Of a DNA stretch of 64,000 nucleotides, positions 1-64,000 are shown piece after piece; position 1 is the first letter of the stretch; each line of letters opens with the position of its first letter. The position numbers were made by a program, and so were the translations under genes. Location of the stretch: positions 1 through 64,000 of the forward strand of contig NZ_OPYI01000001.1 in assembly GCF_900343085.1 (NCBI RefSeq). The letters run 5' to 3'. The notes below the pieces were generated by a model. The model was not told the DNA's origin. It was given only the letters and a program-made list of their open reading frames with translations, and made no database searches. This stretch comes from Aedoeadaptatus coli. Its GTDB lineage: Bacteria > Bacillota > Clostridia > Tissierellales > Peptoniphilaceae.

Positions 1-12
1 CCGCTACCAAAT

Positions 13-87
13 GGCCCCGTGGTCAAGCGGTTAAGACACCGCCCTTTCACGGCGGTTACCCGGGTTCGAATCCCGGCGGGGTCACCA
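13..87 (+). tRNA. tRNA-Glu (TTC)
   Basis: Cloverleaf with acceptor GGCCCCG pairing CGGGGTC (one G-U), anticodon loop CTTTCAC giving TTC, a GGTTCGAATC T-arm and an encoded CCA end. It is the first of a same-strand tRNA array that may continue to the left of the window. Confidence 0.97.
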
Positions 88-92
88 TATAA

Positions 93-168
93 GGGCGCAT
101 AGCTCAGTTGGGAGAGCATCTGCCTTACAAGCAGGGGGTCATAGGTTCGAGCCCTATTGCGCCCACCA
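93..168 (+). tRNA. tRNA-Val (TAC)
   Basis: Acceptor GGGCGCA pairs TGCGCCC; the anticodon loop CTTACAA gives TAC; CCA is encoded. It lies 5 bp after tRNA-Glu, in the same transcription unit. Confidence 0.97.
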
Positions 169-172
169 ACCT

Positions 173-249
173 GGCCTGGTAGTTCAGTTGGTTAGAATGC
201 CAGCCTGTCACGCTGGAGGTCGTCGGTTCGAGTCCGATCCAGGTCGCCA
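173..249 (+). tRNA. tRNA-Asp (GTC)
   Basis: Acceptor GGCCTGG pairs CCAGGTC; the anticodon loop CTGTCAC gives GTC; CCA is encoded. It is the last tRNA before an internal terminator. Confidence 0.97.
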
Positions 250-251
250 TT

Positions 252-277
252 ACATAAGTTGCCGCTTATGTTTTTTT
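252..277 (+). terminator. Intrinsic terminator inside the tRNA array
   Basis: Perfect 7-bp stem ACATAAG/CTTATGT with a 6-nt loop, followed by seven T. It splits the array into Glu-Val-Asp and a second unit starting at tRNA-Thr. I could not find a good promoter between it and tRNA-Thr, so read-through may supply the second unit. Confidence 0.8.
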
Positions 278-308
278 GAAAGAAGAGCTCTTAATTAGTT
301 GTCATTGT

Positions 309-384
309 GCTGGTGTAGCTCAATTGGTAGAGCAACTGATTTGTAATCAGTAGGTTAGGGGTTCAAGTCCTCCCACCAGCTCCA
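309..384 (+). tRNA. tRNA-Thr (TGT)
   Basis: Acceptor GCTGGTG pairs CACCAGC; anticodon loop TTTGTAA gives TGT; CCA is encoded. First gene after the internal terminator. Confidence 0.97.
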
Positions 385-400
385 GTGCGAAAGCACTTTT

Positions 401-486
401 GGAGGAGTTCCCGAGTTGGCCAAAGGGGACGGACTGTAAATCCGTTAGCTCAGCTTTCAGTGGTTCGAATCCACTCTCCTCCACCA
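401..486 (+). tRNA. tRNA-Tyr (GTA)
   Basis: Class II tRNA with a long variable arm. Anticodon stem ACGGA/TCCGT with loop CTGTAAA gives GTA; acceptor GGAGGAG pairs CTCCTCC; CCA is encoded. Confidence 0.97.
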
Positions 487-580
487 TATTACCAATTTAA
501 GTTAGAGGCGGTAGTTGGGTCGCTATGCGGTTCTTCGAATCGACCTTCTCCAGTACCGGGAGTTATTTCGATATTCACCT
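487..580 (+). other. Possible decayed tRNA relic between tRNA-Tyr and tRNA-Gly
   Basis: This 94-bp gap is much wider than the other spacers in the array. It holds a D-loop-like GGTAGTTGGGT and a T-arm-like GGTTCTTCGAATC followed by TTCTCCA. No acceptor stem closes and no anticodon arm is convincing, so this is at best a degenerate tRNA or a chance resemblance. Confidence 0.3.
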
Positions 581-654
581 GCGGGTGTAGCTCAGTGGTA
601 GAGCCCCAGCCTTCCAAGCTGGTTGCGAGGGTTCGATTCCCTTCACCCGCTCCA
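581..654 (+). tRNA. tRNA-Gly (TCC)
   Basis: Acceptor GCGGGTG pairs CACCCGC; anticodon stem CCAGC/GCTGG with loop CTTCCAA gives TCC; CCA is encoded. Confidence 0.97.
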
Positions 655-657
655 CGA

Positions 658-734
658 GCACCTATAGCTCAGTAGGATAGAGCAACGGACTTCTAATCCG
701 TGTGTCGGGGGTTCGAATCCTCCTAGGTGCGCCA
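658..734 (+). tRNA. tRNA-Arg (TCT)
   Basis: Acceptor GCACCTA pairs TAGGTGC; anticodon loop CTTCTAA gives TCT; CCA is encoded. It follows tRNA-Gly by 3 bp. Confidence 0.97.
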
Positions 735-743
735 TTAATTTAT

Positions 744-820
744 TGGGGCGTAGCCAAGTCGGTAAGGCACCAGACTTTGACTCTGGCATTCCACAGGTTC
801 GAGTCCTGTCGCCCCAGCCA
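744..820 (+). tRNA. tRNA-Gln (TTG)
   Basis: Acceptor TGGGGCG pairs CGCCCCA; anticodon stem CCAGA/TCTGG with loop CTTTGAC gives TTG; CCA is encoded. Confidence 0.97.
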
Positions 821-824
821 TTAT

Positions 825-900
825 GATCCATTAGCTCAGTTGGCAGAGCACCTGACTTTTAATCAGGGTGTCCCGCGTTCGAGTCGCGGATGGATCACCA
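825..900 (+). tRNA. tRNA-Lys (TTT)
   Basis: Acceptor GATCCAT pairs ATGGATC; anticodon loop CTTTTAA gives TTT; CCA is encoded. Confidence 0.97.
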
Positions 901-905
901 TAATA

Positions 906-994
906 GGAGAGGTATCGAAGCGGTCATAACGAGGCGGTCTTGAAAACCGTTAGGGTTCACGCCCACGTGGGTTCGAATCCCACCCTCTCCGCCA
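906..994 (+). tRNA. tRNA-Ser (TGA)
   Basis: Class II tRNA with a long variable arm. Acceptor GGAGAGG pairs CCTCTCC; anticodon loop CTTGAAA gives TGA; CCA is encoded. Confidence 0.97.
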
Positions 995-998
995 ATAA

Positions 999-1089
999 GG
1001 AGAAGTACTCAAGTGGCTGAAGAGGCTCCCCTGCTAAGGGAGTAGGTCCTTCACGGGGCGCGAGGGTTCAAATCCCTCCTTCTCCGCCA
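999..1089 (+). tRNA. tRNA-Ser (GCT)
   Basis: Class II tRNA with a long variable arm. Anticodon stem CTCCC/GGGAG with loop CTGCTAA gives GCT; acceptor GGAGAAG pairs CTTCTCC; CCA is encoded. Confidence 0.97.
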
Positions 1090-1097
1090 ATTTGTGA

Positions 1098-1174
1098 GGG
1101 CCTTTAGCTCAGTTGGTTAGAGCTCCCGGCTCATAACCGGTAGGTCCAGGGTTCGAGTCCCTGAGGGCCCACCA
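1098..1174 (+). tRNA. tRNA-Met (CAT)
   Basis: Acceptor GGGCCTT pairs AGGGCCC with one G-U; anticodon loop CTCATAA gives CAT; CCA is encoded. The paired first acceptor position argues against initiator tRNA. Elongator Met is most likely, but a lysidine-modified Ile tRNA cannot be excluded by eye. Confidence 0.93.
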
Positions 1175-1178
1175 TTAA

Positions 1179-1254
1179 GCCCAGATAGCTCAGTCGGTAG
1201 AGCAGCAGACTGAAAATCTGCGTGTCGCTGGTTCGATTCCGGCTCTGGGCACCA
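1179..1254 (+). tRNA. tRNA-Phe (GAA)
   Basis: Acceptor GCCCAGA pairs TCTGGGC; anticodon loop CTGAAAA gives GAA; CCA is encoded. It is the last tRNA before the array terminator. Confidence 0.97.
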
Positions 1255-1273
1255 GTTGAGTAAAGACTCGGAG

Positions 1274-1298
1274 CTGTAGCCGTGGCTACAGTTTTTTT
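1274..1298 (+). terminator. Terminator of the tRNA array
   Basis: Perfect stem CTGTAGCC/GGCTACAG around a 2-base centre (the loop opens to 4 in practice), followed by seven T. Confidence 0.88.
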
Positions 1299-1332
1299 AT
1301 ACAATTTCCTAATCGGGAACCATGAAAAGGGA

Positions 1333-1361
1333 TTGAAAACAGTGTAAAAATCTGTTAGTAT
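1333..1361 (+). promoter_or_regulatory. Promoter of tRNA-Trp
   Basis: TTGAAA (1333-1338), a 17-bp spacer and TAGTAT (1356-1361), ending 15 bp before the mature tRNA-Trp. It makes tRNA-Trp a separate transcription unit. Confidence 0.65.
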
Positions 1362-1376
1362 ATTAACATCAAGTAT

Positions 1377-1451
1377 AGGAGTATAGTTCAGTGGTAGAAC
1401 GTTGGTCTCCAAAACCAAATGTCGTGGGTTCAAATCCTACTACTCCTGCCA
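1377..1451 (+). tRNA. tRNA-Trp (CCA)
   Basis: Acceptor AGGAGTA pairs TACTCCT; anticodon stem TTGGT/ACCAA with loop CTCCAAA gives anticodon CCA; the 3' CCA is encoded. It stands alone between its own promoter and terminator. Confidence 0.97.
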
Positions 1452-1455
1452 AATG

Positions 1456-1480
1456 AAGCCGAGTTCGCCTCGGCTTTTTT
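1456..1480 (+). terminator. Terminator after tRNA-Trp
   Basis: Stem AAGCCGAG/CTCGGCTT with loop TTCGC, followed by a T-run. Confidence 0.85.
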
Positions 1481-1495
1481 GTGTCTTTATAATAT

Positions 1496-1533
1496 GGCTC
1501 TACACTATTCATTGGGGAGTAACTCTTCAATGG
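1496..1533 (+). repeat. Left inverted repeat of the IS-like element
   Basis: Starts GGCTCTACACTATTCATTGG and matches the complement of 2912-2950. It also sits in a 58-bp near-palindrome (1493-1550): outer arms ATATGGCTCTA/TAGAGCCATAT and inner arms CATTG/CAATG, with five T beginning in the last base of the outer arm. The unit could act as an IS end, a terminator, or both. Confidence 0.7.
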
Positions 1534-1694
1534 TTGTCATAGAGCCATATTTTTGATACGAATTAACGAGTGTTTGATCAAGGGAAAAAAACAATCATTT
1601 CTATGAACAAAAGCAGCGCCTAGGGATGAAAGATTCATTGATTAATTTTAGGGTGAAAGGGTTATAAAATAACAACAGCTAAATGTGCAAACGT

Positions 1695-1723
1695 TTGACA
1701 AAATATTTAAATAATGTTACCTT
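1695..1723 (+). promoter_or_regulatory. Possible promoter upstream of the passenger lipoprotein
   Basis: A perfect TTGACA (1695-1700) lies in AT-rich DNA, but the hexamer 17 bp later (TACCTT, 1718-1723) is a poor -10. The rest of 1551-1947 has no recognisable gene apart from a possible 25-codon ORF at 1803-1880, which has GAAAGGA five bases ahead of its ATG. Confidence 0.35.
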
Positions 1724-1802
1724 ATTTCATAAACAGACAGTATAGTGTGAATTAAAATATTTTGCTATATACCACTTATTACAAAAAAGTGAGAAAGGAA
1801 AT

Positions 1803-1880
1803 ATGTTTGTCGATAAATTATTGTTAAATTCAGCTAAGTATAGTAATGGCGACATATTGAGTAAGGCTCGGCTAGCTTAA
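1803..1880 (+). CDS. Possible 25-residue ORF (weak)
   Basis: ATG preceded by GAGAAAGGA, running 25 codons to TAA inside the IS-like element, upstream of the lipoprotein gene. The peptide begins MFVDKLLL and resembles no family I know. It may be the start of a gene truncated by rearrangement, or chance. Only the ribosome-binding site supports it. Confidence 0.25.
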   Translation: MFVDKLLLNSAKYSNGDILSKARLA

Positions 1881-1947
1881 GTGGGCCTACAAAATTGAGT
1901 TGGTAAACAGCACCGGAATAACCAAAAAAAGAGAAAGAGAGGGAAAC

Positions 1948-2478
1948 ATGAATACTTTGAAGATTATGAAAAGAGTATCTATATTTAGTTTATTATCTTT
2001 GGCCCTGACCCTGGTGGCCTGTGGTCCCAAAGAGACCAAAGACCCGGCCCAAGCACTGGCCGAAGACTTTGCCAAGCTCTACCTGACCCAGCTGGACTTT
2101 AAGGAAGAGGATTGGAGGCAGTTGGAGGAAGATCTTAGCCGGGCAGGTCAGGTCCTTAGACTGGATGGAGACCTGGAAGCTAGACAAGAAGCGGCCCGGG
2201 ATCTGCCCGCTCTCTATGACCCCTTTAAGGAAGTCATGACCCGGGAGGCACTGGAGACGATGGTGGCCAATGGGGATTACCCCTACTTCCCCCTAAGAGA
2301 GAGGAACTTGGACAGTGTGGATCTTGTTTCTGTTACAAGAGTGGACCCGGATGATGATAGCTACGACCTGGTCTTTGTCACCAAGAAGGGGGACCGAGAG
2401 ACCCGGCATGTCCTCAGGGCTACTATTCGCCAAAAAATTTTCTATTTGGAAAGTCCCAGCCAGGTTTTTGACCTGTGA
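1948..2478 (+). CDS. Putative lipoprotein carried in the IS-like element
   Basis: 176 residues. The start is the ATG at 1948, preceded by GAGAGGG; an in-frame ATG at 1900 would add a non-signal stretch. The N-terminus is a lipoprotein signal: Lys/Arg-containing n-region, a hydrophobic stretch from about residue 10, and lipobox LVAC with Cys25. The mature part is acidic and helical (about residues 30-110), followed by a probable beta-rich end. I do not recognise a family. The gene lies between inverted repeats and beside a transposase remnant, in place of most of the transposase, so it looks like a passenger. The product should be a membrane-anchored surface protein; its function is unknown. 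Confidence 0.75.
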   Translation: MNTLKIMKRVSIFSLLSLALTLVACGPKETKDPAQALAEDFAKLYLTQLDFKEEDWRQLEEDLSRAGQVLRLDGDLEARQEAARDLPALYDPFKEVMTREALETMVANGDYPYFPLRERNLDSVDLVSVTRVDPDDDSYDLVFVTKKGDRETRHVLRATIRQKIFYLESPSQVFDL

Positions 2479-2632
2479 GGGAAGTAAAAAGTCTGCTAGC
2501 AAATGCCATGGTCATTCTGCCGGCAGCCTTTTTTGGTCAATCTCTTACAATTTAGTCTCCATGAAAAATCGGTTCTATGTCAACCATTGGGGAATCTAGT
2601 GAAAACCAGGCTCCTCTTTATTTTTCTATAAG

Positions 2633-2815
2633 TTACTCATCACCGATCTGTCGAACAAACACCCATTTGATTCGAAAATGGTGAAAGTTGCGCATCTCAC
2701 AGGCGATGTGCTTCACCGTCTTGATCTTGTTGTGTGTTTCTTCCACATAGCCGTTGCTCTGTGGGAAATCAACGCTGCCGGGTAGCACTCCAAACCGATT
2801 CCGGTAGTCGCGTAA
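2633..2815 (-). pseudogene. C-terminal remnant of an ISL3-family transposase
   Basis: The minus strand gives an open stretch of about 61 residues ending at the TAA complementary to 2633-2635. It contains SNGYVEETHNKIK and later MRNFHHFR. ISL3-family transposases end with a related pattern (SNG.vEG.N.KIK, then RNF..FR). There is no start codon and no catalytic N-terminal part. Upstream, 2816-2911 shows no further transposase, so this is a deletion remnant that cannot be active. Confidence 0.75.
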
Positions 2816-2911
2816 GCAAGTGCGCCGCTCCCCTTATCCGTTTTTTTCGCCTTGCCTATTCCATGTAAAAGGAGAATGCTTTGAAGCAGCTATCTTTTTG
2901 CACAAAAATAT

Positions 2912-2950
2912 CCATTGAGGAGCTTACTCTCCAATGGATAGGATAGAGCC
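2912..2950 (-). repeat. Right inverted repeat of the IS-like element
   Basis: The complement begins GGCTCTATCCTATCCATTGG and aligns with the left end at 1496-1533. Its inner part is palindromic (TATCCATTG/CAATGGATA). It ends 15 bp before the stop codon of the neighbouring gene. Confidence 0.7.
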
Positions 2951-2964
2951 TTTTAGGTGGCGAA

Positions 2965-3768
2965 CTATCGACTTTTGTTGCGGAGTTCATGAATGAATGA
3001 AAGCAGGGTATCGTAATAGACGACAGGATCCAAAGCAAAAATCAAATAGCCTTCCGGCACCGGCACGCTTTGTTCGATGGGCATGTCGCTTTCAAGGACG
3101 AGGGCGCGGCGTTCGGCGTCGTAGGGAAGGATTTTCGCCGGAGCATCCAGGGTAAAGCGGCCCGCCTTTTCCACGTAGAGCAGATCGTCCCATTGTACAT
3201 AGCGGTCCATGGCTCCATCGGTTTTTCCCGTGATTTGAAAGGGATGAAGCGTGAAGCCGTCGATTTCCAAATCGCCGCGGCGCAGGCGACTCTTCAACTG
3301 CTGTAAATATTTTTCTGCCGCCGCCATGGCATTCAGATTACCTTTTATTTGCTCCACGAGGGCCTCAGGCGTCGCTTCTTTAAAAAATCGGGAGAAATCC
3401 TCGCCGACGCACACGGATCCCACGTAGCCGCCTTGAAGGGCCAAATTAGACAGGCGATAGGAGGCGAGGGGCGCGAGGGCCGTGCGTTTTTTTATTTCGT
3501 CGTAAAGATCCGCCGCCCTTTCCAGACGCTCCCGTGCTTTTTTTGTTAAATAAGGCCAAAGAATGCGGGTTTCAAATTGCCCGTGAAAGAGATATAGGGT
3601 ATTCTGTATAGGTAAAGATTCCAAGGCGCGATTTAAGGGAGCGATCCAATCTTCTGCCGGATCTTCCGCCTCCCTTTCGATGATGAAATCTTCTCCGAGG
3701 ATGCCGTAGGCCACAGGGCGCGCCTTGGGACCGTAATGAGAACAATAAATTTGTAAGAAATAAACCAT
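2965..3768 (-). CDS. Hypothetical protein, 267 residues
   Basis: The start is the ATG at 3768, preceded on the minus strand by CAGGAGG; the longer frame would run into the divergent cysteine desulfurase gene. No signal peptide or membrane segment is seen. The N-terminal half contains LYLFHGQFETRIL, which faintly recalls the NxxFE segment of DEDD-type RNase H-like exonuclease folds, but the other acidic motifs are not evident. The C-terminal half looks beta-rich. The start codons of this gene and the desulfurase are 44 bp apart, so their promoters must overlap. The right end of the IS-like element abuts its stop codon. Function unknown. Confidence 0.7.
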   Translation of the reverse strand: MVYFLQIYCSHYGPKARPVAYGILGEDFIIEREAEDPAEDWIAPLNRALESLPIQNTLYLFHGQFETRILWPYLTKKARERLERAADLYDEIKKRTALAPLASYRLSNLALQGGYVGSVCVGEDFSRFFKEATPEALVEQIKGNLNAMAAAEKYLQQLKSRLRRGDLEIDGFTLHPFQITGKTDGAMDRYVQWDDLLYVEKAGRFTLDAPAKILPYDAERRALVLESDMPIEQSVPVPEGYLIFALDPVVYYDTLLSFIHELRNKSR

Positions 3769-3812
3769 GATTTCCTCCTGGGGCAAGTATACCACAGGAA
3801 AAGGAGGCACCG

Positions 3813-4937
3813 ATGATTTACTTAGATAACTGCGCCACGACGCGGCCGCTGAAATCCGTAATCGACGCCATGACCGTCGCATTGCAGGAGGATTTTTCCA
3901 ACCCCTCCAGTTTGCACCAATTCGGCTATTCCGTGAGCAAGAAAAAGGAAGCCATTCGCGAAAGCATCAAGGACTATTTTAATTGCCGAAGCGGCGAACT
4001 CTACTTCACCTCCGGCGGCACGGAGTCCAACAACACGGCCATTCGCTCCGCCATCGAAAACAAGGGCGCGGGAAAAAATGTGGTGACGACGAATATCGAG
4101 CACCCTTCTATATTAAATGTCATTAAAGCATCGGAGATGGAGCTGCGCCAAGTGGCCATCGACGAAACGGGGCATATCGCTTTCGAGAAACTCATGGCTG
4201 CCATGGACGAGGACACGGTGCTTGTGAGCCTCTTTCACGTGAACAACGAGCTGGGGAGCATCAATCCCGTGGAAGAATGGATTCCGAAGATAAAGGCGGC
4301 CTACCCGACGGTGAAGGTCCACGTGGACGGGGTGCAGGCCGTGGGAAAACTCCCGGTCGACTTTGACGCCATGGGTTGCGACACCTATTCCTTTAGCGGC
4401 CACAAATTTCACGGCCCCAAGGGCATCGGAGGCCTCCTCGTGAAAAAATCCGTGAAGCCCTTTATTTACGGGGGCGGACAGGAAATGGGCATGCGCAGCG
4501 GCACGGAAAACATTCCGGGAATTTACGGCCTGGGCGCCGCCTTCGATGCATTGAAAGAAGAGGGCATCGCATTGGATGAAGCCGAGGCGCGCATGGCCCA
4601 TTTAAGAGCCGCCATCGAAACCATCGACGCGATTTCCATTAACACCACGGCGCCGGCGAGTCCCTATATTTTAAATGTCAGCTTGGCAGACACCCGGGGC
4701 GAGGTGCTTCTCCATATGTTGGAGGAAAAAGAAATCTACATTTCCACCTCCAGTGCCTGCTCCAGCCATCGCACCGGAAAAAATCCCGTGTTAACGGCCC
4801 TGGGCCTTTCGGATAATTTTGCCGAAGGGACCATCCGTCTGTGTTTGAGTCGGGAAACGACTATGGAGGAATGCGACGAATTCGTCGAGGCCCTGAAGGA
4901 AGCAGTGGAGACCATTCGCTCCATTATGAGGAGGTAA
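3813..4937 (+). CDS. Cysteine desulfurase (class V aminotransferase fold)
   Basis: 374 residues, start ATG after AAAGGAGG. It removes sulfur from cysteine with pyridoxal phosphate and carries it as a persulfide. Visible signatures are the N-terminal YLDNCATT, the SGGTESNN cofactor-binding segment, the PLP lysine in SGHKFHGPKG (Lys198) and the persulfide cysteine in SSACSS (Cys316). Its stop lies just before thiI, separated only by an RBS-containing spacer. In Gram-positive bacteria such paired desulfurases (NifZ type) feed sulfur to ThiI for 4-thiouridine in tRNA, and that is the likely role here rather than general Fe-S assembly. An IscS-like broader role is not excluded. Confidence 0.94.
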   Translation: MIYLDNCATTRPLKSVIDAMTVALQEDFSNPSSLHQFGYSVSKKKEAIRESIKDYFNCRSGELYFTSGGTESNNTAIRSAIENKGAGKNVVTTNIEHPSILNVIKASEMELRQVAIDETGHIAFEKLMAAMDEDTVLVSLFHVNNELGSINPVEEWIPKIKAAYPTVKVHVDGVQAVGKLPVDFDAMGCDTYSFSGHKFHGPKGIGGLLVKKSVKPFIYGGGQEMGMRSGTENIPGIYGLGAAFDALKEEGIALDEAEARMAHLRAAIETIDAISINTTAPASPYILNVSLADTRGEVLLHMLEEKEIYISTSSACSSHRTGKNPVLTALGLSDNFAEGTIRLCLSRETTMEECDEFVEALKEAVETIRSIMRR

Positions 4938-4938
4938 T

Positions 4939-6126
4939 ATGAAGCGTATACTCAGTTTAAGTTTAGGCGAGGTGGTGCTGAAAGGCGCCAATCGCCGCTA
5001 TTTTATCCGCAGGATCATTCAGAACATCGAGAGTAGCTTGTCCGATGTCGGGTATATAGACATTAAGTCGGAAATGGGGAAAATCCAGGTGGAAATCGAC
5101 CCGGCGGTGGAGGCGACGGCCATCAATCGCCTGCGCTTCGTCTTCGGGATCGTGTACATTTCCCCGAGTTGGTGCTTTGAAAAAGACTGGGACCGGCTGA
5201 AAGAAGAGACGGTCAATTACATCGACGGCCTTTTAAAAGAAGAGCCGGAATACAAGACCTTTAAGGTCGTGACAAAGCGGAGCGACAAGGCCTTTTTCAA
5301 GGACTCCCAAGAGGTGAATATGGATCTCGGGGGAGTGATACTGGATCATTTCTCAGATCGCCTCGCCGTGGACGTCCACGATCCGGACTTCTATCTCTAC
5401 GTGGACATTAAAAACGAGATGTACCTGTACCACAAAAAAATCCCCACCTACGGCGGCCTGCCCCTGGGCACCAACGGCAAAGGCCTGCTCCTTTTAAGCG
5501 GCGGCATCGATTCGCCGGTGGCGGGCTTTTTAATGGCGAAGCGCGGCGTGCAGGTGGATGCCCTGCATTTCCACTCCTATCCCTTCACCTCGCCTCAGGC
5601 CGAGGAAAAGGTCATGAATCTGGCGAAAATTCTCGCCCGCTACGTGGTCAAGATGAATGTGTACAGCGTGAATCTTTTGCCCATTCAAAAAGAGCTGAAC
5701 AAGCACTGCCCGCCGGAGGAAATGACCGTCCTTTCCCGTCGCTTTATGATGCGCATCGCCAATCGCCTGGCGGATCAGCACGGCTACAAAAGCGTGATTA
5801 CCGGGGAAAACCTGGGACAGGTGGCGAGCCAAACCATCGACGGCCTCACGGTCATGAACGACGTGGCGGAGCGCATCGTCTTCCGCCCCCTCATCGGCAT
5901 GGACAAGGTGGACATTATTCGCTGGGCCGAGCGCATCGAGACCTACGAGACCTCCATTCAGCCCTTTGAAGATTGCTGCACCGTCTTTTTGCCGAAACAC
6001 CCGAGCCTCAGGCCCACGGTGGAAGATATGGAAGCCTCGGAGGCGAATTTAGACATCGAGGCCCTGGTGGACGCGTCCATGGAAACATTGAAAGTCACAA
6101 CCATTCGAGCAAAGGAGGACCGATGA
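4939..6126 (+). CDS. thiI: tRNA 4-thiouridine sulfurtransferase ThiI
   Basis: 395 residues. ThiI adenylates U8 of tRNA and transfers sulfur to make s4U. N-terminal ferredoxin-like and THUMP domains cover roughly residues 1-165. The PP-loop SGGIDSP starts at Ser187, and the C-terminal part contains a DCC motif (EDCCTVF). There is no added rhodanese domain, as in the short Gram-positive form, which relies on the neighbouring desulfurase. The RBS GAGGAGG precedes the ATG, and the stop overlaps the start of lemA by ATGA, so translation is probably coupled. A tRNA array lies nearby, which may be coincidence. Confidence 0.96.
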   Translation: MKRILSLSLGEVVLKGANRRYFIRRIIQNIESSLSDVGYIDIKSEMGKIQVEIDPAVEATAINRLRFVFGIVYISPSWCFEKDWDRLKEETVNYIDGLLKEEPEYKTFKVVTKRSDKAFFKDSQEVNMDLGGVILDHFSDRLAVDVHDPDFYLYVDIKNEMYLYHKKIPTYGGLPLGTNGKGLLLLSGGIDSPVAGFLMAKRGVQVDALHFHSYPFTSPQAEEKVMNLAKILARYVVKMNVYSVNLLPIQKELNKHCPPEEMTVLSRRFMMRIANRLADQHGYKSVITGENLGQVASQTIDGLTVMNDVAERIVFRPLIGMDKVDIIRWAERIETYETSIQPFEDCCTVFLPKHPSLRPTVEDMEASEANLDIEALVDASMETLKVTTIRAKEDR

Positions 6127-6674
6127 AAAAATTAATTCCCGTACTGGCGATTGTGTTGATTATTGCCGGCATTTTCGGATCCACGTACAACAAACTCCAA
6201 GTAAAAGACGAAGATGTAAACCAAGCCTGGGCCCAAGTGGAAAACACCATGCAGCGCCGGGCGGACCTCATTCCCAATTTAGTGGAAACGGTGAAGGGCT
6301 ACGCAAAACACGAAGAAGATGTGTTTACAAAGGTGACCGAAGCGCGGAGCGCCGTCAAGGCCGCCTCCACGCCGAAGGAATACGCCGCGGCCAATGCGCA
6401 AATGGATGAAGCGGTGAAAAACATCAATGTGGTCGCCGAAGCCTATCCCGAGCTTCAAGCCAACAGCAACTTCGCAAACTTACAAGCGGAACTGGCCGGC
6501 ACGGAAAACCGCATCGCCGTGGAACGCAAGCGCTACAACGAGTCCGTAGCGGATTTCAACAAATCGGTGAAGCATTTCCCCACCAATCTCGTGGCGAAGG
6601 TGTTGGGTTTCAGTGAAAGAGAGTACTTCCAAGCGGCGCCCGGTGCCGAAAAGGTGCCCCAAGTTAAATTTTAG
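6123..6674 (+). CDS. lemA: LemA family protein
   Basis: 183 residues, start ATG at 6123 overlapping the thiI stop and preceded by AAAGGAGG. One N-terminal membrane segment (about residues 4-21) precedes a helical domain with the LemA hallmarks: NTMQRRADLIPNLVETVKGY, then FTKVTEARSAV and AVERKRYNE. LemA proteins are membrane-anchored helical proteins of uncertain function, often next to TPM-domain proteins, as here. The pair is probably one functional unit at the membrane. Confidence 0.93.
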   Translation: MKKLIPVLAIVLIIAGIFGSTYNKLQVKDEDVNQAWAQVENTMQRRADLIPNLVETVKGYAKHEEDVFTKVTEARSAVKAASTPKEYAAANAQMDEAVKNINVVAEAYPELQANSNFANLQAELAGTENRIAVERKRYNESVADFNKSVKHFPTNLVAKVLGFSEREYFQAAPGAEKVPQVKF

Positions 6675-6683
6675 GATCGGGTT

Positions 6684-7475
6684 ATGAAAAAGCGCCTGTT
6701 CCTACTGGTTCTGGCCCTGTGCTTTTTGTCCCTACCCGTCTTTGCCGCCGGCCTTCCCGAGGCCACGAAGGAATTCTACGTCTACGACGAGGAAGGCATA
6801 TTAAGCGACGAGGCGAAAAGCGACATCGTCAGAACCAATGAGTCCCTTTTCGAACAAACCGGGGCCCAGGTAGTGGTCTGCATTCTGAATCACTTGCCCG
6901 AGGACAAAACCGTCGAAGAAACGGCCGTGGATCTATTCGACAAATGGGACATCGGCACCAAGGAAAAAGACAACGGCATCCTGCTACTTATCGCCATGAA
7001 AGACAGAAAGTTTAGAATCGAAGTGGGCTACGGTTTGGAAGGCGCCATTCCGGACATGGTGGCCAAAGAGATTTTAGACGACATGGTGCCCTATTTCCAA
7101 GACGGCAATTACGAAGCGGGCATCCGCGTGGCCTTTGGCGAAATCCTGTCGAAGGTGGAAGAGGAATACCAAATCACCATCGAGGGCAAAGATGCTGTGA
7201 TCGAGGCCGTCGAAGAGGAGACTGATATAGGGGAATGGAAAGAGATGATTCGTCTGGCGATGCTCGTCGTTCTGATCATCATCATATTCGGTCGCGGAAA
7301 TAATCGCGGCGGCCGAGGCGGCTATAGAGGACCGTTCTTCTTCCCCTTTGGCGGTGGCTTCGGCGGAGGCGGCTTTGGCGGAGGCAGCTTCGGAGGCGGT
7401 GGCGGTTTCGGCGGCGGAGGCAACTTCGGCGGCGGCGGATCCTCCGGCGGCGGCGGCGCCAGCGGCGGTTGGTAA
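6684..7475 (+). CDS. TPM-domain (YgcG-like) membrane protein with Gly-rich tail
   Basis: 263 residues, 9 bp after lemA. A Sec signal peptide (cleavage near PVFAAG) leads into an exported TPM domain (about 30-170) with YVYDEEGILS, DNGILLLIA and EVGYGLEGAIPD. One membrane segment follows at about 188-202. The last 50 residues are almost only Gly, Ser and Phe and end in SGGW, typical of this family. TPM proteins form an extracytoplasmic dome-like fold; the exact role is not settled. It is co-transcribed with lemA and closed by a strong terminator. Confidence 0.92.
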   Translation: MKKRLFLLVLALCFLSLPVFAAGLPEATKEFYVYDEEGILSDEAKSDIVRTNESLFEQTGAQVVVCILNHLPEDKTVEETAVDLFDKWDIGTKEKDNGILLLIAMKDRKFRIEVGYGLEGAIPDMVAKEILDDMVPYFQDGNYEAGIRVAFGEILSKVEEEYQITIEGKDAVIEAVEEETDIGEWKEMIRLAMLVVLIIIIFGRGNNRGGRGGYRGPFFFPFGGGFGGGGFGGGSFGGGGGFGGGGNFGGGGSSGGGGASGGW

Positions 7476-7505
7476 AAATCCCGACATAGAGCCCAAAAAC
7501 CATTT

Positions 7506-7538
7506 AATCGAGAGAGCTTTTGCTTTCTCGATTTTTTT
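7506..7538 (+). terminator. Terminator of the desulfurase-thiI-lemA-TPM operon
   Basis: Stem ATCGAGAGAGC/GCTTTCTCGAT with loop TTTT, followed by seven T. Confidence 0.88.
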
Positions 7539-7581
7539 GTGGCAATCTTCTCAATTCGACTGTATTATTTCCGTGAAAAAC

Positions 7582-7610
7582 TTGCCAAGAAGCCTTCCGT
7601 CCGATAAAAT
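7582..7610 (+). promoter_or_regulatory. Promoter of the apbE operon
   Basis: TTGCCA (7582-7587), a 17-bp spacer and TAAAAT (7605-7610). Transcription would begin near 7617, leaving a leader of about 157 nt before apbE. Confidence 0.7.
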
Positions 7611-7616
7611 AGGTAG

Positions 7617-7773
7617 TACAGAGATTCTTTGACAGAATTTCGACGACAACGAGCGAACGCATCGGTTCGCGGCGCCATGCCAGGCATGTAGCGCAATGAG
7701 TGTACGCAATAGGAACGGCAAACCCGTTCTTTTTCTATGTTTTCGCCCAATCGGGCGCTGAGAGAAGGAAAGC
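7617..7773 (+). promoter_or_regulatory. Structured 5' leader of apbE, candidate cis-regulatory RNA
   Basis: Successive helices are visible: GATTCT/AGAATT, GCGAAC/GTTCGC (7653-7670), CATG/CATG nested in GCGC arms (7673-7694), an intrinsic terminator (7713-7734), and CGCCC/GGGCG (7744-7757) just ahead of the RBS. This is the layout expected of an attenuation-type riboswitch or protein-binding leader. I do not recognise a known class; FMN, TPP, preQ1 and S-box consensus cores are absent. Confidence 0.5.
7713..7734 (+). terminator. Attenuator-like terminator in the apbE leader
   Basis: Stem GAACGG/CCGTTC with a 5-nt loop and five T, 40 bp before the apbE start and downstream of the promoter. In this position it would act on the operon's own transcript. 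Confidence 0.65.
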
Positions 7774-8949
7774 ATGAAAAAATTACTGGCCCTATGGATG
7801 GCGGTCCTGGTCCTTATGACCGGGTGCGGACAAAAGAATACGGCACAGAACGAGCCGAGCAATAAGAACGAGGTGCAGGCAAGTGAGACGGGGGAAATTT
7901 CCCGCTACCAAACCACTTTTTACGACACCTTCGATACGGTGGTGAGCGCCATCGTCTACGCTTCCAGCGAAGAAGAGGCCAACGCGTATTTTGAAACCAT
8001 TCACAAGCGCTACCAGGAGCTGGACCACCTGTACAGCAGCTTTAAAAATTACGACGGCATCGTCAATGTGAAGTCCGTGAACGATCAGGCCGGCAAGGGC
8101 AAGGTCGTCGTGGACGAGGAATTGTACGATCTGCTTCGCTTCTCGGAGGAGCAGTACAAGAAATACGGCGAGACGAACATCGCCTTCGGCGCCGTCACGT
8201 CCATTTGGCAAAGCTACCGGGATGCCTACGAAGTGGTGCCGGAATCGGAACGCTCTGCCGACGACGAGGCCTTGAAAAAAGGCCTGCCCGACGCGAAGAT
8301 CCCTACCATGGAGGAGCTTCAGGCGGCCAATAAACATACGAACATCGACGACATCGTCTTAAACGACGCGGATCATTCCGTAGAAATAAAGGATCCCGAG
8401 CTGAAAATCGACGTGGGCGCCGTGGCCAAAGGCTATGCCACGGAGCTGATCGGCGAAGAGCTGCGGGCATCGGGCCTGAAAACCGCCCTGATCAGTGCCG
8501 GCGGCAATGTAAAAATCATCGGTTCCGCGCCGGAGGCGGAGCGCAACAGCTTCGGCATCGGCCTGCAAAATCCGGAAGCCATTACAGGCGAAGGCTCGGC
8601 GGAAGACAACATGAAAGACATCATCTACACCAACGACACTTCCGTGGTGACCAGCGGCGATTACCAACGCTACTACATTGTGAACGGGAAGCATTATCAC
8701 CACTTAATCGACCCGGACACTTTGATGCCGGCGGATCATTTCCGCTCCGTCACCATCGTGACCAAAGACAGCGGCTTGGCGGATTTTCTTTCCACTACGG
8801 CTTTCTGCCTGCCCTATGAAAAGGGCCGCGCCCTCATCGAAAGCTTGGACGGCGTCGAGGCCTATTGGATTTTCGAAGACGGCTCCACGGCTTTCACCGA
8901 CGGCCTGAAACCCATGCTTGACAGTCAGGGGGCGACGAATGCGCAATAA
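7774..8949 (+). CDS. apbE: FAD:protein FMN transferase ApbE, lipoprotein
   Basis: 391 residues, RBS GAGAGAAGGA. ApbE attaches FMN from FAD covalently to Thr/Ser of membrane flavoproteins such as Rnf or Nqr subunits, outside the membrane. The lipobox is LMTGC with Cys18. Family motifs are YDTFDTV near the start, KIDVGAVAKGYA, ALISAGGNVKIIG, and near the end SVVTSGDYQRYY and HHLIDPDTLMPA. No Rnf or Nqr genes lie in the window, so its target is elsewhere. It heads a same-strand run to the hydrogenase-like gene and sits under a structured leader. Its stop overlaps the next start. Confidence 0.94.
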   Translation: MKKLLALWMAVLVLMTGCGQKNTAQNEPSNKNEVQASETGEISRYQTTFYDTFDTVVSAIVYASSEEEANAYFETIHKRYQELDHLYSSFKNYDGIVNVKSVNDQAGKGKVVVDEELYDLLRFSEEQYKKYGETNIAFGAVTSIWQSYRDAYEVVPESERSADDEALKKGLPDAKIPTMEELQAANKHTNIDDIVLNDADHSVEIKDPELKIDVGAVAKGYATELIGEELRASGLKTALISAGGNVKIIGSAPEAERNSFGIGLQNPEAITGEGSAEDNMKDIIYTNDTSVVTSGDYQRYYIVNGKHYHHLIDPDTLMPADHFRSVTIVTKDSGLADFLSTTAFCLPYEKGRALIESLDGVEAYWIFEDGSTAFTDGLKPMLDSQGATNAQ

Positions 8950-9436
8950 TTTGCTCATTTTCTCACTGGCTCAATTGTTTTTGATATTGATCTACGCCGT
9001 GGTGTTGATCTATCTGCACTTATCGCCTGCGCTTGAAAGTGCCGTTTACGGCCACTTTTTTCTCCGGCTGATTCCGGCGGTGCTCACGGCCTTGGTCTAT
9101 CTCGTCGTCGGCCGCTTTATGAATGTCAAAGGGCTCACCGACGGCATGTTGGTCTTGGTTCTGCCGGCTGTGATTTGGGGCATTTGCCTCGCCATGGCCT
9201 ACTTCGGCGGCGGCGCCGAAGGATTTGTGCGCGGCGCCTTCCGTTCCCTGTGGCGTTTTCCCGCCGACATCACCATGCTGCCCCAAATGGCCGTGGTGAG
9301 CCTTCTCAGGCTTAAGCAAACCACGGCGGTTTACGCGGCATCGGCGGTGATTCCCCAGTGCCTCGCCCTTCTTGTGGCGGCACGAGGCCCCGTCACCTAC
9401 CGGCGCCGACGCGACAGCAGACGTCGGGAGAAATAG
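8939..9436 (+). CDS. Hypothetical membrane protein
   Basis: 165 residues. The start is taken at the ATG at 8939, which overlaps the end of apbE by 11 bp and has CAGGGGG upstream. There are about four hydrophobic segments (near residues 7-28, 43-60, 68-90 and 128-147) and a strongly basic C-terminus rich in Arg. I do not recognise a family. Translational coupling to apbE suggests a membrane partner or substrate-related role, but nothing in the sequence proves it. Confidence 0.75.
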   Translation: MRNNLLIFSLAQLFLILIYAVVLIYLHLSPALESAVYGHFFLRLIPAVLTALVYLVVGRFMNVKGLTDGMLVLVLPAVIWGICLAMAYFGGGAEGFVRGAFRSLWRFPADITMLPQMAVVSLLRLKQTTAVYAASAVIPQCLALLVAARGPVTYRRRRDSRRREK

Positions 9437-9448
9437 AAAGAGGACAAG

Positions 9449-9964
9449 ATGTATAATTACGATATGAAGCGCCTGTATGAAACCACCATCGAGGCGTTAA
9501 AAGATAAAGGCATAGAAATTTCAGACATTGCGGACATCGTTTACGAGCTGCAAAAGGACTACGTGCCCGTTACCATGGATCTGTGCGAAGAGCACGTCCT
9601 GGCCGTGCTTCGAAAAAGAGAAACCATCCACGCCGTCTTAACGGCCCTGGCCATCGACAAAGCCGTGGAACAAGGGCGCTTTGAAGAGCCCATTCAATCC
9701 ATTATTGCAAACGACGAAGGTCTCTACGGCATCGACGAGGTGCTGAGCCTTTCCATCGTCAATATTTACGGCTCCATCGGGCTCACGAATTTCGGCTTTT
9801 TAGATAAAAAGAAAATCGGCATCATCGATGAATTAGATAAACGAAAAGGCGATGAAGTTACCACCTTCAGCGACGACATGGTGGCGGCCATCGCCGCCGC
9901 AGCGGCCTCTCGATTGGCCCATAGCAATAGAATGAAAGAGGAGGGAGAAAATCATGAAGCGTAA
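9449..9964 (+). CDS. pgpA: Phosphatidylglycerophosphatase A family protein (YutG-like)
   Basis: 171 residues with RBS AGAGGAC. It matches the soluble Firmicute PgpA/YutG type: GIEISDIADIVYELQKDYVP, VLRKRETIHAVLTALAIDK, NDEGLYGIDEVLSLSIVN, GSIGLTNFGFLDK and DDMVAAIAAAAASR. PgpA-family enzymes remove phosphate from phosphatidylglycerophosphate to give phosphatidylglycerol, which is also the substrate of MprF encoded 3 kb away. The short soluble form is less well characterised than the membrane enzyme, so the exact substrate is inferred. The stop overlaps the start of queT. Confidence 0.85.
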   Translation: MYNYDMKRLYETTIEALKDKGIEISDIADIVYELQKDYVPVTMDLCEEHVLAVLRKRETIHAVLTALAIDKAVEQGRFEEPIQSIIANDEGLYGIDEVLSLSIVNIYGSIGLTNFGFLDKKKIGIIDELDKRKGDEVTTFSDDMVAAIAAAAASRLAHSNRMKEEGENHEA

Positions 9965-10451
9965 ACTCACGACCCATTGGATCGCGACCACAGCCGTATT
10001 GGCGGCGGTTTACTACGCCCTTACTGTGGTTTTTGCCCCTATTTCCTACGGCCCCGTTCAATTCCGCGTATCGGAAATTATGAACCTTTTGGCCTTTTAC
10101 AATCCCGCCTTTGCGCCGGGCATCGTCCTCGGCGTCTTCCTTTCGAATATAAGCTCGCCCCTCGGCCTATACGATTTATTCTTCGGCACCTTTCACACGG
10201 CGATCAGCTTGTATTTTATGTGTAAGCTCCACAAGAAGTGGGTGGCAAGCCTCATGCCCGCCCTATTCTCCTGGATTATTGGTTTCGAGTTGGTTCTTGC
10301 TTTCGGCGGCGGACTCGTCGGATTTTTGACCATGAGCCTATCGGTTGCGGCCAGCGAAGTGATCATCTGCACCCTGATCAGCTTGCCCGTGTACGAAGCT
10401 TTGGACAGAAATGCGGCCTTTCGTTCCATTGTCAGCAAGAATCCGCAGTAG
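9954..10451 (+). CDS. queT: QueT family transporter (ECF substrate-binding subunit)
   Basis: 165 residues, start ATG at 9954 overlapping pgpA by 11 bp, RBS GAGGGAG. QueT proteins are membrane S-components thought to import queuosine precursors through a shared ECF module. The family core is clear: PVQFRVSEIMNLLAFYNPAF and PGIVLGVFLSN, with about five hydrophobic segments. The ECF ATPase and T-component are not in this window. QueT genes often carry a preQ1 riboswitch; none is seen here because the gene is internal to an operon. Confidence 0.9.
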   Translation: MKRKLTTHWIATTAVLAAVYYALTVVFAPISYGPVQFRVSEIMNLLAFYNPAFAPGIVLGVFLSNISSPLGLYDLFFGTFHTAISLYFMCKLHKKWVASLMPALFSWIIGFELVLAFGGGLVGFLTMSLSVAASEVIICTLISLPVYEALDRNAAFRSIVSKNPQ

Positions 10452-10472
10452 GTAAATTCAGAAGGAGAGAGT

Positions 10473-10727
10473 ATGAGAGTAAAAGTTTGTGTCGGCGCCC
10501 GCTGCACCATGATGGGCGCAAGTGCCGTTCTCGACGCCTTGGAAGATCTTCAACAACGCTATTTTAAAGACGGCGGCCTGGATATCGTCCACGTCAACTG
10601 CATGAACGTATGTAAAGAAAAGGGCGAGAAGTATACGCCGGTCGTTGAAATCGACGGCGAGGTTTTTACGACCGTAAAACCCCACGAGATTTCGGGCGTT
10701 ATCTTAGAACGCGCCGGAATACAATAA
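10473..10727 (+). CDS. Thioredoxin-like [2Fe-2S] ferredoxin (NuoE/HndA C-terminal type)
   Basis: 84 residues, RBS AGAAGGAGAG. The four cysteines CVGARC near the start and CMNVC near residue 48 are spaced as in the thioredoxin-like [2Fe-2S] domain of NuoE and of NAD-dependent hydrogenase subunits, but the N-terminal helical domain is absent. It lies 38 bp ahead of the hydrogenase-like gene, so it probably passes electrons to that protein. No NuoF-like flavoprotein subunit is nearby, so a direct link to NADH is not supported. Confidence 0.82.
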   Translation: MRVKVCVGARCTMMGASAVLDALEDLQQRYFKDGGLDIVHVNCMNVCKEKGEKYTPVVEIDGEVFTTVKPHEISGVILERAGIQ

Positions 10728-10765
10728 AACGGATCGAATAATTCAGAATATGAGGAGGTAAAAAA

Positions 10766-12280
10766 ATGAAAGAAAGTTATGCAAGTATCGTAAGTCTTCG
10801 CCGTCGCGTATTCTCTGAAATCGCAAAGATGGCCTATGCGGACACCCCGCTGCAAGAATTGGAATCCATCGGTCACCGTCTCTATCCCGGTACGTCTCCC
10901 GACGACAGAGAGGAGCTCTTCAGAAAGCGCGCCATCGTAGAAGAAATGACGCGCCTGGCTATGGGTATGAACTTGCGTGATTACGACGAGTACATAAAGG
11001 TAACCGAAGGCTTCGACGACGTGGACGTCTCCACGAGCATCTTCAAGACGCCCTTAGTCGACGTCATTAAATTCGCCTGCGAATCCTGCCCCACCCGCGC
11101 CTTTACCGTAACCAACAACTGCCGCAAGTGCATGGCCCATCCCTGTACCAATGTGTGCCCGGTGAATGCCGTGTCCATCGGCCAATACGGCGCCGTCATC
11201 GACCAATCGAAATGCGTGAAGTGCGGTCGCTGTAAGCGTACCTGCCCCTACAACGCCATCGTCGAATACGATCGCCCCTGTGCCTCGGTTTGCGGCGTCG
11301 GCGCCATCGAAAGCGACGACAAGGATCGCGCCATCATTAACCACGACAAATGTGTGGGCTGCGGCCGCTGCGTCGTGCAATGTCCTTGGGGCGCTATCGG
11401 CGACAAGACCATGATCTATCAGTTGGTCAAGGCCTTGAAGGAAAAGAACAAGCGCATTTACGCCATTCCCGCGCCGAGCTACATCGGCCAATTCGGCGCC
11501 GACACCTCGCCGGAGCAAGTCCGCGCCGCAGTAAAGGCACTGGGCTTTGAAGACATGGTGGAAGTCGGCCTCGGTGCAGACTACACTACCCTCCACGAAG
11601 CCAAGGAATACTTGGAGCGCGTGCCGGAAGAAATCCCCTTCATGGGTACCAGCTGCTGCCACTCCTGGACGCTTCTCATCGAATACAAGTTCCCCGAACT
11701 GAAAGAATACGTCTCCGATTCCGGCAGCCCCATGCGCTACACGGCGGAACACATTAAGCGCAAGGATCCCGACGCACTGGTTTGCTTCGTCGGTCCCTGT
11801 ACGTCGAAAAAAGTGGAAGCCATTACCGGTGAAGTCAAAGACTATGTGGACTTCGTCATTACCTTCGAAGAGCTCATGGGCATGTTCGTGGCAAAAGACA
11901 TCGAACCCTCTGAAATCGAAGCAGTGGACGAAGAGGAAGAATCCTCCTCTTCCGCTAAGGGCTATGCCATGGCCGGCGGCGTCGCCGCAGCGGTAAAGGA
12001 AGTAGCCGAAAAGATCGATCCCGAACGCCACATTAAGATCGAAGGCGCCAACTCCCTTAAGGAATGTATCCGCATGCTTCAAATGGCCAAGGCCGGCAAG
12101 AAAGACGGCTACCTCTTGGAAGGCATGGCTTGCGAAGGCGGCTGCATCGCAGGAATGGGCACCATCGCCTCCACCACCCGCGTGCGCAAGGCATTGACCA
12201 ACTACATGAAAGATTCCGAATATCAAACGCCTCTGGAAAACGTCCTGATCGACGATTCTTTAAAGGACTTCAGTAAATAA
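10766..12280 (+). CDS. [FeFe]-hydrogenase-like protein with 4Fe-4S domains
   Basis: 504 residues, RBS GAGGAGG. After an N-terminal helical region of about 100 residues come cysteine-rich clusters including CRKCMAHPCTNVCP, CVKCGRCKRTCP and CVGCGRCVVQCP (about 110-215). The C-terminal domain carries the three H-cluster segments: TSCCHSW, GPCTSKK and MACEGGCIAG. Classical enzymes have Pro after TSCC; here it is His. The third segment resembles group B enzymes (CEGGC). It should evolve or consume hydrogen with ferredoxin, alone or with the small [2Fe-2S] protein upstream. A sensory or other redox role is possible. A terminator follows. Confidence 0.87.
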   Translation: MKESYASIVSLRRRVFSEIAKMAYADTPLQELESIGHRLYPGTSPDDREELFRKRAIVEEMTRLAMGMNLRDYDEYIKVTEGFDDVDVSTSIFKTPLVDVIKFACESCPTRAFTVTNNCRKCMAHPCTNVCPVNAVSIGQYGAVIDQSKCVKCGRCKRTCPYNAIVEYDRPCASVCGVGAIESDDKDRAIINHDKCVGCGRCVVQCPWGAIGDKTMIYQLVKALKEKNKRIYAIPAPSYIGQFGADTSPEQVRAAVKALGFEDMVEVGLGADYTTLHEAKEYLERVPEEIPFMGTSCCHSWTLLIEYKFPELKEYVSDSGSPMRYTAEHIKRKDPDALVCFVGPCTSKKVEAITGEVKDYVDFVITFEELMGMFVAKDIEPSEIEAVDEEEESSSSAKGYAMAGGVAAAVKEVAEKIDPERHIKIEGANSLKECIRMLQMAKAGKKDGYLLEGMACEGGCIAGMGTIASTTRVRKALTNYMKDSEYQTPLENVLIDDSLKDFSK

Positions 12281-12308
12281 AAAGCGGTGTCAAACCGATT
12301 GAAAATTC

Positions 12309-12355
12309 AAAGAAAAGGCATTTTTCTCCTTCAGAAAGATGCCTTTTCTTTTTTA
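12309..12355 (+). terminator. Terminator after the hydrogenase-like gene
   Basis: Long stem AGAAAAGGCAT/ATGCCTTTTCT extended by TTTCT/AGAAA, followed by a T-run. Confidence 0.88.
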
Positions 12356-12419
12356 TTGAGCCGACTATAATAAAGGTAAAGGCGCGTGTTTTTCGTAAAT
12401 AAATGAATCGAGGCGCAAG

Positions 12420-13139
12420 ATGAAAGACAGCGGGTATTTCACTATGACCGATGGCACGGATATTTATTATCGGCGCATGGGCGCCGGCGAGCCGGTCTTA
12501 TTTTTACACGGAAACGGCGGCAGCAGTCGCTTTTTTAGGTACCAGGTCCCTTCTTTTGAACCTTATTTTCAATTGATCTTTCTGGACAGCCGCGCCCACG
12601 GCAGGAGCACCAATGGGGGAGAGGCATTAAACTTTCGCCTCATGGCAAAAGATACGAAAGAAGCTCTGGACGCCTTGGGAATCGAAAAAACTTCCATCGT
12701 GGGCTTTTCCGACGGGGCCAATCTGGCCATGGCCTTCGCCGCGCTTTACCCCTATGCGGTGAACAAACTGGTATTAAATTCCGGCAATCTCTCCTTCGGC
12801 GGCACGAAATTATCCGGCCGCATCACCTCCTGCCTGCAGTATGCCTTTAGCCACGTCTTAAATGCCCTTTCCGAGCGATTTAAGGACGCGCATCTGAAGG
12901 CAAAGCTCCTCGTAAAGGATCCGGACATTTCGGAAGAGGACTTGCGCCGTCTGCGCTGCCCGAGTCTGGTCATCGTCGGCGCTCGGGACGTGGTGGAGAC
13001 GGCCCATTCCAAATACATCGCCTCGCTGATTCCTAATTGCCGCTACGTGGAGTTGCCCGACCACGGCCATCGCCTGGCCAGGACCAATGCGAAAGCATTT
13101 AATGAAATCGTCATAAAATTTTTAAAAGGAGCGTCATGA
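12420..13139 (+). CDS. Alpha/beta hydrolase coupled to mprF
   Basis: 239 residues, RBS CGAGGCG. It has the alpha/beta-hydrolase layout: oxyanion segment LFLHGNGG, nucleophile elbow GFSDG (near residue 96), Asp in VGARDVVE and catalytic His in LPDHGHR. No signal peptide, so it is cytoplasmic. Its last codons overlap the start of mprF by 4 bp (ATGA). From that coupling, a likely job is hydrolysing aminoacylated lipids or otherwise acting on MprF products, as described for hydrolases paired with lipid aminoacyl transferases elsewhere; this is inference. A perfect -10-like TATAAT lies at 12366-12371, without a clear -35. Confidence 0.88.
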   Translation: MKDSGYFTMTDGTDIYYRRMGAGEPVLFLHGNGGSSRFFRYQVPSFEPYFQLIFLDSRAHGRSTNGGEALNFRLMAKDTKEALDALGIEKTSIVGFSDGANLAMAFAALYPYAVNKLVLNSGNLSFGGTKLSGRITSCLQYAFSHVLNALSERFKDAHLKAKLLVKDPDISEEDLRRLRCPSLVIVGARDVVETAHSKYIASLIPNCRYVELPDHGHRLARTNAKAFNEIVIKFLKGAS

Positions 13140-15664
13140 AAAAAATCATCGAAACCCTGAAGAAATACGGGGAGCCCCTGTTTGTACTGAGCGTATTTAT
13201 TCTCGTCGTCGTGGAATTTAAGAGCCTGTCCAAGGAAATTTCTTACGACAAAGTGGTGACCACCTTAGGCGGCATTCCCTTTTTAAATGTCCTGCTCATG
13301 CTTATCGCGGGCGTACTCGCCGTCTTACCCATGTTGAACTACGATGTGATCTTTAATCGCCTTTTGGGAAACGACATGGACAGGCGCACCATTTACGAAA
13401 CCAGCTACACCGTGAACACAATGAACAATCTCATCGGCTTCGGCGGCTTGATCAATATGGGCCTGCGCCACTACTTTTACGGCCGAAAGCAGGACAAGGT
13501 GGAAATGGTGAAAGTCGTGGTGGAAACGTACTTTTACTACTTAATCGGCATTTCCGCCCTGAGCCTTTTCGGCCTCGTGTACCTGTATTTTCATCGGGAT
13601 TCCACGGCGGCGATCTACGCCCCCTGGCTCGTCGGCGGCTTGATTTACTCCCCGGCGGTGCTCCTCTTTTCCAATCGAAAAAAAGACGACAAAAAAAGAG
13701 TGCCCCGATGGGCACAACGAGAGCTCTTTCTGACGTCGGTGTTGGAATGGCTCGGCGCCATCGGCACCTTTTTGCTCATCGGGCGGGCCATGGGCCAGTC
13801 TTTTCACCCGGCGGAAGTCTTTACCGTGGTGGTGGCCACGAACCTGATCGGCATGGTGTCCTTAATGCCCGGCGGCCTGGGCTCCTTCGATCTCATGACC
13901 TTGGTGGGCCTCGGGAATTTAGGCATCGGCTACGAAAATGCCTTGGCCTGGCTACTCTTGTATCGCCTCTTTTACTACGTGGTGCCCTTTTTTATCGGCC
14001 TGTACTTTTTCATCAAACACTTCGGCCGCAGCTTCAACGAAGAAAACGACGGCGTGCCGGCGGAATTCGCCAAGTCCATCGGCCACGACCTCTGTTCCCT
14101 GATGATGTATATCTTCGGAATCTTTATGATTTTGTCCGCCACGATTCCCGACAAAGTAAACACCATCAAGCTTTTGGCGAAACTCAATCCCATTCACGCC
14201 AACATTCTCTACCAATCGCCGAGCATCCTTTTGGGCCTGGTCTTTATCTTCCTCGGGCGGATTCACGTGGAGCGGCAGGAAAAAGCCATGGGGCCCACCT
14301 TGCTCTTCTTGGCCCTCACCTTCGTCTACGCCGTCATGACGGGCTTCGGGCTCATCACCTACATTTACCTGATCCTCCTCACGACCCTCACCGTCGCCTC
14401 CCGGCGGGACCTGTATCGCAAACAATTCATCTACCGAAAAGAAAGCCTGTTTACGGACTTGGGCATTGCCCTTCTCTTTATTACCATGTACCTGCTTTCC
14501 ATCGCCAACAAGGCCAAGGGCATGGGGTTTTTGTTGAAGGCCCGGGAATTTATCGTCCTGCCCTTTGAAGAAAACTGGCTGCGTATCAGCCTGATGCTTC
14601 TCATTATCACCGGCGTGCTCTGGGCCATTTACCGCCACGTGGCGGGGGAAGGGGAAACCGTGGGCGAGGCGCCGGACATGGCGCGCGTCGAAGCCCTTCT
14701 GAAGGCCTACGGCGGCGATATGGACGCCGGCCTCGTGTACTTGGGGGACAAGGGCCTCTATTGGTATCAGGTGGAGGGAGAGGACATGTGCGCCCTTCAA
14801 CTGCGCACCGCCCAAGACCGGGTCATCGTCATGGGCGAGCCCATGGGAAATCCCGACTATGTAGACGATTGTGTAAAAGAGTTTATTCGGGACGTGGACG
14901 CCCTGGGTTACGAGACGGTCTTTTACGAAGTGTCGAAAGAGCTGATTATGAAGCTCCACGACTACGGCTTCCACTTTATGAAATTCGGCGAAACCGCCGT
15001 GGTGGATCTGGAAAATTTTACTTTAGAAGGAAAGAGCAAAAAGGCCTTTCGCAATGTGCTCAATAAATTCGCCAAGGAAGACATGCACTTTGAGATCCTC
15101 GAGCCGCCCTACGACCCGTTCCTTCTCGCCGATTTAAAAGCCATTTCCGACAAATGGTTGGAAGGCAGGGGCGAGCGGGGCTTTTCCATGGGCTACTTCG
15201 ACGAAGCGTATTTGAACCGCGCGCCCATGGCCGTGGTAAAAGACGGAGAAGGCGAGGTCATCGCCTTTGCCAATCTCATGCCCGTGTACAAAGAAGGCTG
15301 GGCAACCATCGACCTCATGCGCTACGATCCGGAAGATGCTCCGGCGGGCACCATGGACTTTATCTTTTTGAATCTTTTCGCTCACTTTAAAGACCAAGGC
15401 AAAATCGCCTTCGACATGGGCATGGCGCCCTTGGCCAATGTAGGCATCAACGAACACAGCTTTTTGCAGGAAAAACTGGCCTACTTCGTCTTTAAATTCG
15501 GCAGCAGCCTCTACTCCTTCGAAGGCCTGCGGAGCTTTAAAAGCAAATACGCGAGCCGCTGGGAGGCGAAATACACGGGTTACAGCCATCGGAGCAGCCT
15601 GCTCTTTACGGTGCTGAGCCTGGTGCGAACCGACAAGAAGGGACAGATGAAAGACAATTTGTAA
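13136..15664 (+). CDS. mprF: Phosphatidylglycerol lysyltransferase/flippase MprF
   Basis: 842 residues, the usual bifunctional length. The N-terminal half has about 13-14 membrane segments, including the flippase domain (to about residue 330) with NNLIGFGGLINMGLRHYFY and NLIGMVSLMPGGLGSFD. The C-terminal cytosolic synthase (about 520-830, DUF2156) contains DRVIVMGEPMG, EVSKELIMKLHDYGF and SKKAFRNVLNKF. MprF adds an amino acid, usually lysine, from aminoacyl-tRNA to phosphatidylglycerol and flips it outward, lowering surface charge and giving resistance to cationic peptides. Amino-acid specificity cannot be read by eye. It is coupled to the upstream hydrolase. Confidence 0.95.
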   Translation: MKKIIETLKKYGEPLFVLSVFILVVVEFKSLSKEISYDKVVTTLGGIPFLNVLLMLIAGVLAVLPMLNYDVIFNRLLGNDMDRRTIYETSYTVNTMNNLIGFGGLINMGLRHYFYGRKQDKVEMVKVVVETYFYYLIGISALSLFGLVYLYFHRDSTAAIYAPWLVGGLIYSPAVLLFSNRKKDDKKRVPRWAQRELFLTSVLEWLGAIGTFLLIGRAMGQSFHPAEVFTVVVATNLIGMVSLMPGGLGSFDLMTLVGLGNLGIGYENALAWLLLYRLFYYVVPFFIGLYFFIKHFGRSFNEENDGVPAEFAKSIGHDLCSLMMYIFGIFMILSATIPDKVNTIKLLAKLNPIHANILYQSPSILLGLVFIFLGRIHVERQEKAMGPTLLFLALTFVYAVMTGFGLITYIYLILLTTLTVASRRDLYRKQFIYRKESLFTDLGIALLFITMYLLSIANKAKGMGFLLKAREFIVLPFEENWLRISLMLLIITGVLWAIYRHVAGEGETVGEAPDMARVEALLKAYGGDMDAGLVYLGDKGLYWYQVEGEDMCALQLRTAQDRVIVMGEPMGNPDYVDDCVKEFIRDVDALGYETVFYEVSKELIMKLHDYGFHFMKFGETAVVDLENFTLEGKSKKAFRNVLNKFAKEDMHFEILEPPYDPFLLADLKAISDKWLEGRGERGFSMGYFDEAYLNRAPMAVVKDGEGEVIAFANLMPVYKEGWATIDLMRYDPEDAPAGTMDFIFLNLFAHFKDQGKIAFDMGMAPLANVGINEHSFLQEKLAYFVFKFGSSLYSFEGLRSFKSKYASRWEAKYTGYSHRSSLLFTVLSLVRTDKKGQMKDNL

Positions 15665-15716
15665 AGAAAAAAGGCTCCGACCACCGAGTATATTCTCCAA
15701 GTCGAAGTCTTTTTCT
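15664..15716 (+). repeat. Terminator-like repeat, copy A
   Basis: Begins AAGAAAAAAGGCTCCGA (15664-15680), followed by CCGAGTAT and AGTCGAAGTCTTTTT. About 85 percent like copy B at 17364-17416, in the same orientation. AAGGCT and AGTCTT can close an outer stem, so it likely ends the mprF transcript. The two copies flank the AT-rich AlbA-type gene. Confidence 0.6.
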
Positions 15717-15766
15717 TTACCGGGCACGTCGCCACTCGGATCGAATAGGCTATGTTCTAAAAATGA

Positions 15767-15772
15767 TATAAT
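15767..15772 (+). promoter_or_regulatory. -10 element of the AlbA-type gene
   Basis: A perfect TATAAT 30 bp before the start codon; the -35 position holds no good hexamer. Confidence 0.45.
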
Positions 15773-15802
15773 AGGACAATAAAAGCTTAAAGGAGAGGTA
15801 CT

Positions 15803-17344
15803 ATGCAGCTTTCAGATATAAAGAGAATGGCTCATACCATTCTTGAAAACCAAAACATAGAAAATAGCTTCGTCGAATATAAAAAGTCAGCCAATTTTAA
15901 GGATAAAATTCTGAAAACAGCTTGTGCCTTTGCCAATAACTATATGAATAATGAAGTCGGCTTGTTGTTTATTGGGATCGAGGAAGTTGACGATAAAGAA
16001 ACCGGAGAAAAAGCAATACCAAAACGACCGATAGAGGGAGTGAAAGAGTCGAAAATCGAAGGGATCGAAAATGAATTGAAATCACTCCTTTCCAATATCC
16101 ATCCTAAAATAAACTACCATATTCTTGCAGATAAGATCGACGATGAATACTATCTTGTCGTTGCGGTGGAAAGCGGCAGCAAAGGCCCGTTTCAGACGAG
16201 CGAAAAGGCGGAAAAGGATAAAAGCATCAAATTAAAAGCGGGTAGATATATTCGCGTTGGTAGAGATTCGAGGCTTCCGAGTCCGACGGAAGAGTTTGAG
16301 CTTTTGAAAAAATTTGCAAACTTTGCATTCAGTTCCAATTTAAATGATACTGCCACCATAGACGACTTAAGCTATGAGTACTTGAAGGAATATTTGATTC
16401 AAACGGGCGCAAAAAAAGACATTAGGGAAATGTCCAAGCTCGACATGGCAAAGAGCATGGGGCTTATTAGCGAAAGCGAATATGGAGGTTATAGAGCGAA
16501 AAACTTTGCCGTGCTCATGTTTGCGGAAACGCCGAATAAATACATTCCCAATGCCCATGTGGAAGTTATAAGAGAAATTGACGGAACGGATAAAATGGAA
16601 TCGAAAAGATTTGACGGGCCTGTTTGGATGCAGGTAAAACAGGTTAGCAAATACTTCGAAGACAATGTTATGGCTTCTTATACCATAAGGGAAGCCGATA
16701 AAATCGAGCACAAGATTATTTACAACTATCCGCTTACGGCATTTGAGGAGCTTGCGACCAATGCGATTCTGCACAAAGAGTATGACACACCTGAGTATGT
16801 AGGAATCTACATTTACAAAGATAGAATTTCTTTTGTAAATCACAATAGACCCCTGCCTCCCGTCACTATTGAAGCCCTTAATCGAGACAGAAGTTTTGAC
16901 AGGAGGCAGTACCTAAATAGAGAGCTTAAAGATATGTTCTTTTCACTTAATTTGATTGAGTCCTACGGTTCGGGAATAAGGCGTGCAAAAGATGCACTCT
17001 CGGAAAATGGATCACCGGCACTTAAATTCTATCCGGACAATATGGAAGACAACTACACAAACGCGGTAATGGAGATAAATACAGAGTTTTTGAAAGTGTT
17101 TAATGGTAGCACTACCCAAGAAACTACCCAAGAAACTACCCAAGAAATAGAAATTGAAAAGTCTATCCCGGATCAGATTGTCGCACTGATGGAAATTGAG
17201 CCAAGAGTTACAGCAAGACAAATCGCCGAACATTTAGGTATTACCTTTGATGGTGTTCGCTACCACATCAAAAAATTAAGAGCACGTGGTGTGATTAAAA
17301 GAGAAGGCTCTACGAAGTCGGGAAAGTGGATCGTACTGAAATAG
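15803..17344 (+). CDS. AlbA/Schlafen-type ATP-binding transcriptional regulator-like protein
   Basis: 513 residues, RBS AAAGGAGAGG. The N-terminal AlbA_2/Schlafen-like domain (about 15-170) shows NSFVEYKKSAN and GLLFIGIEE. A central GHKL-like ATPase region has FEELATNAILHKEY and SYGSGIRRAKDAL. A linker with TTQE repeats comes from three tandem copies of a 12-bp unit. The C-terminus is a winged helix with VTARQIAEHLGIT and a basic wing. These proteins are usually called putative DNA-binding or ATP-dependent regulators and are common on mobile or defence-rich DNA. The gene is clearly more AT-rich than its neighbours and sits between two copies of a repeat, suggesting transfer. Confidence 0.88.
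   Translation: MQLSDIKRMAHTILENQNIENSFVEYKKSANFKDKILKTACAFANNYMNNEVGLLFIGIEEVDDKETGEKAIPKRPIEGVKESKIEGIENELKSLLSNIHPKINYHILADKIDDEYYLVVAVESGSKGPFQTSEKAEKDKSIKLKAGRYIRVGRDSRLPSPTEEFELLKKFANFAFSSNLNDTATIDDLSYEYLKEYLIQTGAKKDIREMSKLDMAKSMGLISESEYGGYRAKNFAVLMFAETPNKYIPNAHVEVIREIDGTDKMESKRFDGPVWMQVKQVSKYFEDNVMASYTIREADKIEHKIIYNYPLTAFEELATNAILHKEYDTPEYVGIYIYKDRISFVNHNRPLPPVTIEALNRDRSFDRRQYLNRELKDMFFSLNLIESYGSGIRRAKDALSENGSPALKFYPDNMEDNYTNAVMEINTEFLKVFNGSTTQETTQETTQEIEIEKSIPDQIVALMEIEPRVTARQIAEHLGITFDGVRYHIKKLRARGVIKREGSTKSGKWIVLK
17111..17146 (+). repeat. Three tandem 12-bp repeats in the linker of the AlbA-type gene
   Basis: Unit ACTACCCAAGAA three times without mismatch, coding for TTQE. Being a multiple of three, copy-number change would alter linker length without shifting the frame. 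Confidence 0.9.
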
Positions 17345-17363
17345 GTAGACCGAAAAAACTTAG

Positions 17364-17416
17364 TAAGAAAAAAGGCTCCGAACGCCGAGTATGTACTCGG
17401 TCAGTCGAAGCCTTTT
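17364..17416. terminator. Terminator-like repeat, copy B (bidirectional)
   Basis: Inner perfect stem CCGAGTA/TACTCGG, outer arms AAGGCTCCGA/GTCGAAGCCTT. It carries TTTT on the plus side and TTTTTT on the minus side, so it can end both the AlbA-type gene and the leftward microprotein transcript. It repeats copy A at 15664-15716. Confidence 0.7.
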
Positions 17417-17460
17417 AATTTTTGCGAAAATTTTCTGAAGGCCGATTTGTTTCAGCGGAA

Positions 17461-17541
17461 TCAGTCGATGCGTTCGAAGACCATGGTGGCCTGAATTTTA
17501 TCGCCTCCCGCAGCGACGCCTGTTGCATCGTCAAATGCCAT
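17461..17541 (-). CDS. 26-residue microprotein
   Basis: ATG at 17541 preceded on the minus strand by the strong RBS AAAAGGAGG at a good distance, then 26 codons to TGA. The peptide starts MAFDDATGVAAGGDK and ends in MVFERID. It has no signal, no cysteine and no membrane segment. A bidirectional terminator lies 45-100 bp downstream. I know no family it matches. The strong RBS and its own terminator argue for a real gene; the alternatives are a leader peptide or the remnant of a longer gene. Confidence 0.55.
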   Translation of the reverse strand: MAFDDATGVAAGGDKIQATMVFERID

Positions 17542-17610
17542 GGTATTTCCTCCTTTTAAACATCTTTTATTTAGACAATAATAAGCTTTTCACACAAGAA
17601 AAAGAAAGAT

Positions 17611-18541
17611 CTACTTCATCTTTCGTTGAATGCGGCTTAAAATATCGTCGCCGGACATAAGGGATTTTAGATTGTCCCGGTCCAAAAGCAGAATTTTGTT
17701 TTCACGAAGGGCCTTTTTTGCCTCGGAATCCAAGACGGCGGAATCCATGAGAAGCACCTTCTTATCCTTTACTTCTTTCGGGAAGTGGGCGAGAATGCTG
17801 TCCAAATGTTCCGCGTGGGCCACGCCTTCGATAGCGATGCGCTTAATTTCCACGGCGTAGATGCGGCCGTCTTTTTCCATGGTAAAATCGTAGGGCAGCT
17901 CGGGATTGTCGTAGTCGTTTTCCAAAATCTCGTAGCCGCAGCGGGAAAAGGCCATGGCCGCCAGGCGCTCGTGGGTCATTTCCTCTTCCAAAAGCTTTAA
18001 GGCACTGACCAGGTGCAGGGGATCCAATTTCAACACGGCGGTGCAGCCGTAGGAATCCTCCTTTTTCGGAAAATGCTTCACGTCAAAGGCGATCATGCGG
18101 TCCTCAACTACGGTGAAATAGCCGTGGGCGATGGCGTTTCGCATGTGGCGCACCAAGGCGGAAATCTTCGTCTCGTGTTCCCCGGTGGTAAGGATCACCT
18201 TTTGGCAGTTGGTGCAAATGGCTTCCATGTAGTAGTCTACGATGTCGTCGTCGATGTAATCCAAAAACAAGATGTCCTCGGCATTCAGGCGAAGGGCCTC
18301 GGTGACCAGGCCGAAGCTGAAATCCTCGTAGAGTGGCTCGGTAATCAACACATTGGAAGGGGACTGAAAGGAATTAATATTGGGCACGTACCACAAGAGA
18401 TACTCCAGCGCCCGCGTAATGGCCTCGGAGAGAGGCAGGGGCCGCGGGTCGTGAACGATGGAGTAGTCTTTTTTTTACGTGGTGGTCGCAGTCGTAGGAA
18501 AAATATTTAAAGCGGGGAAGGTGCCCGTTGTGGTTCGTCAT
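17611..18541 (-). pseudogene. Nuclease-like gene with a frameshift at an A8 run
   Basis: From ATG at 18541 (RBS GAAAGGA) the frame reads about 23 residues to VKK, then meets eight A (minus strand; T at 18469-18476) and leaves the frame. With one A fewer, reading continues as KKDYSIVHDP into a 280-residue frame ending at 17611, about 308 residues in all. The C-terminal part has D...VEIKR (YDFTMEKDGRIYAVEIKR), the D-ExK spacing of PD-(D/E)XK nucleases. A start at an internal ATG near 18396 is possible but lacks a good RBS. The shift may be a real inactivation, slippage-controlled expression, phase variation or a sequence error. Confidence 0.65.
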
Positions 18542-18632
18542 AAGTCACGTCCTTTCTCGTTCATATCTTTATTATAGCCTGAAGTAAAAAACTTCGCCAT
18601 GGGAGAAAAGGGCGGAAATCAGCGAAAAACAC

Positions 18633-18661
18633 TTGACAGATACTGCGGTTTGCTCTATACT
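18633..18661 (+). promoter_or_regulatory. Promoter of rplM-rpsI
   Basis: TTGACA (18633-18638), a 17-bp spacer and TATACT (18656-18661), close to the sigma-A consensus. It leaves a leader of about 62 nt before rplM; I see no strong hairpin in it. Confidence 0.9.
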
Positions 18662-18730
18662 AATTGCTAGTGTTTTAAAGCCCCGGAAACTTTTGAACAT
18701 TATCCCTTTTGATATAGCAGGAGGTCATCC

Positions 18731-19159
18731 ATGAAGACAACCATGGCGAAAGCCAATGAAGTAGATAGAAAATGGTACGTCATCGATGCCGAAGATAAAG
18801 TCCTCGGCCGCTTGGCTACCGAAGTCGCAACGCTTTTACGCGGCAAGCACAAGCCCATTTACACCCCCCACGTGGACACCGGCGATTTCGTTATCGTCAT
18901 TAACGCCGATAAGGTAAAATTAACCGGCACCAAATGGGACAACAAGATTCACGCATCCCACACCGGTTACCCGGGCGGACGTCGCGAAGTTGTTTACAAA
19001 GAAATTCGCGAAAAACACCCGGAACGCGTCATCGAATACGCGGTCAAGGGCATGCTTCCCAAGAGCCGTTTGGGTCGGTCCATGTTTGGTAAATTAAAAG
19101 TTTACGCCGGTCCGAACCATCCCCACGAAGCGCAAAAACCGGAAGTCTACGAAGTGTAA
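18731..19159 (+). CDS. rplM: Large-subunit ribosomal protein uL13
   Basis: 142 residues, RBS GCAGGAGG. Typical L13 sequence: [57 protein letters not shown] and MLPKSRLGR, with a [11 protein letters not shown] end. It binds 23S rRNA early in 50S assembly and is in the usual operon with rpsI, 15 bp downstream. Confidence 0.98.
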
Positions 19160-19174
19160 GGAAGGGTGAATTAC

Positions 19175-19564
19175 ATGGCAGATCAAATTAGAGCAACAGG
19201 TAGAAGAAAAACGTCCGTAGCCCAAGTCAGACTCCTCTCCGGCAGCGGTAAATTCCTCGTCAACGGCAGAGAACTCGACGACTTCTTCGGTTACGAAACC
19301 TTACGTACCGTGGCAAAAGAGCCCTTAACCATTACGGAAACCGAAGGCCAATACGACGTCCTCGTCAAGGTCAACGGCGGCGGCTACACCGGACAAGCCG
19401 GTGCCATCCGCATGGGTCTTGCACGCGCACTGCAAGAAGCCAATCCCGATTTCCGTCCCGTTCTTAAAAAAGCAGGTTTCTTGACCCGCGACCCGAGAAT
19501 GAAGGAAAGAAAGAAATACGGCTTGAAGAAAGCCCGTAAATCTCCCCAATTCTCCAAACGTTAA
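19175..19564 (+). CDS. rpsI: Small-subunit ribosomal protein uS9
   Basis: 129 residues. The start is the ATG at 19175 with GGAAGGG at good distance; a GTG at 19166 would overlap the RBS. The family pattern is complete: [33 protein letters not shown] and the basic tail ending in KSPQFSKR, which reaches the P-site tRNA. Second gene of the rplM-rpsI operon. Confidence 0.98.
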
Positions 19565-19576
19565 GCACATACAGAC

Positions 19577-19603
19577 AAACACCGCCGCGTGCGGTGTTTT
19601 TTT
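19577..19603 (+). terminator. Terminator of rplM-rpsI
   Basis: Stem AACACCGC/GCGGTGTT with a short loop, followed by a run of T. Confidence 0.88.
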
Positions 19604-19610
19604 GTTGCGC

Positions 19611-19640
19611 AAAAAAACCGCCGGGGCGAACCGGCGGTGT
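19611..19640 (-). terminator. Terminator of the first sigma/anti-sigma operon
   Basis: Stem CCGCCGG/CCGGCGG (19618-19637) with seven T following on the minus strand (19611-19617). Confidence 0.85.
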
Positions 19641-19647
19641 GGGGAAG

Positions 19648-20481
19648 TTATTTCAACAGATGTAAATCTTTTACCATGGCGATGAGATCGTCTTTGTCCG
19701 CGCCTTCGGCGGAGATGGAGACGAGCAGGCCGTCTCGTTCGAAGTCGGCATCACGGCCTTGAATGATGACTTTCACGCCGTCCACATTGACTTCGTAGAT
19801 CTTGCCTTCGCCGCCGGTTTCATAGGCGTTTTCCGGGGTGGAGACCCGCTCGTCAATATAGATGGTCTTGCCGTCTTTTTCATAGGTGAAGGCGACGTAA
19901 TCGGAAAGTGTCCCCGGATCGGCGAAGATTTCCGATTCCACGTACTTGTATTTATCCGAAAATACCAGGGGATTGAAGCTTAATTTTTTGGCGATTTCTT
20001 CCACCGGGGCCTTGTCGCCTGTGGACTTCGCTTCGTCGGCGTACTCAAAGGTGACTTCGCCGGTGCGGGTGGCTTCGTCGTAATTGCTTCCCACGATTTC
20101 CCGGCCGTCTTTGGAGTAGACGTGCTCTGCCTTTTTCAGGACTTCGAGGTCGGTGATTTCATTTCCCTCTTTGTCGAAGACCTTTCCCTTTAATTCCTCG
20201 GGGAAGGGGATGGCCACGGCCGGCTCGTCTTCGTTGACGACGATGCGGCCCGAGGGGCTCACGACTTGTTTCACCGTGTTCACGATGCCGCCGCCGAAGC
20301 TCGTAAAGGGGAGGGTGGCGATTAAAAGGGCGCAGGCCGCGGCGATGGCGGGCTTTTTGTATTGTTTTCTTTGTTTGTTTTTCATTTTTGCGTAGACCTC
20401 CTGCTTGTCTTTTTCGTCGGCTTCATACAGGTTTTTTAAATTTTGGCTTAAATCGTCGTGGGGGTTTTTATTTTCATTCAT
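19648..20481 (-). CDS. Putative membrane-anchored anti-sigma factor
   Basis: 277 residues. The N-terminal 45 residues are cytosolic and charged, one membrane segment follows (about 46-63, AIAAACALLIATLPF), and the rest (about 70-277) is extracytoplasmic with repeated beta-type stretches (VFDKEGNEIT, YTYEKDG-like elements). This is the layout of anti-sigma factors that hold an ECF sigma at the membrane. Its start overlaps the end of the sigma gene by 8 bp, so both are made together. The signal it senses is not evident. Confidence 0.82.
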   Translation of the reverse strand: MNENKNPHDDLSQNLKNLYEADEKDKQEVYAKMKNKQRKQYKKPAIAAACALLIATLPFTSFGGGIVNTVKQVVSPSGRIVVNEDEPAVAIPFPEELKGKVFDKEGNEITDLEVLKKAEHVYSKDGREIVGSNYDEATRTGEVTFEYADEAKSTGDKAPVEEIAKKLSFNPLVFSDKYKYVESEIFADPGTLSDYVAFTYEKDGKTIYIDERVSTPENAYETGGEGKIYEVNVDGVKVIIQGRDADFERDGLLVSISAEGADKDDLIAMVKDLHLLK

Positions 20482-21013
20482 AATAGGCCTCCATTTCTTT
20501 TCGCAATTGATTCAGCAAGCGGTGGATCATGACGCCCACGTGATTGGCATTCGTGTCCATGAGCTCGGCGATGGTTTGATTGGAAAGCTCCGCGCCGAAT
20601 TTGTAGCTGACCAATAGTTGATCCCGAGGCTTCAGTTTTTTCACAGCCCGCCGCAAAAAGGCGATTTCTTCTTTGTTTTCTACCTGTTCTTCGGCAGCCG
20701 GCTCGTCTTCCGCCACGTCGTTCGCCGCGGTGATAGGCAACCACTGAAAGCGGTTCTTTCGGCGGTAGTAATCCTTCACTTGATTGCCGGCGATGGTATA
20801 GAGCCATACCTCGAAGCTGCCTTTTTTCGGATCGTAGGCGGAAAACTTCCTGTAGACCTTGAGAAAAATGTCTGCCGTGAGATCCTTGGCCACCTCCCGA
20901 TTTCCGGTGCGGTAGGTGACGAACCGAAACACGGGATCGAAGTAGCGATCGTAGACCGCTTCAAATGTGACGGCATCGTCTATGACCGTCGGCATGTCGG
21001 TGGTTTTATCCAT
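20474..21013 (-). CDS. ECF-type RNA polymerase sigma factor
   Basis: 179 residues. The start is the ATG at 21013, 8 nt after AAGGAGG; a GTG at 21022 is possible but too close to the RBS. Region 2 shows FEAVYDRYFDPVFRFVTYRTG and AKDLTADIFLKVYRKF with YTIAGNQVKDYYR. Region 4 shows LKPRDQLLVSYKFGAELSNQTIAELM and HRLLNQLRK. The two regions are joined by an acidic linker (about 105-120). It should direct polymerase to stress or envelope genes and probably its own promoter. Confidence 0.93.
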   Translation of the reverse strand: MDKTTDMPTVIDDAVTFEAVYDRYFDPVFRFVTYRTGNREVAKDLTADIFLKVYRKFSAYDPKKGSFEVWLYTIAGNQVKDYYRRKNRFQWLPITAANDVAEDEPAAEEQVENKEEIAFLRRAVKKLKPRDQLLVSYKFGAELSNQTIAELMDTNANHVGVMIHRLLNQLRKEMEAYYE

Positions 21014-21030
21014 TGGCTTCACCTCCTTGT

Positions 21031-21049
21031 CCCTTCACTTGTATATACG
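21031..21049 (-). promoter_or_regulatory. Shared -10-like motif upstream of ECF sigma 1
   Basis: The minus strand reads CGTATATACAAGTGAAGGG just before the RBS. The second sigma operon has CGAATATACTAGTGAAAGG in the same place (47059-47077). The likeness suggests a common promoter or regulator-binding element. Confidence 0.45.
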
Positions 21050-21139
21050 CAGGAGGGCACTCTTTATTACAAAATTTTCTCGTTTTATTTATTGTACCGA
21101 GTGGGGGATAAAATTTTAACCATGTGGCGATAAATTTTC

Positions 21140-21168
21140 TTTACAGGGTAAGCTATAAGTGGTATCAT
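21140..21168 (+). promoter_or_regulatory. Promoter of the riboflavin operon
   Basis: TTTACA (21140-21145), a 17-bp spacer and TATCAT (21163-21168), 35 bp ahead of the FMN riboswitch. Confidence 0.6.
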
Positions 21169-21202
21169 AATGGAAGGAAAACATTTCCTCAATTTTATAA
21201 GT

Positions 21203-21316
21203 ATTCTTCGGGGCGAGGTGCGATTCCTCACCGGTGGTAAAGTCCACGAGTCATTTTGATTGAATCGGTGCAATTCCGATACCGACGGTATAGTCCGGAT
21301 GAAAGAAGAAGCGAAG
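21203..21316 (+). promoter_or_regulatory. FMN riboswitch (RFN element)
   Basis: Contains the conserved RFN core: TTCGGGGCGAGGTGCGATTCC, TCACCGGTGGTAAAGTCCACGAG, then ATCGGTGCAATTCCGATACCGACGGTATAGTCCGGATGAAAGAAGA (in pieces over 21206-21310). A hairpin AAGACAAC/GTTGTCTT (21314-21333) and a terminator (21350-21375) follow. FMN binding should favour termination ahead of ribD, so flavin represses the operon. Confidence 0.96.
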
Positions 21317-21349
21317 ACAACCCTTGTTGTCTTTCATTTGATTGTCACT

Positions 21350-21375
21350 CCGAAGCATTGCGCTTCGGTTTTTTT
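21350..21375 (+). terminator. Riboswitch-controlled terminator before ribD
   Basis: Stem CCGAAGC/GCTTCGG with a 5-nt loop and seven T, ending 15 bp before the ribD start. Confidence 0.9.
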
Positions 21376-21389
21376 ATGCAGGAGGCTTT

Positions 21390-22475
21390 ATGGATGAGCA
21401 GTATATGAATCGGGCATTGGCTCTTGCGAAAAAGGGATTGGGCAAAACAAAGACCAATCCCATGGTCGGTGCGGTCTTGGTCAAAGACGGGCGCATCATC
21501 GCCGAGGGCTATCACCACGGCTTCGGCATGGACCACGCCGAGGTGGATTGCCTGAAGCAGGTGGAAGAGTCGCCAAAGGGCGGCACCATGTACGTGACGC
21601 TGGAGCCCTGTTCCCACTACGGAAAGACGCCGCCCTGTGTCGTGGCCATTGAAAAGGCGGGCATCGCCCGCGTAGTGGTCGGCACATTGGATCCCAATCC
21701 CAAGGTGGCGGGCCGCGGCGTCGGCGCTTTGAAGGCGGCGGGAATTCAGGTGGATGTCGGCGTCTTGGAAGCGGCCTGCCAATCGCTTAACCGCGCCTTT
21801 TTCACCAGCATCAGGACGCAGACCCCCTATGTGATTTGTAAATTTGCTACGACTATCGACGGAAAAATCGCAACCGATTCAGGGGAAAGCCAATGGATCA
21901 CCTCGGAAGCGGCGCGGAATGACGGTCACAAGCTTCGCGGCGTGGTCGACGGGATTCTCGTGGGCACCAACACGGTGATCAGAGACAATCCCCGCCTCTC
22001 CAATCGCAGCGGCGTAGGCGGCGATCCCACGCGGATTATCTTGGACCGCCGCGGCGCCGTGGATCTCGAAGCCAATGTCTACGACGGCACCCAGCCCACC
22101 ATCGTCTACACGGTGCATATGGAGGAGGCCAAGATGAAGGTCTTAAAAGAACGGGGTGTCGTCGTGGAAGTCGTGAAAGAGAAGAAGGGCAAGCTGGATC
22201 TTCGCGCCGTTTTAAAGGACCTGTACGCCAAGGACATGGGCCGCATATTGGTGGAAGGGGGCGGACGCCTCCACGGCAGCCTCATCGACGAGGATTTAGT
22301 GGATGAATTCGCCCTCTACCTGGCCCCGACCTTGTTCGGCGGCGGAAAAGATGCCGTCGCGGGCCGGGCCATCGCTTCCCTTACTGAACGGCGAGATTTC
22401 GTCTTTGATGAGGTGAAAATGCTGGGGCCGGACCTGTTTATAGGAGGGGTCAGACGATGTTTACGGGAATCGTAG
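21390..22475 (+). CDS. ribD: Bifunctional riboflavin deaminase/reductase RibD
   Basis: 361 residues, start ATG at 21390 after GCAGGAGG; longer frames run back into the terminator. The N-terminal deaminase (about 1-145) has TNPMVGAVLV, the zinc motif HAEVDCL, and EPCSHYGKTPPC. The C-terminal reductase (about 150-361) has YVICKFATTIDGKIAT, DGILVGTNTVIRDNP and RILVEGGGRLHGSL. It converts the GTP-derived pyrimidine by deamination and side-chain reduction. First gene of ribD-ribE-ribBA-ribH; its end overlaps ribE by 19 bp. Confidence 0.97.
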   Translation: MDEQYMNRALALAKKGLGKTKTNPMVGAVLVKDGRIIAEGYHHGFGMDHAEVDCLKQVEESPKGGTMYVTLEPCSHYGKTPPCVVAIEKAGIARVVVGTLDPNPKVAGRGVGALKAAGIQVDVGVLEAACQSLNRAFFTSIRTQTPYVICKFATTIDGKIATDSGESQWITSEAARNDGHKLRGVVDGILVGTNTVIRDNPRLSNRSGVGGDPTRIILDRRGAVDLEANVYDGTQPTIVYTVHMEEAKMKVLKERGVVVEVVKEKKGKLDLRAVLKDLYAKDMGRILVEGGGRLHGSLIDEDLVDEFALYLAPTLFGGGKDAVAGRAIASLTERRDFVFDEVKMLGPDLFIGGVRRCLRES

Positions 22476-23095
22476 AAGAAGTGGGCACCGTGGCCGCTCT
22501 GGAAAAGCGGGGCGAAAAAATCGTCCTGCGGGTCAGAGCAGAAACGGTCCTAGAAGATACGAAGATCGGCGATTCCATCGCCACCAACGGCGTCTGCCTC
22601 ACGGTGACTTCCATGGCGGAGGGCACCTTTACGGCGGACATGATGACGGTGACGGCGAAGAAATCCGCACTGGATCAGTTGCGGCCGGGCAGTGCCGTGA
22701 ATTTGGAGCGGGCCCTTCTCCCCACGACGCACATGGGCGGACACATCGTTCAGGGCCACGTGGACACGGTGGGAAAGGTTCAGGGCATCGAGCCAAAGGA
22801 AGGGGGCTACCTCCTTCACATCGGTGTGGAACCGGCCTGGGCGCCTTATTTCGTGGCCCAGGGCTCGGTCACTTTAAACGGCGTGAGTTTGACCCTGGCG
22901 CGGGCCGGGCGGAGTGATTTTTCAGTCTCCCTCATTCCGGAGACCCTGCGCTCCACCAATTTAGGCGCGCTGAAGCCCGGCGATCCCATCACCGTGGAAT
23001 TCGACATCGTGGGAAAATATTTATTGAGACAAAATGAAGTGGCGGAAGAAGCTTCCCCCCTTGATATGAATTTTTTAAGAAAGCATGGATTTTAG
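22457..23095 (+). CDS. ribE: Riboflavin synthase, alpha subunit type
   Basis: 212 residues, start overlapping ribD. Two similar lumazine-binding repeats: MFTGIVEEVGTV, GDSIATNGVCLTV and HMGGHIVQGHVDTVG in the first, and a second starting near residue 98 with SVTLNGVSLTL. It dismutates two 6,7-dimethyl-8-ribityllumazine molecules into riboflavin, normally as a trimer, with the substrate made by RibH. Confidence 0.96.
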   Translation: MFTGIVEEVGTVAALEKRGEKIVLRVRAETVLEDTKIGDSIATNGVCLTVTSMAEGTFTADMMTVTAKKSALDQLRPGSAVNLERALLPTTHMGGHIVQGHVDTVGKVQGIEPKEGGYLLHIGVEPAWAPYFVAQGSVTLNGVSLTLARAGRSDFSVSLIPETLRSTNLGALKPGDPITVEFDIVGKYLLRQNEVAEEASPLDMNFLRKHGF

Positions 23096-23104
23096 GAGGA
23101 TATT

Positions 23105-24340
23105 ATGTGGAACACCATTGAAGAGGCCATTGAAGCACTGAAAGCCGGCAAGATGATCATTGCCATGGATGCGGAAGACCGCGAAAACGAAGGGGACATG
23201 ATCGTCGCCGCTGAAACCTGCACCACAGAGCAATTAAACGCCATGGCCACCTACGCCAAGGGGCTGATCTGTATGCCCATGAGCAAAAAAGAAGCGGATC
23301 GCCTGCACTTAAAGCCCATGGTCTCCGACAATACGGACAATCACGAAACGGCCTTTACCGTTTCCATCGACCACGTGGACACGAGCACGGGGATAAGCGC
23401 CGTTGAACGGGCATTGACTGCTCGCATGACCGCCGATCCCAATTCGAAAGCTGAAGACTTCCGCCGCCCGGGCCATATGTTTCCTCTTATCGCCAAGCCC
23501 GGCGGGGTATTGGAGCGTGACGGCCACACGGAAGGCACGGTGGATCTTATGCGCCTCGCCGGCCTAAAAGAAGTGGGCCTTTGCTGCGAAATCATGGAAG
23601 ATGACGGGGAAATGATGCAACGGGATCGCATTTGTGAGCTGGCCAAGGAATTAAATGTCCCCCTTATTAATATTGAGCAATTAAAAGAATACAGAAAAAC
23701 CCACGACTGCCTCATCGAGCGGGTAGCCGAAGCGGATATGCCTACGAAGTACGGCCACTTTAAAGCGGTCGGTTACAGAAACACCCTAAACGGCGAGCAC
23801 CACGTGGCCCTGGTAAAAGGGGACATCGGAAACGGCGAAAATGTCCTTACCCGCGTCCACTCCGAATGCCTAACCGGCGACGCCTTCGGCTCTTTGCGAT
23901 GCGACTGCGGCGATCAGCTGGCCCGGGCCATGATGCAAATCGAAAAAGAAGGCCGGGGCATCGTCCTCTACATGCGCCAAGAAGGCCGTGGCATCGGCCT
24001 CTTGAATAAACTCAAGGCCTACGCTCTTCAAGATCAGGGCATGGACACGGTGGAAGCCAATCTGGCCTTGGGCTTTCCGGAAGATGCGAGAGAATACTAC
24101 ATCGGCGCGCAAATCCTGCGTGACCTCGGCGCCAAGACCATGCGTCTGTTGACCAACAATCCGGATAAGGTCTACCACCTGGGCCAATACGGCATGGAAA
24201 TTATCGAGCGCGTGCCCATCGAAATCAAAGCCCACGAAGGCGATCACTTCTATTTGGAAACCAAAGCGAAAAAGATGAACCACTATTTAAAAGAATTTGA
24301 CTGCGACTGCCACAAGGAAAACAAGGAGGCCAACAAATGA
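23105..24340 (+). CDS. ribBA: Bifunctional DHBP synthase/GTP cyclohydrolase II RibBA
   Basis: 411 residues, RBS TTAGGAGG. The N-terminal domain (about 1-200) makes dihydroxybutanone phosphate and shows [20 protein letters not shown], and [18 protein letters not shown] with EGTVDL. The C-terminal GTP cyclohydrolase II (about 205-400) has [14 protein letters not shown], the zinc site with [10 protein letters not shown], and [10 protein letters not shown]. It supplies both precursors of the flavin pathway and overlaps ribH by 4 bp. Confidence 0.97.
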
Positions 24341-24798
24341 GAATCATCGAAGGAATGCTAAGAGGTGAAGGCAAAAAATTCGCCATTGTCGTGAGCCGCT
24401 TCAACGACTTTATTACGTCGAAACTTTTAGACGGCGCGCTGGACTGCTTGCATCGCCACGGCGTTAAGGACGACGATTTGAGCCTGATCCGCGTTCCCGG
24501 GGCCTTTGAAATTCCCCTGGCGGCACAAAAGCTCGCCCAATCCGGCAACTACGACGGCGTCATCTGCCTGGGGGCCGTGATCCGCGGCGCCACCACCCAC
24601 TACGACTACGTCTGCAGCGAAGTCTCCAAGGGCATCGCCAAAGTTTCTTTGGATACGAACATTCCCGTGGGCTTCGGCATCGTCACCACGGAAAACATCG
24701 AACAGGCCATCGAACGGGCCGGCACGAAGAGCGGCAACAAGGGCTACGACACGGCCATGAGCGTGTTGGAAATGGCGGATCTCTTCGACGCCATGTAA
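24337..24798 (+). CDS. ribH: 6,7-dimethyl-8-ribityllumazine synthase
   Basis: 153 residues. Typical Rib[66 protein letters not shown] and [13 protein letters not shown]. It joins the RibBA and RibD products and usually forms a 60-subunit capsid. Last gene of the FMN-regulated operon. Confidence 0.97.
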
Positions 24799-24838
24799 TG
24801 GTCGTAGAACTTCGCGAGAAGAATAAGCGAAAAGTTCA

Positions 24839-24873
24839 GAAAGACGCTTCCGATTCGGGAGGCGTCTTTTTTT
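24839..24873 (+). terminator. Terminator of the riboflavin operon
   Basis: Stem AAGACGC(C/T)TCC against GGGAGGCGTCTT with a short loop and seven T. Confidence 0.88.
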
Positions 24874-24895
24874 GCGTAAAAAATTTTTCGAACAG

Positions 24896-24946
24896 CCATG
24901 ATTTTCATGGCGAAAAGGGTATAATGGAAGTGACAAGGTGTCACTT
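24896..24946 (+). promoter_or_regulatory. Promoter with two palindromes upstream of a small membrane protein
   Basis: A perfect TATAAT (24920-24925) lies between CCATGA-TTT-TCATGG (24896-24910, over the -35 region) and AAGTGACA-AGG-TGTCACTT (24928-24946, over the transcription start). No good -35 hexamer is seen, so an activator or repressor is plausible. Confidence 0.5.
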
Positions 24947-25003
24947 GCGTATCGGCGATTCGAATAAAGCGTCTGTGGGCGCATATTATGAGGAGATGAG
25001 ATT

Positions 25004-25429
25004 GTGGTAAAAAAGAGAACTTTATTTTTGCTGGCCGGGCTGATTTGGTCCCTGGCCGGGGGCAATGTCTTAAAAATCGGCCTTCAGGCCTATACAAACG
25101 CCTTCAGCGTGCTCAATGTCGGCCTCACCGCCCTGGTGTTTTTCCTGTTTTGGACGAAAGTCTTCCGTCCCTTGGTGGGAAAGCACGTGATCCGCATTCA
25201 CGGCTACGAAGAGGAGTACAAGCGGCCGTGGAATTTCTTCGATAAAAAATCCTTTCTGATCATGGCCTTTATGATGACCTTCGGCATTACCATTCGGGTC
25301 ATGAACCTGATGCCCGAAAGCTTCATCGCCTTTTTCTATACGGGCCTCGGGACGGCTCTCGCCATGGCGGGAATTTTGTTTTTGGCGAATTACATCGGCT
25401 ACGACAGGAAGGCCGTGAGCGAAGAGTAA
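25004..25429 (+). CDS. Small hypothetical membrane protein
   Basis: 141 residues from a GTG start with GAGGAGATGAG upstream. There are four hydrophobic segments (about 6-24, 35-53, 84-103 and 112-131), with a conserved-looking cytosolic loop between the second and third (GKHVIRIHGYEEEYKRPWN). I do not recognise a family. It is monocistronic, between its own promoter and a terminator, and the palindromes over that promoter suggest dedicated control. Confidence 0.78.
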   Translation: MVKKRTLFLLAGLIWSLAGGNVLKIGLQAYTNAFSVLNVGLTALVFFLFWTKVFRPLVGKHVIRIHGYEEEYKRPWNFFDKKSFLIMAFMMTFGITIRVMNLMPESFIAFFYTGLGTALAMAGILFLANYIGYDRKAVSEE

Positions 25430-25457
25430 AGCATCTGCAAAAGCAGGTGCTTTTTTT
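25429..25457 (+). terminator. Terminator of the small membrane protein gene
   Basis: Stem AAGCATCTGC/GCAGGTGCTT with loop AAAA and seven T. Confidence 0.85.
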
Positions 25458-25464
25458 GCGCAAG

Positions 25465-25494
25465 AAAAGACCCCCGCCGAGGCGAGGGTCTTTG
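25465..25494 (-). terminator. Terminator of nifJ
   Basis: On the minus strand AAGACCCTCGCC pairs GGCGGGGGTCTT and is followed by TTTT; 16 bp after the nifJ stop. Confidence 0.8.
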
Positions 25495-25509
25495 TGATTA
25501 AGCTGAAAA

Positions 25510-28500
25510 TTAGTTTTCTTCAGACAGTTCTTTGTAGCGTTTGTAGGTTTGTCTTGCATCTTCTTCCGAAGCGTCGAGAAGTTCTTCGCCTTCTTCGGGG
25601 GAGCGACGGAGCAGGGATGCGTAACGGTTTTCGCTCATAAGGAATTCGCGATAGGACTTGGAGGGTTCCTTGGAATCCATGATGAAGGGATTTTCGCCCT
25701 TGGCGATGAGCTCGGGATTGTAGTGGTACAGTTGCCAGTAGTTACTTTCGACGGCTTCTTTTTGTTGTTTCGTAGCATAAGCCATGCCCTTGGTAATACC
25801 GTGGTTGATACAGGGGGAGTATGCGACGATGAGAGACGGTCCGTCGTAAGCTTCGGCTTCTTTAATGACCTTGATCAAGTGGTTCATATTGGCACCGAGA
25901 GCGACCTTGGCGACGTAGATGTCGCGGTAGCTCATGGCCAACAGACCCAAGTCTTTCTTCGCGGTCTTCTTACCTGCAGCGGCAAATTGTACGACAGCAC
26001 CCTTCGGGGTAGCTTTCGAGGATTGACCGCCGGTGTTGGCGTAAAGTTCGTTGTCAACGACGAGGACGTTTAAGTCGGCGCCTGTTGCGAGGACGTGGTC
26101 CAATCCGCCGTAGCCGATGTCATAAGCCCAGCCGTCGCCGCCGTACATCCAGAAGGATTTCTTGGTGAGTTGTTCTTTGTGAGCGAGGACATAGTCTCTT
26201 GCCTTCAAGGCTTCGCCGTCGAGATCCAGGCGTTTCAGCGCTTCGATCACAGCGTCGCTGCGTTCGCGGGTGCCTTCGCCGACATTGTAGTTGTCGACCC
26301 ATTCTTTGATGGCGGCTTTTGCTTCTTTGTCGTCGATGGCTGCAGCGACCTTATCCAATTCCATGGCCACTTTTTCACGTTGTTGACCGGTAGCCAGGTA
26401 CAGACCTAAGCAGAATTCCGCATTGTTTTCAAACAACAAGTTGGACCATGCGGGACCGAAGCCTTGGTGGTTGGTGGTGTAAGGTGCGATGGGGAATGCG
26501 CAGCCCCAAGCTTGGGAACAACCCGTCGCATTGGCGATGTACATTCTGTCGCCGAAGAGTTGGGTGAGAAGTTTCGCATAGGGAGATTCGGAACAGCCGG
26601 CACATGCGCCCGAGAATTCGAGAAGCGGTTGTTCGAATTGGCTACCCTTGATGGTAAACTTGTCCATGGGGTTTTTCTTGTGGGACAAGGTCATGGCGTA
26701 ATCCCAGTTTTCTTGTTCCGGAAGTTGTGTTTCGAAATCTTCGAAGACCAGGGCTTTTTCCTTGGCCGGGCAAGTTTGAACACAGTTGCCGCATCCTGTA
26801 CAGTCGAGGGGATCCACTTGAATGGCGAATTCGTATTCTTTGAAGCCCTTCGCGGGGAGTGTGCGGAAGTTTTCGGGTTTGTTCTTTGCTTCTTCTTCAT
26901 CTAACAAGAAGGGGCGAATGGCTGCGTGGGGGCAGACGAAAGAACATTGGTTACATTGGATACAGTTATCCGGTTGCCAACGGGGAACGTGAACGGCGAT
27001 GCCCCGTTTTTCGAATTTCGAGGTACCCAAGGGAATGAAGCCGGATTCGTAGCCTTTAAATGCGGATACGGGCAGGTCGTCCCCGTGAAGTTCCGTAATG
27101 GGAAGCATCATGTTGCGGACGTAGTCGGATAAAGTCGGATCGACTTCCGGTTTTTCCACGGTGAGGTTCTTCCATTCGGCCGGTACTTCGAATTTGCGGA
27201 GGTTTTGGTAGCCCACTTCGATGGCCTTGTAGTTCATGTTGACGATCTTATCGCCTTTTTTGCCGTAAGATTTCTTTGCAAATTCCTTCATTAAGCGTTC
27301 GGCTTCATCCATGGGGATGATTTCTGCGAGCTTAAAGAATGCGGATTGCAGAATCGTGTTGGTACGACGACCTAAGCCGATTTCTTCAGCCAATTCGACG
27401 GCGTCAATGGTGTAGAATTGAATGTCGTTTTCAGCCAGGTATTTCTTAACCTTGTTGGGCAAATGACCTGCGAGGGTTTCGTCGTCCCAGGTGGTGTTCA
27501 ATAAGAAGACGCCGCCCGGACGAATTTCGTTGACGATGTCGTAACGGGAAATGTAGCTTTGGTTGTGGCAAGCGATGAAGTCGCCGTAGGTAACGGCGTT
27601 GCTGTTACGAATCGGTTCGTGGCCGAAGCGCAGGTTGGATTTGGTGATCCCGCCGGTCTTCTTGGCGTCGTATTCGAAGTACGCTTGTACATACATATCC
27701 GTATTGTCGCCAATGATCTTAATGGAGTTTTTGTTGGCACCGACGGTACCGTCGCCGCCGAGACCCCAGAACTTGCAGTTGATGATCTTGGGATTGCGAA
27801 TAACGAAGCTGTGATCCACCGGTAAGGAACGATAGGTAACGTCGTCGACGATACCGACGGTGAAGTCGTCTTTCGGTTCGTTTTGATTGAGGTTTTCGAA
27901 GATGGCGTTAATTTGTGCGTGGTCCACGTCTTTGGAGGAAAGACCGTAGCGGCCGCCGTAAATTTCAGGCGCATTTTCCATGTTGTTGTAAACAGCGGAA
28001 ACGTCTAAGAACAAGGGATCTCTGCCGCCCGGTTCTTTGGTACGGTCGATGACGGAAATCCGTTTGACGCTCTTGGGCATTTCAGCTAAGAAATGTTTTT
28101 TGGAGAAGGGGCGGAAGAGGTGAACTTGTAAGTAACCGGTCTTTTGGCCTTCTTCATTTAAACGGTCGACGGTGTCTTTTACCAAACCGCTGACGGAGCC
28201 CATGCCGACGATGACGTGTTCTGCATCGTCTGCGCCGTAGTAATTAAAGAGGCGGTAGTCCGTGCCCTTTAATTCGTTGACTTTATTCATGTAGCTTTCT
28301 ACGATTTCAGGCAGACGGTCGTAGAAAACGTTAATGGATTCTCTGGATTGGAAGTAAGTATCCGGGTTTTGAACGATCCCTCTTTGTTTCGGGCGTTCCG
28401 GATTCATGGCGTTTTGTTTGTAGTGTTCGACGGCATCCCAGTTTAAGAGATTGCCCAGATCTTCGTAATCGAAGACTTCGACTTTTTGAATTTCGTGGGA

Positions 28501-29031
28501 GGTTCTGAAACCGTCGAAGAAGTGCATGAAGGGTACGGAACCTTCAATGGCTGCCAAGTGGGCGACGGCGGCCAAGTTCATGGTTTCTTGAACATCGCCG
28601 GATGCGAGCATGGCCCAGCCTGTTTGACGGCAAGCCATAACGTCCGAATGATCCCCGTAAATAGAAAGAACGTGGGAACCTAAGGTACGTGCGGCAACGT
28701 GCATAACGCCCGGATACAGCGAACCGGCGGTACGAAACATACTGGGGATCATGAGAGCAAGACCTTGCGATGCGGTGTAGGTCGTGGTCAATGCGCCCGC
28801 TTCCAAAGAGCCGTGCAGGGTAGCTGCAGCACCGGCTTCAGCTTGCATTTCTACTAAACGTACTTCTTGTCCGAAAAGATTCTTCTTTCCGTCAGCAGAC
28901 CAGCTGTCGACTGAAGCTGCCATGGGGGAAGAAGGGGTAATCGGGAAAATTGCTGCTACTTCGGTAAACGCGTAAGAGACGTAAGCCGCCGCTTCGTTAC
29001 CGTCCATAGACTTATAGACTTTTTCGGTCAT
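25510..29031 (-). CDS. nifJ: Pyruvate:ferredoxin (flavodoxin) oxidoreductase
   Basis: 1173 residues, the full single-chain length. The start is the ATG at 29031 with AAGGAGTGTG upstream, giving MTEKVYKSMDG. Domain I begins with MDGNEAAAYVSYAFTEVAAIFPITPSSPMA. Two 4Fe-4S motifs, CIQCNQCSFVCP and CTGCGNCVQTCP, lie near residues 690 and 750. The TPP-binding part has GACAGCSESPY and GGDGWAYDIGYGGLDHV. It oxidises pyruvate to acetyl-CoA and CO2 and reduces ferredoxin, feeding the hydrogenase-like protein at 10766. It is monocistronic, with about 110 nt of leader. Confidence 0.98.
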   Translation of the reverse strand: MTEKVYKSMDGNEAAAYVSYAFTEVAAIFPITPSSPMAASVDSWSADGKKNLFGQEVRLVEMQAEAGAAATLHGSLEAGALTTTYTASQGLALMIPSMFRTAGSLYPGVMHVAARTLGSHVLSIYGDHSDVMACRQTGWAMLASGDVQETMNLAAVAHLAAIEGSVPFMHFFDGFRTSHEIQKVEVFDYEDLGNLLNWDAVEHYKQNAMNPERPKQRGIVQNPDTYFQSRESINVFYDRLPEIVESYMNKVNELKGTDYRLFNYYGADDAEHVIVGMGSVSGLVKDTVDRLNEEGQKTGYLQVHLFRPFSKKHFLAEMPKSVKRISVIDRTKEPGGRDPLFLDVSAVYNNMENAPEIYGGRYGLSSKDVDHAQINAIFENLNQNEPKDDFTVGIVDDVTYRSLPVDHSFVIRNPKIINCKFWGLGGDGTVGANKNSIKIIGDNTDMYVQAYFEYDAKKTGGITKSNLRFGHEPIRNSNAVTYGDFIACHNQSYISRYDIVNEIRPGGVFLLNTTWDDETLAGHLPNKVKKYLAENDIQFYTIDAVELAEEIGLGRRTNTILQSAFFKLAEIIPMDEAERLMKEFAKKSYGKKGDKIVNMNYKAIEVGYQNLRKFEVPAEWKNLTVEKPEVDPTLSDYVRNMMLPITELHGDDLPVSAFKGYESGFIPLGTSKFEKRGIAVHVPRWQPDNCIQCNQCSFVCPHAAIRPFLLDEEEAKNKPENFRTLPAKGFKEYEFAIQVDPLDCTGCGNCVQTCPAKEKALVFEDFETQLPEQENWDYAMTLSHKKNPMDKFTIKGSQFEQPLLEFSGACAGCSESPYAKLLTQLFGDRMYIANATGCSQAWGCAFPIAPYTTNHQGFGPAWSNLLFENNAEFCLGLYLATGQQREKVAMELDKVAAAIDDKEAKAAIKEWVDNYNVGEGTRERSDAVIEALKRLDLDGEALKARDYVLAHKEQLTKKSFWMYGGDGWAYDIGYGGLDHVLATGADLNVLVVDNELYANTGGQSSKATPKGAVVQFAAAGKKTAKKDLGLLAMSYRDIYVAKVALGANMNHLIKVIKEAEAYDGPSLIVAYSPCINHGITKGMAYATKQQKEAVESNYWQLYHYNPELIAKGENPFIMDSKEPSKSYREFLMSENRYASLLRRSPEEGEELLDASEEDARQTYKRYKELSEEN

Positions 29032-29150
29032 GTACACACTCCTTAATATTCTTGCGAGTATTATGTCCAATCGTCGGCGGAACCGACAGGTGCGGGGTGC
29101 GGCCCGAATGTGAAAACGTTATCAGGCTGAATTCCCCGTCCTCGAAAAAC

Positions 29151-29156
29151 ATTATA
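29151..29156 (-). promoter_or_regulatory. -10 element of nifJ
   Basis: On the minus strand the sequence reads TTTGTATATAATG, with TATAAT at this position, about 120 bp before the start codon. The -35 is weak. Confidence 0.5.
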
Positions 29157-29731
29157 TACAAAGGCGTAGAAAAATGATAGCTGATTTTCAGAAAATTGTG
29201 AAAAAGCATAATTTCTAAAGAATTTTGTCGACAAACAACAATATTGGCGGATGTAAATTGAAAAAACTAAAAAATGAACGAAGAAGAAGGGGAAAGTTAA
29301 AACTTTCACGGTCCGAGTCAAAAATTTTCGGCTGTTTTTACAAATCAAGGGTGAGAAAAATGACGAAGCTTCATTAAAATGTGCGGACCGAATGACTCGA
29401 TGGTCGAAATTTTTCAGGGACAGCCGTTGCAATGGTTAACCCGGCCCGATTTTACGCGCCCATCTTCGGCAGGCGGGAAAGTCGACGAAAAAGGGACGCG
29501 AACCGTGGCGTCGACAAAGCGAATCCGAAGGCGGAAGTGATCGCCGGAAAGAAAGAGAGGAGGAAAAAGTGTATGGAATCGTAAGACGGTGGCTGGGAGA
29601 CCGATTCATGTAATGAATGCTTTTAATCGAGGTGTAATTAATTGAAAGAAGAGAGAAGTAACCGAAGCAAAAGTCGTCAGAAGACACGGAGTTGAGGGAT
29701 TTCTTTTTCCTTAAGGGGCCTGAAATTTTGA

Positions 29732-29760
29732 TTGATCTCGTAGAGAAATTCGATTATAAT
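29732..29760 (+). promoter_or_regulatory. Promoter of the gene at 29841
   Basis: TTGATC (29732-29737), a 17-bp spacer and TATAAT (29755-29760), with a leader of about 75 nt. Confidence 0.7.
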
Positions 29761-29840
29761 ATATCTTTAAATAATCAATTTTCTGTTACCGGAGATGAAT
29801 CCGAAAAATTTAGGCGCAACACAGGTGTACGGAGGTTTTT

Positions 29841-31007
29841 ATGGACAGCATGAATGGAAAGAAGAAAGTAAAAGCCATAGGCGTCGAGACTTTTGTGTTT
29901 CTCGTTATACTTCTCGGCGGATTCTATTTAATCGGTCACAAAATGGGCGTCGGCATGATGTTCAAGACCATGATGGCCACGGCCCATGACCTGCTCTTGT
30001 CGACGGTCTTTTTAATTATGGCCATGGCCGTGTTGGCCGGCGCCATTAGCGGCGTCATGTCGGAATTCGGCGCCATCGCCCTGATTAATAAAATCTTCGC
30101 GCCCTTGATGAAACCCGTCTGGGGACTTCCCGGCGCCAGTGTCACCGGTGCCGTGGCCACCTTTTTGTCGGACAATCCGGCGATTATCTCCTTTGCAAAG
30201 GACAAGACCTTTACCCAATACTTTAGGAAGTATCAAGTGCCTGCCCTTTGTAATTTAGGGACATCTTTCGGCATGGGCCTCATCGTCACCACCTTTATGA
30301 TCGCCCAAGGCGAGGAATTTATCGTGCCGGCCATTATCGGAAATCTCGGCGCTGTTATCGGCTCCGTCGTCAGCGTGCGCCTGATGCTGATTCAAACGAA
30401 AAAGTATTACGGCGACGCGGCCGAAGATCCCTACGACGAAACCTTGACGGCGGAAGACCTCGAAGGCAAAAATGAATTCCGCTACATTCGCGAAGGCAAT
30501 CTCTTCCAACGCACCTTGGATGCGCTCCTCGAAGGGGGAAGAAACGGCGTGGACATGGGCGTGTCCGTGATCCCCGGCGTGCTCATCGTCTGTACTTTCG
30601 TCATGATGATTACCTTCGGACCCGGCGAAGGCGGCCAATACACCGGCGCGGCCTACGAAGGCGTGGAATTTCTGCCCTTGGTCGGCCAAAAGCTGCAATT
30701 TATCTTTGAACCGATCTTCGGATTCCAATCGCCGGAAGCCATCGCCTTTCCCATTACGGCCCTTGGTGCCGTCGGTGCGGCGATTTCCCTCGTGCCGAAC
30801 TTTATTGCAACGGGCGTGGCCCTGCCCAACGACATCGCCGTCTTTACGGCCATGGGCATGTGTTGGTCCGGTTATTTAAGCACCCACATCGCCATGATGG
30901 ACGCCTTGGATTCCAGAGAATTGGCGGGCAAAGCAATTTTGTCCCACACCATCGGCGGCTTGGCGGCGGGCATCGCAGCGCACTTCATTTTTATGCTTAT
31001 CGGTTAA
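29841..31007 (+). CDS. Multi-pass membrane protein, nucleoside-recognition (Gate) domain-like
   Basis: 388 residues, RBS ACGGAGG. About nine or ten hydrophobic segments with a charged cytosolic loop (about 185-235). Short loops such as GLPGASVTGAVATFLSDNPAI and ALGAVGAAISLVPN recall the repeated gate motifs of nucleoside-recognition/spore-maturation-type membrane proteins. The N-terminal MDSMNGKKKVKAIG is cytosolic. I believe it belongs with the clostridial CD0519/CD1768 group, whose substrate is not established; transport of a small molecule is likely. Monocistronic. Confidence 0.78.
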   Translation: MDSMNGKKKVKAIGVETFVFLVILLGGFYLIGHKMGVGMMFKTMMATAHDLLLSTVFLIMAMAVLAGAISGVMSEFGAIALINKIFAPLMKPVWGLPGASVTGAVATFLSDNPAIISFAKDKTFTQYFRKYQVPALCNLGTSFGMGLIVTTFMIAQGEEFIVPAIIGNLGAVIGSVVSVRLMLIQTKKYYGDAAEDPYDETLTAEDLEGKNEFRYIREGNLFQRTLDALLEGGRNGVDMGVSVIPGVLIVCTFVMMITFGPGEGGQYTGAAYEGVEFLPLVGQKLQFIFEPIFGFQSPEAIAFPITALGAVGAAISLVPNFIATGVALPNDIAVFTAMGMCWSGYLSTHIAMMDALDSRELAGKAILSHTIGGLAAGIAAHFIFMLIG

Positions 31008-31012
31008 GACAC

Positions 31013-31041
31013 AAAGGCGCGGAGGAATCTGCGCTTTTTTT
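31013..31041 (+). terminator. Terminator after the gate-domain membrane protein
   Basis: GGCGCGGA pairs TCTGCGC (one mismatch) with loop GGAA, followed by a T-run. Confidence 0.7.
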
Positions 31042-31043
31042 CA

Positions 31044-31071
31044 TTGCCCTTTATGAGATTTGTGTTAAAAT
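31044..31071 (+). promoter_or_regulatory. Promoter of the gene at 31107
   Basis: TTGCCC (31044-31049), a 16-bp spacer and TAAAAT (31066-31071). Confidence 0.5.
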
Positions 31072-31106
31072 CATGTAGAAAACCGTGAAAGAAATGGGGA
31101 ATCAAT

Positions 31107-31475
31107 TTGCAAAGTTTGAATAAAAAAAGATTACGAAGCTATGCCATTCTCGGCATCGCCATGATTTTATTGAGGCAAGGGGTAATGGCCGCGGGATTTA
31201 TGCGGGCGACCACGAATTTCATCGCCGCATGGGGCATGGCCCTTGCGGCCATCGGCTTCGTCGTCTTTCATCTTGAATTGCGCCGCGGCCGGGGCATGTC
31301 TCCTGAAGGCGAAGAAGTGCTCTTCGGCGGGCCGATGCTTCACGGCGGGCTTATCGTCGCCTTGTCGCTGTTCTTTTTTGCGCTGACATTGGCAAAGGGT
31401 CTGATTATCGGTGTCCTCTTCGGCGGCTTGCTTCTGCTTTTTACGAAGTTAATTCGCAATGTAAAACAATCATAA
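31107..31475 (+). CDS. Small hypothetical membrane protein
   Basis: 122 residues, apparently from a TTG start with GGGGA upstream; an ATG start would cut into the first membrane segment. Four hydrophobic segments (about 12-30, 36-55, 75-93 and 96-113) separated by a basic loop (ELRRGRGMSPEGEE). No family recognised. Monocistronic between its own promoter and a hairpin. Confidence 0.65.
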   Translation: MQSLNKKRLRSYAILGIAMILLRQGVMAAGFMRATTNFIAAWGMALAAIGFVVFHLELRRGRGMSPEGEEVLFGGPMLHGGLIVALSLFFFALTLAKGLIIGVLFGGLLLLFTKLIRNVKQS

Positions 31476-31488
31476 GATGAACAGCCAT

Positions 31489-31512
31489 GGGATCTCTGCG
31501 GAGATCCTGTTT
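31489..31512 (+). terminator. Probable terminator
   Basis: Stem GGATCTC/GAGATCC with loop TGCG and TGTTTTG; the T-run is short. The following 31513-31660 is AT-rich with no gene seen. Confidence 0.6.
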
Positions 31513-31676
31513 TGATTTGAGGCCTGTATTTTTTTATTTTCAAAATATGGGAAATAAATGGAAAAAGAAAAGAACGGAAGTTTGTGTATTTGCCCCTATG
31601 GCGGGTAAAAATTATAAATCGGAGAAAACCATTTTAGCGACCGGTACGGATCAATCGAATATTGGAAAGAGCCTTT

Positions 31677-34205
31677 ATGAAAAAAGTAATGACAATTTTA
31701 AAACGGGATTTTAAGCGGATACTGACCAACGAGGCGGCACTTCTCGTTCTCGTGGGTATTTCTTTGCTTCCGTCTTTTTACGCGTGGTTCAATATTGCCG
31801 CAAACATGGATCCCTATGGAAATTTGGATCAGGTAAAGATCGCTGTCGCCAACGAAGACACAGCCGTGCCCTTTCAGGGAAAGGACCTCAATGCCGGCGA
31901 CGAAATCGTGGCGGAACTAAAAAAGAACGACCAGCTCGGGTGGACCTTTGTGGATAAAGAGGCGGCCATCGAGGGAGTGAAGGCGGGGGATTACTACGCC
32001 GCCATCGTCATTCCTTCGGATTTTTCCTCGTCTTTTCTGTCCATTTTAGATGAAGGCGCCATTCGCTTCCCGGCCCTGGATTACTACGTCAACGAAAAAC
32101 TCAACGCCATCGCGCCGAAGATTACCTCCACGGGGCTCGGCACCCTGGAAGCGCAAATCGACAGTCGCTTCGTGGCCATGAGTTCGGAGATTTTAGGGGA
32201 AAAAGTGGCGAAGACCACGACGGATTTCCGCGGCGAGACGGAGGAAAAGCGCGACGATGCCATTCAAAGTCTGGGCAAGGTGAATCAAAACCTGGCGGAA
32301 TATGAAACGGTGTTAAAAAACATGGACGGCGAGCTGAATCGCCTGTCGGAATTGAGCCGCGGCGCCCGCAAGGACGTCACGGCTTTGAAGGATGCGGTGA
32401 GAAAAGGCGAAATTACGCTGGATGAAGCCTCGGCGCTCCTGGAAGAGACCCGGCGGCAAAGTGAAAAGATCGCCGGCGCCTACGAAGACATGATGGACGA
32501 CATGGATCGCATGGCGCGCATGGCAGACACCTATTCCGAGAAAAAGTACTTATCTTTGGACCGAGACTTTACCCATGAAAAGCAGCGCATCGAGCGCAGT
32601 CTCGTGGACATGGAATTGATTAACGATATAAACAGACGAATTCTGAGGGATTTGGACTGCCTCACGCCCATACCGAAAGAGGCGCGGCCCCTGGATGTCG
32701 TGGGGCGTTGGCAGCAAATCAATAGAAGAAACGGCGCCCTTTTAGACGCCGCGAGGGAGCAAAATGCGGCCATCAAATCGGCGAGAATCTCTCTGGAAGA
32801 CAACCACCGCACGATTCAAAATCGCCTGAAGGAATCCTCTGACGCCCTCGACGATTTAAGGCTTGATTTCCGGAGCAGCGTTCCTCCTATCATGAATCAA
32901 AGCTTCGATTTGCTGAATCAGGTGGAAGGGCATTTTTCCGCAAGCTTATCCACCATGCCCGTGCTCCTGGACGAATTTGATCGCCTGCTCGGCGACATGG
33001 AGGCCATGTGCGGCGAAGCCCACAAAACCGTGGAAAACAGCTTGGAGAGCCTTGGACGCGCCCAAAACAGCATTTCCGGCCTGCAAAAGGATTTGGGGCA
33101 ATTGGACCGCGGTCCCCTCTACGAAAAAATTCGCCGGGCTACCATCTTCGACGAAAACACCTTTACCACCTTTATGGAAAGTCCGGTGAAGATCAACGAA
33201 CACGTGGTTTATCAAAGCGAGAACTACGGCAGCGCCATGACGCCCTTTTTCACGAACCTGGCCCTTTGGGTCGGCGGCATGATTCTTATTTCGATTATAA
33301 AAATCGACGTAGACAGAGACGAGTCCGTGGAACCATTGAGCTTTAAAGGAGCCTACGTCGGCCGCTGGGCCCTCTTTGCCTCGATCGGCCTGATTCAGGC
33401 CCTTATCGTCAGCGTCGGCGACCTGTGGCTTTTGAAGGTCCAGTGCGCCCATCCCTTCCTCTTTGTGCTTACGGCCCTTTTGTCCTCCCTGGCCTATGTG
33501 TCCATGATCTATTCCTTGGCGGCCACCTTCAGAAACATCGGCAAGGCCATCGCCGTTATCGTGCTGATCCTGCAAATTCCCGGCGCTTCCGGCACCTATC
33601 CTATCGAAATGATGGCACCCTTTTTCCGCTCCATCTATCCCGCGCTGCCCTTCCACTACGGCATCGACGCCATGCGGGAGGCCATGCTCGGCGTGTATGG
33701 ATTCCATTTGGGAAAATATTGGCTGATATTGCTGGCCTATTTGCCCCTGTCTCTATTCATCGGCCTGGTCGGTCCTCGGATCTTCGGCGGCCTCAACCAT
33801 ATTTTCGATTTAAGACTGGCGGAAAGCGAGTTGATCCACGGCGACCTTCCGGAAAAACAAAGCATTATGAGCGGCGACTTGATCCCCATGATTTTATCCC
33901 AAGATACTCGAGGCTTGGAACGCGTGAAGGATAAGCACGCACGCTTCTTTGCCGGCTATGAAAAAAAGAAGTACTACGCCTTTGTGGCCCTGGCCCTGGT
34001 GCCCGGCATTTCCCTCTGCCTGCTCCTGGGCATGGACACCAAGATTCGCTACCTGGTCATTTGGGTCGCCTCTATTATCGCCTTTGCAACCTACTTGATT
34101 TGGCTGGAATATTACCGCCGTCGCTACGAAGTGGAAGCGGAGTGGTTGGCCCTTTCCGAATCGGAAGTACTGGATCGACTGAAAGGCAAGGACGCCCATG
34201 AATAA
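31677..34205 (+). CDS. YhgE/Pip domain membrane protein, long form
   Basis: 842 residues, start ATG at 31677 with GGAAAGAG upstream. The N-terminus is the Pip pattern: RDFKRILTNEAALLVLVGISLLPSFYAWFNIAANMDPYGN, then an extracytoplasmic domain to about 170 with AVANEDT, YYAAIVIPSDFS and YYVNEKLNAIAPK. A long coiled-coil-rich region (about 190-490) leads to an ABC-2-like membrane domain (about 525-700). An additional C-terminal part with two more membrane segments (about 760-810) is absent from the neighbour. Pip/YhgE proteins relate to phage receptor and EsaA-like type VII secretion proteins. It overlaps the second copy by 8 bp. Confidence 0.88.
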   Translation: MKKVMTILKRDFKRILTNEAALLVLVGISLLPSFYAWFNIAANMDPYGNLDQVKIAVANEDTAVPFQGKDLNAGDEIVAELKKNDQLGWTFVDKEAAIEGVKAGDYYAAIVIPSDFSSSFLSILDEGAIRFPALDYYVNEKLNAIAPKITSTGLGTLEAQIDSRFVAMSSEILGEKVAKTTTDFRGETEEKRDDAIQSLGKVNQNLAEYETVLKNMDGELNRLSELSRGARKDVTALKDAVRKGEITLDEASALLEETRRQSEKIAGAYEDMMDDMDRMARMADTYSEKKYLSLDRDFTHEKQRIERSLVDMELINDINRRILRDLDCLTPIPKEARPLDVVGRWQQINRRNGALLDAAREQNAAIKSARISLEDNHRTIQNRLKESSDALDDLRLDFRSSVPPIMNQSFDLLNQVEGHFSASLSTMPVLLDEFDRLLGDMEAMCGEAHKTVENSLESLGRAQNSISGLQKDLGQLDRGPLYEKIRRATIFDENTFTTFMESPVKINEHVVYQSENYGSAMTPFFTNLALWVGGMILISIIKIDVDRDESVEPLSFKGAYVGRWALFASIGLIQALIVSVGDLWLLKVQCAHPFLFVLTALLSSLAYVSMIYSLAATFRNIGKAIAVIVLILQIPGASGTYPIEMMAPFFRSIYPALPFHYGIDAMREAMLGVYGFHLGKYWLILLAYLPLSLFIGLVGPRIFGGLNHIFDLRLAESELIHGDLPEKQSIMSGDLIPMILSQDTRGLERVKDKHARFFAGYEKKKYYAFVALALVPGISLCLLLGMDTKIRYLVIWVASIIAFATYLIWLEYYRRRYEVEAEWLALSESEVLDRLKGKDAHE

Positions 34206-36378
34206 AATTAAGAACCATATTAAGGAAGATTTTTCCAGAATTAAAAACAACAGCATCGTCCTCGTGGTGTTTTTGGGCATTAGTTTGATTCCCTGCCTCT
34301 ACGCCTGGTTTAACATTGCCGCCTCCTGGGATCCTTACAAACATACGGAGAACATTCCCATGGCCGTGGTCAATGAAGACAAGGGCTACGAGCCCACCTT
34401 GATTCCCAAAACCTTCGACATCGGCGAGAAGCTGAAGATGAACCTCGCCGTGGAAGAGACGGTGAATTGGATCTTTACGGACCGGGAAGATGCCGTGGAA
34501 GGCGTGAAAAGCGGCACCTATTACGCCGCCATTATTATTCCCGCCGATTTCAGTGAAAAGATGTTTTCATTCCTGTCTCCGGGAGGCGAAGCGCCGGAGC
34601 TGGAGTACTATGTCAACGAAAAGAAAAACGCCATCGCCCCGAAAGTTGTGGGAAAAGAAGCGGGCAATCTAACCGATTGGGTGAAAGAAACCTTCACGAA
34701 AACCCTCTACGACACGGTCTTCGATTCCCTTCTGACGTTCAAAGAAGACGGGGAAAATGCCCGCACCGACGCCCTGTGGGATCAGCTGCAGCAACAATTG
34801 GGCCAAAGCAGCGACGCCTTAAGCGTGCAGGCCGCCACCCTGCGCTCCTTTAAACAATTGGCCGAGGCCTCGAAAGTGGTCATGAAAAGCGGCGACAATC
34901 TCATGGATACGTCCAAAAGCGCCCTGGACGAAAACATGGGGCGTATGAAGGAAGATCGAAAGGATTTAAATGAATTAAAATCCACATTAAACCTCTTTCG
35001 CCGAAACATGGAAACGGCCTTGGATAAAAACATCGCCTACATGGAAAAATTAGGCGGCGACGTGGACGACCTCTTCGAAGACGGAGAAGCGAAGCGTGAC
35101 CGCTTTGTGGCCAATCGTCGGGCCGTGATCAGCACCTTGGAACAGGACATCAAAGACAAAGAAGAGATGGTGAGAAAAATCACGGATCTCAATGACGAAC
35201 TCCCCATTCCCCTTATGGGCTTGGAACGGGCGGCGGAAAAAATTTGCCGAAGCAAAGGCTACGAAGAGGCCATGCTCAAGGACCTCAAGGCCGTGGACGA
35301 CGGGGAGGCCGAAGCCTACGAAGACATCGCCGCCTTGCGCCGTGAATTTCTCGACAGCAAAGAGAGAAACCAAGAGAATTTAGATGCCCTTCGCCGGGAA
35401 ATCAACGAAACCATGTTTGCGCGCCTGGATTCCGTTCAAAATCAATTGGACGGCGTGGGCAAAGATACGGAAAAACTCTGGGCCGATGCCCGTCAGTCGG
35501 CGAAGGAAGTGGCCCGCCTGTCGGCCCGGCTTCAGGGAAATTTGTCCGATTTATCCAATCATATGGATCGTTCCATTGAATTAATCGACGGGGCGAAACA
35601 ATCCGTCGACGACCTCTACGACAAAACCGTGGTATTGGAAAATTCCGAAGGCGTGGACAAGATAAAACTCTTTTTATCGGAAGATACGAAACAGTTGAGC
35701 CAATTCCTCGCAAAGCCCATGCAGACGCGCATCCACCACATTTTTGCCGTGGAAAACTACGGATCGGCCATGGCGGCCTTCTACACGACCTTGGCATTGT
35801 GGGTCGGCGCGGTGATCCAGGTTGCATTGATCGACGTGAAGACGCCGGCGTCCTACGAAGAGAAATACGGCGAATTTAAGCCCCACGAGCAGTATTTGGG
35901 AAGGCTGAGTCTGTTTCTGATTATCGCCACCATCCAAAGCCTGCTCATCGCCTTGGGCGATCTGTACTTTTTGGACATTCAGTGTTTGCATCCGGCCCAT
36001 TTCCTCTTTACCACCTGGGTGGCATCCATGGTGTTCACCATGGTCATCTACACCTTGACCGTCTCCTTCGGCGACATCGGAAAAGCCATCTGCGTCGTGC
36101 TCATGGTTATTCAAGTGGCGGGCAGCGGCGGGACCTTTCCCATCGATGTGGCGCCGAAATTTTTCAGAGTCATGTATCCTTTCTTGCCCTTCGTGTACAG
36201 CATGAATGCCATGAAAGAAACCATCGCCGGTTTTTACGGCGCAACCTACACCCGCTCCCTCTTAATCCTACAAATCTATCTGATCGGATCCTTGGTGCTC
36301 GGCCTCGTTCTCAGAAAGCCCATTGTAAAACTGAACGACCGCTTTATGGAGCGATTGGAAGAGACCAAAATAATGTAG
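34198..36378 (+). CDS. YhgE/Pip domain membrane protein, short form
   Basis: 726 residues, start overlapping the preceding gene. Same design as its partner: FLGISLIPCLYAWFNIAASWDPYK near the N-terminus, AVVNEDKGYEP, YYAAIIIPADFS and YYVNEKKNAIAPKVV, a long heptad-rich extracytoplasmic region (about 200-500), then about five membrane segments with ENYGSAMAAFYTTLALWVGAVI and GDIGKAICVVLMVIQVAGSGG. The two are related but clearly diverged, so they probably form a hetero-oligomer that exports something or shapes the surface. No WXG100 or EssC gene is in the window. Confidence 0.88.
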   Translation: MNKIKNHIKEDFSRIKNNSIVLVVFLGISLIPCLYAWFNIAASWDPYKHTENIPMAVVNEDKGYEPTLIPKTFDIGEKLKMNLAVEETVNWIFTDREDAVEGVKSGTYYAAIIIPADFSEKMFSFLSPGGEAPELEYYVNEKKNAIAPKVVGKEAGNLTDWVKETFTKTLYDTVFDSLLTFKEDGENARTDALWDQLQQQLGQSSDALSVQAATLRSFKQLAEASKVVMKSGDNLMDTSKSALDENMGRMKEDRKDLNELKSTLNLFRRNMETALDKNIAYMEKLGGDVDDLFEDGEAKRDRFVANRRAVISTLEQDIKDKEEMVRKITDLNDELPIPLMGLERAAEKICRSKGYEEAMLKDLKAVDDGEAEAYEDIAALRREFLDSKERNQENLDALRREINETMFARLDSVQNQLDGVGKDTEKLWADARQSAKEVARLSARLQGNLSDLSNHMDRSIELIDGAKQSVDDLYDKTVVLENSEGVDKIKLFLSEDTKQLSQFLAKPMQTRIHHIFAVENYGSAMAAFYTTLALWVGAVIQVALIDVKTPASYEEKYGEFKPHEQYLGRLSLFLIIATIQSLLIALGDLYFLDIQCLHPAHFLFTTWVASMVFTMVIYTLTVSFGDIGKAICVVLMVIQVAGSGGTFPIDVAPKFFRVMYPFLPFVYSMNAMKETIAGFYGATYTRSLLILQIYLIGSLVLGLVLRKPIVKLNDRFMERLEETKIM

Positions 36379-36387
36379 ACAAACGAG

Positions 36388-36430
36388 AAAAAATCTTCTC
36401 TGTCCTTTTTGCGACGGGGAAGATTTTTTA
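36388..36430 (+). terminator. Terminator of the Pip gene pair
   Basis: AAAAATCTTC pairs GAAGATTTTT across a long loop that can form its own weak stem (TGTC/GACG area). Confidence 0.7.
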
Positions 36431-36476
36431 TTATTAATTTTTTTAGTGGGAAAATGGAACAGACTTTTATAATTCC

Positions 36477-36505
36477 TTGACTTTCGGACTTTAGTAGACT
36501 AGAAT
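36477..36505 (+). promoter_or_regulatory. Promoter of the DUF3798 ABC importer operon
   Basis: TTGACT (36477-36482), a 17-bp spacer and TAGAAT (36500-36505). An inverted repeat ACTTAAG-N6-CTTAAGT (36513-36532) follows at about +1 to +20, placed like a repressor operator. Confidence 0.8.
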
Positions 36506-36568
36506 ATTAGCAACTTAAGGAAACACTTAAGTGCAGAAAAAATACTTAGGGATTTAGGAGAGATGACT

Positions 36569-37912
36569 ATGAAACTAAGAAGAAGACGCATTCTGTCCAT
36601 GGCTCTCGTAGCCATGATGCTGTTAGTGTTCACGGCAGCCTGTACCAAAGTCGATACCGGAAAAGCCGGCGACAACGGCGGCAAAGATGCGCCCCAAGAA
36701 GCCACTCGTGCAAAATTCGAAACCTTAAAAGACGGCGACACGATCCATATCGGTATTATCACCGGTACCGTATCCCAAGCGGAAGACGAATTCCGTGCGG
36801 CTCAAGAAGCCATTAAGAAATACGGCAACGCCGACGAAGGCGGCATGATTCGCCACGACACCTATCCGGACCGTTTCGAAGCGGAACAAGAAACCACCAT
36901 TTCCAAAATCGTCGCCATGGCAGACGACCCGGATATGCGCGCTGTCATCGTGAACCAAGCGGTTCCCGGAACCTCCGCCGCATTCCAACAAATCCGCGCC
37001 AAACGCCCGGACATTATCTTGATCAACTTAACCGCACAAGAAGATACGGTCATGGCTGAAAACAGCTCGGACTTAGTCTTAGACGCCGACAACGTCAGCC
37101 GCGGCTACCGCATCATCAAGGCTGCAAAAGACATGGGCGCAACGAAGTTTGCACACATTACCTTCCCCCGCCACATGTCCATCGAGCTCTTGGCTCTGCG
37201 TCGTGCCATTATGGAAGAAGCCTGCAAGGACTTAGGTCTTGAATTTATTTCCTTAAACGCTCCCGACCCGACCACCGACATCGGTGTTCCCGGCGCACAA
37301 CAATACATCGCAGAAAACATTCAACCCTGGATCGACAAATACGGCAAGGACACGGCGTTCTTCTGTACCAACGACGCCCACACGGAACCCTTGTTAAGAG
37401 GGGTTGCAGCCGGCGGCGCCATCTTCGTCGAACAAGACTTACCTTCCCCGATTATGGGTTATCCGAAAGCATTCTCCGTCGACATTCAAGATAAGGCCGG
37501 TGACTGGCAAGCCATCAACGCCGAAGTCGAAAAATCAGTTGTCGCAGCCGGCGGTTCCGGTCGCATGGGTACCTGGGCATACTCCTTAGGTTACTCCCTC
37601 ACCTTAGGTGCCGTTGACTTAGTACAAGAAGTTCTCCACGGCAAAATGGAACTCACCAACATCGACAACATCATCGACTGCGTCGACAACTACACCGAAG
37701 GTGCAAAATGGATGGCCGTCAACTACGTCGACCGTGCATCCGGCGAAAAGAAAGACAATCACATCCTGCTCGCACAAGACACCTATGTCTACGGCAAGGG
37801 TTACCTGGGCATGGATAAGGTCGAAGTACCTGAAAAATATATGACCATGAATATCGACTTGGATGCAATTAAAGCATCGCAAGAACAAGCGGAAGGCGAA
37901 ACAGGTGAATAA
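36569..37912 (+). CDS. DUF3798-type substrate-binding lipoprotein of an ABC importer
   Basis: 447 residues. The ATG at 36569 is preferred because TTAGGAG lies 8 nt upstream; the one at 36563 is too close. Lipoprotein signal with lipobox FTAAC (Cys25) and a Lys/Asp/Gly-rich linker. The rest looks like a periplasmic-binding fold: HIGIITGTVSQAEDEF, MRAVIVNQAVPGTSAAF, DSSDLVLDAD-like turn and AFFCTNDAHTEPLLRGVAAGG. It is followed by a double ATPase and two BPD_transp_2-type permeases, so it delivers substrate to them. The substrate is unknown; sugar- or nucleoside-type compounds are the usual choice for this transporter class. Confidence 0.85.
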   Translation: MKLRRRRILSMALVAMMLLVFTAACTKVDTGKAGDNGGKDAPQEATRAKFETLKDGDTIHIGIITGTVSQAEDEFRAAQEAIKKYGNADEGGMIRHDTYPDRFEAEQETTISKIVAMADDPDMRAVIVNQAVPGTSAAFQQIRAKRPDIILINLTAQEDTVMAENSSDLVLDADNVSRGYRIIKAAKDMGATKFAHITFPRHMSIELLALRRAIMEEACKDLGLEFISLNAPDPTTDIGVPGAQQYIAENIQPWIDKYGKDTAFFCTNDAHTEPLLRGVAAGGAIFVEQDLPSPIMGYPKAFSVDIQDKAGDWQAINAEVEKSVVAAGGSGRMGTWAYSLGYSLTLGAVDLVQEVLHGKMELTNIDNIIDCVDNYTEGAKWMAVNYVDRASGEKKDNHILLAQDTYVYGKGYLGMDKVEVPEKYMTMNIDLDAIKASQEQAEGETGE

Positions 37913-37988
37913 TCGTCGCAAGACGAGCATAAGCATCGGAGATAAACCAGCGATTTTCGTTGGTTTATTTCCTATTAGGAGGTAAATT

Positions 37989-39584
37989 TTGGCTGAGAAC
38001 ATGTTGGAGGTTCGACATGTCGAAAAGCGCTTTGGCGAAAACGTCGTATTAAGAGACGTGAGCTTCGCCCTGGCGCCCGGGGAAATTCTCGGGCTCGTCG
38101 GCGAAAACGGCGCAGGCAAATCGACCTTAATGAACATTATCTTCGGAATGGAAGTCATCCGGGACACCGGAGGCTTCGACGGAGAAATTTTACTGAACGG
38201 AGAGCCCATCGACTTTAAATCCCCCATCGACGCGTTGGATGCGGGGATCGGCATGGTGCACCAGGAGTTTAACTTAATTCCCGGTTTTACCGCCGCCGAA
38301 AACATTACGTTTAATATGGAGCGCACCAAGCAATCGGTGATCTCTTCCATCTTCGGAAAGAAATACGCCACCATTGACACGGAGGCAAACATCGCCCTCT
38401 CCGGCGAATCCCTTGATACCTTAGGCGTGGCCATCGACCCGAGAGGGATGGTGTCCGAAATGCCCGTAGGTCATAAACAGTTTATCGAAATCGCTCGGGA
38501 AATTACCCGAGAAGATGTGAAGCTTATTATTATGGACGAGCCCACCGCCGTCTTGACGGAATCCGAAGCCGACCAACTCATGGCGGCATTGAAACGATTG
38601 TCGGATCTGGGCATCGCCATTATCTTCATCACCCACCGATTGAGAGAGATCTTAAATGTGTGCGATTCCATCGTCGTTTTAAGAGACGGCGAAATCGTGG
38701 AACGCCGAAAAAATGAAGGTCTGAACATCGACCAAATTGCCGCGTGGATGGTGGGCCGCGAAAACGGCATTCGTCCCGAGGCGAGAGAAGAACGAAGAAA
38801 GGCTTCCGACGAAGTGGCCCTCAGTATTCGCAACCTGGCTGTGGACATGCCCGGCGAACAGGTTTACGATGTGAATCTCGACGTCCGTGAAGGGGAGATC
38901 TTAGGCATCGCCGGTCTCGCCGGCCAAGGCAAACTCGGCATCGCCAACGGCATCTTGGGCACCTATCCCGTCACAGGCTCCGTGGAATTTCACGGAGAAC
39001 CTTTGGAACTCGGAAACACCAATAAAATTTTAAAGAGCAAAATCGCCTTCGTTTCCGAAGACCGCCGGGGCGTGGGCCTCTTGCTGGACGAGCCTATTTA
39101 CTGGAATATTTCCTTTAACGCCATGCAGGTGCAAAATAAATTCGTGAAACGCGTCCTCGGGATGCGCTTCAGAGACGAAGCGGAAATGCGCCGCGTCTCC
39201 GACGAATACATTCAGTCCTTAGCCATTAAAACCACCGGCGGCGATCAAAAAGCCGGGAACCTTTCCGGGGGCAATCAACAAAAAGTTTGCCTCGCCAAGG
39301 CCCTGTGCATGGATCCGGAGCTCCTGTTTGTATCGGAGCCCACCCGCGGGATCGACATCGGCGCCAAGGAATTGGTGTTAAACGCCCTGGAGAAAATCAA
39401 TCGGGAAGAAGAGACGACCATCGTCATGATCTCTTCGGAACTGGAAGAATTGCGTAGCATTTGCGACCGCATCGCCGTCATCTGCGAAGGGCGCATCGCG
39501 GGGATCTTGCCTGCGACGGAAGATGCGAGAAAATTCGGCTTATTAATGAGTGGTGAGAAAGTAGAGGTGGATACTCTTGAATAA
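37989..39584 (+). CDS. ABC importer ATPase with two nucleotide-binding domains
   Basis: 531 residues from a TTG start, 8 nt after AGGAGG. The first domain has Walker A GENGAGKST and Walker B LIIMDEPTAVL. The second has a degenerate Walker A (GLAGQGKLG) but a clean signature LSGGNQQK and Walker B-like LFVSEPTRGIDIGA. This is the arrangement of RbsA/MglA/YufO-type sugar and nucleoside importers. Its end overlaps the first permease by 8 bp. Confidence 0.94.
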   Translation: MAENMLEVRHVEKRFGENVVLRDVSFALAPGEILGLVGENGAGKSTLMNIIFGMEVIRDTGGFDGEILLNGEPIDFKSPIDALDAGIGMVHQEFNLIPGFTAAENITFNMERTKQSVISSIFGKKYATIDTEANIALSGESLDTLGVAIDPRGMVSEMPVGHKQFIEIAREITREDVKLIIMDEPTAVLTESEADQLMAALKRLSDLGIAIIFITHRLREILNVCDSIVVLRDGEIVERRKNEGLNIDQIAAWMVGRENGIRPEAREERRKASDEVALSIRNLAVDMPGEQVYDVNLDVREGEILGIAGLAGQGKLGIANGILGTYPVTGSVEFHGEPLELGNTNKILKSKIAFVSEDRRGVGLLLDEPIYWNISFNAMQVQNKFVKRVLGMRFRDEAEMRRVSDEYIQSLAIKTTGGDQKAGNLSGGNQQKVCLAKALCMDPELLFVSEPTRGIDIGAKELVLNALEKINREEETTIVMISSELEELRSICDRIAVICEGRIAGILPATEDARKFGLLMSGEKVEVDTLE

Positions 39585-40647
39585 AACATGGATTCAACGA
39601 ATCGGGCTGCCTCGACTGATCATCGGTCTGTTCCTATTGGCCCTCTTTGCGGCGGCACCGGCCGCCGGCGTGTCCCTGGGCGATTCCATCGAAAACGTCC
39701 TGGCGCGCTTCGGCATGTTCTCGATCTTAGTTCTTAGTTTGATTCCCATGGTCCAATCGGGCTGCGGGCTGAACTTCGGCTTGCCCATCGGCGTCGTCGC
39801 CGGCATCTTAGGCGGCGTCACCAGCATCGAGTTCGGCCTCACGGGTTTTGCCGGCATCTTTTTAGGGATGCTGTTAGGCGCCTTGGTGGCCATCGTCTTC
39901 GGATGGGGCTACGGCGTCCTGCTCAACAAAATCAAAGGCGACGAAATGTTGATTGCCACCTACGTCGGCTATTCCTTTACGGCATTTATGTGTATGATCT
40001 ACTTGATCCTGCCCTACAAAAACCCGGTTTCCGTATTAAGTTACGCCGGCAAGGGCCTTTCCCAACAAATTCCCGTCGCCGATTACTGGATGAACAGCGC
40101 CGTGGATGCGGCGGGGACCAGAACCTCCACCGGTGTCTTGACGGACTTCTTAAGCTTCCATATTTTCGGCGTGCGCATTCCCGTGGGGATGTACTTGATC
40201 TTCGCCATCCTGGCACTGGCCGTGTGGGCCTTCTTCCGCACGAAAACCGGTACGGCCATGACCGCCGTGGGATCGAATCCGGAATATGCCAGAGCCGGGG
40301 GCATTAACATCAACCGCATGCGCCTGTTCTCGGTCATCCTTTCCACGGTCATCGCCGCAGTGGGCATCATCGTCTATCAACAATCCTACGGATTTATTCA
40401 ACTCTATCAATCGCCTCTGTCCTTTACCTTCCAAACCGTCGCGGCCCTCTTAATCGGCGGCGCCAGCATTAACAAGGCGACGATCCCCAATGTCATCATC
40501 GGGACCTTCCTGTTCCAGGGGATTATTACCTTAACGCCGACGGTCATCAACGGCGCCATTAACATCGACGTGTCGGAAGTTCTCAGATTGATCGTCACCA
40601 ACGGTATGATCGTCTACGCATTGACCAGGAGGAATCGCAATGAATAA
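39577..40647 (+). CDS. ABC importer permease 1 (BPD_transp_2 type)
   Basis: 356 residues, apparently from TTG at 39577 with GAGGTGG upstream and overlapping the ATPase gene. About nine hydrophobic segments. Features of the ribose/nucleoside permease family are visible: SGCGLNFGLPIGVVAGILGG, KIKGDEMLIATYVGYS, TAMTAVGSNPEYARAGGIN (ATPase-contact segment) and ALLIGGASINKATIPN. It overlaps the second permease by 8 bp. Confidence 0.9.
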   Translation: MNKTWIQRIGLPRLIIGLFLLALFAAAPAAGVSLGDSIENVLARFGMFSILVLSLIPMVQSGCGLNFGLPIGVVAGILGGVTSIEFGLTGFAGIFLGMLLGALVAIVFGWGYGVLLNKIKGDEMLIATYVGYSFTAFMCMIYLILPYKNPVSVLSYAGKGLSQQIPVADYWMNSAVDAAGTRTSTGVLTDFLSFHIFGVRIPVGMYLIFAILALAVWAFFRTKTGTAMTAVGSNPEYARAGGININRMRLFSVILSTVIAAVGIIVYQQSYGFIQLYQSPLSFTFQTVAALLIGGASINKATIPNVIIGTFLFQGIITLTPTVINGAINIDVSEVLRLIVTNGMIVYALTRRNRNE

Positions 40648-41791
40648 GTCCTTTACATCAAAGCTGTCGCGATACGCCGTGCCGATTCTGTTTACAATCA
40701 TCATCGCCATCGGCTTATGGATCGCAAAGCCCCCCTTAAGCTACGTTACCTCGGAAATCGGCAAGCGCATGGTGCGCAACACCTTCCTCGTCCTTTCCCT
40801 GATCATTCCCATTATCGCCGGCATGGGGATCAACTTCGGTATCCCCCTGGGCGCCATGAGCGGCCAAATCGGCCTGATCTTCGCCCAAGACTGGGGCATC
40901 ACCGGCCCGGCCGGCATTCTCGTCGCCGTCTTAATCGGCACGCCCATCGCCATTATGCTGGGCAAATTCTCCGGCCACGTCTTAAATCGTGCCCGGGGTC
41001 GAGAAATGATCACCTCAATGATGCTCGCCTTCTTTATGCTGGGCGTGTACATGCTCTTTTTGCTCTACCTGTGCGGGTCCTTGGTGCCCATGCACAATCA
41101 ATCCATGATTTTGTCGAAAGGCTACGGAATCAAAAACTCCATTACCCTGACGACGGGTCATGCCATCGACAACATTCTGCTCTACAACATTAATTTCCCC
41201 GTGTCGGCGACGCAAAGGGTAAACATCGACATCCCCGTGGTGACGATTTTGATCATCGCCCTGCTCTGCGTCTTCATTGTATGGTTCAAAAAGACCAAGC
41301 TGGGCCACGACATGAAGGCCGTCGGCATGGACCAAGTGATTTCCGGAAATGCCGGGATCTACTCCGACAAGGTGCGGGTACAATCCATCGTCATCTCCAC
41401 CGTATTGGCCTGCTACGGGCAAATTATCTATCTGCAAAACATCGGCACCCTGGCCACCTACGCCGGGCAAGACCAAGCGGCCCTTTACGCGGCGGCCTCC
41501 ATCCTCGTCGGCGGCGCCAGCGTCATGCGGGCCTCCATTCCCAACGCCGTTTTGGGAACCATGCTGTTCCACTTAATGTTTATTATCCTGCCCCAAGCCG
41601 GCCGGATCCTTACCGGCGATGCCATGATGGGCGAGTACTTCCGTACCTTCATCTCCTACGGCGTCGTAACCGTTGCCTTGATTATGCACGCGTACAACCG
41701 CCTGAAACAAGCGGAAGAAGCGCGTCAGGAAAACAGGCGAGAGGCATTGAGTGGCGGCGAACCCACATCCGGTGAATCGGCGGCATCGTAA
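40640..41791 (+). CDS. ABC importer permease 2 (BPD_transp_2 type)
   Basis: 383 residues, RBS AGGAGG. Similar to permease 1: AGMGINFGIPLGAMSGQIG, RARGREMITSMMLAFFMLG, KLGHDMKAVGMDQVISGNAG and ASILVGGASVMRASIPNAV, with about nine membrane segments and a charged C-terminal tail. With the first permease it should form a heterodimeric channel. Confidence 0.9.
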   Translation: MNKSFTSKLSRYAVPILFTIIIAIGLWIAKPPLSYVTSEIGKRMVRNTFLVLSLIIPIIAGMGINFGIPLGAMSGQIGLIFAQDWGITGPAGILVAVLIGTPIAIMLGKFSGHVLNRARGREMITSMMLAFFMLGVYMLFLLYLCGSLVPMHNQSMILSKGYGIKNSITLTTGHAIDNILLYNINFPVSATQRVNIDIPVVTILIIALLCVFIVWFKKTKLGHDMKAVGMDQVISGNAGIYSDKVRVQSIVISTVLACYGQIIYLQNIGTLATYAGQDQAALYAAASILVGGASVMRASIPNAVLGTMLFHLMFIILPQAGRILTGDAMMGEYFRTFISYGVVTVALIMHAYNRLKQAEEARQENRREALSGGEPTSGESAAS

Positions 41792-41798
41792 CATGATG

Positions 41799-41823
41799 AA
41801 GAGACTCGAAAGGGTCTCTTTTC
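41799..41823 (+). terminator. Terminator of the ABC importer operon
   Basis: Stem AAGAGACTC/GGGTCTCTT with loop GAAA and TTTTC. Confidence 0.82.
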
Positions 41824-41890
41824 ATTTTGGCCGCAAGAGGTGGTAAAATAGATAGCATCGAAAAAGGATTGGTTTTTCCAGGAGGTGTTT

Positions 41891-42643
41891 ATGTTTAAGA
41901 ATGAAGTCGACCGCGTCGGGCAGGCGGCGGCGGACAAGGTTCGCTTTTTAAATGAAAATCCCGGCGGCTATTTCGTCTCATCCCTCATGGCGGGGATGTA
42001 CATCGGTTTCGGTATTTTGCTTTCCTTTACAATTGGCTCCATGGGCTCCTTGCCCCTTATGAAGCTTTTCATGGGCATGTCCTTCGCCTGTGCCTTGAGT
42101 TTAGTCGTTATGGCCGGGGCGGAGCTTTTTACGGGCAATAACATGGTCATGGCCACGGGCTTTATGCAAAAAACCGTGTCGGCCAAGGAGATGCTGAAGC
42201 TCTGGCTGATTTGCTACGTGGGCAATTGGCTGGGGAGCATTCTTCTCGCCTGGATTTTTTCCCGCACCGGGCTTATGACCGAGGCCTTCTGCGAGACGGT
42301 GGCGAAGGCGGCTGCGGCAAAGGTGAGCATTCCCTTCGGCGCGCTGCTTCTTCGCGCCGCATTATGTAATATGCTCGTGTGCCTCGGCGTGTGGTGCTCC
42401 ATAAAAATGGCCTCGGAGTCGGGGAAACTCATTATGATCTTCTGGATCATCGTCATTTTTTTCACCGCAGGCTTCGAACACTCCGTCGCCAATATGACGC
42501 TCTTATCCCTGGATTTTATGGCGCCGGCCACGGCCATGACCATGGGAAGTTACCTCTACAATATTTTAACGGTCTCTTTGGGCAATATGATCGGGGGCGT
42601 TTTCTTCGTCGCCGTGCCCTACACCCTTATGGCGAAAAAATAA
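41891..42643 (+). CDS. Formate/nitrite transporter family channel
   Basis: 250 residues. The start is the ATG at 41891 after CCAGGAGG; the GTG at 41885 lies inside the RBS. Six membrane segments with family loops: GGYFVSSLMAGMYIGFGILL, GAELFTGNNMVMATG, WLICYVGNWLGS, CNMLVCLGVW and FFTAGFEHSVANM with the central conserved histidine. These pentameric channels move formate, nitrite or hydrosulfide; in a PFOR-using anaerobe any is possible. Pyruvate formate-lyase is not in the window. Monocistronic, closed by a terminator. Confidence 0.93.
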   Translation: MFKNEVDRVGQAAADKVRFLNENPGGYFVSSLMAGMYIGFGILLSFTIGSMGSLPLMKLFMGMSFACALSLVVMAGAELFTGNNMVMATGFMQKTVSAKEMLKLWLICYVGNWLGSILLAWIFSRTGLMTEAFCETVAKAAAAKVSIPFGALLLRAALCNMLVCLGVWCSIKMASESGKLIMIFWIIVIFFTAGFEHSVANMTLLSLDFMAPATAMTMGSYLYNILTVSLGNMIGGVFFVAVPYTLMAKK

Positions 42644-42657
42644 ATTTTTCTAATAGC

Positions 42658-42686
42658 AAAGCGATCGGCGTTCCGGTCGCTTTTTG
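42658..42686 (+). terminator. Terminator of the FNT gene
   Basis: Stem AAAGCGATCGG/CCGGTCGCTTT with a short loop and five T. Confidence 0.85.
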
Positions 42687-42767
42687 CTTATTTCCATGCT
42701 TAAAAGCTCGGTTCATGGTATAGTTAAGTAGACAACAGTAAAGTTCAGAAACAGAAAGGAAGATTTT

Positions 42768-43646
42768 ATGCACTACACAGGACAAACATTTCGCCCGCCG
42801 AGAGAGGCATACAGCCCCCTATTGGAAGTGACGGTGGGCTGTTCCCATAACGAATGCACTTACTGCGCCATGTATAAGGACGTGAGTTTCAGAAAGGCGC
42901 CGAAGGAGCAGGTGATTGCGGATCTTCAAGAGCTTTCGTCCTATGCCGATCGCCTGGACCGCATCTTTCTCTTAAACGGCGATCCCTTTATTTTGGACAC
43001 GGACTACCTTCTGGAAATCGCCGATTGGATTTACGAGTACCTGCCCAATATCGAGACCATTACCTGCTACGCGTCGATTTTCGACATAAAAAATAAAAGC
43101 GTGGAGGATTTGAAGCGGCTGAGAAAGGCCGGGTACAATCAATTGTACATCGGCATCGAAACGGCCCACGATCCCACATTAAAGCGCATTAAAAAGGGCT
43201 GCACCCAAGAAGACGAGTATCGGGAACTGGCCAAGTTGGAAGAAGCGGGCATCGACTGGATCTGCATGGTCATGTCAGGCATTGCCGGCAAGGAAGACAG
43301 CTTCGCCCACGCCGAGGAAACTGCGGCACTTTTAAACAAGCATCAACCCTTGAGCGTCTCGCCTCTCACCACCTCGGTTCACGCGGGCACGGAGCTCGCG
43401 GAAGAAGTGGCGCGGGGGGATTTCGTGCCTCTGACGGAAGGGGACATTCTTCTCGAGGAAATCCACCTTTTGGAAAAATTGGATCTCAACCCGCGGGCGC
43501 TGTTTTTCGGCGTTCACGCCTATAACACGGCGCCGGTCATCGGCCGCTTCTCGGAAAAAGAAGAGATGCTCAGAAAGCTTCGGGCGGTCTACGATAGCAT
43601 GACGGAAGAACAGAAAAACGCGCGGCTGCAACGCTACGGCTATTAA
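42768..43646 (+). CDS. Radical SAM protein
   Basis: 292 residues, RBS GAAAGGAAG. The 4Fe-4S/SAM motif is CSHNECTYC (C-x4-C-x2-C, near residues 25-33) rather than the usual CxxxCxxC. FLLNGDPFIL, YIGIETAHDP and GIDWICMVMSGIAGK follow as in the Elp3/biotin-synthase-like barrel family. The reaction is not evident; relatives are mostly unassigned B12-independent radical SAM proteins. It overlaps the next gene by 1 bp and is probably cotranscribed with the decarboxylase-like and YciI-like genes. Confidence 0.9.
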   Translation: MHYTGQTFRPPREAYSPLLEVTVGCSHNECTYCAMYKDVSFRKAPKEQVIADLQELSSYADRLDRIFLLNGDPFILDTDYLLEIADWIYEYLPNIETITCYASIFDIKNKSVEDLKRLRKAGYNQLYIGIETAHDPTLKRIKKGCTQEDEYRELAKLEEAGIDWICMVMSGIAGKEDSFAHAEETAALLNKHQPLSVSPLTTSVHAGTELAEEVARGDFVPLTEGDILLEEIHLLEKLDLNPRALFFGVHAYNTAPVIGRFSEKEEMLRKLRAVYDSMTEEQKNARLQRYGY

Positions 43647-44989
43647 TGAAAAGGCCTCTCTATGAAGCTGTAAAAGGCCTTCGCGGCGGGGCGAACTTCG
43701 CCATGCCCGGGCATAAGGGCCGTGTGGCTTTCGATTTTGACTTCGGGGACGATTGGACGGAAGTCACCGGGGCGGACAATCTCTTGGATCCCACGGAGGC
43801 CATCGCCGAAGCCCAAGCTGAAATCGCCGCGGCCTACGGCGTGAAGAAAAGCGTCATCGTCCCGGCGGGCTCCACTGCGGGGATCAAGCTGGCCCTTTAT
43901 CTCGCGTTAAAGCCCGGGGAGAAGATTTTGATTCAGCGCAATTCCCACCAGTCCCTCTTTCACGGGGCCGTGGCGTTGGATCTTCACCTCTCTTACCTGT
44001 CGGCAAATGTGGACGAGGCCACGGGTCTCTTTTCCGGCGTGGATCCCGAGGATGTGAAAAAGGCTTTAGACGAAGACCCGTCCATTGCCGCCGTGTTTTT
44101 GACGAGCCCCGACTACTTCGGCGGCGGCTTAAAGCTGAAAGAAATCGCGGACATCGTCCACGCTCGGAACAAGACTCTCATCGTGGACGAGGCCCACGGC
44201 GCCCACTGGGCCTTTACGCCTCTGGCGAAGTTCAGCGCCGTCAATTATGCCGATTACACGGTGCAGTCTCTGCACAAAACCATGGCGGCTCTCACCGGAG
44301 CGGCGCTCTTGCACATAAATAAAGAAGTGGACGAGAAGAAGCTCTTAAAAGGCATGGGCCTCTTTCTCTCCACCTCGCCATCCTATTTGCTCATGTTGTC
44401 CTCGGAATACGCCGTGGCGGCGGGGAAAGACATGGATTGGAAGAAACTCCTGCGCTTTCGTGAGCAAATCGAAAAGCGCCTGCCCCAACTTACTGTCGTA
44501 AAGGCGCGGGGGAATTTTATAGCCTGCGAAGATCCCATGAAGTTTCTCTTTCACCTGCCCGGCTATCGGGGCGACGATGTGGTGTCCCTTTTGGCGGAGG
44601 AAGGTGTTTACTTGGAGATGGGCGACGCTTATTACGCCCTGGCGATTTTGTCTCCCTATCACGAGGACGAGGACGTGGAACGCTTGATTCGCGCCATTCG
44701 ATCCCTTCCGAAAAAAGAAGAGGGAAGCGGCTTCGAAAAGGGTATATATCCCGAAACGGAGGCGGTCTTTCGGCCGAGGGAAGCCTTTTTTGCGGAGACG
44801 GAAAGCGTATCCATCGACGAGGCGAAAGGCCGAGTGGCGGCACAAAACATGACGCCTTATCCGCCGGGCATTCCCGTCGTCACCTATGGCGAGCGGATCA
44901 CGGAGGAAGTGATTCGGGCGATTAAAGGGAGGAAAGACATCCCGGGCTTTGAAGGCGGAAAAATCACGGTCATTAAGGAGGCATTATGA
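43646..44989 (+). CDS. Orn/Lys/Arg decarboxylase-like PLP enzyme
   Basis: 447 residues, short form without the N-terminal receiver-like domain. The N-terminus shows FAMPGHKGR, TEVTGADNLLDP and VIVPAGSTAGIK. The catalytic lysine is in QSLHKTMAALTGAALLH, after DEAHGAHW. The C-terminal domain has GRVAAQNMTPYPPGIPVVTYGERI, typical of the family. It should decarboxylate a basic amino acid to a polyamine or diamine (lysine, arginine or ornithine); the substrate cannot be told. Its overlaps with the radical SAM gene and the YciI-like gene point to one pathway. Confidence 0.91.
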   Translation: MKRPLYEAVKGLRGGANFAMPGHKGRVAFDFDFGDDWTEVTGADNLLDPTEAIAEAQAEIAAAYGVKKSVIVPAGSTAGIKLALYLALKPGEKILIQRNSHQSLFHGAVALDLHLSYLSANVDEATGLFSGVDPEDVKKALDEDPSIAAVFLTSPDYFGGGLKLKEIADIVHARNKTLIVDEAHGAHWAFTPLAKFSAVNYADYTVQSLHKTMAALTGAALLHINKEVDEKKLLKGMGLFLSTSPSYLLMLSSEYAVAAGKDMDWKKLLRFREQIEKRLPQLTVVKARGNFIACEDPMKFLFHLPGYRGDDVVSLLAEEGVYLEMGDAYYALAILSPYHEDEDVERLIRAIRSLPKKEEGSGFEKGIYPETEAVFRPREAFFAETESVSIDEAKGRVAAQNMTPYPPGIPVVTYGERITEEVIRAIKGRKDIPGFEGGKITVIKEAL

Positions 44990-45291
44990 AGTATTATCTC
45001 ATCGAAGGCAAGTTCAAGACCTTCAGCTTTTCACTTTACGACGACGAAAACAAGGATCTGAAGGCGGAATTCGACGCCTTTATCCAAGCGGGCATGGACC
45101 GGGGGGATTTCCTCATGTTCGGCGACAAGGCCCACGGCCTTCTCGGCCTGGCAAAAGGCAGCCATTTAGACGATGTGCTTTCGGAATTCGAAAGCGATCC
45201 GCTGACCTTGGCCGATGTGGTGGAATACCGAATCGTGGAAATCGAAGATGCCGTGATCAGCAAGCATCCGGAGAAATTTTTAGAAAAATAA
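44986..45291 (+). CDS. YciI-like (dimeric alpha-beta barrel) protein
   Basis: 101 residues, RBS AAGGAGG; ATGA overlap with the decarboxylase-like gene. MKYYLIEGKFK at the start, a GMDRGDFLMFGDKA turn and a last beta strand EYRIVEIED fit the YciI/ferredoxin-like barrel fold. These small proteins are of unclear function, sometimes enzymes or binding partners. Third gene of the radical SAM operon. Confidence 0.8.
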   Translation: MKYYLIEGKFKTFSFSLYDDENKDLKAEFDAFIQAGMDRGDFLMFGDKAHGLLGLAKGSHLDDVLSEFESDPLTLADVVEYRIVEIEDAVISKHPEKFLEK

Positions 45292-45298
45292 ACAAGCA

Positions 45299-45323
45299 AA
45301 AAGCGAGCACATAGGCTCGCTTT
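45299..45323 (+). terminator. Hairpin after the YciI-like gene
   Basis: AAAGCGAGC/GCTCGCTTT with a 5-nt loop; only three T follow, so it may be a partial terminator. Confidence 0.6.
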
Positions 45324-45384
45324 GGACGCAAGACAAACGACAAACACTATTAGGGGTTTATCTTCTGATGTGCGTACCTTTATG

Positions 45385-45420
45385 AAAAATGCCGAAGTCC
45401 AAAGGGGCTTCGGCATTTTT
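45385..45420. terminator. Bidirectional terminator between convergent genes
   Basis: Perfect 13-bp stem AAAAATGCCGAAG/CTTCGGCATTTTT with a 10-nt loop. It can stop both the rightward radical SAM operon and the leftward second sigma operon. Confidence 0.88.
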
Positions 45421-45492
45421 GCGATTAATGGGTTAATAGCTGATGTGATTTATTTTTTACTTCCAAAGACGTCATTTTACGAAGGGCACGAT

Positions 45493-46539
45493 TCATTGGC
45501 CTGCAGTCAAATCAAAGGTAAATTCGTCGCCCGTTGCCTGTTCCTCACCGGACTCTTTCCCGCTACGGTTGGGAAGCTCCGCTTTGTATAATTGACATTT
45601 CAATGATGTGATGTCGTTTAACAATTCATCGGCAGTGACTTCGCTGGTAACCGGCGAGAAGTAGAGGGTCGACGTGTTTTCATCTGCTTCGATCGTTTCA
45701 AAATAAACCAAGCGACCTTTGGAATCTCTCGCCTTCACCGAAAAAATAGTGTCCTTCGCCGATGGCGGATAGGTGAGTGTCATTTTTTGTGAAGCCGGGC
45801 TCATGGTGAATTCTTTAATCATAATCCCGTTTGAATTCGGCACGACAAAATCTTTTGAGATGATCCTTTTCTCCATTTTCATCTTCGCCATATCCACATG
45901 GGTGGTAATAGAAATTTTTTTGCTGTTGCCTAAAAGCGTGTCAAAGATAAACTCCAGCTGTGCAGTGCCTTCCTTCGGTAGGGGACTTTCCAAGGAATAC
46001 ATTAAAGATGTGGCAGTAACATTCGGATTGCCCGGCAAATTTCCTTCCTGGCCGCTTGAGCCGAGGATGCTGACTTTTTTTCCGTTTACTTTAAGCTCCG
46101 TTAAGTTGGCACCCTCCGACAGCTTTTCACCCGGACCATTGAAGCTCAAAAGCACGGCGTAGAGATTATTGTCCTCTGTCGTGATGGTATCCAAAACATA
46201 TTTTTTGCCGTCGATTTCGAAGGGTTCATGTAATTTGACGCTATACTTGTCTACATCGGCTGAAAGACCCATTGCACTCGATAAGCTCAAGGTGATGCTG
46301 TCCGCGAGGTCTTTCGTCTTTGCTAAAACATAGCCGTTGGATGCGTGGTTCGTGACGCCAAAAGCCAACAGCAATATGGCCGCGATTGTCCCCGTATTTC
46401 TGACGAAAAGTTGTCTCTTGTTGTTGCGTTTCAATTTCTTCACCGCCTTTTTGAGATTTTCTCTTTCAAAAGTCTCGAGAGGAATCTCTTCGTACTCTAT
46501 TTTTATATCGTTCAATCGATCGTAAAGATTATCTTTCAT
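45493..46539 (-). CDS. Putative anti-sigma factor of the second ECF pair
   Basis: 348 residues. Cytosolic N-terminal domain (about 1-45, charged), one membrane segment near 48-62 (GTIAAILLLAFGV), then a large extracytoplasmic region with beta-rich repeats (KVNGKKVSIL, SKGRLVYFETIE). This DUF4179-like layout is usual for anti-sigma factors paired with ECF sigmas. ATGA overlap with the sigma gene. The pair is more AT-rich than its surroundings, hinting at acquisition. Confidence 0.8.
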   Translation of the reverse strand: MKDNLYDRLNDIKIEYEEIPLETFERENLKKAVKKLKRNNKRQLFVRNTGTIAAILLLAFGVTNHASNGYVLAKTKDLADSITLSLSSAMGLSADVDKYSVKLHEPFEIDGKKYVLDTITTEDNNLYAVLLSFNGPGEKLSEGANLTELKVNGKKVSILGSSGQEGNLPGNPNVTATSLMYSLESPLPKEGTAQLEFIFDTLLGNSKKISITTHVDMAKMKMEKRIISKDFVVPNSNGIMIKEFTMSPASQKMTLTYPPSAKDTIFSVKARDSKGRLVYFETIEADENTSTLYFSPVTSEVTADELLNDITSLKCQLYKAELPNRSGKESGEEQATGDEFTFDLTAGQ

Positions 46540-47051
46540 ACATTTTCACCTCTCCATCTTCTTAAAAGCTTCCTCGCCCTGCTGACCTTTTGATAGGCAT
46601 TTTCCGTAGAAATATGTTGCTCCGATGCCGCCTCGCCATAGGAAAGCCCGCGAATAAAAATATTTTCAAAGAGTTTTTTATCCTCATCGTCTAAGGCGGA
46701 CAGAGCTTCTTCTATTTCTAAATTGGAATGGATGTCGGAATCTTTTGTCGCGGAATTTTCGTCGAGAAGAATAGCTTCAAATTTACTTTCTCTTCGGAGC
46801 AAATCGATGGCTTTATATTTTGAAACCGCAGCACACCAATTTTTAAAAGAAGACCTCTTCGGATCAAAATAGTCGATATTTTGCCAGATACTTAAAAGAG
46901 AATCATTCATCGCCTCGTCCCAAAGGCTCGGGTATTTCCAAAGTGTTTTTGAGATAACGCCTTTTAACACTTTTCCATAGACTTCGATCACGACGTACAA
47001 CGCGTCTTCATCTCTGTTCTTCAGCCTTTGTATCAAATCTCTATTCTCCAT
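46536..47051 (-). CDS. ECF-type RNA polymerase sigma factor, second pair
   Basis: 171 residues, start ATG at 47051 after GAAAGGAGGAA; the longer frame runs into non-coding sequence. Region 2 has DEDALYVVIEVYGKVL, WDEAMNDSLLSIWQNIDYFD and FKNWCAAVSKYKAIDLLR; region 4 has LDDEDKKLFENIFIRGLSYGEAA and ENAYQKVSRARKLLR. It should be sequestered by the membrane protein encoded downstream and activated on signal. Confidence 0.92.
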   Translation of the reverse strand: MENRDLIQRLKNRDEDALYVVIEVYGKVLKGVISKTLWKYPSLWDEAMNDSLLSIWQNIDYFDPKRSSFKNWCAAVSKYKAIDLLRRESKFEAILLDENSATKDSDIHSNLEIEEALSALDDEDKKLFENIFIRGLSYGEAASEQHISTENAYQKVSRARKLLRRWRGENV

Positions 47052-47058
47052 ACTTCCT

Positions 47059-47077
47059 CCTTTCACTAGTATATTCG
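47059..47077 (-). promoter_or_regulatory. Shared -10-like motif upstream of ECF sigma 2
   Basis: The minus strand reads CGAATATACTAGTGAAAGG, matching the same-position motif of ECF sigma 1 (21031-21049) at 16 of 19 positions. Confidence 0.45.
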
Positions 47078-47254
47078 TGTTGAGAGTCGTCGTTCTGACA
47101 ATTTTTTTGAAGGAACTTGTTATTAAAAAAAGACAAGCCCATCTATTTCGGATTGCAGACAAATCGAAAACGTCCCTTTTTTTATGGTGTGAAGCCGACC
47201 GGCTGTTTTTAATAGTTTACTACTTAGAGCTTAAAGAGGTTTGAAGACACAAAA

Positions 47255-47288
47255 AAGGAAGGGTGAATCGGGTGATTCTCCCTTCCTT
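47255..47288 (-). terminator. Terminator of the metF-metH operon
   Basis: 15-bp stem AAGGAAGGGTGAATC/GATTCTCCCTTCCTT with one mismatch and loop GGGT; six T follow on the minus strand. Confidence 0.8.
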
Positions 47289-47301
47289 AACCATTACTCT
47301 G

Positions 47302-47325
47302 AAGCGAGCATCGGCTCGCTTTTTC
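47302..47325 (+). terminator. Hairpin facing rightward between convergent sequences
   Basis: AAGCGAGC/GCTCGCTT with loop ATCG and T-run on the plus strand. No rightward gene ends here, so it may guard metH against antisense transcription. Confidence 0.55.
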
Positions 47326-47336
47326 TATGTCGAAAT

Positions 47337-49709
47337 TTACTTGTCTTCAAAAAATGTTTCCGCATAGCGCACGGAAGCCATGGCGTCTTTGCAGTAAGCG
47401 TGGGCGCCGATTTCTTCGGCGTAGTCTTCCGTTAAGACGGCGCCGCCCACCATGACCTTCGTCTCCGGCGCTTCTTTTTTCAGGAGGCGAATGGTTTCTT
47501 CCATAAAGGGAACCGTGGTGGTCATGAGAGCGGAGAGGCCCACAAGGGGAATGTTCTCTTCTTTCACGGCCTCGACGATTTTTTCCGGAGACACGTCTTT
47601 TCCCAAGTCCAAAATATCGAAGCCGTAATTTTCCAAGAGGGCCTTCACGATGTTTTTTCCGATGTCGTGGATGTCGCCTTTTACCGTGGCCACGAGTATG
47701 CGACCTTTGTTTTCGGCAACATTGCCTTCTTCGTCCATCTTGGCGCGGATCACCGTAAAGGCCGCGGCGGCGGCATCGGCGGCGCGAAGAAGTTGGGGAA
47801 GGAAGAGGGTCTTTTCCTCGAAGCCCCGGCCCACTTTGTCCAAAGAGGGAACCAAGTAGCCGTTAATAATGTCGATGGGGCTGTGATCGGAAAGAAGGGC
47901 CACGGTCATGTCTTTGGCGTCTTTACTCAGGCCCTTTTCGATGGCGTAGGATAAATCCCGGTCGCCGCTATGGGCCGCGGTCTTTTCTTCCTCCGTAAAG
48001 GCGGCGATAAATTCGCTGAAATCCGGATCGCAGCCTAAGAGGGCCATGGAGGATTTGTAGGCCTTTTGCATAAGGGCCGAGGAGGGATTCACGATCCCTG
48101 CGCTGAGGCCTGCGGCGAGGCACATGGCGTAGAAATTGCTGTTAATGAGCTCCCGATTGGGCAGGCCGAAGGAAATGTTGGACACGCCCAAGGTGGAGTG
48201 GAGTCCGCGAGCCTTCAATCGGCGCAAGGTCTCCAGGACGACGACGGCACCGTCTTTTTGGCTGGAGATGGTCATGGCCAAAGGATCGAAGAGAAAAGCT
48301 TCAGGCTCCAGTCCGTAGCGGGCGCCTTCTCGGAGGATGGCATCCACGATGGCCATGCGCTTTTCCACGGTTTTCGGAATGCCCTCGTCGTCTAAGAGAA
48401 GGGCCACGCACAGGCCGCCGTATTTTTTCGCGATGGGAAAGACGGCGTCCATGGTGGATTTTTTGCCGCTCACGGAATTAAGTAAGGGCCGGCCGTTGTA
48501 GATTCGGGCGGCGGCTTCCATGGCATCGGGATTGCTTGTGTCGATGGCCAGGGGCAGATCGCACACCCCTTGCAGGGCGCGGATCATTTCCGGGAGCACC
48601 GCCACTTCATCCAGGCCTGGCACGCCCACATTCACGTCCAGGACGTGGGCGCCGTCCTCTTCCTCCTCCAGGGCGATGGCTAATACCGCCGAGGTGTGGC
48701 GATCCTTCAGGGCCTGCCCGAGGTATTTCTTTCCCGTGGGATTGAGCCGCTCGCCGATCATCACCGGTTTTTCGTCGAAGTCCACGACATGGGTGTAGGA
48801 GCTTACGGCGGATCGGGGACGCCCCTTCGGCGGGGCGACGTCAATGGCGCGGGTTTTCTCCACGGTTTTTTCGATGTAGGCGGGCAGGGTGCCGCAGCAG
48901 CCGCCGAGCACGCGCACGCCCATCTCCGCAAACTGAATCATGTAATCGGAAAAGGCCTCGGCGTCGATGTCGTAGGTGGTTTTTCCGTCTTTCATGCTGG
49001 GCAGGCCGGCATTGGGGCTCACGATCAGGGGGATCGTTGAGAGGGAAGCCATTTTTTCCATAAGTGGGAGGGTTTGCACCGGGCCGAAGGAGCAGTTCAT
49101 GCCCATGGCGTCGGCGCCTAAGGCCGTGGTCATTTCCACATAGGCGTCCATGTCGCAGCCCGTTAAGAGGCGCCCGTCTTCCTGAAAGGCGGCGGTGACG
49201 AAGACGGGAAGATCGGAATTTTCTTTTGCGGCGAGAAGAGCCGCTTTGATTTCGTAAGTATCGGACATGGTTTCGATGGTAATGAGATCCGCCCCGGCCG
49301 CGGCGCCGGCTACGACGATTTCCTTAAAACAATCGTAGGCGTCTTCGAAGGCCACATCCCCCAAAGGCGCCAGGATTTTTCCCAAGGGGCCGATGTCCAA
49401 CGACACGTAGCCGGCACCTTCCGCCTTTACGGCGGCTTTTCCGTTGGCCACGGCAGCGGCCACCACCGTTTCTACGGACACGTCGGAATCCGCAAACTTA
49501 AAGCGGTTGGCGCCGAAGGTATTGGTGAGAATAATGTCCGCGCCGCTCCTTAAATAGGCTCGGTGCATGTCCACGATCACCTCGGGGGCATCGATGTTTA
49601 AAAGTTCCGGCAGGGCGCCGGCCTTCAAGCCCTGTTGTTGCAAATAGGTGCCGCAGGCGCCGTCGTAGTAGAGGCGGCCGTTTTTTAATGAATCAAGTAG
49701 CGATGTCAT
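47337..49709 (-). CDS. metH: Cobalamin-dependent methionine synthase, short form
   Basis: 790 residues. The homocysteine domain (about 1-290) has zinc ligands Cys206 (GMNCSFGP) and Cys271/Cys272 (GGCCGT). The folate domain (about 310-560) has MIGERLNPTGKK and DVNVGVPGLDE. The B12 cap and Rossmann part end the protein, with cobalamin His681 in GDIHDIGKN. The C-terminal SAM-dependent reactivation domain of long MetH is missing and is supplied by the neighbouring gene, with which it overlaps by 4 bp. It transfers methyl from methyl-THF to homocysteine. Confidence 0.96.
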   Translation of the reverse strand: MTSLLDSLKNGRLYYDGACGTYLQQQGLKAGALPELLNIDAPEVIVDMHRAYLRSGADIILTNTFGANRFKFADSDVSVETVVAAAVANGKAAVKAEGAGYVSLDIGPLGKILAPLGDVAFEDAYDCFKEIVVAGAAAGADLITIETMSDTYEIKAALLAAKENSDLPVFVTAAFQEDGRLLTGCDMDAYVEMTTALGADAMGMNCSFGPVQTLPLMEKMASLSTIPLIVSPNAGLPSMKDGKTTYDIDAEAFSDYMIQFAEMGVRVLGGCCGTLPAYIEKTVEKTRAIDVAPPKGRPRSAVSSYTHVVDFDEKPVMIGERLNPTGKKYLGQALKDRHTSAVLAIALEEEEDGAHVLDVNVGVPGLDEVAVLPEMIRALQGVCDLPLAIDTSNPDAMEAAARIYNGRPLLNSVSGKKSTMDAVFPIAKKYGGLCVALLLDDEGIPKTVEKRMAIVDAILREGARYGLEPEAFLFDPLAMTISSQKDGAVVVLETLRRLKARGLHSTLGVSNISFGLPNRELINSNFYAMCLAAGLSAGIVNPSSALMQKAYKSSMALLGCDPDFSEFIAAFTEEEKTAAHSGDRDLSYAIEKGLSKDAKDMTVALLSDHSPIDIINGYLVPSLDKVGRGFEEKTLFLPQLLRAADAAAAAFTVIRAKMDEEGNVAENKGRILVATVKGDIHDIGKNIVKALLENYGFDILDLGKDVSPEKIVEAVKEENIPLVGLSALMTTTVPFMEETIRLLKKEAPETKVMVGGAVLTEDYAEEIGAHAYCKDAMASVRYAETFFEDK

Positions 49710-50332
49710 ACATTCCTCCGATCCAATCCCATAAGGGCGGTAATGGTTTTTGTCGGGACGAGCATATTACCTTCCGTCAGGGCGATGTGCATTTTTTTAT
49801 CCGCCTGCAAACTCCGTATCAGGGGCCACTGAAATTCCAAGCCGAAATCGGCGAAGCCGGGGGAGAAGCGGGGATGGGCGATAAAGCCCTGTTGCGTCGC
49901 CTCTTCCCGCACCCGGGCGCAGTAGGCGTTGGCGTAGCTTTCCAAATATTCCGTGCAGCAGGCATCGGTAATAAAAGCGTCGGCCTTGGATGTAATGAGC
50001 AGGCGGCTGATCAGTCGGTCCACGGCCGGGCCCAAGGTCATGGCGAAGAGAAGGGCGTATTTGCTGGTCTTCATATTCTTTTGAAGCATTTCACTTTCAG
50101 TAGAAAAATCGCCGAAGACGATGGCGCCGCCTTGTTTCGTTATGGGGCGAAGGGAAGCCACGTGGCGCAGGGAGATCGCATCCTCGAGACGCTTTAAATT
50201 ACGCTCCACATCGTCGGAAGTGGCGGCATCGGGGGCATTTCCCTCCAGGCGCAGGTAGCGGTATATTTCCCTGCGCCTAAGATCCTCGATACCGATGGCG
50301 GGCACGTCGCGAATAGACGATAGATTAAGCAT
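49706..50332 (-). CDS. Methionine synthase activation domain protein
   Basis: 208 residues. Free-standing version of the MetH reactivation domain: EIYRYLRLEG near the start, FAMTLGPAVDRLISRL, DACCTEYLESYANAYC and RFSPGFADFGLEFQWPL with the SAM-binding R-x3-GF-like turn. It should reductively methylate oxidised cob(II)alamin in the truncated MetH made from the overlapping downstream gene. No clear RBS; translation is probably coupled to metF, with which it overlaps by 8 bp. Confidence 0.92.
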   Translation of the reverse strand: MLNLSSIRDVPAIGIEDLRRREIYRYLRLEGNAPDAATSDDVERNLKRLEDAISLRHVASLRPITKQGGAIVFGDFSTESEMLQKNMKTSKYALLFAMTLGPAVDRLISRLLITSKADAFITDACCTEYLESYANAYCARVREEATQQGFIAHPRFSPGFADFGLEFQWPLIRSLQADKKMHIALTEGNMLVPTKTITALMGLDRRNV

Positions 50333-51188
50333 GGAAGAGGCGGCCCAAATCCCGGACGATGCGCTCCGGAATGGCCGGCTTGTTCATGGTGTAGACGTGA
50401 ATACCGCTGACGCCTGCAGCCACGAGATCCGCCATTTGATTTTCGGCAAAGGTGAGCCCCGCATCGAACATGGCGTCGGAATCGTCCTTAAAGCGATCCA
50501 CCATGCGCAAGAGGGAATCGGGCAGGGCGGCGTCGCTTAAATCTTTGATGCGGCGCACTTGCCCGGCGCTCGTAATGGGCATAATGCCGGCCAAAACGGG
50601 CACGTCGATGCCCAGGTTGCGGGCCTTTTCAAGAAAGCGGTAAAAGACCTCGTTGTCGAAAAACATTTGCGTGGTCAAAAAATCCACGCCCATGTCCACT
50701 TTCTCCTTTAGGTGGCGCAATTCTTCGTCCATGGAAAGGGCGGGATCGTTGCCTTCGGGGAAGCAGGCGGCGCCGATGGTGAAAGCGCCGCGCTCGCGGA
50801 AGTAGGCCACCATGTCCTTGGCATAGGGCAAGTACGCATCTTCGCCCAGCTCCCGAGCGGAATCGCCGCCTAAAACCAGAATATTCTTGACCTTGTTTTC
50901 CGTGAGCTCGTCGTAAACGGCGGAGAGTTCGGTTTTCGGAATGCCCGAGCAGGTCAAGTGTGCGATGGAGGGAATTCCCATCACTTCGCTGACGGCATTT
51001 GAAATTTGAATGGTCTGATCCCCGCCGCTTCCGTCGGCCTTAAAGGTCACGGACATAAAGTCGGGCTCGTAGGCTGCCATGCGCGCCGCGGAGGCCATGA
51101 CGGCTTTTAATGACATTCGTTGATTCGGGGGAAAGATTTCAAATGAAAGTCGCGTGTGATCGGGTGAGAAAAATTCTTTAATGTGCAT
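50325..51188 (-). CDS. metF: Methylenetetrahydrofolate reductase
   Basis: 287 residues, RBS TTGGAGG. TIM-barrel flavoprotein with RLSFEIFPP, FMSVTFKADGSG, IPSIAHLTCSG, ILVLGGD, IGAACFPEGND and FLTTQMFFDN. It reduces methylene-THF to methyl-THF, the methyl donor of MetH. First gene of metF-activation-metH. The transcript probably starts about 20 nt before the gene, so there is no room for a SAM riboswitch. Confidence 0.96.
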   Translation of the reverse strand: MHIKEFFSPDHTRLSFEIFPPNQRMSLKAVMASAARMAAYEPDFMSVTFKADGSGGDQTIQISNAVSEVMGIPSIAHLTCSGIPKTELSAVYDELTENKVKNILVLGGDSARELGEDAYLPYAKDMVAYFRERGAFTIGAACFPEGNDPALSMDEELRHLKEKVDMGVDFLTTQMFFDNEVFYRFLEKARNLGIDVPVLAGIMPITSAGQVRRIKDLSDAALPDSLLRMVDRFKDDSDAMFDAGLTFAENQMADLVAAGVSGIHVYTMNKPAIPERIVRDLGRLFHA

Positions 51189-51214
51189 AAATTACCTCCA
51201 AATGTAATTTTCAC

Positions 51215-51220
51215 ATTATA
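51215..51220 (-). promoter_or_regulatory. -10 element of metF
   Basis: The minus strand reads ATGTTATAATGTG with TATAAT here, 27 bp from the start codon; -35 unclear. Immediately upstream (51226-51290) a long imperfect stem AAAGCACGT/ACGTGCTTT spans the gap to the glycosyltransferase stop and may end that transcript. Confidence 0.5.
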
Positions 51221-51295
51221 ACATAGAAAGCACGTAGCGAATAGAGGCCCGGGCAATGTGCAACACACACTTCACGGCATCTATGGCGACGTGCT

Positions 51296-52378
51296 TTATT
51301 TTTTCTTGGCGAAGATATAAAAATGTTGAACCAGGTAGCTGATGATGAATACGGTAAATTCCACGCAGAGTTTCGCCACCGTGGCCTGAAGACCTAAAAT
51401 ATTGCCGTAGAAGCTTAAAAGCAAACTGTTGGCGGTGAGAAGGACGGCGACGAGGGCGGCGTACTGCAAAAAGTCTTTAATCAGGGGATCCTTGGATTCA
51501 AAGACGTAATTGCGGTTTAAGTAGAAATTCAAATTGGCGCTGATGAGCCTCGCCGCCACATTGGGAATGGCCAAGGCGTAGGTCATATGGAGGGGGCGGG
51601 CGAGGTAATAAAATAAGTTAAAGAGCAAAAAGTCCAGAGTAAAGCTGATGATGCCGCTCAATGTAAAGAGCACCGCTTCGCCGTTATCCAAGAGGCTGCG
51701 AAAGATCCTGGAAGAATCCTTCAGGGCGTTGTAGTGGGAAGTGGAATTTTCCTTGTCCCGGTAAATGGTCTCGATGGGCACCTGCACGAGAGGATAGGGG
51801 CTTTTCGCCCAATCCATAAGCTGGCGCATTTCGTATTCGTAGCGTTCCCCTTCCATGGAAAGGAGCAGGTCCAAATGCTTGGTGCTGAAAGCCCGAAGGC
51901 CCGTTTGGGTATCTTCCAAATCCTTTATTCCCGTCAACCGGCCGAAAACTTTCGCCGTGAGGCGATTGCCGATGCGGGAGCGCAGGGGCGTGTTCTCGGG
52001 AAAATCCCGCACACCTAAGACGAGGGCCTCGGGATTTTCGTGGGCCGCCTTGAGAATGCGCAGGGTATCTTTCGGGCTGTGCTGGCCGTCGGCATCGGCG
52101 GTGACGATAAATTCCACTTGGGGCATGGATAAAATCTTTTCCATGGCATACTTCATGGCGTAGCCCTTGCCTCGATTGGTTTCGTAAGAGAGAAGGGTGA
52201 CCGCTTCGGGAAGACGATCGAATACGGGCCTAAAGGCCTCGCCGCTTCCGTCGTCCACCACCATTACCTGAAGATCCTCGGCCAAGAGAGCCTCGGCAAA
52301 GGAAAGCAGGCTGTCGTCGGGCTCGTAGGCGGGAATCAAAACCAAATCCCTGTTCAGTTGTAGGCCGCGATCAGTCAT
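51296..52378 (-). CDS. Family 2 glycosyltransferase fused to a GtrA-like membrane domain
   Basis: 360 residues, start ATG at 52378 overlapping murI by 8 bp; no strong RBS, so coupling is likely. The N-terminal GT2 domain (about 1-225) shows VLIPAYEPDD, VMVVDDGSG, NRGKGYAMKYA, ADADGQHS and the DTQTGLRAF acceptor motif of dolichyl-phosphate-mannose-synthase-like enzymes. The C-terminal GtrA domain (about 240-355) has four membrane segments. Such fusions transfer sugar to a polyprenyl carrier and help flip it, for cell-wall polymer or lipid decoration. The sugar is not known. Confidence 0.9.
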   Translation of the reverse strand: MTDRGLQLNRDLVLIPAYEPDDSLLSFAEALLAEDLQVMVVDDGSGEAFRPVFDRLPEAVTLLSYETNRGKGYAMKYAMEKILSMPQVEFIVTADADGQHSPKDTLRILKAAHENPEALVLGVRDFPENTPLRSRIGNRLTAKVFGRLTGIKDLEDTQTGLRAFSTKHLDLLLSMEGERYEYEMRQLMDWAKSPYPLVQVPIETIYRDKENSTSHYNALKDSSRIFRSLLDNGEAVLFTLSGIISFTLDFLLFNLFYYLARPLHMTYALAIPNVAARLISANLNFYLNRNYVFESKDPLIKDFLQYAALVAVLLTANSLLLSFYGNILGLQATVAKLCVEFTVFIISYLVQHFYIFAKKK

Positions 52379-53165
52379 TGTTCGCGCCGAGGGAAATAAA
52401 TTCAACTTCCTGCGCAAGGCGGCTGCGTAAAAATGCGGCCGTGTCGTCGCTCAGCTCGCCGGTAAAAGCCATTTGCAATTTTCCCTCTCCCTCCTTTTGA
52501 ATGTTTCCCTCAAGTTTTCGCATGAGCTGGCGCACCGTGGCGGCGTTTCCGTCTAAAATTTCCATGTGCTCGGGAAGAAGCTCGCGAAACAGATCCCGGT
52601 ACCAAATAAAATGGGTGCAGCCCAAGACCAAGGCGCCGTATTCCTCGAGAGGATAGGAGGCGAGAATGGTCTCCAGATCGTAGCGAACGGCGTCTGTGTC
52701 GAATTCCAAACGCTCGGCAAAATCCACCAAATTCGGCAGAGGCAAAATGTCCACCAAGCGGTCGTCGTCGAATTTTTCGACGAGGCGGCGCAGGCGGGCG
52801 CTTTTTCCCGTGCCCTCAGTGGAAAGCACCAAGATCCGCTTCAGGTCCACATCGTGTTCGATGGCGGGCTTCACGGCGGGCTCCATGCCCACGATGGGAA
52901 TGGTGTATTTTTTTCTCAGATAATCGGCGGATGTGACCGTGGCCGTGTTGCAGGCGAGGAGCACGGCCTTCGGTGAAAAGGGGCGCGTGGCCGCCATCAT
53001 CTGATCCAAATAGCTGCGAATTTCCTCGGCATCTTTCGGGCCGTAGGGCACGTGGGCCGTGTCCCCGTAATAAATAAAATGCTCCGCCGGCATGGCGCGA
53101 ATCGCTTCCATAAGCGCCGTGACGCCGCCGAGGCCGGAGTCGAAAATGACGATCGAATCTCCCAT
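52371..53165 (-). CDS. murI: Glutamate racemase
   Basis: 264 residues, RBS AAAGGATG. IVIFDSGLGGVTAL at the start, YYGDTAHVPYG, the first catalytic cysteine in LLACNTATVTS and the second in LVLGCTHF with its partner His. It makes D-glutamate for peptidoglycan. A TATAAT on the minus strand at 53188-53193 is the likely -10. Translationally coupled to the glycosyltransferase. Confidence 0.95.
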   Translation of the reverse strand: MGDSIVIFDSGLGGVTALMEAIRAMPAEHFIYYGDTAHVPYGPKDAEEIRSYLDQMMAATRPFSPKAVLLACNTATVTSADYLRKKYTIPIVGMEPAVKPAIEHDVDLKRILVLSTEGTGKSARLRRLVEKFDDDRLVDILPLPNLVDFAERLEFDTDAVRYDLETILASYPLEEYGALVLGCTHFIWYRDLFRELLPEHMEILDGNAATVRQLMRKLEGNIQKEGEGKLQMAFTGELSDDTAAFLRSRLAQEVEFISLGANND

Positions 53166-53187
53166 AAGTCACATCCTTTCTGAAAAT

Positions 53188-53193
53188 ATTATA
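53188..53193 (-). promoter_or_regulatory. -10 element of murI
   Basis: On the minus strand TGTTATAATATT, 22 bp before the start codon; no clear -35. Confidence 0.45.
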
Positions 53194-53257
53194 ACAGATG
53201 GAAAAGAGCGGTTCGTTACAGAGCCGTCTTTATATGTCAAAGTTTCGGAAAACGGGC

Positions 53258-53284
53258 ATAAAAAAAGTCGCCCTATAGGCGACC
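53258..53284 (-). terminator. Terminator after tRNA-Ala
   Basis: Stem GTCGCC/GGCGAC (53267-53283) followed on the minus strand by at least seven T. Confidence 0.88.
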
Positions 53285-53285
53285 T

Positions 53286-53361
<76 letters not shown>

Positions 53362-53379
53362 GCAATTGAGTTCTTGATT

Positions 53380-53408
53380 AGTATACGGGGATGTAAGATA
53401 AATGTCAA
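53380..53408 (-). promoter_or_regulatory. Promoter of tRNA-Ala
   Basis: Minus strand TTGACA (53408-53403), a 17-bp spacer and TATACT (53385-53380), 18 bp from the tRNA. Confidence 0.9.
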
Positions 53409-53415
53409 GCCTTTT

Positions 53416-54138
53416 TTAAAGGAGAATGGAAAATAAAGCATTGCTCCCGAAATCCGGCGCGTCGCGGCGGTAGGAATGGTAGCGGGAATCGGCGAGGGTA
53501 TCGGCGGGATCGATTTCGATGTTTTCCGCCAAAATACCGGCCTCACAAAGCATGCGGGCGTTGGTTTGTTTCATGTCGATAAAGTCGTGTGCGTCGTCGT
53601 CCGGAGAAATCACATCACTTGCAAAAGCAAAAGTTTCCCGCCAAAGGGCGCTCACTTCCTTTCCCACCTGAAAGCTCGCGGGGCCGATGCAGGGCCCGAT
53701 AAAGGCAAGCACGTCCTCGGGGTTCGTGCCGTAGTGCTTTGTCAAGGCGGTCAGGGCCTTCGCCGGCAATTTCTGCACCGTGGAGCGCCAGCCCGCGTGT
53801 ACGGAAGCCATGGCGCCTTTCGCGGGATCGTAAAGCAGCACCGGCGTGCAGTCGGAAATACGCGTCGCGAGGGCTATATTCTTTTTGTTCGTAATCATGG
53901 CGTCGGTGTCGATTAAAATGCGGTAGCCGAAGTAGTCTTCGCCTGAGTCTTCGTCGATCACCGCCACGTGATCGGAATGGGTTTGGTTCATAAAGTAAAC
54001 GTCTCTCGCTTTGACGCCCAGTTCGTTGAGAAAATTCTCCGTATCCTTTCGGAAATGGTCTTCTCCCAATGCGGCGCGAAAATCGTAGGGCTTTTTCGAC
54101 AGGTTGAAGCGTATCCCTTTAGAATCTCTGAGTAACAC
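53416..54138 (-). CDS. pgeF: Peptidoglycan editing factor PgeF (YfiH/laccase-domain family)
   Basis: 240 residues if the GTG at 54138 is used; it has AAAGGCGG 8 nt upstream, and no ATG in frame lies before the divergent gene. Family motifs: NQTHSDHVAVID (metal His), DTDAMITNKKNIALATRISDCTPVLLYDP, SVHAGWRSTVQ and IGPCIGPASFQVG. The conserved Cys and His residues for the metal site are present. PgeF removes wrongly incorporated amino acids from peptidoglycan precursors; some relatives act as purine nucleoside phosphorylases. The N-terminus is shorter than in well-known members. Confidence 0.9.
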   Translation of the reverse strand: MLLRDSKGIRFNLSKKPYDFRAALGEDHFRKDTENFLNELGVKARDVYFMNQTHSDHVAVIDEDSGEDYFGYRILIDTDAMITNKKNIALATRISDCTPVLLYDPAKGAMASVHAGWRSTVQKLPAKALTALTKHYGTNPEDVLAFIGPCIGPASFQVGKEVSALWRETFAFASDVISPDDDAHDFIDMKQTNARMLCEAGILAENIEIDPADTLADSRYHSYRRDAPDFGSNALFSILL

Positions 54139-54151
54139 GGTTTGATCCGCC

Positions 54152-54180
54152 TTTCCATCTTTGTTTCCATTGGTTATAAT
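54152..54180 (+). promoter_or_regulatory. Promoter of the gene at 54197
   Basis: TTTCCA (54152-54157), a 17-bp spacer and TATAAT (54175-54180). The minus strand over the same bases reads TTATAAC, so pgeF may use an overlapping -10. The rightward transcript would start almost at the RBS. Confidence 0.55.
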
Positions 54181-54196
54181 GGTGCTGGAGGATTTT

Positions 54197-55267
54197 ATGA
54201 GCAAATTTAAAAAGAGGATCGTCCTCTTTCTTATTATTATAATGGCGGCGAGTCTGGGAATCAAAGGAAAGACCCTTCTTCCCTACAAGGCCGAGCCCCT
54301 GTTTCAGCTGAAGACCGATCAGGAAATCATGAACATGGGCATTTTAAAGGGCGGCGTGCTGGCCACATTCGACGGCGACCGCCTGGCCTTTTACGACAGA
54401 CAGGGCCGAAAGAAGACGGTGGATCGTCTGGGCGAAGGGCAAAAGGCCTTTTTCGGCGAGGCCGACGCCATGCTCTACGACGAAGACGTGGACAAAGTGG
54501 CGGTCTTCGGGGAAGACGGAAAAGAAAAACAAACTTACCGCGTCGACGGCACCCTGTTCAACGCCAGGGTGCAGGACGGCACGCGAATTTTCCACTGCCG
54601 CTACGACGACGGGGAGAAACTTTTTGTCGCATCGGACGGCGGCAGCCTCACGGAAGTGTTTCAGACGAAGAATTACATTTTGGACTACCGCTTCGATTCG
54701 TCGAAGTCCTTTGTGGTGACGGAGCTTTCCAACGCGGCCAACGGCTACAAGACCACGGTGTACCGCGAAGAGGGAAAGGGCGATCGCGGCGCCATGGCCT
54801 CCACGGAATTTCCCATGGAAGTGGCCATGGGCATGGTGATCGGGAAGTACCCCGTCGTGGTGACGGAAAAGCATCTCTACGGCCTGGACAAGGAATTGAT
54901 TACGGAAAAGACGCCGATTTTATCCGACATCACCTTGTACAACGGCCGCTTGTACTCTCTGCACAGCGGTTTGTTGAGCGTGTACGACGGCCACCTGAAG
55001 GAGAAGAAACACTACCTTATGGAGGCCAATGTGGATCGGCTGGCGGTGATGAAGGAAGGGCTTTTCGCCTACGGCAATCGGGAGATTTTGTCCCGGCCCA
55101 TGTCCAAGGCGCCTTTTCACATTCGCTTCGACGACAATCAGGAAAAGCTCCTTTTAAAAGACGGCTACCTGGCCGCCTACGAACACAAGCACGTGGCTTT
55201 TTATCGCCTGAAGCCCCACTTTTCATTCAGCAAGGACAAGATTCAGGAATTAAAACACACAGAGTAA
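54197..55267 (+). CDS. Membrane-anchored hypothetical protein, likely beta-propeller
   Basis: 356 residues, start ATG at 54197 after TGGAGG. One N-terminal membrane segment (about 8-22) acts as anchor; the rest is outside. Repeated short beta units (VLATFDGDRLAFYDRQG, AVFGEDGKEKQTY, HLYGLDKELI, LLSVYDGHLKE) suggest a WD40/DUF5711-like propeller. No catalytic motif seen. It lies 15 bp ahead of the mechanosensitive channel gene, so it may be part of an envelope-stress group. Confidence 0.75.
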   Translation: MSKFKKRIVLFLIIIMAASLGIKGKTLLPYKAEPLFQLKTDQEIMNMGILKGGVLATFDGDRLAFYDRQGRKKTVDRLGEGQKAFFGEADAMLYDEDVDKVAVFGEDGKEKQTYRVDGTLFNARVQDGTRIFHCRYDDGEKLFVASDGGSLTEVFQTKNYILDYRFDSSKSFVVTELSNAANGYKTTVYREEGKGDRGAMASTEFPMEVAMGMVIGKYPVVVTEKHLYGLDKELITEKTPILSDITLYNGRLYSLHSGLLSVYDGHLKEKKHYLMEANVDRLAVMKEGLFAYGNREILSRPMSKAPFHIRFDDNQEKLLLKDGYLAAYEHKHVAFYRLKPHFSFSKDKIQELKHTE

Positions 55268-55282
55268 CAGATGGGAGTTGTT

Positions 55283-56122
55283 ATGGCTGAAGTCAAAGCC
55301 TTTTTATTTACGGCGCCCGGGAAATTTAGCATTCCCGGCATGATCCTCTCGGGGATCATTCTCTTTTTTGTATCGCGGATTGCCGTGAGCCTTATCGGCA
55401 CGGCCCTGGGCAAGTACATCGCCAATCGGGAGCAAAAACAGGTGCGAAACAAAAGACGGGTCATTACCTTAACCCATTTGGCGGGAAGCGCATCGAAATA
55501 TGCCATCTACGGCGTGGCCCTCTTGATCTTTTTAAATCTCTGCCGGGTCAACACATCTACCTTAATCGCCACGGCGGGGATCGGCTCTCTGGCCATTGCC
55601 ATGGGCGCCCAGGAAATTATTAAAGACTTTCTCAACGGCTTTTTCATTATTTTCGACGACCAATTTGCCGTGGGCGAGTACGTGGAGTGTGCCGACAGAA
55701 AAGGCTACGTGGCGTCTCTGGGCTTTCGCGCCACAGTGATCCGCGACTTCGACGGCACCCTGCACACCATTCCCAATTCCGCCATTCGCATCGTCACCAA
55801 TCGCGGACGAGGCAGAAAGCGGGCCAAAGTCGTGGTGCCCATCGACCGCAGCGAGGATCCGGACCGGGCGATTGCCGCCATCGACGGCGCGGCAAAATCC
55901 TTAAAAGACACGTACCCCCACGCCACGACGGAAGTGTGGGGCGTGACGGATTTTATCGCCAACGGCTATGAAATCACCGTGGTGGCCTGGGACGAGGCGC
56001 GCTATCAATTTGATTTGGAATACGATCTGAGAAAGGCCATCGCCAAGGCCATGAACGCGGAAAATATCAACATACCCATCGCCCGTTACCAGGCGGGCCC
56101 CCTTAAAGGAGAGGTGAAATGA
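55283..56122 (+). CDS. MscS-family mechanosensitive channel
   Basis: 279 residues. The ATG at 55283 has GGGAG at a proper distance; one at 55271 is possible. Three membrane segments, the last being the pore helix in TLIATAGIGSLAIAMGAQEIIKDFLNGFFIIFDDQFAVGEYV, followed by the cytosolic beta and alpha-beta domains with RDFDGTLHTIPNSAI. It opens under membrane tension and releases ions and small solutes. Overlaps the DUF951 gene by 4 bp. Confidence 0.94.
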   Translation: MAEVKAFLFTAPGKFSIPGMILSGIILFFVSRIAVSLIGTALGKYIANREQKQVRNKRRVITLTHLAGSASKYAIYGVALLIFLNLCRVNTSTLIATAGIGSLAIAMGAQEIIKDFLNGFFIIFDDQFAVGEYVECADRKGYVASLGFRATVIRDFDGTLHTIPNSAIRIVTNRGRGRKRAKVVVPIDRSEDPDRAIAAIDGAAKSLKDTYPHATTEVWGVTDFIANGYEITVVAWDEARYQFDLEYDLRKAIAKAMNAENINIPIARYQAGPLKGEVK

Positions 56123-56364
56123 ACCGACTGTATTACGAAGAAGGCGACGTGGTCACCCTGAAAAAAGGCCACCCCTGCGGCGAAAATCTGTGGAAGATTT
56201 TGCGCACCGGCGTGGACATTAAACTGGCCTGCATGGGCTGCGACAGAACCATCTGGATGGCGCGCATGGATTTTGAAAAGCGCGTGAGGAAAATAAAAGA
56301 AGGAGAAAAAATGGTGGCCATCGTCCACCATCTTCCGAAAGACGCCTCAAACGAAGGTGAATAA
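56119..56364 (+). CDS. DUF951 family protein
   Basis: 81 residues, RBS GGAGAGG. Matches the family: LKKGHPCGENLWKILRTGVDIKLACMGCDRTIWMAR. Two to three cysteines (HPCG, CMGC) suggest a metal or nucleic-acid site. DUF951 genes often follow mscS in Firmicutes; the role is not established. Stop 79 bp before secA. Confidence 0.85.
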   Translation: MNRLYYEEGDVVTLKKGHPCGENLWKILRTGVDIKLACMGCDRTIWMARMDFEKRVRKIKEGEKMVAIVHHLPKDASNEGE

Positions 56365-56386
56365 ATGATGAAATATTCGCCATTCG

Positions 56387-56415
56387 TTGCGGGATTCGGG
56401 CGGATTTGCTAAAAT
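56387..56415 (+). promoter_or_regulatory. Promoter of secA
   Basis: TTGCGG (56387-56392), a 17-bp spacer and TAAAAT (56410-56415). Confidence 0.6.
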
Positions 56416-56443
56416 AGAAAGTTAGTGAAAGGAACGTGTATAA

Positions 56444-59182
<2,739 letters not shown>

Positions 59183-59199
59183 GTCCCGAAAGGAACCCT

Positions 59200-60309
59200 A
59201 TGGAGCAAAATTTATTTTTGGATCGGGGTCGACTGGAAGCGGTTGAAGAGCTGGTGGATCGACTGGCGAAGAGCATCGACATCGACGGTCTGAAGGAAAA
59301 GAATCGAGCCTTAACTGAAAAAACCATGGAGCCCGGCTTTTGGGACGATTCCGAAGCGGCACAAAAAGTGATCCGCGAGCAAAACGCCCTGAAATCCCGC
59401 ACCGACGTCTACGACGAGCTCATGGAAGCCATGGAAGAGTCGGCGGTGATGCTGGAGCTTATGGAAGAAGAGGACGACTTCGGTTTCTACGATCAGTTTA
59501 AGAAAAGCCTCGATGCCATTGAAAAAAAGGCCCACGATTTTAAAATCCAAACCCTTTTAAACGGCGAGTACGACACGAACAATGCCATTCTCGCCATTCA
59601 CGCCGGCGCCGGCGGCACGGAGGCCCAAGACTGGGCGAATATGCTCTTGAGAATGTATACGCGCTACGCCGAAGGCAAGGGCTATTCCGTGGAAGTGCTG
59701 GACATGCTGGAAGAGGACGAAGCGGGGATTAAATCGGCCACACTTCTGATCTCCGGGCCCCACGCTTACGGCTACTTGAAGTCGGAAAAAGGCGTGCATC
59801 GCCTGGTGCGCATTTCGCCCTTTGACGCGGCGAAAAAGCGCCACACTTCCTTTACTTCCGTGGACGTCTATCCGGAACTGGACGACAACACGGATGTGGA
59901 AATCAATCAGGAAGATTTAAAAATCGACACCTACCGCTCCTCCGGAGCCGGCGGCCAACACGTCAACACCACCGACTCCGCCGTGCGCATTACCCACATT
60001 CCCACGGGCATTGTGGTGCAATGTCAAAACGAGCGCAGTCAAATTCAAAACCGCGAGCAGGCCATGAAAATGCTTCAGGCCAAACTCGTGGCATTAAAAG
60101 AAGAGGAACAAAAGGAAAAGATCGAGGACCTGGCGGGGAACTATTCCCAAATCGCCTGGGGCTCTCAGATCCGCTCCTACGTCTTCCAACCCTACACCAT
60201 GGTGAAAGACCACCGCACCGGCTTTGAAATGGGCGATGTGAGTCGCGTCATGGACGGGGATTTGGATCCCTTCATCAATGCCTACCTGGAAGACAAAGCG
60301 GAAGCTTAA
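59200..60309 (+). CDS. prfB: Peptide chain release factor RF2, without programmed frameshift
   Basis: 369 residues, RBS GAAAGGAA. RF2 features: MEPGFWDD, the SPF-type stop-recognition region in LVRISPFDAAKKRHTSF, GAGGQHVNTTDSAVR with the catalytic GGQ, and QIRSYVFQPYTMVKDHRTG. The whole gene is one open frame from its ATG; the in-frame UGA with CUUUGAC seen in many prfB genes is absent, so production is not autoregulated in that way. It reads UGA and UAA. Confidence 0.96.
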   Translation: MEQNLFLDRGRLEAVEELVDRLAKSIDIDGLKEKNRALTEKTMEPGFWDDSEAAQKVIREQNALKSRTDVYDELMEAMEESAVMLELMEEEDDFGFYDQFKKSLDAIEKKAHDFKIQTLLNGEYDTNNAILAIHAGAGGTEAQDWANMLLRMYTRYAEGKGYSVEVLDMLEEDEAGIKSATLLISGPHAYGYLKSEKGVHRLVRISPFDAAKKRHTSFTSVDVYPELDDNTDVEINQEDLKIDTYRSSGAGGQHVNTTDSAVRITHIPTGIVVQCQNERSQIQNREQAMKMLQAKLVALKEEEQKEKIEDLAGNYSQIAWGSQIRSYVFQPYTMVKDHRTGFEMGDVSRVMDGDLDPFINAYLEDKAEA

Positions 60310-60328
60310 ATCGCGAATAGAGAATAAG

Positions 60329-60352
60329 AAGAGAGGCTCGCCCTCTCTTTTT
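60329..60352 (+). terminator. Terminator of secA-prfB
   Basis: Stem AAGAGAGG/CCTCTCTT with loop CTCGC and a T-run. Confidence 0.82.
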
Positions 60353-60365
60353 AAATGGAGGAACC

Positions 60366-62429
60366 ATGACCATCGGAAGGATATTAGCCGGGGAATTTAA
60401 CATCGCCCCGGAGCAAATGGACGCCACCCTGAAACTTTTAGATGAGGGCAACACCGTGCCCTTTATCGCCCGCTATCGAAAAGAAGTGACCGGCGGCATC
60501 GAAGACGAGGCCCTTCGTAAGATCGAAGGTCGAAAAAAAGAACTGGAAAAGGTGGAAGACCGCAGAGAGACGGTGTTAAATACCATCGAGAGCCAGGGCA
60601 AACTCACCGAGGAACTAAAGGCGGCCATCGACGCCACCTGGGACATGCAGACCTTGGAAGATTTGTATCGCCCCTACAAACCCAAGCGGAGAACCCGCGC
60701 CACGGATGCCATGGAAAAGGGTCTGGGGCCCCTGGCGGAAAACTTTTTGTCCGACGAATCCTTAAAGGATTTTGAAGACGGAGTGGACGCCTTTGAAGGC
60801 CTTGAGCGAGAAGAAATTCTCGCAGGCGTCAGCGACATCGTGGCGGAGGCCGTATCAAACGACGCCAAGGTGCGCCGCTTATTGAAAAGCTACCTGTGGC
60901 GGCGCGGCGTGCTCGCGACGGAAGAAGGCAAGGAAGCGGATCCCGCCTACGCCATGTACGGGGACTTCACCGCGCCTCTGAAAGAGGTGAAAAACCACAA
61001 CATTCTCGCCATGAATCGCGGAGAAGCGGAAGGCGCCGTAAAGGTAAAGATTCTCTGCGGCGAAGAGGCGCTGATCTCCATGATCGTGCAGGTCGCCGGT
61101 CCCTCCGAGGAAAAGCGGGCGGCCTTTCTTCCCATGGCGGAAGATGCCTTTAAGCGGCTCCTCTTTCCCTCGCTGGAGCGGGAAATTCGCCGGGATTTAA
61201 AGGAGCGGGCGGAGGCCGATGCCATCGAGGTCTTCGCGCAAAATCTAAAGCCACTCCTCCTCATGCCGCCACTGGGCCACTACGTGGTCTTGGGCCTGGA
61301 CCCGGGCTACCGCACGGGTTGCAAAGTGGCCGTGGTGGATGAAAACGGAAAGTTTTTAGACAACGCCGTCATCTATCCCGCGCCGCCGAAGGCGAGAGTG
61401 GAAGAGGCGAAAAAAATCATCGAGCGGCTGGTCCTGAAATACGGCGTGAAATTTATTTCCATTGGCAGCGGCACGGCCAGCTACGAAACGGAGCAATTCG
61501 TCTCGAACCTCATCGAAGAGAAGAACTGGGACGTGGCCTACGCCGTGGTAAGCGAAGACGGCGCCAGCATCTACTCCGCATCGGAGCTGGGCATCGAAGA
61601 ATTTCCCGATTTGGACGTCACCGTCCGCGGCGCCATCTCCATTGCGAGACGCCTCCAGGATCCCCTGGCGGAGCTGGTGAAAATCGAGCCGCGCCACATC
61701 GGCGTGGGCCAGTACCAACACGATCTGGATAAGAAAGCCCTTGACGATCGCCTGCAGGGCGTGGTGGAAGGCGCCGTCAATGAAGTGGGCGTGGACATTA
61801 ATTCCGCCTCGCCCTCCCTTTTGCGCTTTGTCGCGGGAATCGGCCCGAACCTCGCGAAAAACATCGTGGCCTATCGGGAAAGCGAAGGGGCTTTTAAAAA
61901 TCGTAAAGAGATAAAAAAGATGAAGGGTTTGGGTGAAAAGGCCTTTGAGCAATCGGCGGGCTTTTTGCGGATCCAAAACGGCGAAAACATCCTGGACCGC
62001 ACCGGCGTCCACCCGGAATCCTACGATTTGGCGGAATTGATCCTCAGGGAAGAAAGCCTCACCGACGAGGAAAGAGAAATCCTCGCCCATGCCGGCGCTT
62101 TTACCGTGGAAGACATTCGCAAGGAATTGGAAAAACCCGGACGCGATCCCCGAGGCGATACGGAAGATGTGGGCCTGCGCCGCTCGGCCCTCACCATGGA
62201 AGAATTGGTGCCCGGCCTGGAGCTTGAAGGCGTGGTGAAAAATGTGGTAGACTTCGGCGCCTTTATCGACATCGGCGTAAAGAAAGAAGGGCTGCTGCAC
62301 ATTTCAAAAATGAAGGGCAAGAGAAACACCGCCATCTATAATCTTTTAAAAGTCGGCGACCGCATGAAGGTGGTCATCGAAAAAGTGGATGTAGAGCGAG
62401 ACAGGATTTCCTTGGATATAAAGGAGTAA
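60366..62429 (+). CDS. tex: Tex-family RNA-binding transcription accessory protein
   Basis: 687 residues, RBS ATGGAGG. N-terminal helical part with GNTVPFIARYRKEVTGGIEDEALRKIE, the YqgF/RNase H-like core (about 310-430) with VLGLDPGYRTGCKVAVVD, helix-hairpin-helix segment (SPSLLRFVAGIGPNLAKNIVAYRE) and a C-terminal S1 domain (about 615-687, GVVKNVVDFGAFIDIGVKKEGL). Tex binds RNA and affects transcription and, in some species, toxin or ribosome-related gene expression. Monocistronic. Confidence 0.95.
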   Translation: MTIGRILAGEFNIAPEQMDATLKLLDEGNTVPFIARYRKEVTGGIEDEALRKIEGRKKELEKVEDRRETVLNTIESQGKLTEELKAAIDATWDMQTLEDLYRPYKPKRRTRATDAMEKGLGPLAENFLSDESLKDFEDGVDAFEGLEREEILAGVSDIVAEAVSNDAKVRRLLKSYLWRRGVLATEEGKEADPAYAMYGDFTAPLKEVKNHNILAMNRGEAEGAVKVKILCGEEALISMIVQVAGPSEEKRAAFLPMAEDAFKRLLFPSLEREIRRDLKERAEADAIEVFAQNLKPLLLMPPLGHYVVLGLDPGYRTGCKVAVVDENGKFLDNAVIYPAPPKARVEEAKKIIERLVLKYGVKFISIGSGTASYETEQFVSNLIEEKNWDVAYAVVSEDGASIYSASELGIEEFPDLDVTVRGAISIARRLQDPLAELVKIEPRHIGVGQYQHDLDKKALDDRLQGVVEGAVNEVGVDINSASPSLLRFVAGIGPNLAKNIVAYRESEGAFKNRKEIKKMKGLGEKAFEQSAGFLRIQNGENILDRTGVHPESYDLAELILREESLTDEEREILAHAGAFTVEDIRKELEKPGRDPRGDTEDVGLRRSALTMEELVPGLELEGVVKNVVDFGAFIDIGVKKEGLLHISKMKGKRNTAIYNLLKVGDRMKVVIEKVDVERDRISLDIKE

Positions 62430-62431
62430 TC

Positions 62432-62456
62432 GAAGCGGGGAAGTCCCCGCTTTTTC
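62432..62456 (+). terminator. Terminator of tex
   Basis: Perfect stem AGCGGGG/CCCCGCT with loop AAGT and five T. Confidence 0.88.
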
Positions 62457-62477
62457 TCTTTTCGGGGGCACAGGCGA

Positions 62478-62506
62478 TTGAATAAAGATCGTTGATGTGA
62501 TATACT
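62478..62506 (+). promoter_or_regulatory. Promoter of the YitT-family gene and its leader
   Basis: TTGAAT (62478-62483), a 17-bp spacer and TATACT (62501-62506). The transcript should begin near 62513, about 256 nt ahead of the coding start. Confidence 0.75.
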
Positions 62507-62512
62507 GTGTGC

Positions 62513-62760
62513 GATAGTACTGTTTGATTACGGTGGTTACCGATTTAATCGGTAGTTTTTATCTGATGCAGGGTATGCGATGAGTGTTCGAGAAGTGCCT
62601 GATGTGGGATTTTTCGAGCCGTTAAGCACATCTGTTGGCTCAGAGTTTTTATAAGAAAAAATCAGCAAAACAAAAAGCATCGACACCATCCGAAGATTGC
62701 GAATTTAGGAGAACCTAAGGCGGCAGTCTTTTTTTGGTTCCCTAATCGTCGAATTAGGAG
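62513..62760 (+). ncRNA. Structured leader or small RNA upstream of a YitT-family gene
   Basis: Long 5' region with several helices. ACCGATT/AATCGGT with a T-run (62539-62560) looks like an early terminator. GATGTG (62601-62606) can pair CACATC (62627-62632), and GAGCC (62616-62620) can pair GGCTC (62637-62641); these are interleaved, a possible pseudoknot. A strong terminator (62693-62735) follows, then the RBS. No known riboswitch class is recognised. It may be a riboswitch-type leader or a separate small RNA. Confidence 0.5.
62693..62735 (+). terminator. Attenuator-like terminator before the YitT-family gene
   Basis: Outer stem AAGATTGC/GCAGTCTT (one G-U), inner stem TTAGG/CCTAA with loop AGAA, followed by seven T. 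Ends 34 bp before the coding start. Confidence 0.8.
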
Positions 62761-62768
62761 TGACATTT

Positions 62769-63425
62769 ATGCTCAGTTCTTTGCTGAGAAACCTTGAATT
62801 AACGAAGAAAGATTTTTTCAAAATCATGTTGGGTTGCGCGATTATGGCTTTCGGCGTGGTCAATGTCCACGAGCCCTCTCAAATAACCGAGGGCGGCGTC
62901 TTGGGCTTGGGCCTGTTTTTAAAGAAAGTCGTGGGCCTGAACCTGGCCTATGTATCGCCGGTGCTGGACGGCCTGTGCTACGCATTGGGCTTTTCCATGT
63001 TGGGCGCTCGCTTCTTAAAGAAGTCGGCCGTCGCCACCATGGGCTTTTCCGGCTTTTACTGGATCTTTAACTTTATGGGCCCCGTCCTTCCCAATCTCTA
63101 CCATTTGCCCTTACTCGCCGCCATTGCCGGCGGGATCTTTATCGGCTGCGGCTGCGGCATTGCCGTAACGGCCGGGGGCTGTGCCGGCGGCGACGACGCC
63201 CTGGCCATGGTGATTTCGAAAAAAATGAAGTGGCCCATTTCCCGCGCCTACTTCTTTACCGACGCCGTGGTGTTGGCTTTGTCTTTAAGCTACATCGCGC
63301 CGAGTCGACTGGTCTTTTCCTTTATGACGACCATCGTTTCGTCTTACTTAGTCGGCCAGTTTGAATTAAAGATGAAGGCACCGGCTTGGCAAGTAAGCCA
63401 AGGCGGCATGGAGAAAAACGCATAA
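62769..63425 (+). CDS. YitT family membrane protein
   Basis: 218 residues. The ATG at 62769 is chosen because TTAGGAG lies at 62754-62760; a GTG at 62760 overlaps it. Five or six membrane segments with the YitT pattern: GCAIMAFGVVNVHEPSQITEGG, VSPVLDGLCYALGF and GCGIAVTAGGCAGGDDALAMVISKK. YitT proteins are widespread, of unknown substrate, and usually longer with a C-terminal cytosolic DUF2179 domain, which is absent here. The structured leader upstream makes ligand-responsive control plausible. Confidence 0.87.
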   Translation: MLSSLLRNLELTKKDFFKIMLGCAIMAFGVVNVHEPSQITEGGVLGLGLFLKKVVGLNLAYVSPVLDGLCYALGFSMLGARFLKKSAVATMGFSGFYWIFNFMGPVLPNLYHLPLLAAIAGGIFIGCGCGIAVTAGGCAGGDDALAMVISKKMKWPISRAYFFTDAVVLALSLSYIAPSRLVFSFMTTIVSSYLVGQFELKMKAPAWQVSQGGMEKNA

Positions 63426-63530
63426 TTGAGTATGAAAATAGAGACAGGGACGATTGCATCCATGTCTCTATTTCCATATGAAGAGAACGGACAACGCGAT
63501 AATATAAAGCCATGTTGATGGGAGATTAAA

Positions 63531-63965
63531 ATGATGATGGCAAAGAAAAAATCGGGTAATCCCTTTCTATTTCGAATGATTCCTTGGGCATTGTTTCCAA
63601 ATGCTGTCGGATTTCTTTTCAGCTTTATGTTTGGGGACGATCTTGTGGTCTGTCGTGTGAGTCAGCTTCTTACTTTCTTTCTGTGGCTTTTGCTCTTATG
63701 CGGACTCAGAAAAAGATCGCAGATTTCAGGGCGGGATTTTATAAGGTCGCAGATTGTATCCCTTGTTATCGCATTGCTCGTCAATGAAATCTTGGTTTTT
63801 TTGCCACTGGAGATCATCGATGCCGGACGGAGCATTTCGTGGGATTTTCCTTTTGCGGAGCTTACAACATTCGCGGGTTCGAAGTTCCCGCTCATTGCCC
63901 TATGGCTTGCCACGCTCATCGTCGATCTGTACTTTGTTGATTTTCATGTGAAGCCATTGCAATAG
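63531..63965 (+). CDS. Small hypothetical membrane protein
   Basis: 144 residues, RBS TGGGAG, first of three close ATG codons chosen by spacing. Four hydrophobic segments (about 17-35, 43-60, 72-91 and 117-136) with a basic loop between the second and third (GLRKRSQISGRDF). More AT-rich than most of the window. I do not recognise a family, and the window ends 35 bp after its stop, so its downstream partners are unseen. Confidence 0.7.
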   Translation: MMMAKKKSGNPFLFRMIPWALFPNAVGFLFSFMFGDDLVVCRVSQLLTFFLWLLLLCGLRKRSQISGRDFIRSQIVSLVIALLVNEILVFLPLEIIDAGRSISWDFPFAELTTFAGSKFPLIALWLATLIVDLYFVDFHVKPLQ

Positions 63966-64000
63966 GGATGCGTATAGGTTGAGGTGCGGCGTTGAAAGAT

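Follow-up and report, generated by a model that had tools for sequence, protein, structure and literature searches.

The window, a 64,000-nucleotide stretch of Aedoeadaptatus coli DNA, carries an operon that runs from apbE to an [FeFe] hydrogenase gene and is preceded by a structured leader. Does this leader control transcription of the operon, and, if so, which part of it would do so? We favor, with somewhat better than even confidence, the reading that it is an orphan transcription attenuator, i.e., an intrinsic terminator ahead of the apbE-to-hydrogenase operon that is either conditional or leaky and that, within the genomes searched, is confined to Aedoeadaptatus. The window host, a member of the genus Aedoeadaptatus (Peptoniphilaceae), was labeled G000 in a comparison of eight genomes. 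The seven congeners were Peptoniphilus rachelemmaiella (G005), Aedoeadaptatus pacaensis (G004), A. urinae (G006), P. nemausensis (G002), A. coxii (G001), A. ivorii (G007), and a further congener (G003). apbE was present in all eight. The seven-species leader alignment comprised G000–G006, without A. ivorii; in it, "body" denotes positions 7611–7710 (134 columns), the 16-mer positions 7724–7739, and the post-terminator part positions 7740–7773 (37 columns).

Promoter and gene context of the leader

The operon lies on the forward strand. Its first gene, apbE (7774–8949), encodes a lipoprotein of the FAD:protein FMN transferase family (Pfam ApbE, 5.5e-61) and is followed by genes for a membrane-type protein that has no Pfam or NCBIfam match and is conserved beside ApbE in the genus (8942–9436), a PgpA-like protein (9449–9964; Pfam PgpA, 3.5e-20; NCBIfam CobZ below cut-off), a QueT transporter (9954–10451; Pfam QueT, 4e-38), a thioredoxin-like [2Fe-2S] protein (10473–10727; Pfam, 1.1e-7), and a group B1 [FeFe] hydrogenase (10766–12280; NCBIfam TIGR04105, 577 bits against a cut-off of 450). 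These Pfam and NCBIfam assignments agreed with the functions that a sequence-only reading of the window had given to the genes. The succession from apbE to the hydrogenase gene was also found in six named congeneric loci by ORF listing, which misses small or overlapping genes.

The same reading had placed a clear promoter ahead of a leader of about 157 nt. A sigma-70-like promoter, TTGCCA-17-TAAAAT, matched 10 of 12 consensus positions at 7582–7610 (+), with a predicted start near 7617, and three promoter-like sites were counted in 7300–7900 against a shuffle mean of 0.2. In the seven-species alignment, 11 of the 29 columns from −35 to −10 were invariant. The promoter (−35, 17 bp, −10), leader, and terminator preceded apbE in the same order in seven of the eight species, the exception being A. 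ivorii. No promoter-like match was detected in A. coli between the terminator and the apbE start codon. The operon has no other evident promoter than the site at 7582–7610. On the upstream side, a TPM-domain gene (6684–7475) is closed by a predicted intrinsic terminator with a 12-bp stem (7506–7533, +), which separates it from the apbE unit. Since no promoter-like match follows the leader terminator in A. coli and the upstream gene has its own terminator, expression of apbE should require transcripts begun at 7617 to read through.

The upstream neighbor of the apbE unit differed among the species. It was the TPM gene in A. coli, P. rachelemmaiella, and A. pacaensis; a divergent Crp-family gene in A. 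urinae and P. nemausensis; a divergent formate/nitrite transporter gene in A. coxii (L060, 4906–5661, −); and an arsR-family regulator gene (Pfam) in A. ivorii (L061, 5417–5764, +). The Crp-family gene was followed by genes for a 4Fe-4S protein and a sulphite/nitrite-reductase-domain protein (L087 and L059, about 2088–5719, −). By its varied content, the junction upstream of apbE looks like an insertion hotspot. The retention of the promoter-to-apbE unit although its upstream neighbor differs favors the attenuator reading. The original proposal of an attenuator leader is thus supported, with a terminator between the sole evident promoter and apbE in seven of the eight species.

Sequences just upstream of the −35 element fell into two versions. 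About 30 nt were conserved in A. urinae, P. nemausensis, and A. coxii (GCAATGTATTTTAGGGG...; corresponding to window positions 7539–7581), and A. coli, P. rachelemmaiella, and A. pacaensis had a different version in common, which includes an additional −10-like element, TATTAT/TATAAT. This segment is possibly an activator site, an UP element, or a second promoter.

The terminator and its possible switching partners

An intrinsic terminator with an 8-bp stem, a 5-nt loop, and a U-tract is predicted at 7711–7734 (+); its end lies 39 bp upstream of the apbE ATG (7774), close to the 40 bp given in the earlier reading. Terminator-like sites were only slightly more frequent than expected from sequence statistics (two found, one of them belonging to the upstream gene, against 0.9 expected); it is the conservation of a 16-nt run in seven of the eight congeners, not the statistics, which indicates that the apbE terminator is more than chance. 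This run (7724–7739, +) consists of the 3′ arm, the U-tract, and CUAUG, and all 16 of its columns were invariant among the seven species. The exact 16-mer occurred once per genome in seven of the eight genomes, each time at apbE; A. ivorii had no exact copy. The eight inner stem pairs formed in all 56 cells (seven species by eight pairs), and two of the eight varied, between A-U and G-U only. Both-sided changes were absent from this stem because its 3′ arm never changes. Flanking sequences on both sides differed between species and the 16-mer did not, and we therefore read its identity as constraint rather than as a shared recombination tract.

Two ordinary gene-end terminators served as controls. 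The terminator of the TPM gene, about 200 nt upstream, was the same in A. coli and P. rachelemmaiella and different in A. pacaensis, A. coxii, and A. ivorii. The terminator after the hydrogenase gene was recognizably similar in A. coli, P. rachelemmaiella, A. pacaensis, and A. urinae, and not in P. nemausensis or A. ivorii, which indicates that some ordinary terminators drift less than that of the TPM gene. Even against these controls, the apbE terminator is unusually conserved.

The A. ivorii genome has the same 11-nt terminator core, CCGTTCTTTTT, followed by GG instead of CTATG. In this species it sits immediately downstream of the arsR-family gene, over 100 nt upstream of apbE, and probably just ends that gene in the ordinary way. 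Two histories would fit: the apbE promoter may have captured what was ancestrally a gene-end terminator, or the arsR gene may have been inserted ahead of the terminator.

Three kinds of switching partner were sought around the terminator: sequestration of the Shine-Dalgarno sequence by the U-tract, an antiterminator, and a leader peptide. None was found genus-wide. A hairpin at the RBS had been claimed, and the MFE structure does contain one adjoining it (7740–7763, +), which together with the U-tract is predicted to be able to extend over the Shine-Dalgarno-like purine stretch at 7763–7769 (+). Only two of the 37 columns in 7740–7773 were invariant among the seven species. The RNAalifold consensus contained two both-sided changed pairs in this hairpin. 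In the four-species alignment, one pair changed on both sides, a level reached by 237 of 500 shuffles and thus not above them. The RBS-side hairpin appears weakly conserved at most. The duplex of the U-tract with the Shine-Dalgarno sequence (−4.8 to −10.9) was within the range of 36 other Shine-Dalgarno-bearing upstream regions of the window, taken from 49 genes of which 13 without the motif were dropped. By eye, P. nemausensis and A. coxii have their own Shine-Dalgarno-pairing hairpin instead. When transcripts cut before the 3′ arm were folded, the 5′ arm of the terminator was mostly unpaired in A. coli, P. rachelemmaiella, and A. pacaensis, and it found an alternative pairing in A. urinae, P. 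nemausensis, and A. coxii, and partly in G003. No antiterminator was common to the seven species.

The attenuator reading is weakened by this result and by the probable gene-end nature of the A. ivorii terminator. Its main rival is a fixed, unregulated partial terminator that merely sets a low expression of the operon, to which we assign a minor yet appreciable probability. Such a device needs neither a genus-wide antiterminator nor a conserved sensor, of which we found none, and the seeming dependence of the operon on readthrough in seven species would suit it. However, an invariant 3′ arm with CUAUG is not obviously needed to hold a fixed level, and the ordinary TPM terminator nearby drifts freely.

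It is unlikely that the stretch from promoter to terminator encodes a small RNA of its own, about 118 nt long, and that apbE is expressed through leakage only. The promoter and the terminator are conserved, the latter strictly so in its 3′ half, as a seed might be, but the body contains no conserved segment (4 invariant columns of 134), and it matched no Rfam sRNA. Furthermore, a regulon search with the 16-mer (both strands, up to two mismatches) yielded totals not far above those of the reversed-pattern control and no clear target signal. Repeat copies of the leader were not found elsewhere in its own genome, and a comparison with a plasmid collection gave no match.

The 5′ body and known RNA families

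The leader (7617–7773, about 157 nt) folded with an MFE of −50.3 kcal/mol (z = −2.02), and 6 of 200 shuffles were equally stable. Its MFE structure comprised five local hairpins, as many as the minimum that had been claimed: 7621–7641, 7653–7670, 7672–7694, 7711–7731 (the terminator, with its U-tract to 7734), and 7740–7763. The 5′ body (7617–7710, +) contains the first three and is weakly closed by a long-range helix, 7617–7620/7701–7704. At gathering thresholds, Rfam 15 assigned the leader to no family, and relaxing the limit to E = 10 added nothing beyond chance matches (best E = 6.4); none of the seven congeneric apbE loci had a hit at the gathering threshold. The search works here, since it detected a clear FMN riboswitch (RF00050) at 21200–21314 (+) with 110 bits in the same window. 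The claim that the leader belongs to no known riboswitch class was accordingly upheld for the window, the leader, and the seven congeneric loci. Rfam also marked 14 closely packed tRNA genes at 13–1448 (+). Literature searches found nothing on a riboswitch leader of apbE and no term-seq study of Peptoniphilus. The titles and opening abstract lines of papers on Aedoeadaptatus concerned no RNA of the genus, and the main text of PMC8040213 did not mention apbE, flavin, hydrogenase, or Peptoniphil-.

The body, in which an aptamer would be expected, appeared lineage-specific, with 4 of its 134 columns invariant. Between A. coli and the five aligned species other than P. rachelemmaiella, its identity was 46–53%, compared with 45–49% for shuffled sequence: it was at the shuffled level for A. 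urinae and A. pacaensis and about 0.7 to 2.5 SD above shuffles for P. nemausensis (50%), A. coxii (47%), and G003 (53%). It stayed near the shuffled level even where ApbE was 82–84% identical. Between A. urinae and A. pacaensis, whose ApbE proteins were 93% identical, body identity was 47% (shuffled, 44%) and that of the promoter stretch 55%. Swapping of the body by block recombination between these two was considered and rejected: fast non-coding divergence suffices, as the A. coli and A. pacaensis sequences around the TPM terminator could not be aligned by eye either. RNAalifold on A. coli, P. rachelemmaiella, A. pacaensis, and A. urinae returned the terminator and the post-terminator hairpin and no body fold, and the 5′ helices of A. 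coli were common to one sister species only, P. rachelemmaiella. On the leaders of A. urinae, P. nemausensis, and A. coxii, it added to the terminator one weak helix, in which several cells were broken and one pair was changed on both sides. Across species, the body had neither a consensus structure nor covariation. Covariation among the apbE leaders of relatives, which had been proposed as a check, was thus absent for the body; conservation was limited to the terminator and, to a weak degree, the hairpin beside the RBS. The idea of a new regulatory RNA, understood as an aptamer-like structure, was not supported by this comparison.

A new riboswitch or another aptamer-type RNA is therefore very unlikely in our estimation, even though the body seems to be retained within some lineages. 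The bodies of A. coli and P. rachelemmaiella folded better than shuffles (z = −2.53 and −2.46; −0.27 to −1.59 in the other five), and they were 95% identical (97 of 102 alignment columns) compared with 74% at four-fold sites of apbE (119 of 160). A second body type was common to A. urinae, P. nemausensis, and A. coxii, with 53–65% identity compared with 47–49% for shuffled sequence and 37–47% at four-fold sites, which argues for such retention. Both cases count against the body being pure spacer. Against an aptamer stands the lack of sequence or structure conservation between the A. coli and P. rachelemmaiella bodies and the other five. By comparison, the FMN riboswitch was found in all eight genomes, its best copy being 86–97% identical in the seven congeners over most of the aptamer. 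The body is, on this measure, far too variable for an aptamer sensing one ligand genus-wide. Each of the eight genomes also had a second, diverged copy of the FMN aptamer.

Ribosome-mediated attenuation through a leader peptide is extremely unlikely: the 16-mer would read Pro-Phe-Phe-Phe-Tyr in one frame and several leaders have ORFs there, but no RBS-bearing start codon is shared, starts and ends differ across the seven leaders, and A. urinae has no ORF through the terminator in that frame (stop read by eye).

Proposed mechanism and comparison with known attenuators

Here, we propose a terminator-type attenuator whose modulator probably acts at the terminator, as none of the switching partners sought was found genus-wide. 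RNA polymerase would start near 7617 and, unless something intervenes, stop at 7711–7734, releasing an RNA of about 118 nt. Readthrough would give the operon mRNA, with its RBS predicted beside or partly within the second hairpin. What the comparison showed is the order of promoter, leader, terminator, and apbE, the strict conservation of the terminator 3′ half with CUAUG, and the retention of the stem. Given the lack of conservation in the 5′ body, the putative modulator of termination is more likely a factor or a condition of RNA polymerase at the terminator than an aptamer-bound small molecule, and it probably acts at the terminator itself.

A more specific form of this proposal, which we regard as quite doubtful, is that the invariant CCGUUCUUUUUCUAUG is a putative binding site of a trans-acting factor deciding termination and that the 5′ domains act as modules that differ by lineage and can be exchanged for one another. 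If so, this would be a modular attenuator whose conserved part is the terminator, not a sensor. In either form, the attenuator would place transcription of a compact redox operon of Peptoniphilaceae anaerobes, which covers flavin transfer, queuosine-precursor transport, and FeFe hydrogenase, under control at its entry point. By telling the conserved terminator apart from the variable body, the comparison of congeners shows that a structured leader can lack an Rfam match without being a riboswitch.

T-box, RAT, and leader-peptide attenuators are examples of terminator-based control; unlike these, the apbE leader matches no Rfam family and has no leader peptide. It resembles the FMN riboswitch as a cis-regulatory leader in the same genome with a flavin-related subject, but differs in having neither a model match nor deep conservation. 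In the available parts of the reports, leader terminators of E. coli were found by 3′-end mapping (PMC7815308), and transcription and translation attenuation are combined at B. subtilis vmlR (PMC9226507). Those terminators were mapped experimentally, whereas that of the apbE leader is predicted, and apbE, unlike vmlR, is no ABCF resistance gene. As far as these parts describe them, the mapped leader terminators have in common with the proposed apbE attenuator a premature termination of transcription between promoter and coding region.

Follow-up and report, generated by a model that had tools for sequence, protein, structure and literature searches.

Proteins of the YitT family (COG1284, DUF161) are very widespread, and their function is not established. 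Among RNA regulators, the NiCo, guanidine and yjdF riboswitches are ON switches that induce exporters. The yybP-ykoY and yjdF leaders, which lie before transporter genes, were orphan riboswitch candidates before their ligands were known, the ligand being reached later through the role of the controlled gene; the NiCo and yjdF riboswitches are covered by the same source (PMC7266159). On the protein side, the yczE genes, which encode DUF161 membrane proteins without DUF2179, are under the control of the small-molecule-sensing MocR/YczR regulators (PMC4944035).

The locus described here lies near the end of the window, that is, the whole stretch of 64,000 nucleotides from Aedoeadaptatus coli that was analysed, where a leader RNA precedes a short yitT gene. 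It resembles yybP-ykoY and yjdF in being a conserved folded leader with terminator or Shine-Dalgarno (SD) control ahead of a membrane-protein or uncharacterised gene, and differs from them in its consensus, in having no Rfam match and in having been found with one gene family only. With the NiCo, guanidine and yjdF riboswitches it would share the logic of inducing a presumed transporter, although its fold is unrelated to theirs as far as Rfam tells and the substrate of YitT is not established. As at yczE, a DUF161 protein without DUF2179 would be subject to a sensing regulator, which is a PLP-binding protein there and an RNA here. The parts of the locus are the following:

62478-62506, + strand: promoter TTGAAT-17-TATACT with TG before the -10; transcription start expected near 62513
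62532-62688, + strand: conserved aptamer-like domain (models R1/R2, 158 positions; R1 E 1.0e-27 for this leader; 42 + 10 genomes; covariation)
62534-62537, + strand: P1 5' strand, pairing with 62685-62688 (94.5% of cells paired; double-sided changes at 2 pairs)
62539-62553, + strand: P2 hairpin (double-sided changes at 4 of 5 pairs)
62556-62560, + strand: U1 tract, GGG or CGG where the P7 loop has CC (L219, L220, L221, L224); tentative second tertiary contact
62562-62566, + strand: P3 5' strand UCUGA, pairing with UCAGA at 62640-62644 (99.6% paired; nearly invariant)
62567-62639, + strand: P4-P5-P6 arm with the loop UGAUGU at 62600-62605 (double-sided changes at 17 of 17 pairs of P4-P6)
62645-62662, + strand: P7 hairpin GUUUUU-AUAAGA-AAAAAU (one pair changes from U-A to C-G in 7 sequences)
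62677-62682, + strand: 3' strand of the likely pseudoknot PK1, pairing with 62600-62605 (possible in 52 of 52)
62692-62735, + strand: intrinsic terminator with T7 run (hairpin -16.7 kcal/mol)
62736-62749, + strand: anti-SD segment, complementary to the terminator apex and to the SD (coevolving complementarity)
62751-62760, + strand: SD region (ATTAGGAG), assigned from sequence and from its hairpin with the anti-SD
62769-63425, + strand: gene of a short YitT membrane protein of 218 aa (Pfam PF02588, orthologs)

A promoter upstream of the leader had been proposed by an earlier, sequence-only reading of this DNA, and it is borne out as an extended -10 promoter, TTGAAT-17-TGTGATATACT, with the -10 at 62501-62506. 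Over 52 leaders the mean promoter score is 10.8, against 7.7 +/- 0.16 in shuffles, and the spacing from promoter to P1 is 20-34 nt without exception. Moreover, the leader is more stably folded than 200 dinucleotide shuffles (z -3.4). The terminator, ribosome binding site and YitT gene that the same reading had placed behind it are all present: the U-run ends at 62735, and the protein matches PF02588 with 120.1 bits (cut-off 24.3; E 1.1e-34). The start of yitT is the conserved ATG at 62769, which has a well placed SD, the mechanical open reading frame beginning at a GTG at 62760.

Rfam 15, with 4227 families, contains no match to the leader at the gathering level, the only matches of that level in the whole window being tRNAs and the FMN riboswitch at 21200. 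At E <= 10 the best in the region are eukaryotic snoRNAs and PhrS, far below their cut-offs. The 6S RNA model (RF00013 and its clan), a match to which would have refuted the sequence-only reading, gives none at either level; 14 diverse relatives likewise give no gathering-level match, and the T-box leader model matches neither the leader nor the diverse relatives. In the accessible literature no paper joins YitT with a riboswitch, and the main text of two large RNA surveys mentions neither the carrier genera nor YitT. The known FMN riboswitch of the window spans 21200-21314 (110 bits), and a dense cluster of 14 tRNA genes occupies 13-1448.

The segment 62532-62688 has relatives in at least 52 genomes, which span two bacterial classes: 42 belong to the organism's own family and the other 10 to Fundicoccus and related Lactobacillales. 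When 61 genomes were searched at the DNA level, the leader turned up in every one of the eight genomes of the genus and also in other genera of the family; it stands before yitT each time, although the other neighbours differ. The covariance model R1, built from 13 sequences, recovered the 42 carriers among 130 genomes of the family and none in the remainder of the sample of the order. Scanning of named GTDB genomes placed carriers in Aedoeadaptatus, Peptoniphilus, Anaerococcus, Finegoldia, Neofamilia and Urinicoccus, as well as in Fundicoccus ignavus of the Lactobacillales, around which nine more were found among 120 genomes. No further convincing match came from the phylum (398 genomes sampled) or from Bacilli (299 genomes), in searches that score few candidates per genome, so that rare diverged copies can escape. 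Weak matches in the phylum (E 0.04-0.08) are at chance level, and one match in Bacilli (L227, E 1.1e-5) was judged spurious: it overlaps coding sequence, and yitT is absent there. The RNA was not found in the viral contigs and plasmids searched, and in each carrier genome a single copy was found. In one Lactobacillales carrier, a fluoride riboswitch (L219:1792-1874, + strand) adjoins the yitT leader in divergent orientation, before a probable Na+/H+ antiporter gene.

The association with yitT is exclusive. All 52 RNAs lie directly upstream of a short YitT gene (about 210-220 aa, without DUF2179), and the closest short-YitT orthologs and the RNA are found together in 52 of 52 cases. Within the family, carriers coincide exactly with the 42 genomes whose orthologs are closest (>260 bits), and nine genomes with a more distant short YitT (219-255 bits) have no RNA; in the Lactobacillales sample, orthologs above 240 bits are present in 10 genomes, which are exactly the 10 carriers. 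With yitT as its single target gene, the RNA provides no pathway context. Beside six distant orthologs inspected (L200, L201, L203-L206), where the RNA is absent, there is a divergently transcribed MerR regulator, and all four regulators scanned (L201, L203, L205, L206) have a MerR and a GyrI-like small-molecule domain, two slightly below the curated cut-off. These proteins may sense the same substrate in place of the RNA. Known riboswitches, sought as a hint to the ligand, were not found before the orthologs that have no RNA. The leader of another distant short-YitT ortholog, some 270 nt long (L208:830-1097), is of a different type, with a duplicated GTCAGCACTG, a terminator-like end and no match in Rfam.

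In the predicted fold of the domain, P1 closes a junction of the P2 hairpin, the long P3-P6 arm and the P7 hairpin, and the alignments indicate that the A-rich linkers belong to the domain too. In the fitted alignment of 52 sequences, 92.4% of cells are paired, as against 36-48% in controls with the strands slid. Double-sided changes, whose counts are inflated by kinship among the sequences, occupy 244 cells of this alignment against 76.4 in shuffled and 34-72 in slid controls, and since fitting biases this alignment towards the model, the count from an unfitted MAFFT alignment (13 sequences) is given too: 37 such cells against 15.4 in shuffles. The same P4-P6 arm was obtained in 40 separate constrained folds, P1 can be lengthened to GGTGGT/ACCATC, and P3 shows G-U changes in L226. 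The sequence-only reading had predicted a riboswitch-like leader of no known class, to be checked by covariation, and this survives: a conserved structured 5'-leader domain with strong covariation, no Rfam match and exclusive linkage to yitT make the leader riboswitch-like in kind, and as a class it appears to be new.

The details of the fold depart from that earlier proposal in several points. An early hairpin followed by T5 is present as described (62539-62560), and most likely it is not a terminator of its own but P2 together with a conserved linker, both within the aptamer-like domain. The interleaved helices GATGTG/CACATC and GAGCC/GGCTC fail: across 43 sequences 48.3% of their cells are standard pairs, a figure like the 47.9% of shuffled columns, and covariation is absent; CACATC falls within the variable 3' strand of P4. 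The specific pseudoknot built from these helices is thereby lost, but another one is likely on comparative grounds, in which the UGAUGU loop of P6 would pair with the 3' end of the domain (PK1). Most PK1 strands are invariant and therefore uninformative on pairing; where they change, pairing is kept, with U-A for U.G in L225, and C-G for U.G together with G.U for G-C in L226. A nested pairing of a 5' GATGC with GCATC was rejected as a universal element, fitting only about 42 of the 52 sequences, because it is lost in L065, L069, L070, L074-L077 and L225 and imperfect in L222 and L223. This competing 5' site for GCATC is missing from about ten sequences; it reads GATGA in L043 and L045. L226, however, carries the compensating change GATAC/GTATC, so that the nested pairing may have an alternative role.

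U1 and the P7 loop may form a second tertiary contact, tentatively proposed from the four Lactobacillales sequences in which the two have GG/CC where UU/AA is found elsewhere. The two U5 tracts flanking P3, followed by A-rich stretches, recall ENE-type triple helixes. However, the middle pair of P7 is C-G in L073-L077 and three other sequences while U1 stays U, and U1 changes to GG in four others; these changes lend no support to a plain U.A-U triplex.

Downstream of the domain, 40 of the 43 leaders scanned have a terminator with a U-run only a few bases beyond P1; of the others, L050 and L051 have no such terminator and L062 stops at the contig end. The apex of this terminator is complementary to the anti-SD, and the duplex between them is significant against shuffles (p < 0.05) in 25 of 35 leaders. 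Native duplexes have a mean energy of -21.4 kcal/mol, compared with roughly -13 when the partners are swapped between genera, and in 19 of 26 cases the native pair ranks 1-3 of about 25 against such swaps, the exceptions being L021, L024, L044, L047, L048, L057 and L073. Because terminator and anti-SD coevolve, two alternative leader states in cis are supported, and these states, terminator or coevolving duplex, are mutually exclusive. For the window, the predicted energies are -16.7 for the terminator plus -5.6 for the SD hairpin, versus -19.9 for the duplex. Partition folding revealed no conserved antiterminator between domain and terminator, and extension of P1 into the terminator was discarded as a general antiterminator, as it is seen in single species (L021, L041) and overall not above chance. 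The inner stem of the terminator contains recurrent motifs, GTACGA...TACGACC or CACGGAG...CACGGCC (e.g., L064, L074), which are kept across genera, a conservation that exceeds the needs of a simple terminator.

The main reading, to which we give a probability of roughly 0.7, is that of a cis-acting leader RNA of a new riboswitch-like class which controls yitT by attenuation and by access to the SD. The sequence data are best read as a leader that works like a riboswitch, a riboswitch identity itself not being claimed. In the absence of the ON state, the terminator would end transcription and the anti-SD would cover the SD in leaked transcripts. In the ON state, pairing of the terminator apex with the anti-SD would at once undo the terminator and free the SD, and a small ligand bound by the domain would shift the balance between both states.

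Other explanations have to be weighed against this one. The absence of a conserved antiterminator pairing would leave room for an outside factor as the switch, and a single target gene suits a dedicated pair, so that the leader could be the binding site of a protein acting in trans, either an antiterminator or an EAR/put-type processive antitermination element. This is unlikely, given that the size, the pseudoknot and the long invariant loops and linkers are typical of aptamers, that the element stops at the local terminator and SD of one gene, and that no cofactor gene is linked, the neighbours being variable. The near balance of the two platform states in predicted energy would also suit a fold that senses general or physical conditions, such as temperature, divalent ions or the state of translation, instead of a specific metabolite, which is less probable still, as the invariant unpaired positions shared by the two classes exceed what a thermosensor needs.

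An element with its own promoter and terminator might, moreover, be a small RNA acting in trans that is kept beside yitT by chance. All 52 copies lie at yitT in neighbourhoods that differ, and an anti-SD behind the terminator that coevolves with it is sensible only in cis, which makes this account highly improbable. Hardly any weight, and marginally less than to the small RNA, is given to a known family (6S, T-box or a known riboswitch) diverged beyond detection by Rfam: covariance models can miss diverged members, but neither the leader nor the 14 diverse relatives reached the gathering level.

Within the preferred reading of a cis-acting riboswitch-like leader, the direction of control is a matter of some preference, and analogy inclines us modestly towards a ligand that would switch yitT ON. 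MerR-type regulators are commonly activators, and ON is preferred because the diverged yitT relatives use such a regulator with a small-molecule domain instead of the RNA. The transport hypothesis for DUF161 proteins that was made for YczE (PMC4944035) argues for the same direction. The fuller proposal, a new class in anaerobic cocci and Lactobacillales whose sensing of a small molecule turns on a dedicated YitT transporter, is held with somewhat less assurance than the main reading, and still on the favourable side.

As for the protein, the AlphaFold model of YitT is good (pLDDT 86) and has two similar halves, each made up of one helix, a short one preceded by a GG motif, and two more helices, so that the modelled protein looks transporter- or channel-like. 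Comparison with the PDB gave nothing better than E 0.8 (Foldseek) or Z 4.2 in a second look, and is informative neither way.

If the reading as a new class is true, the ligand of the RNA would give a YitT-family protein its first substrate lead, and an RNA that has a selective pocket and yitT as its only target would turn the question of function into a ligand screen. The MerR/GyrI-like regulator would add another, independent sensor, expected to respond to the same compound or a related one, and each of the two could serve as a test of the other. The platform, moreover, would be an instructive double gate, in which the terminator apex doubles as the antagonist of the anti-SD.
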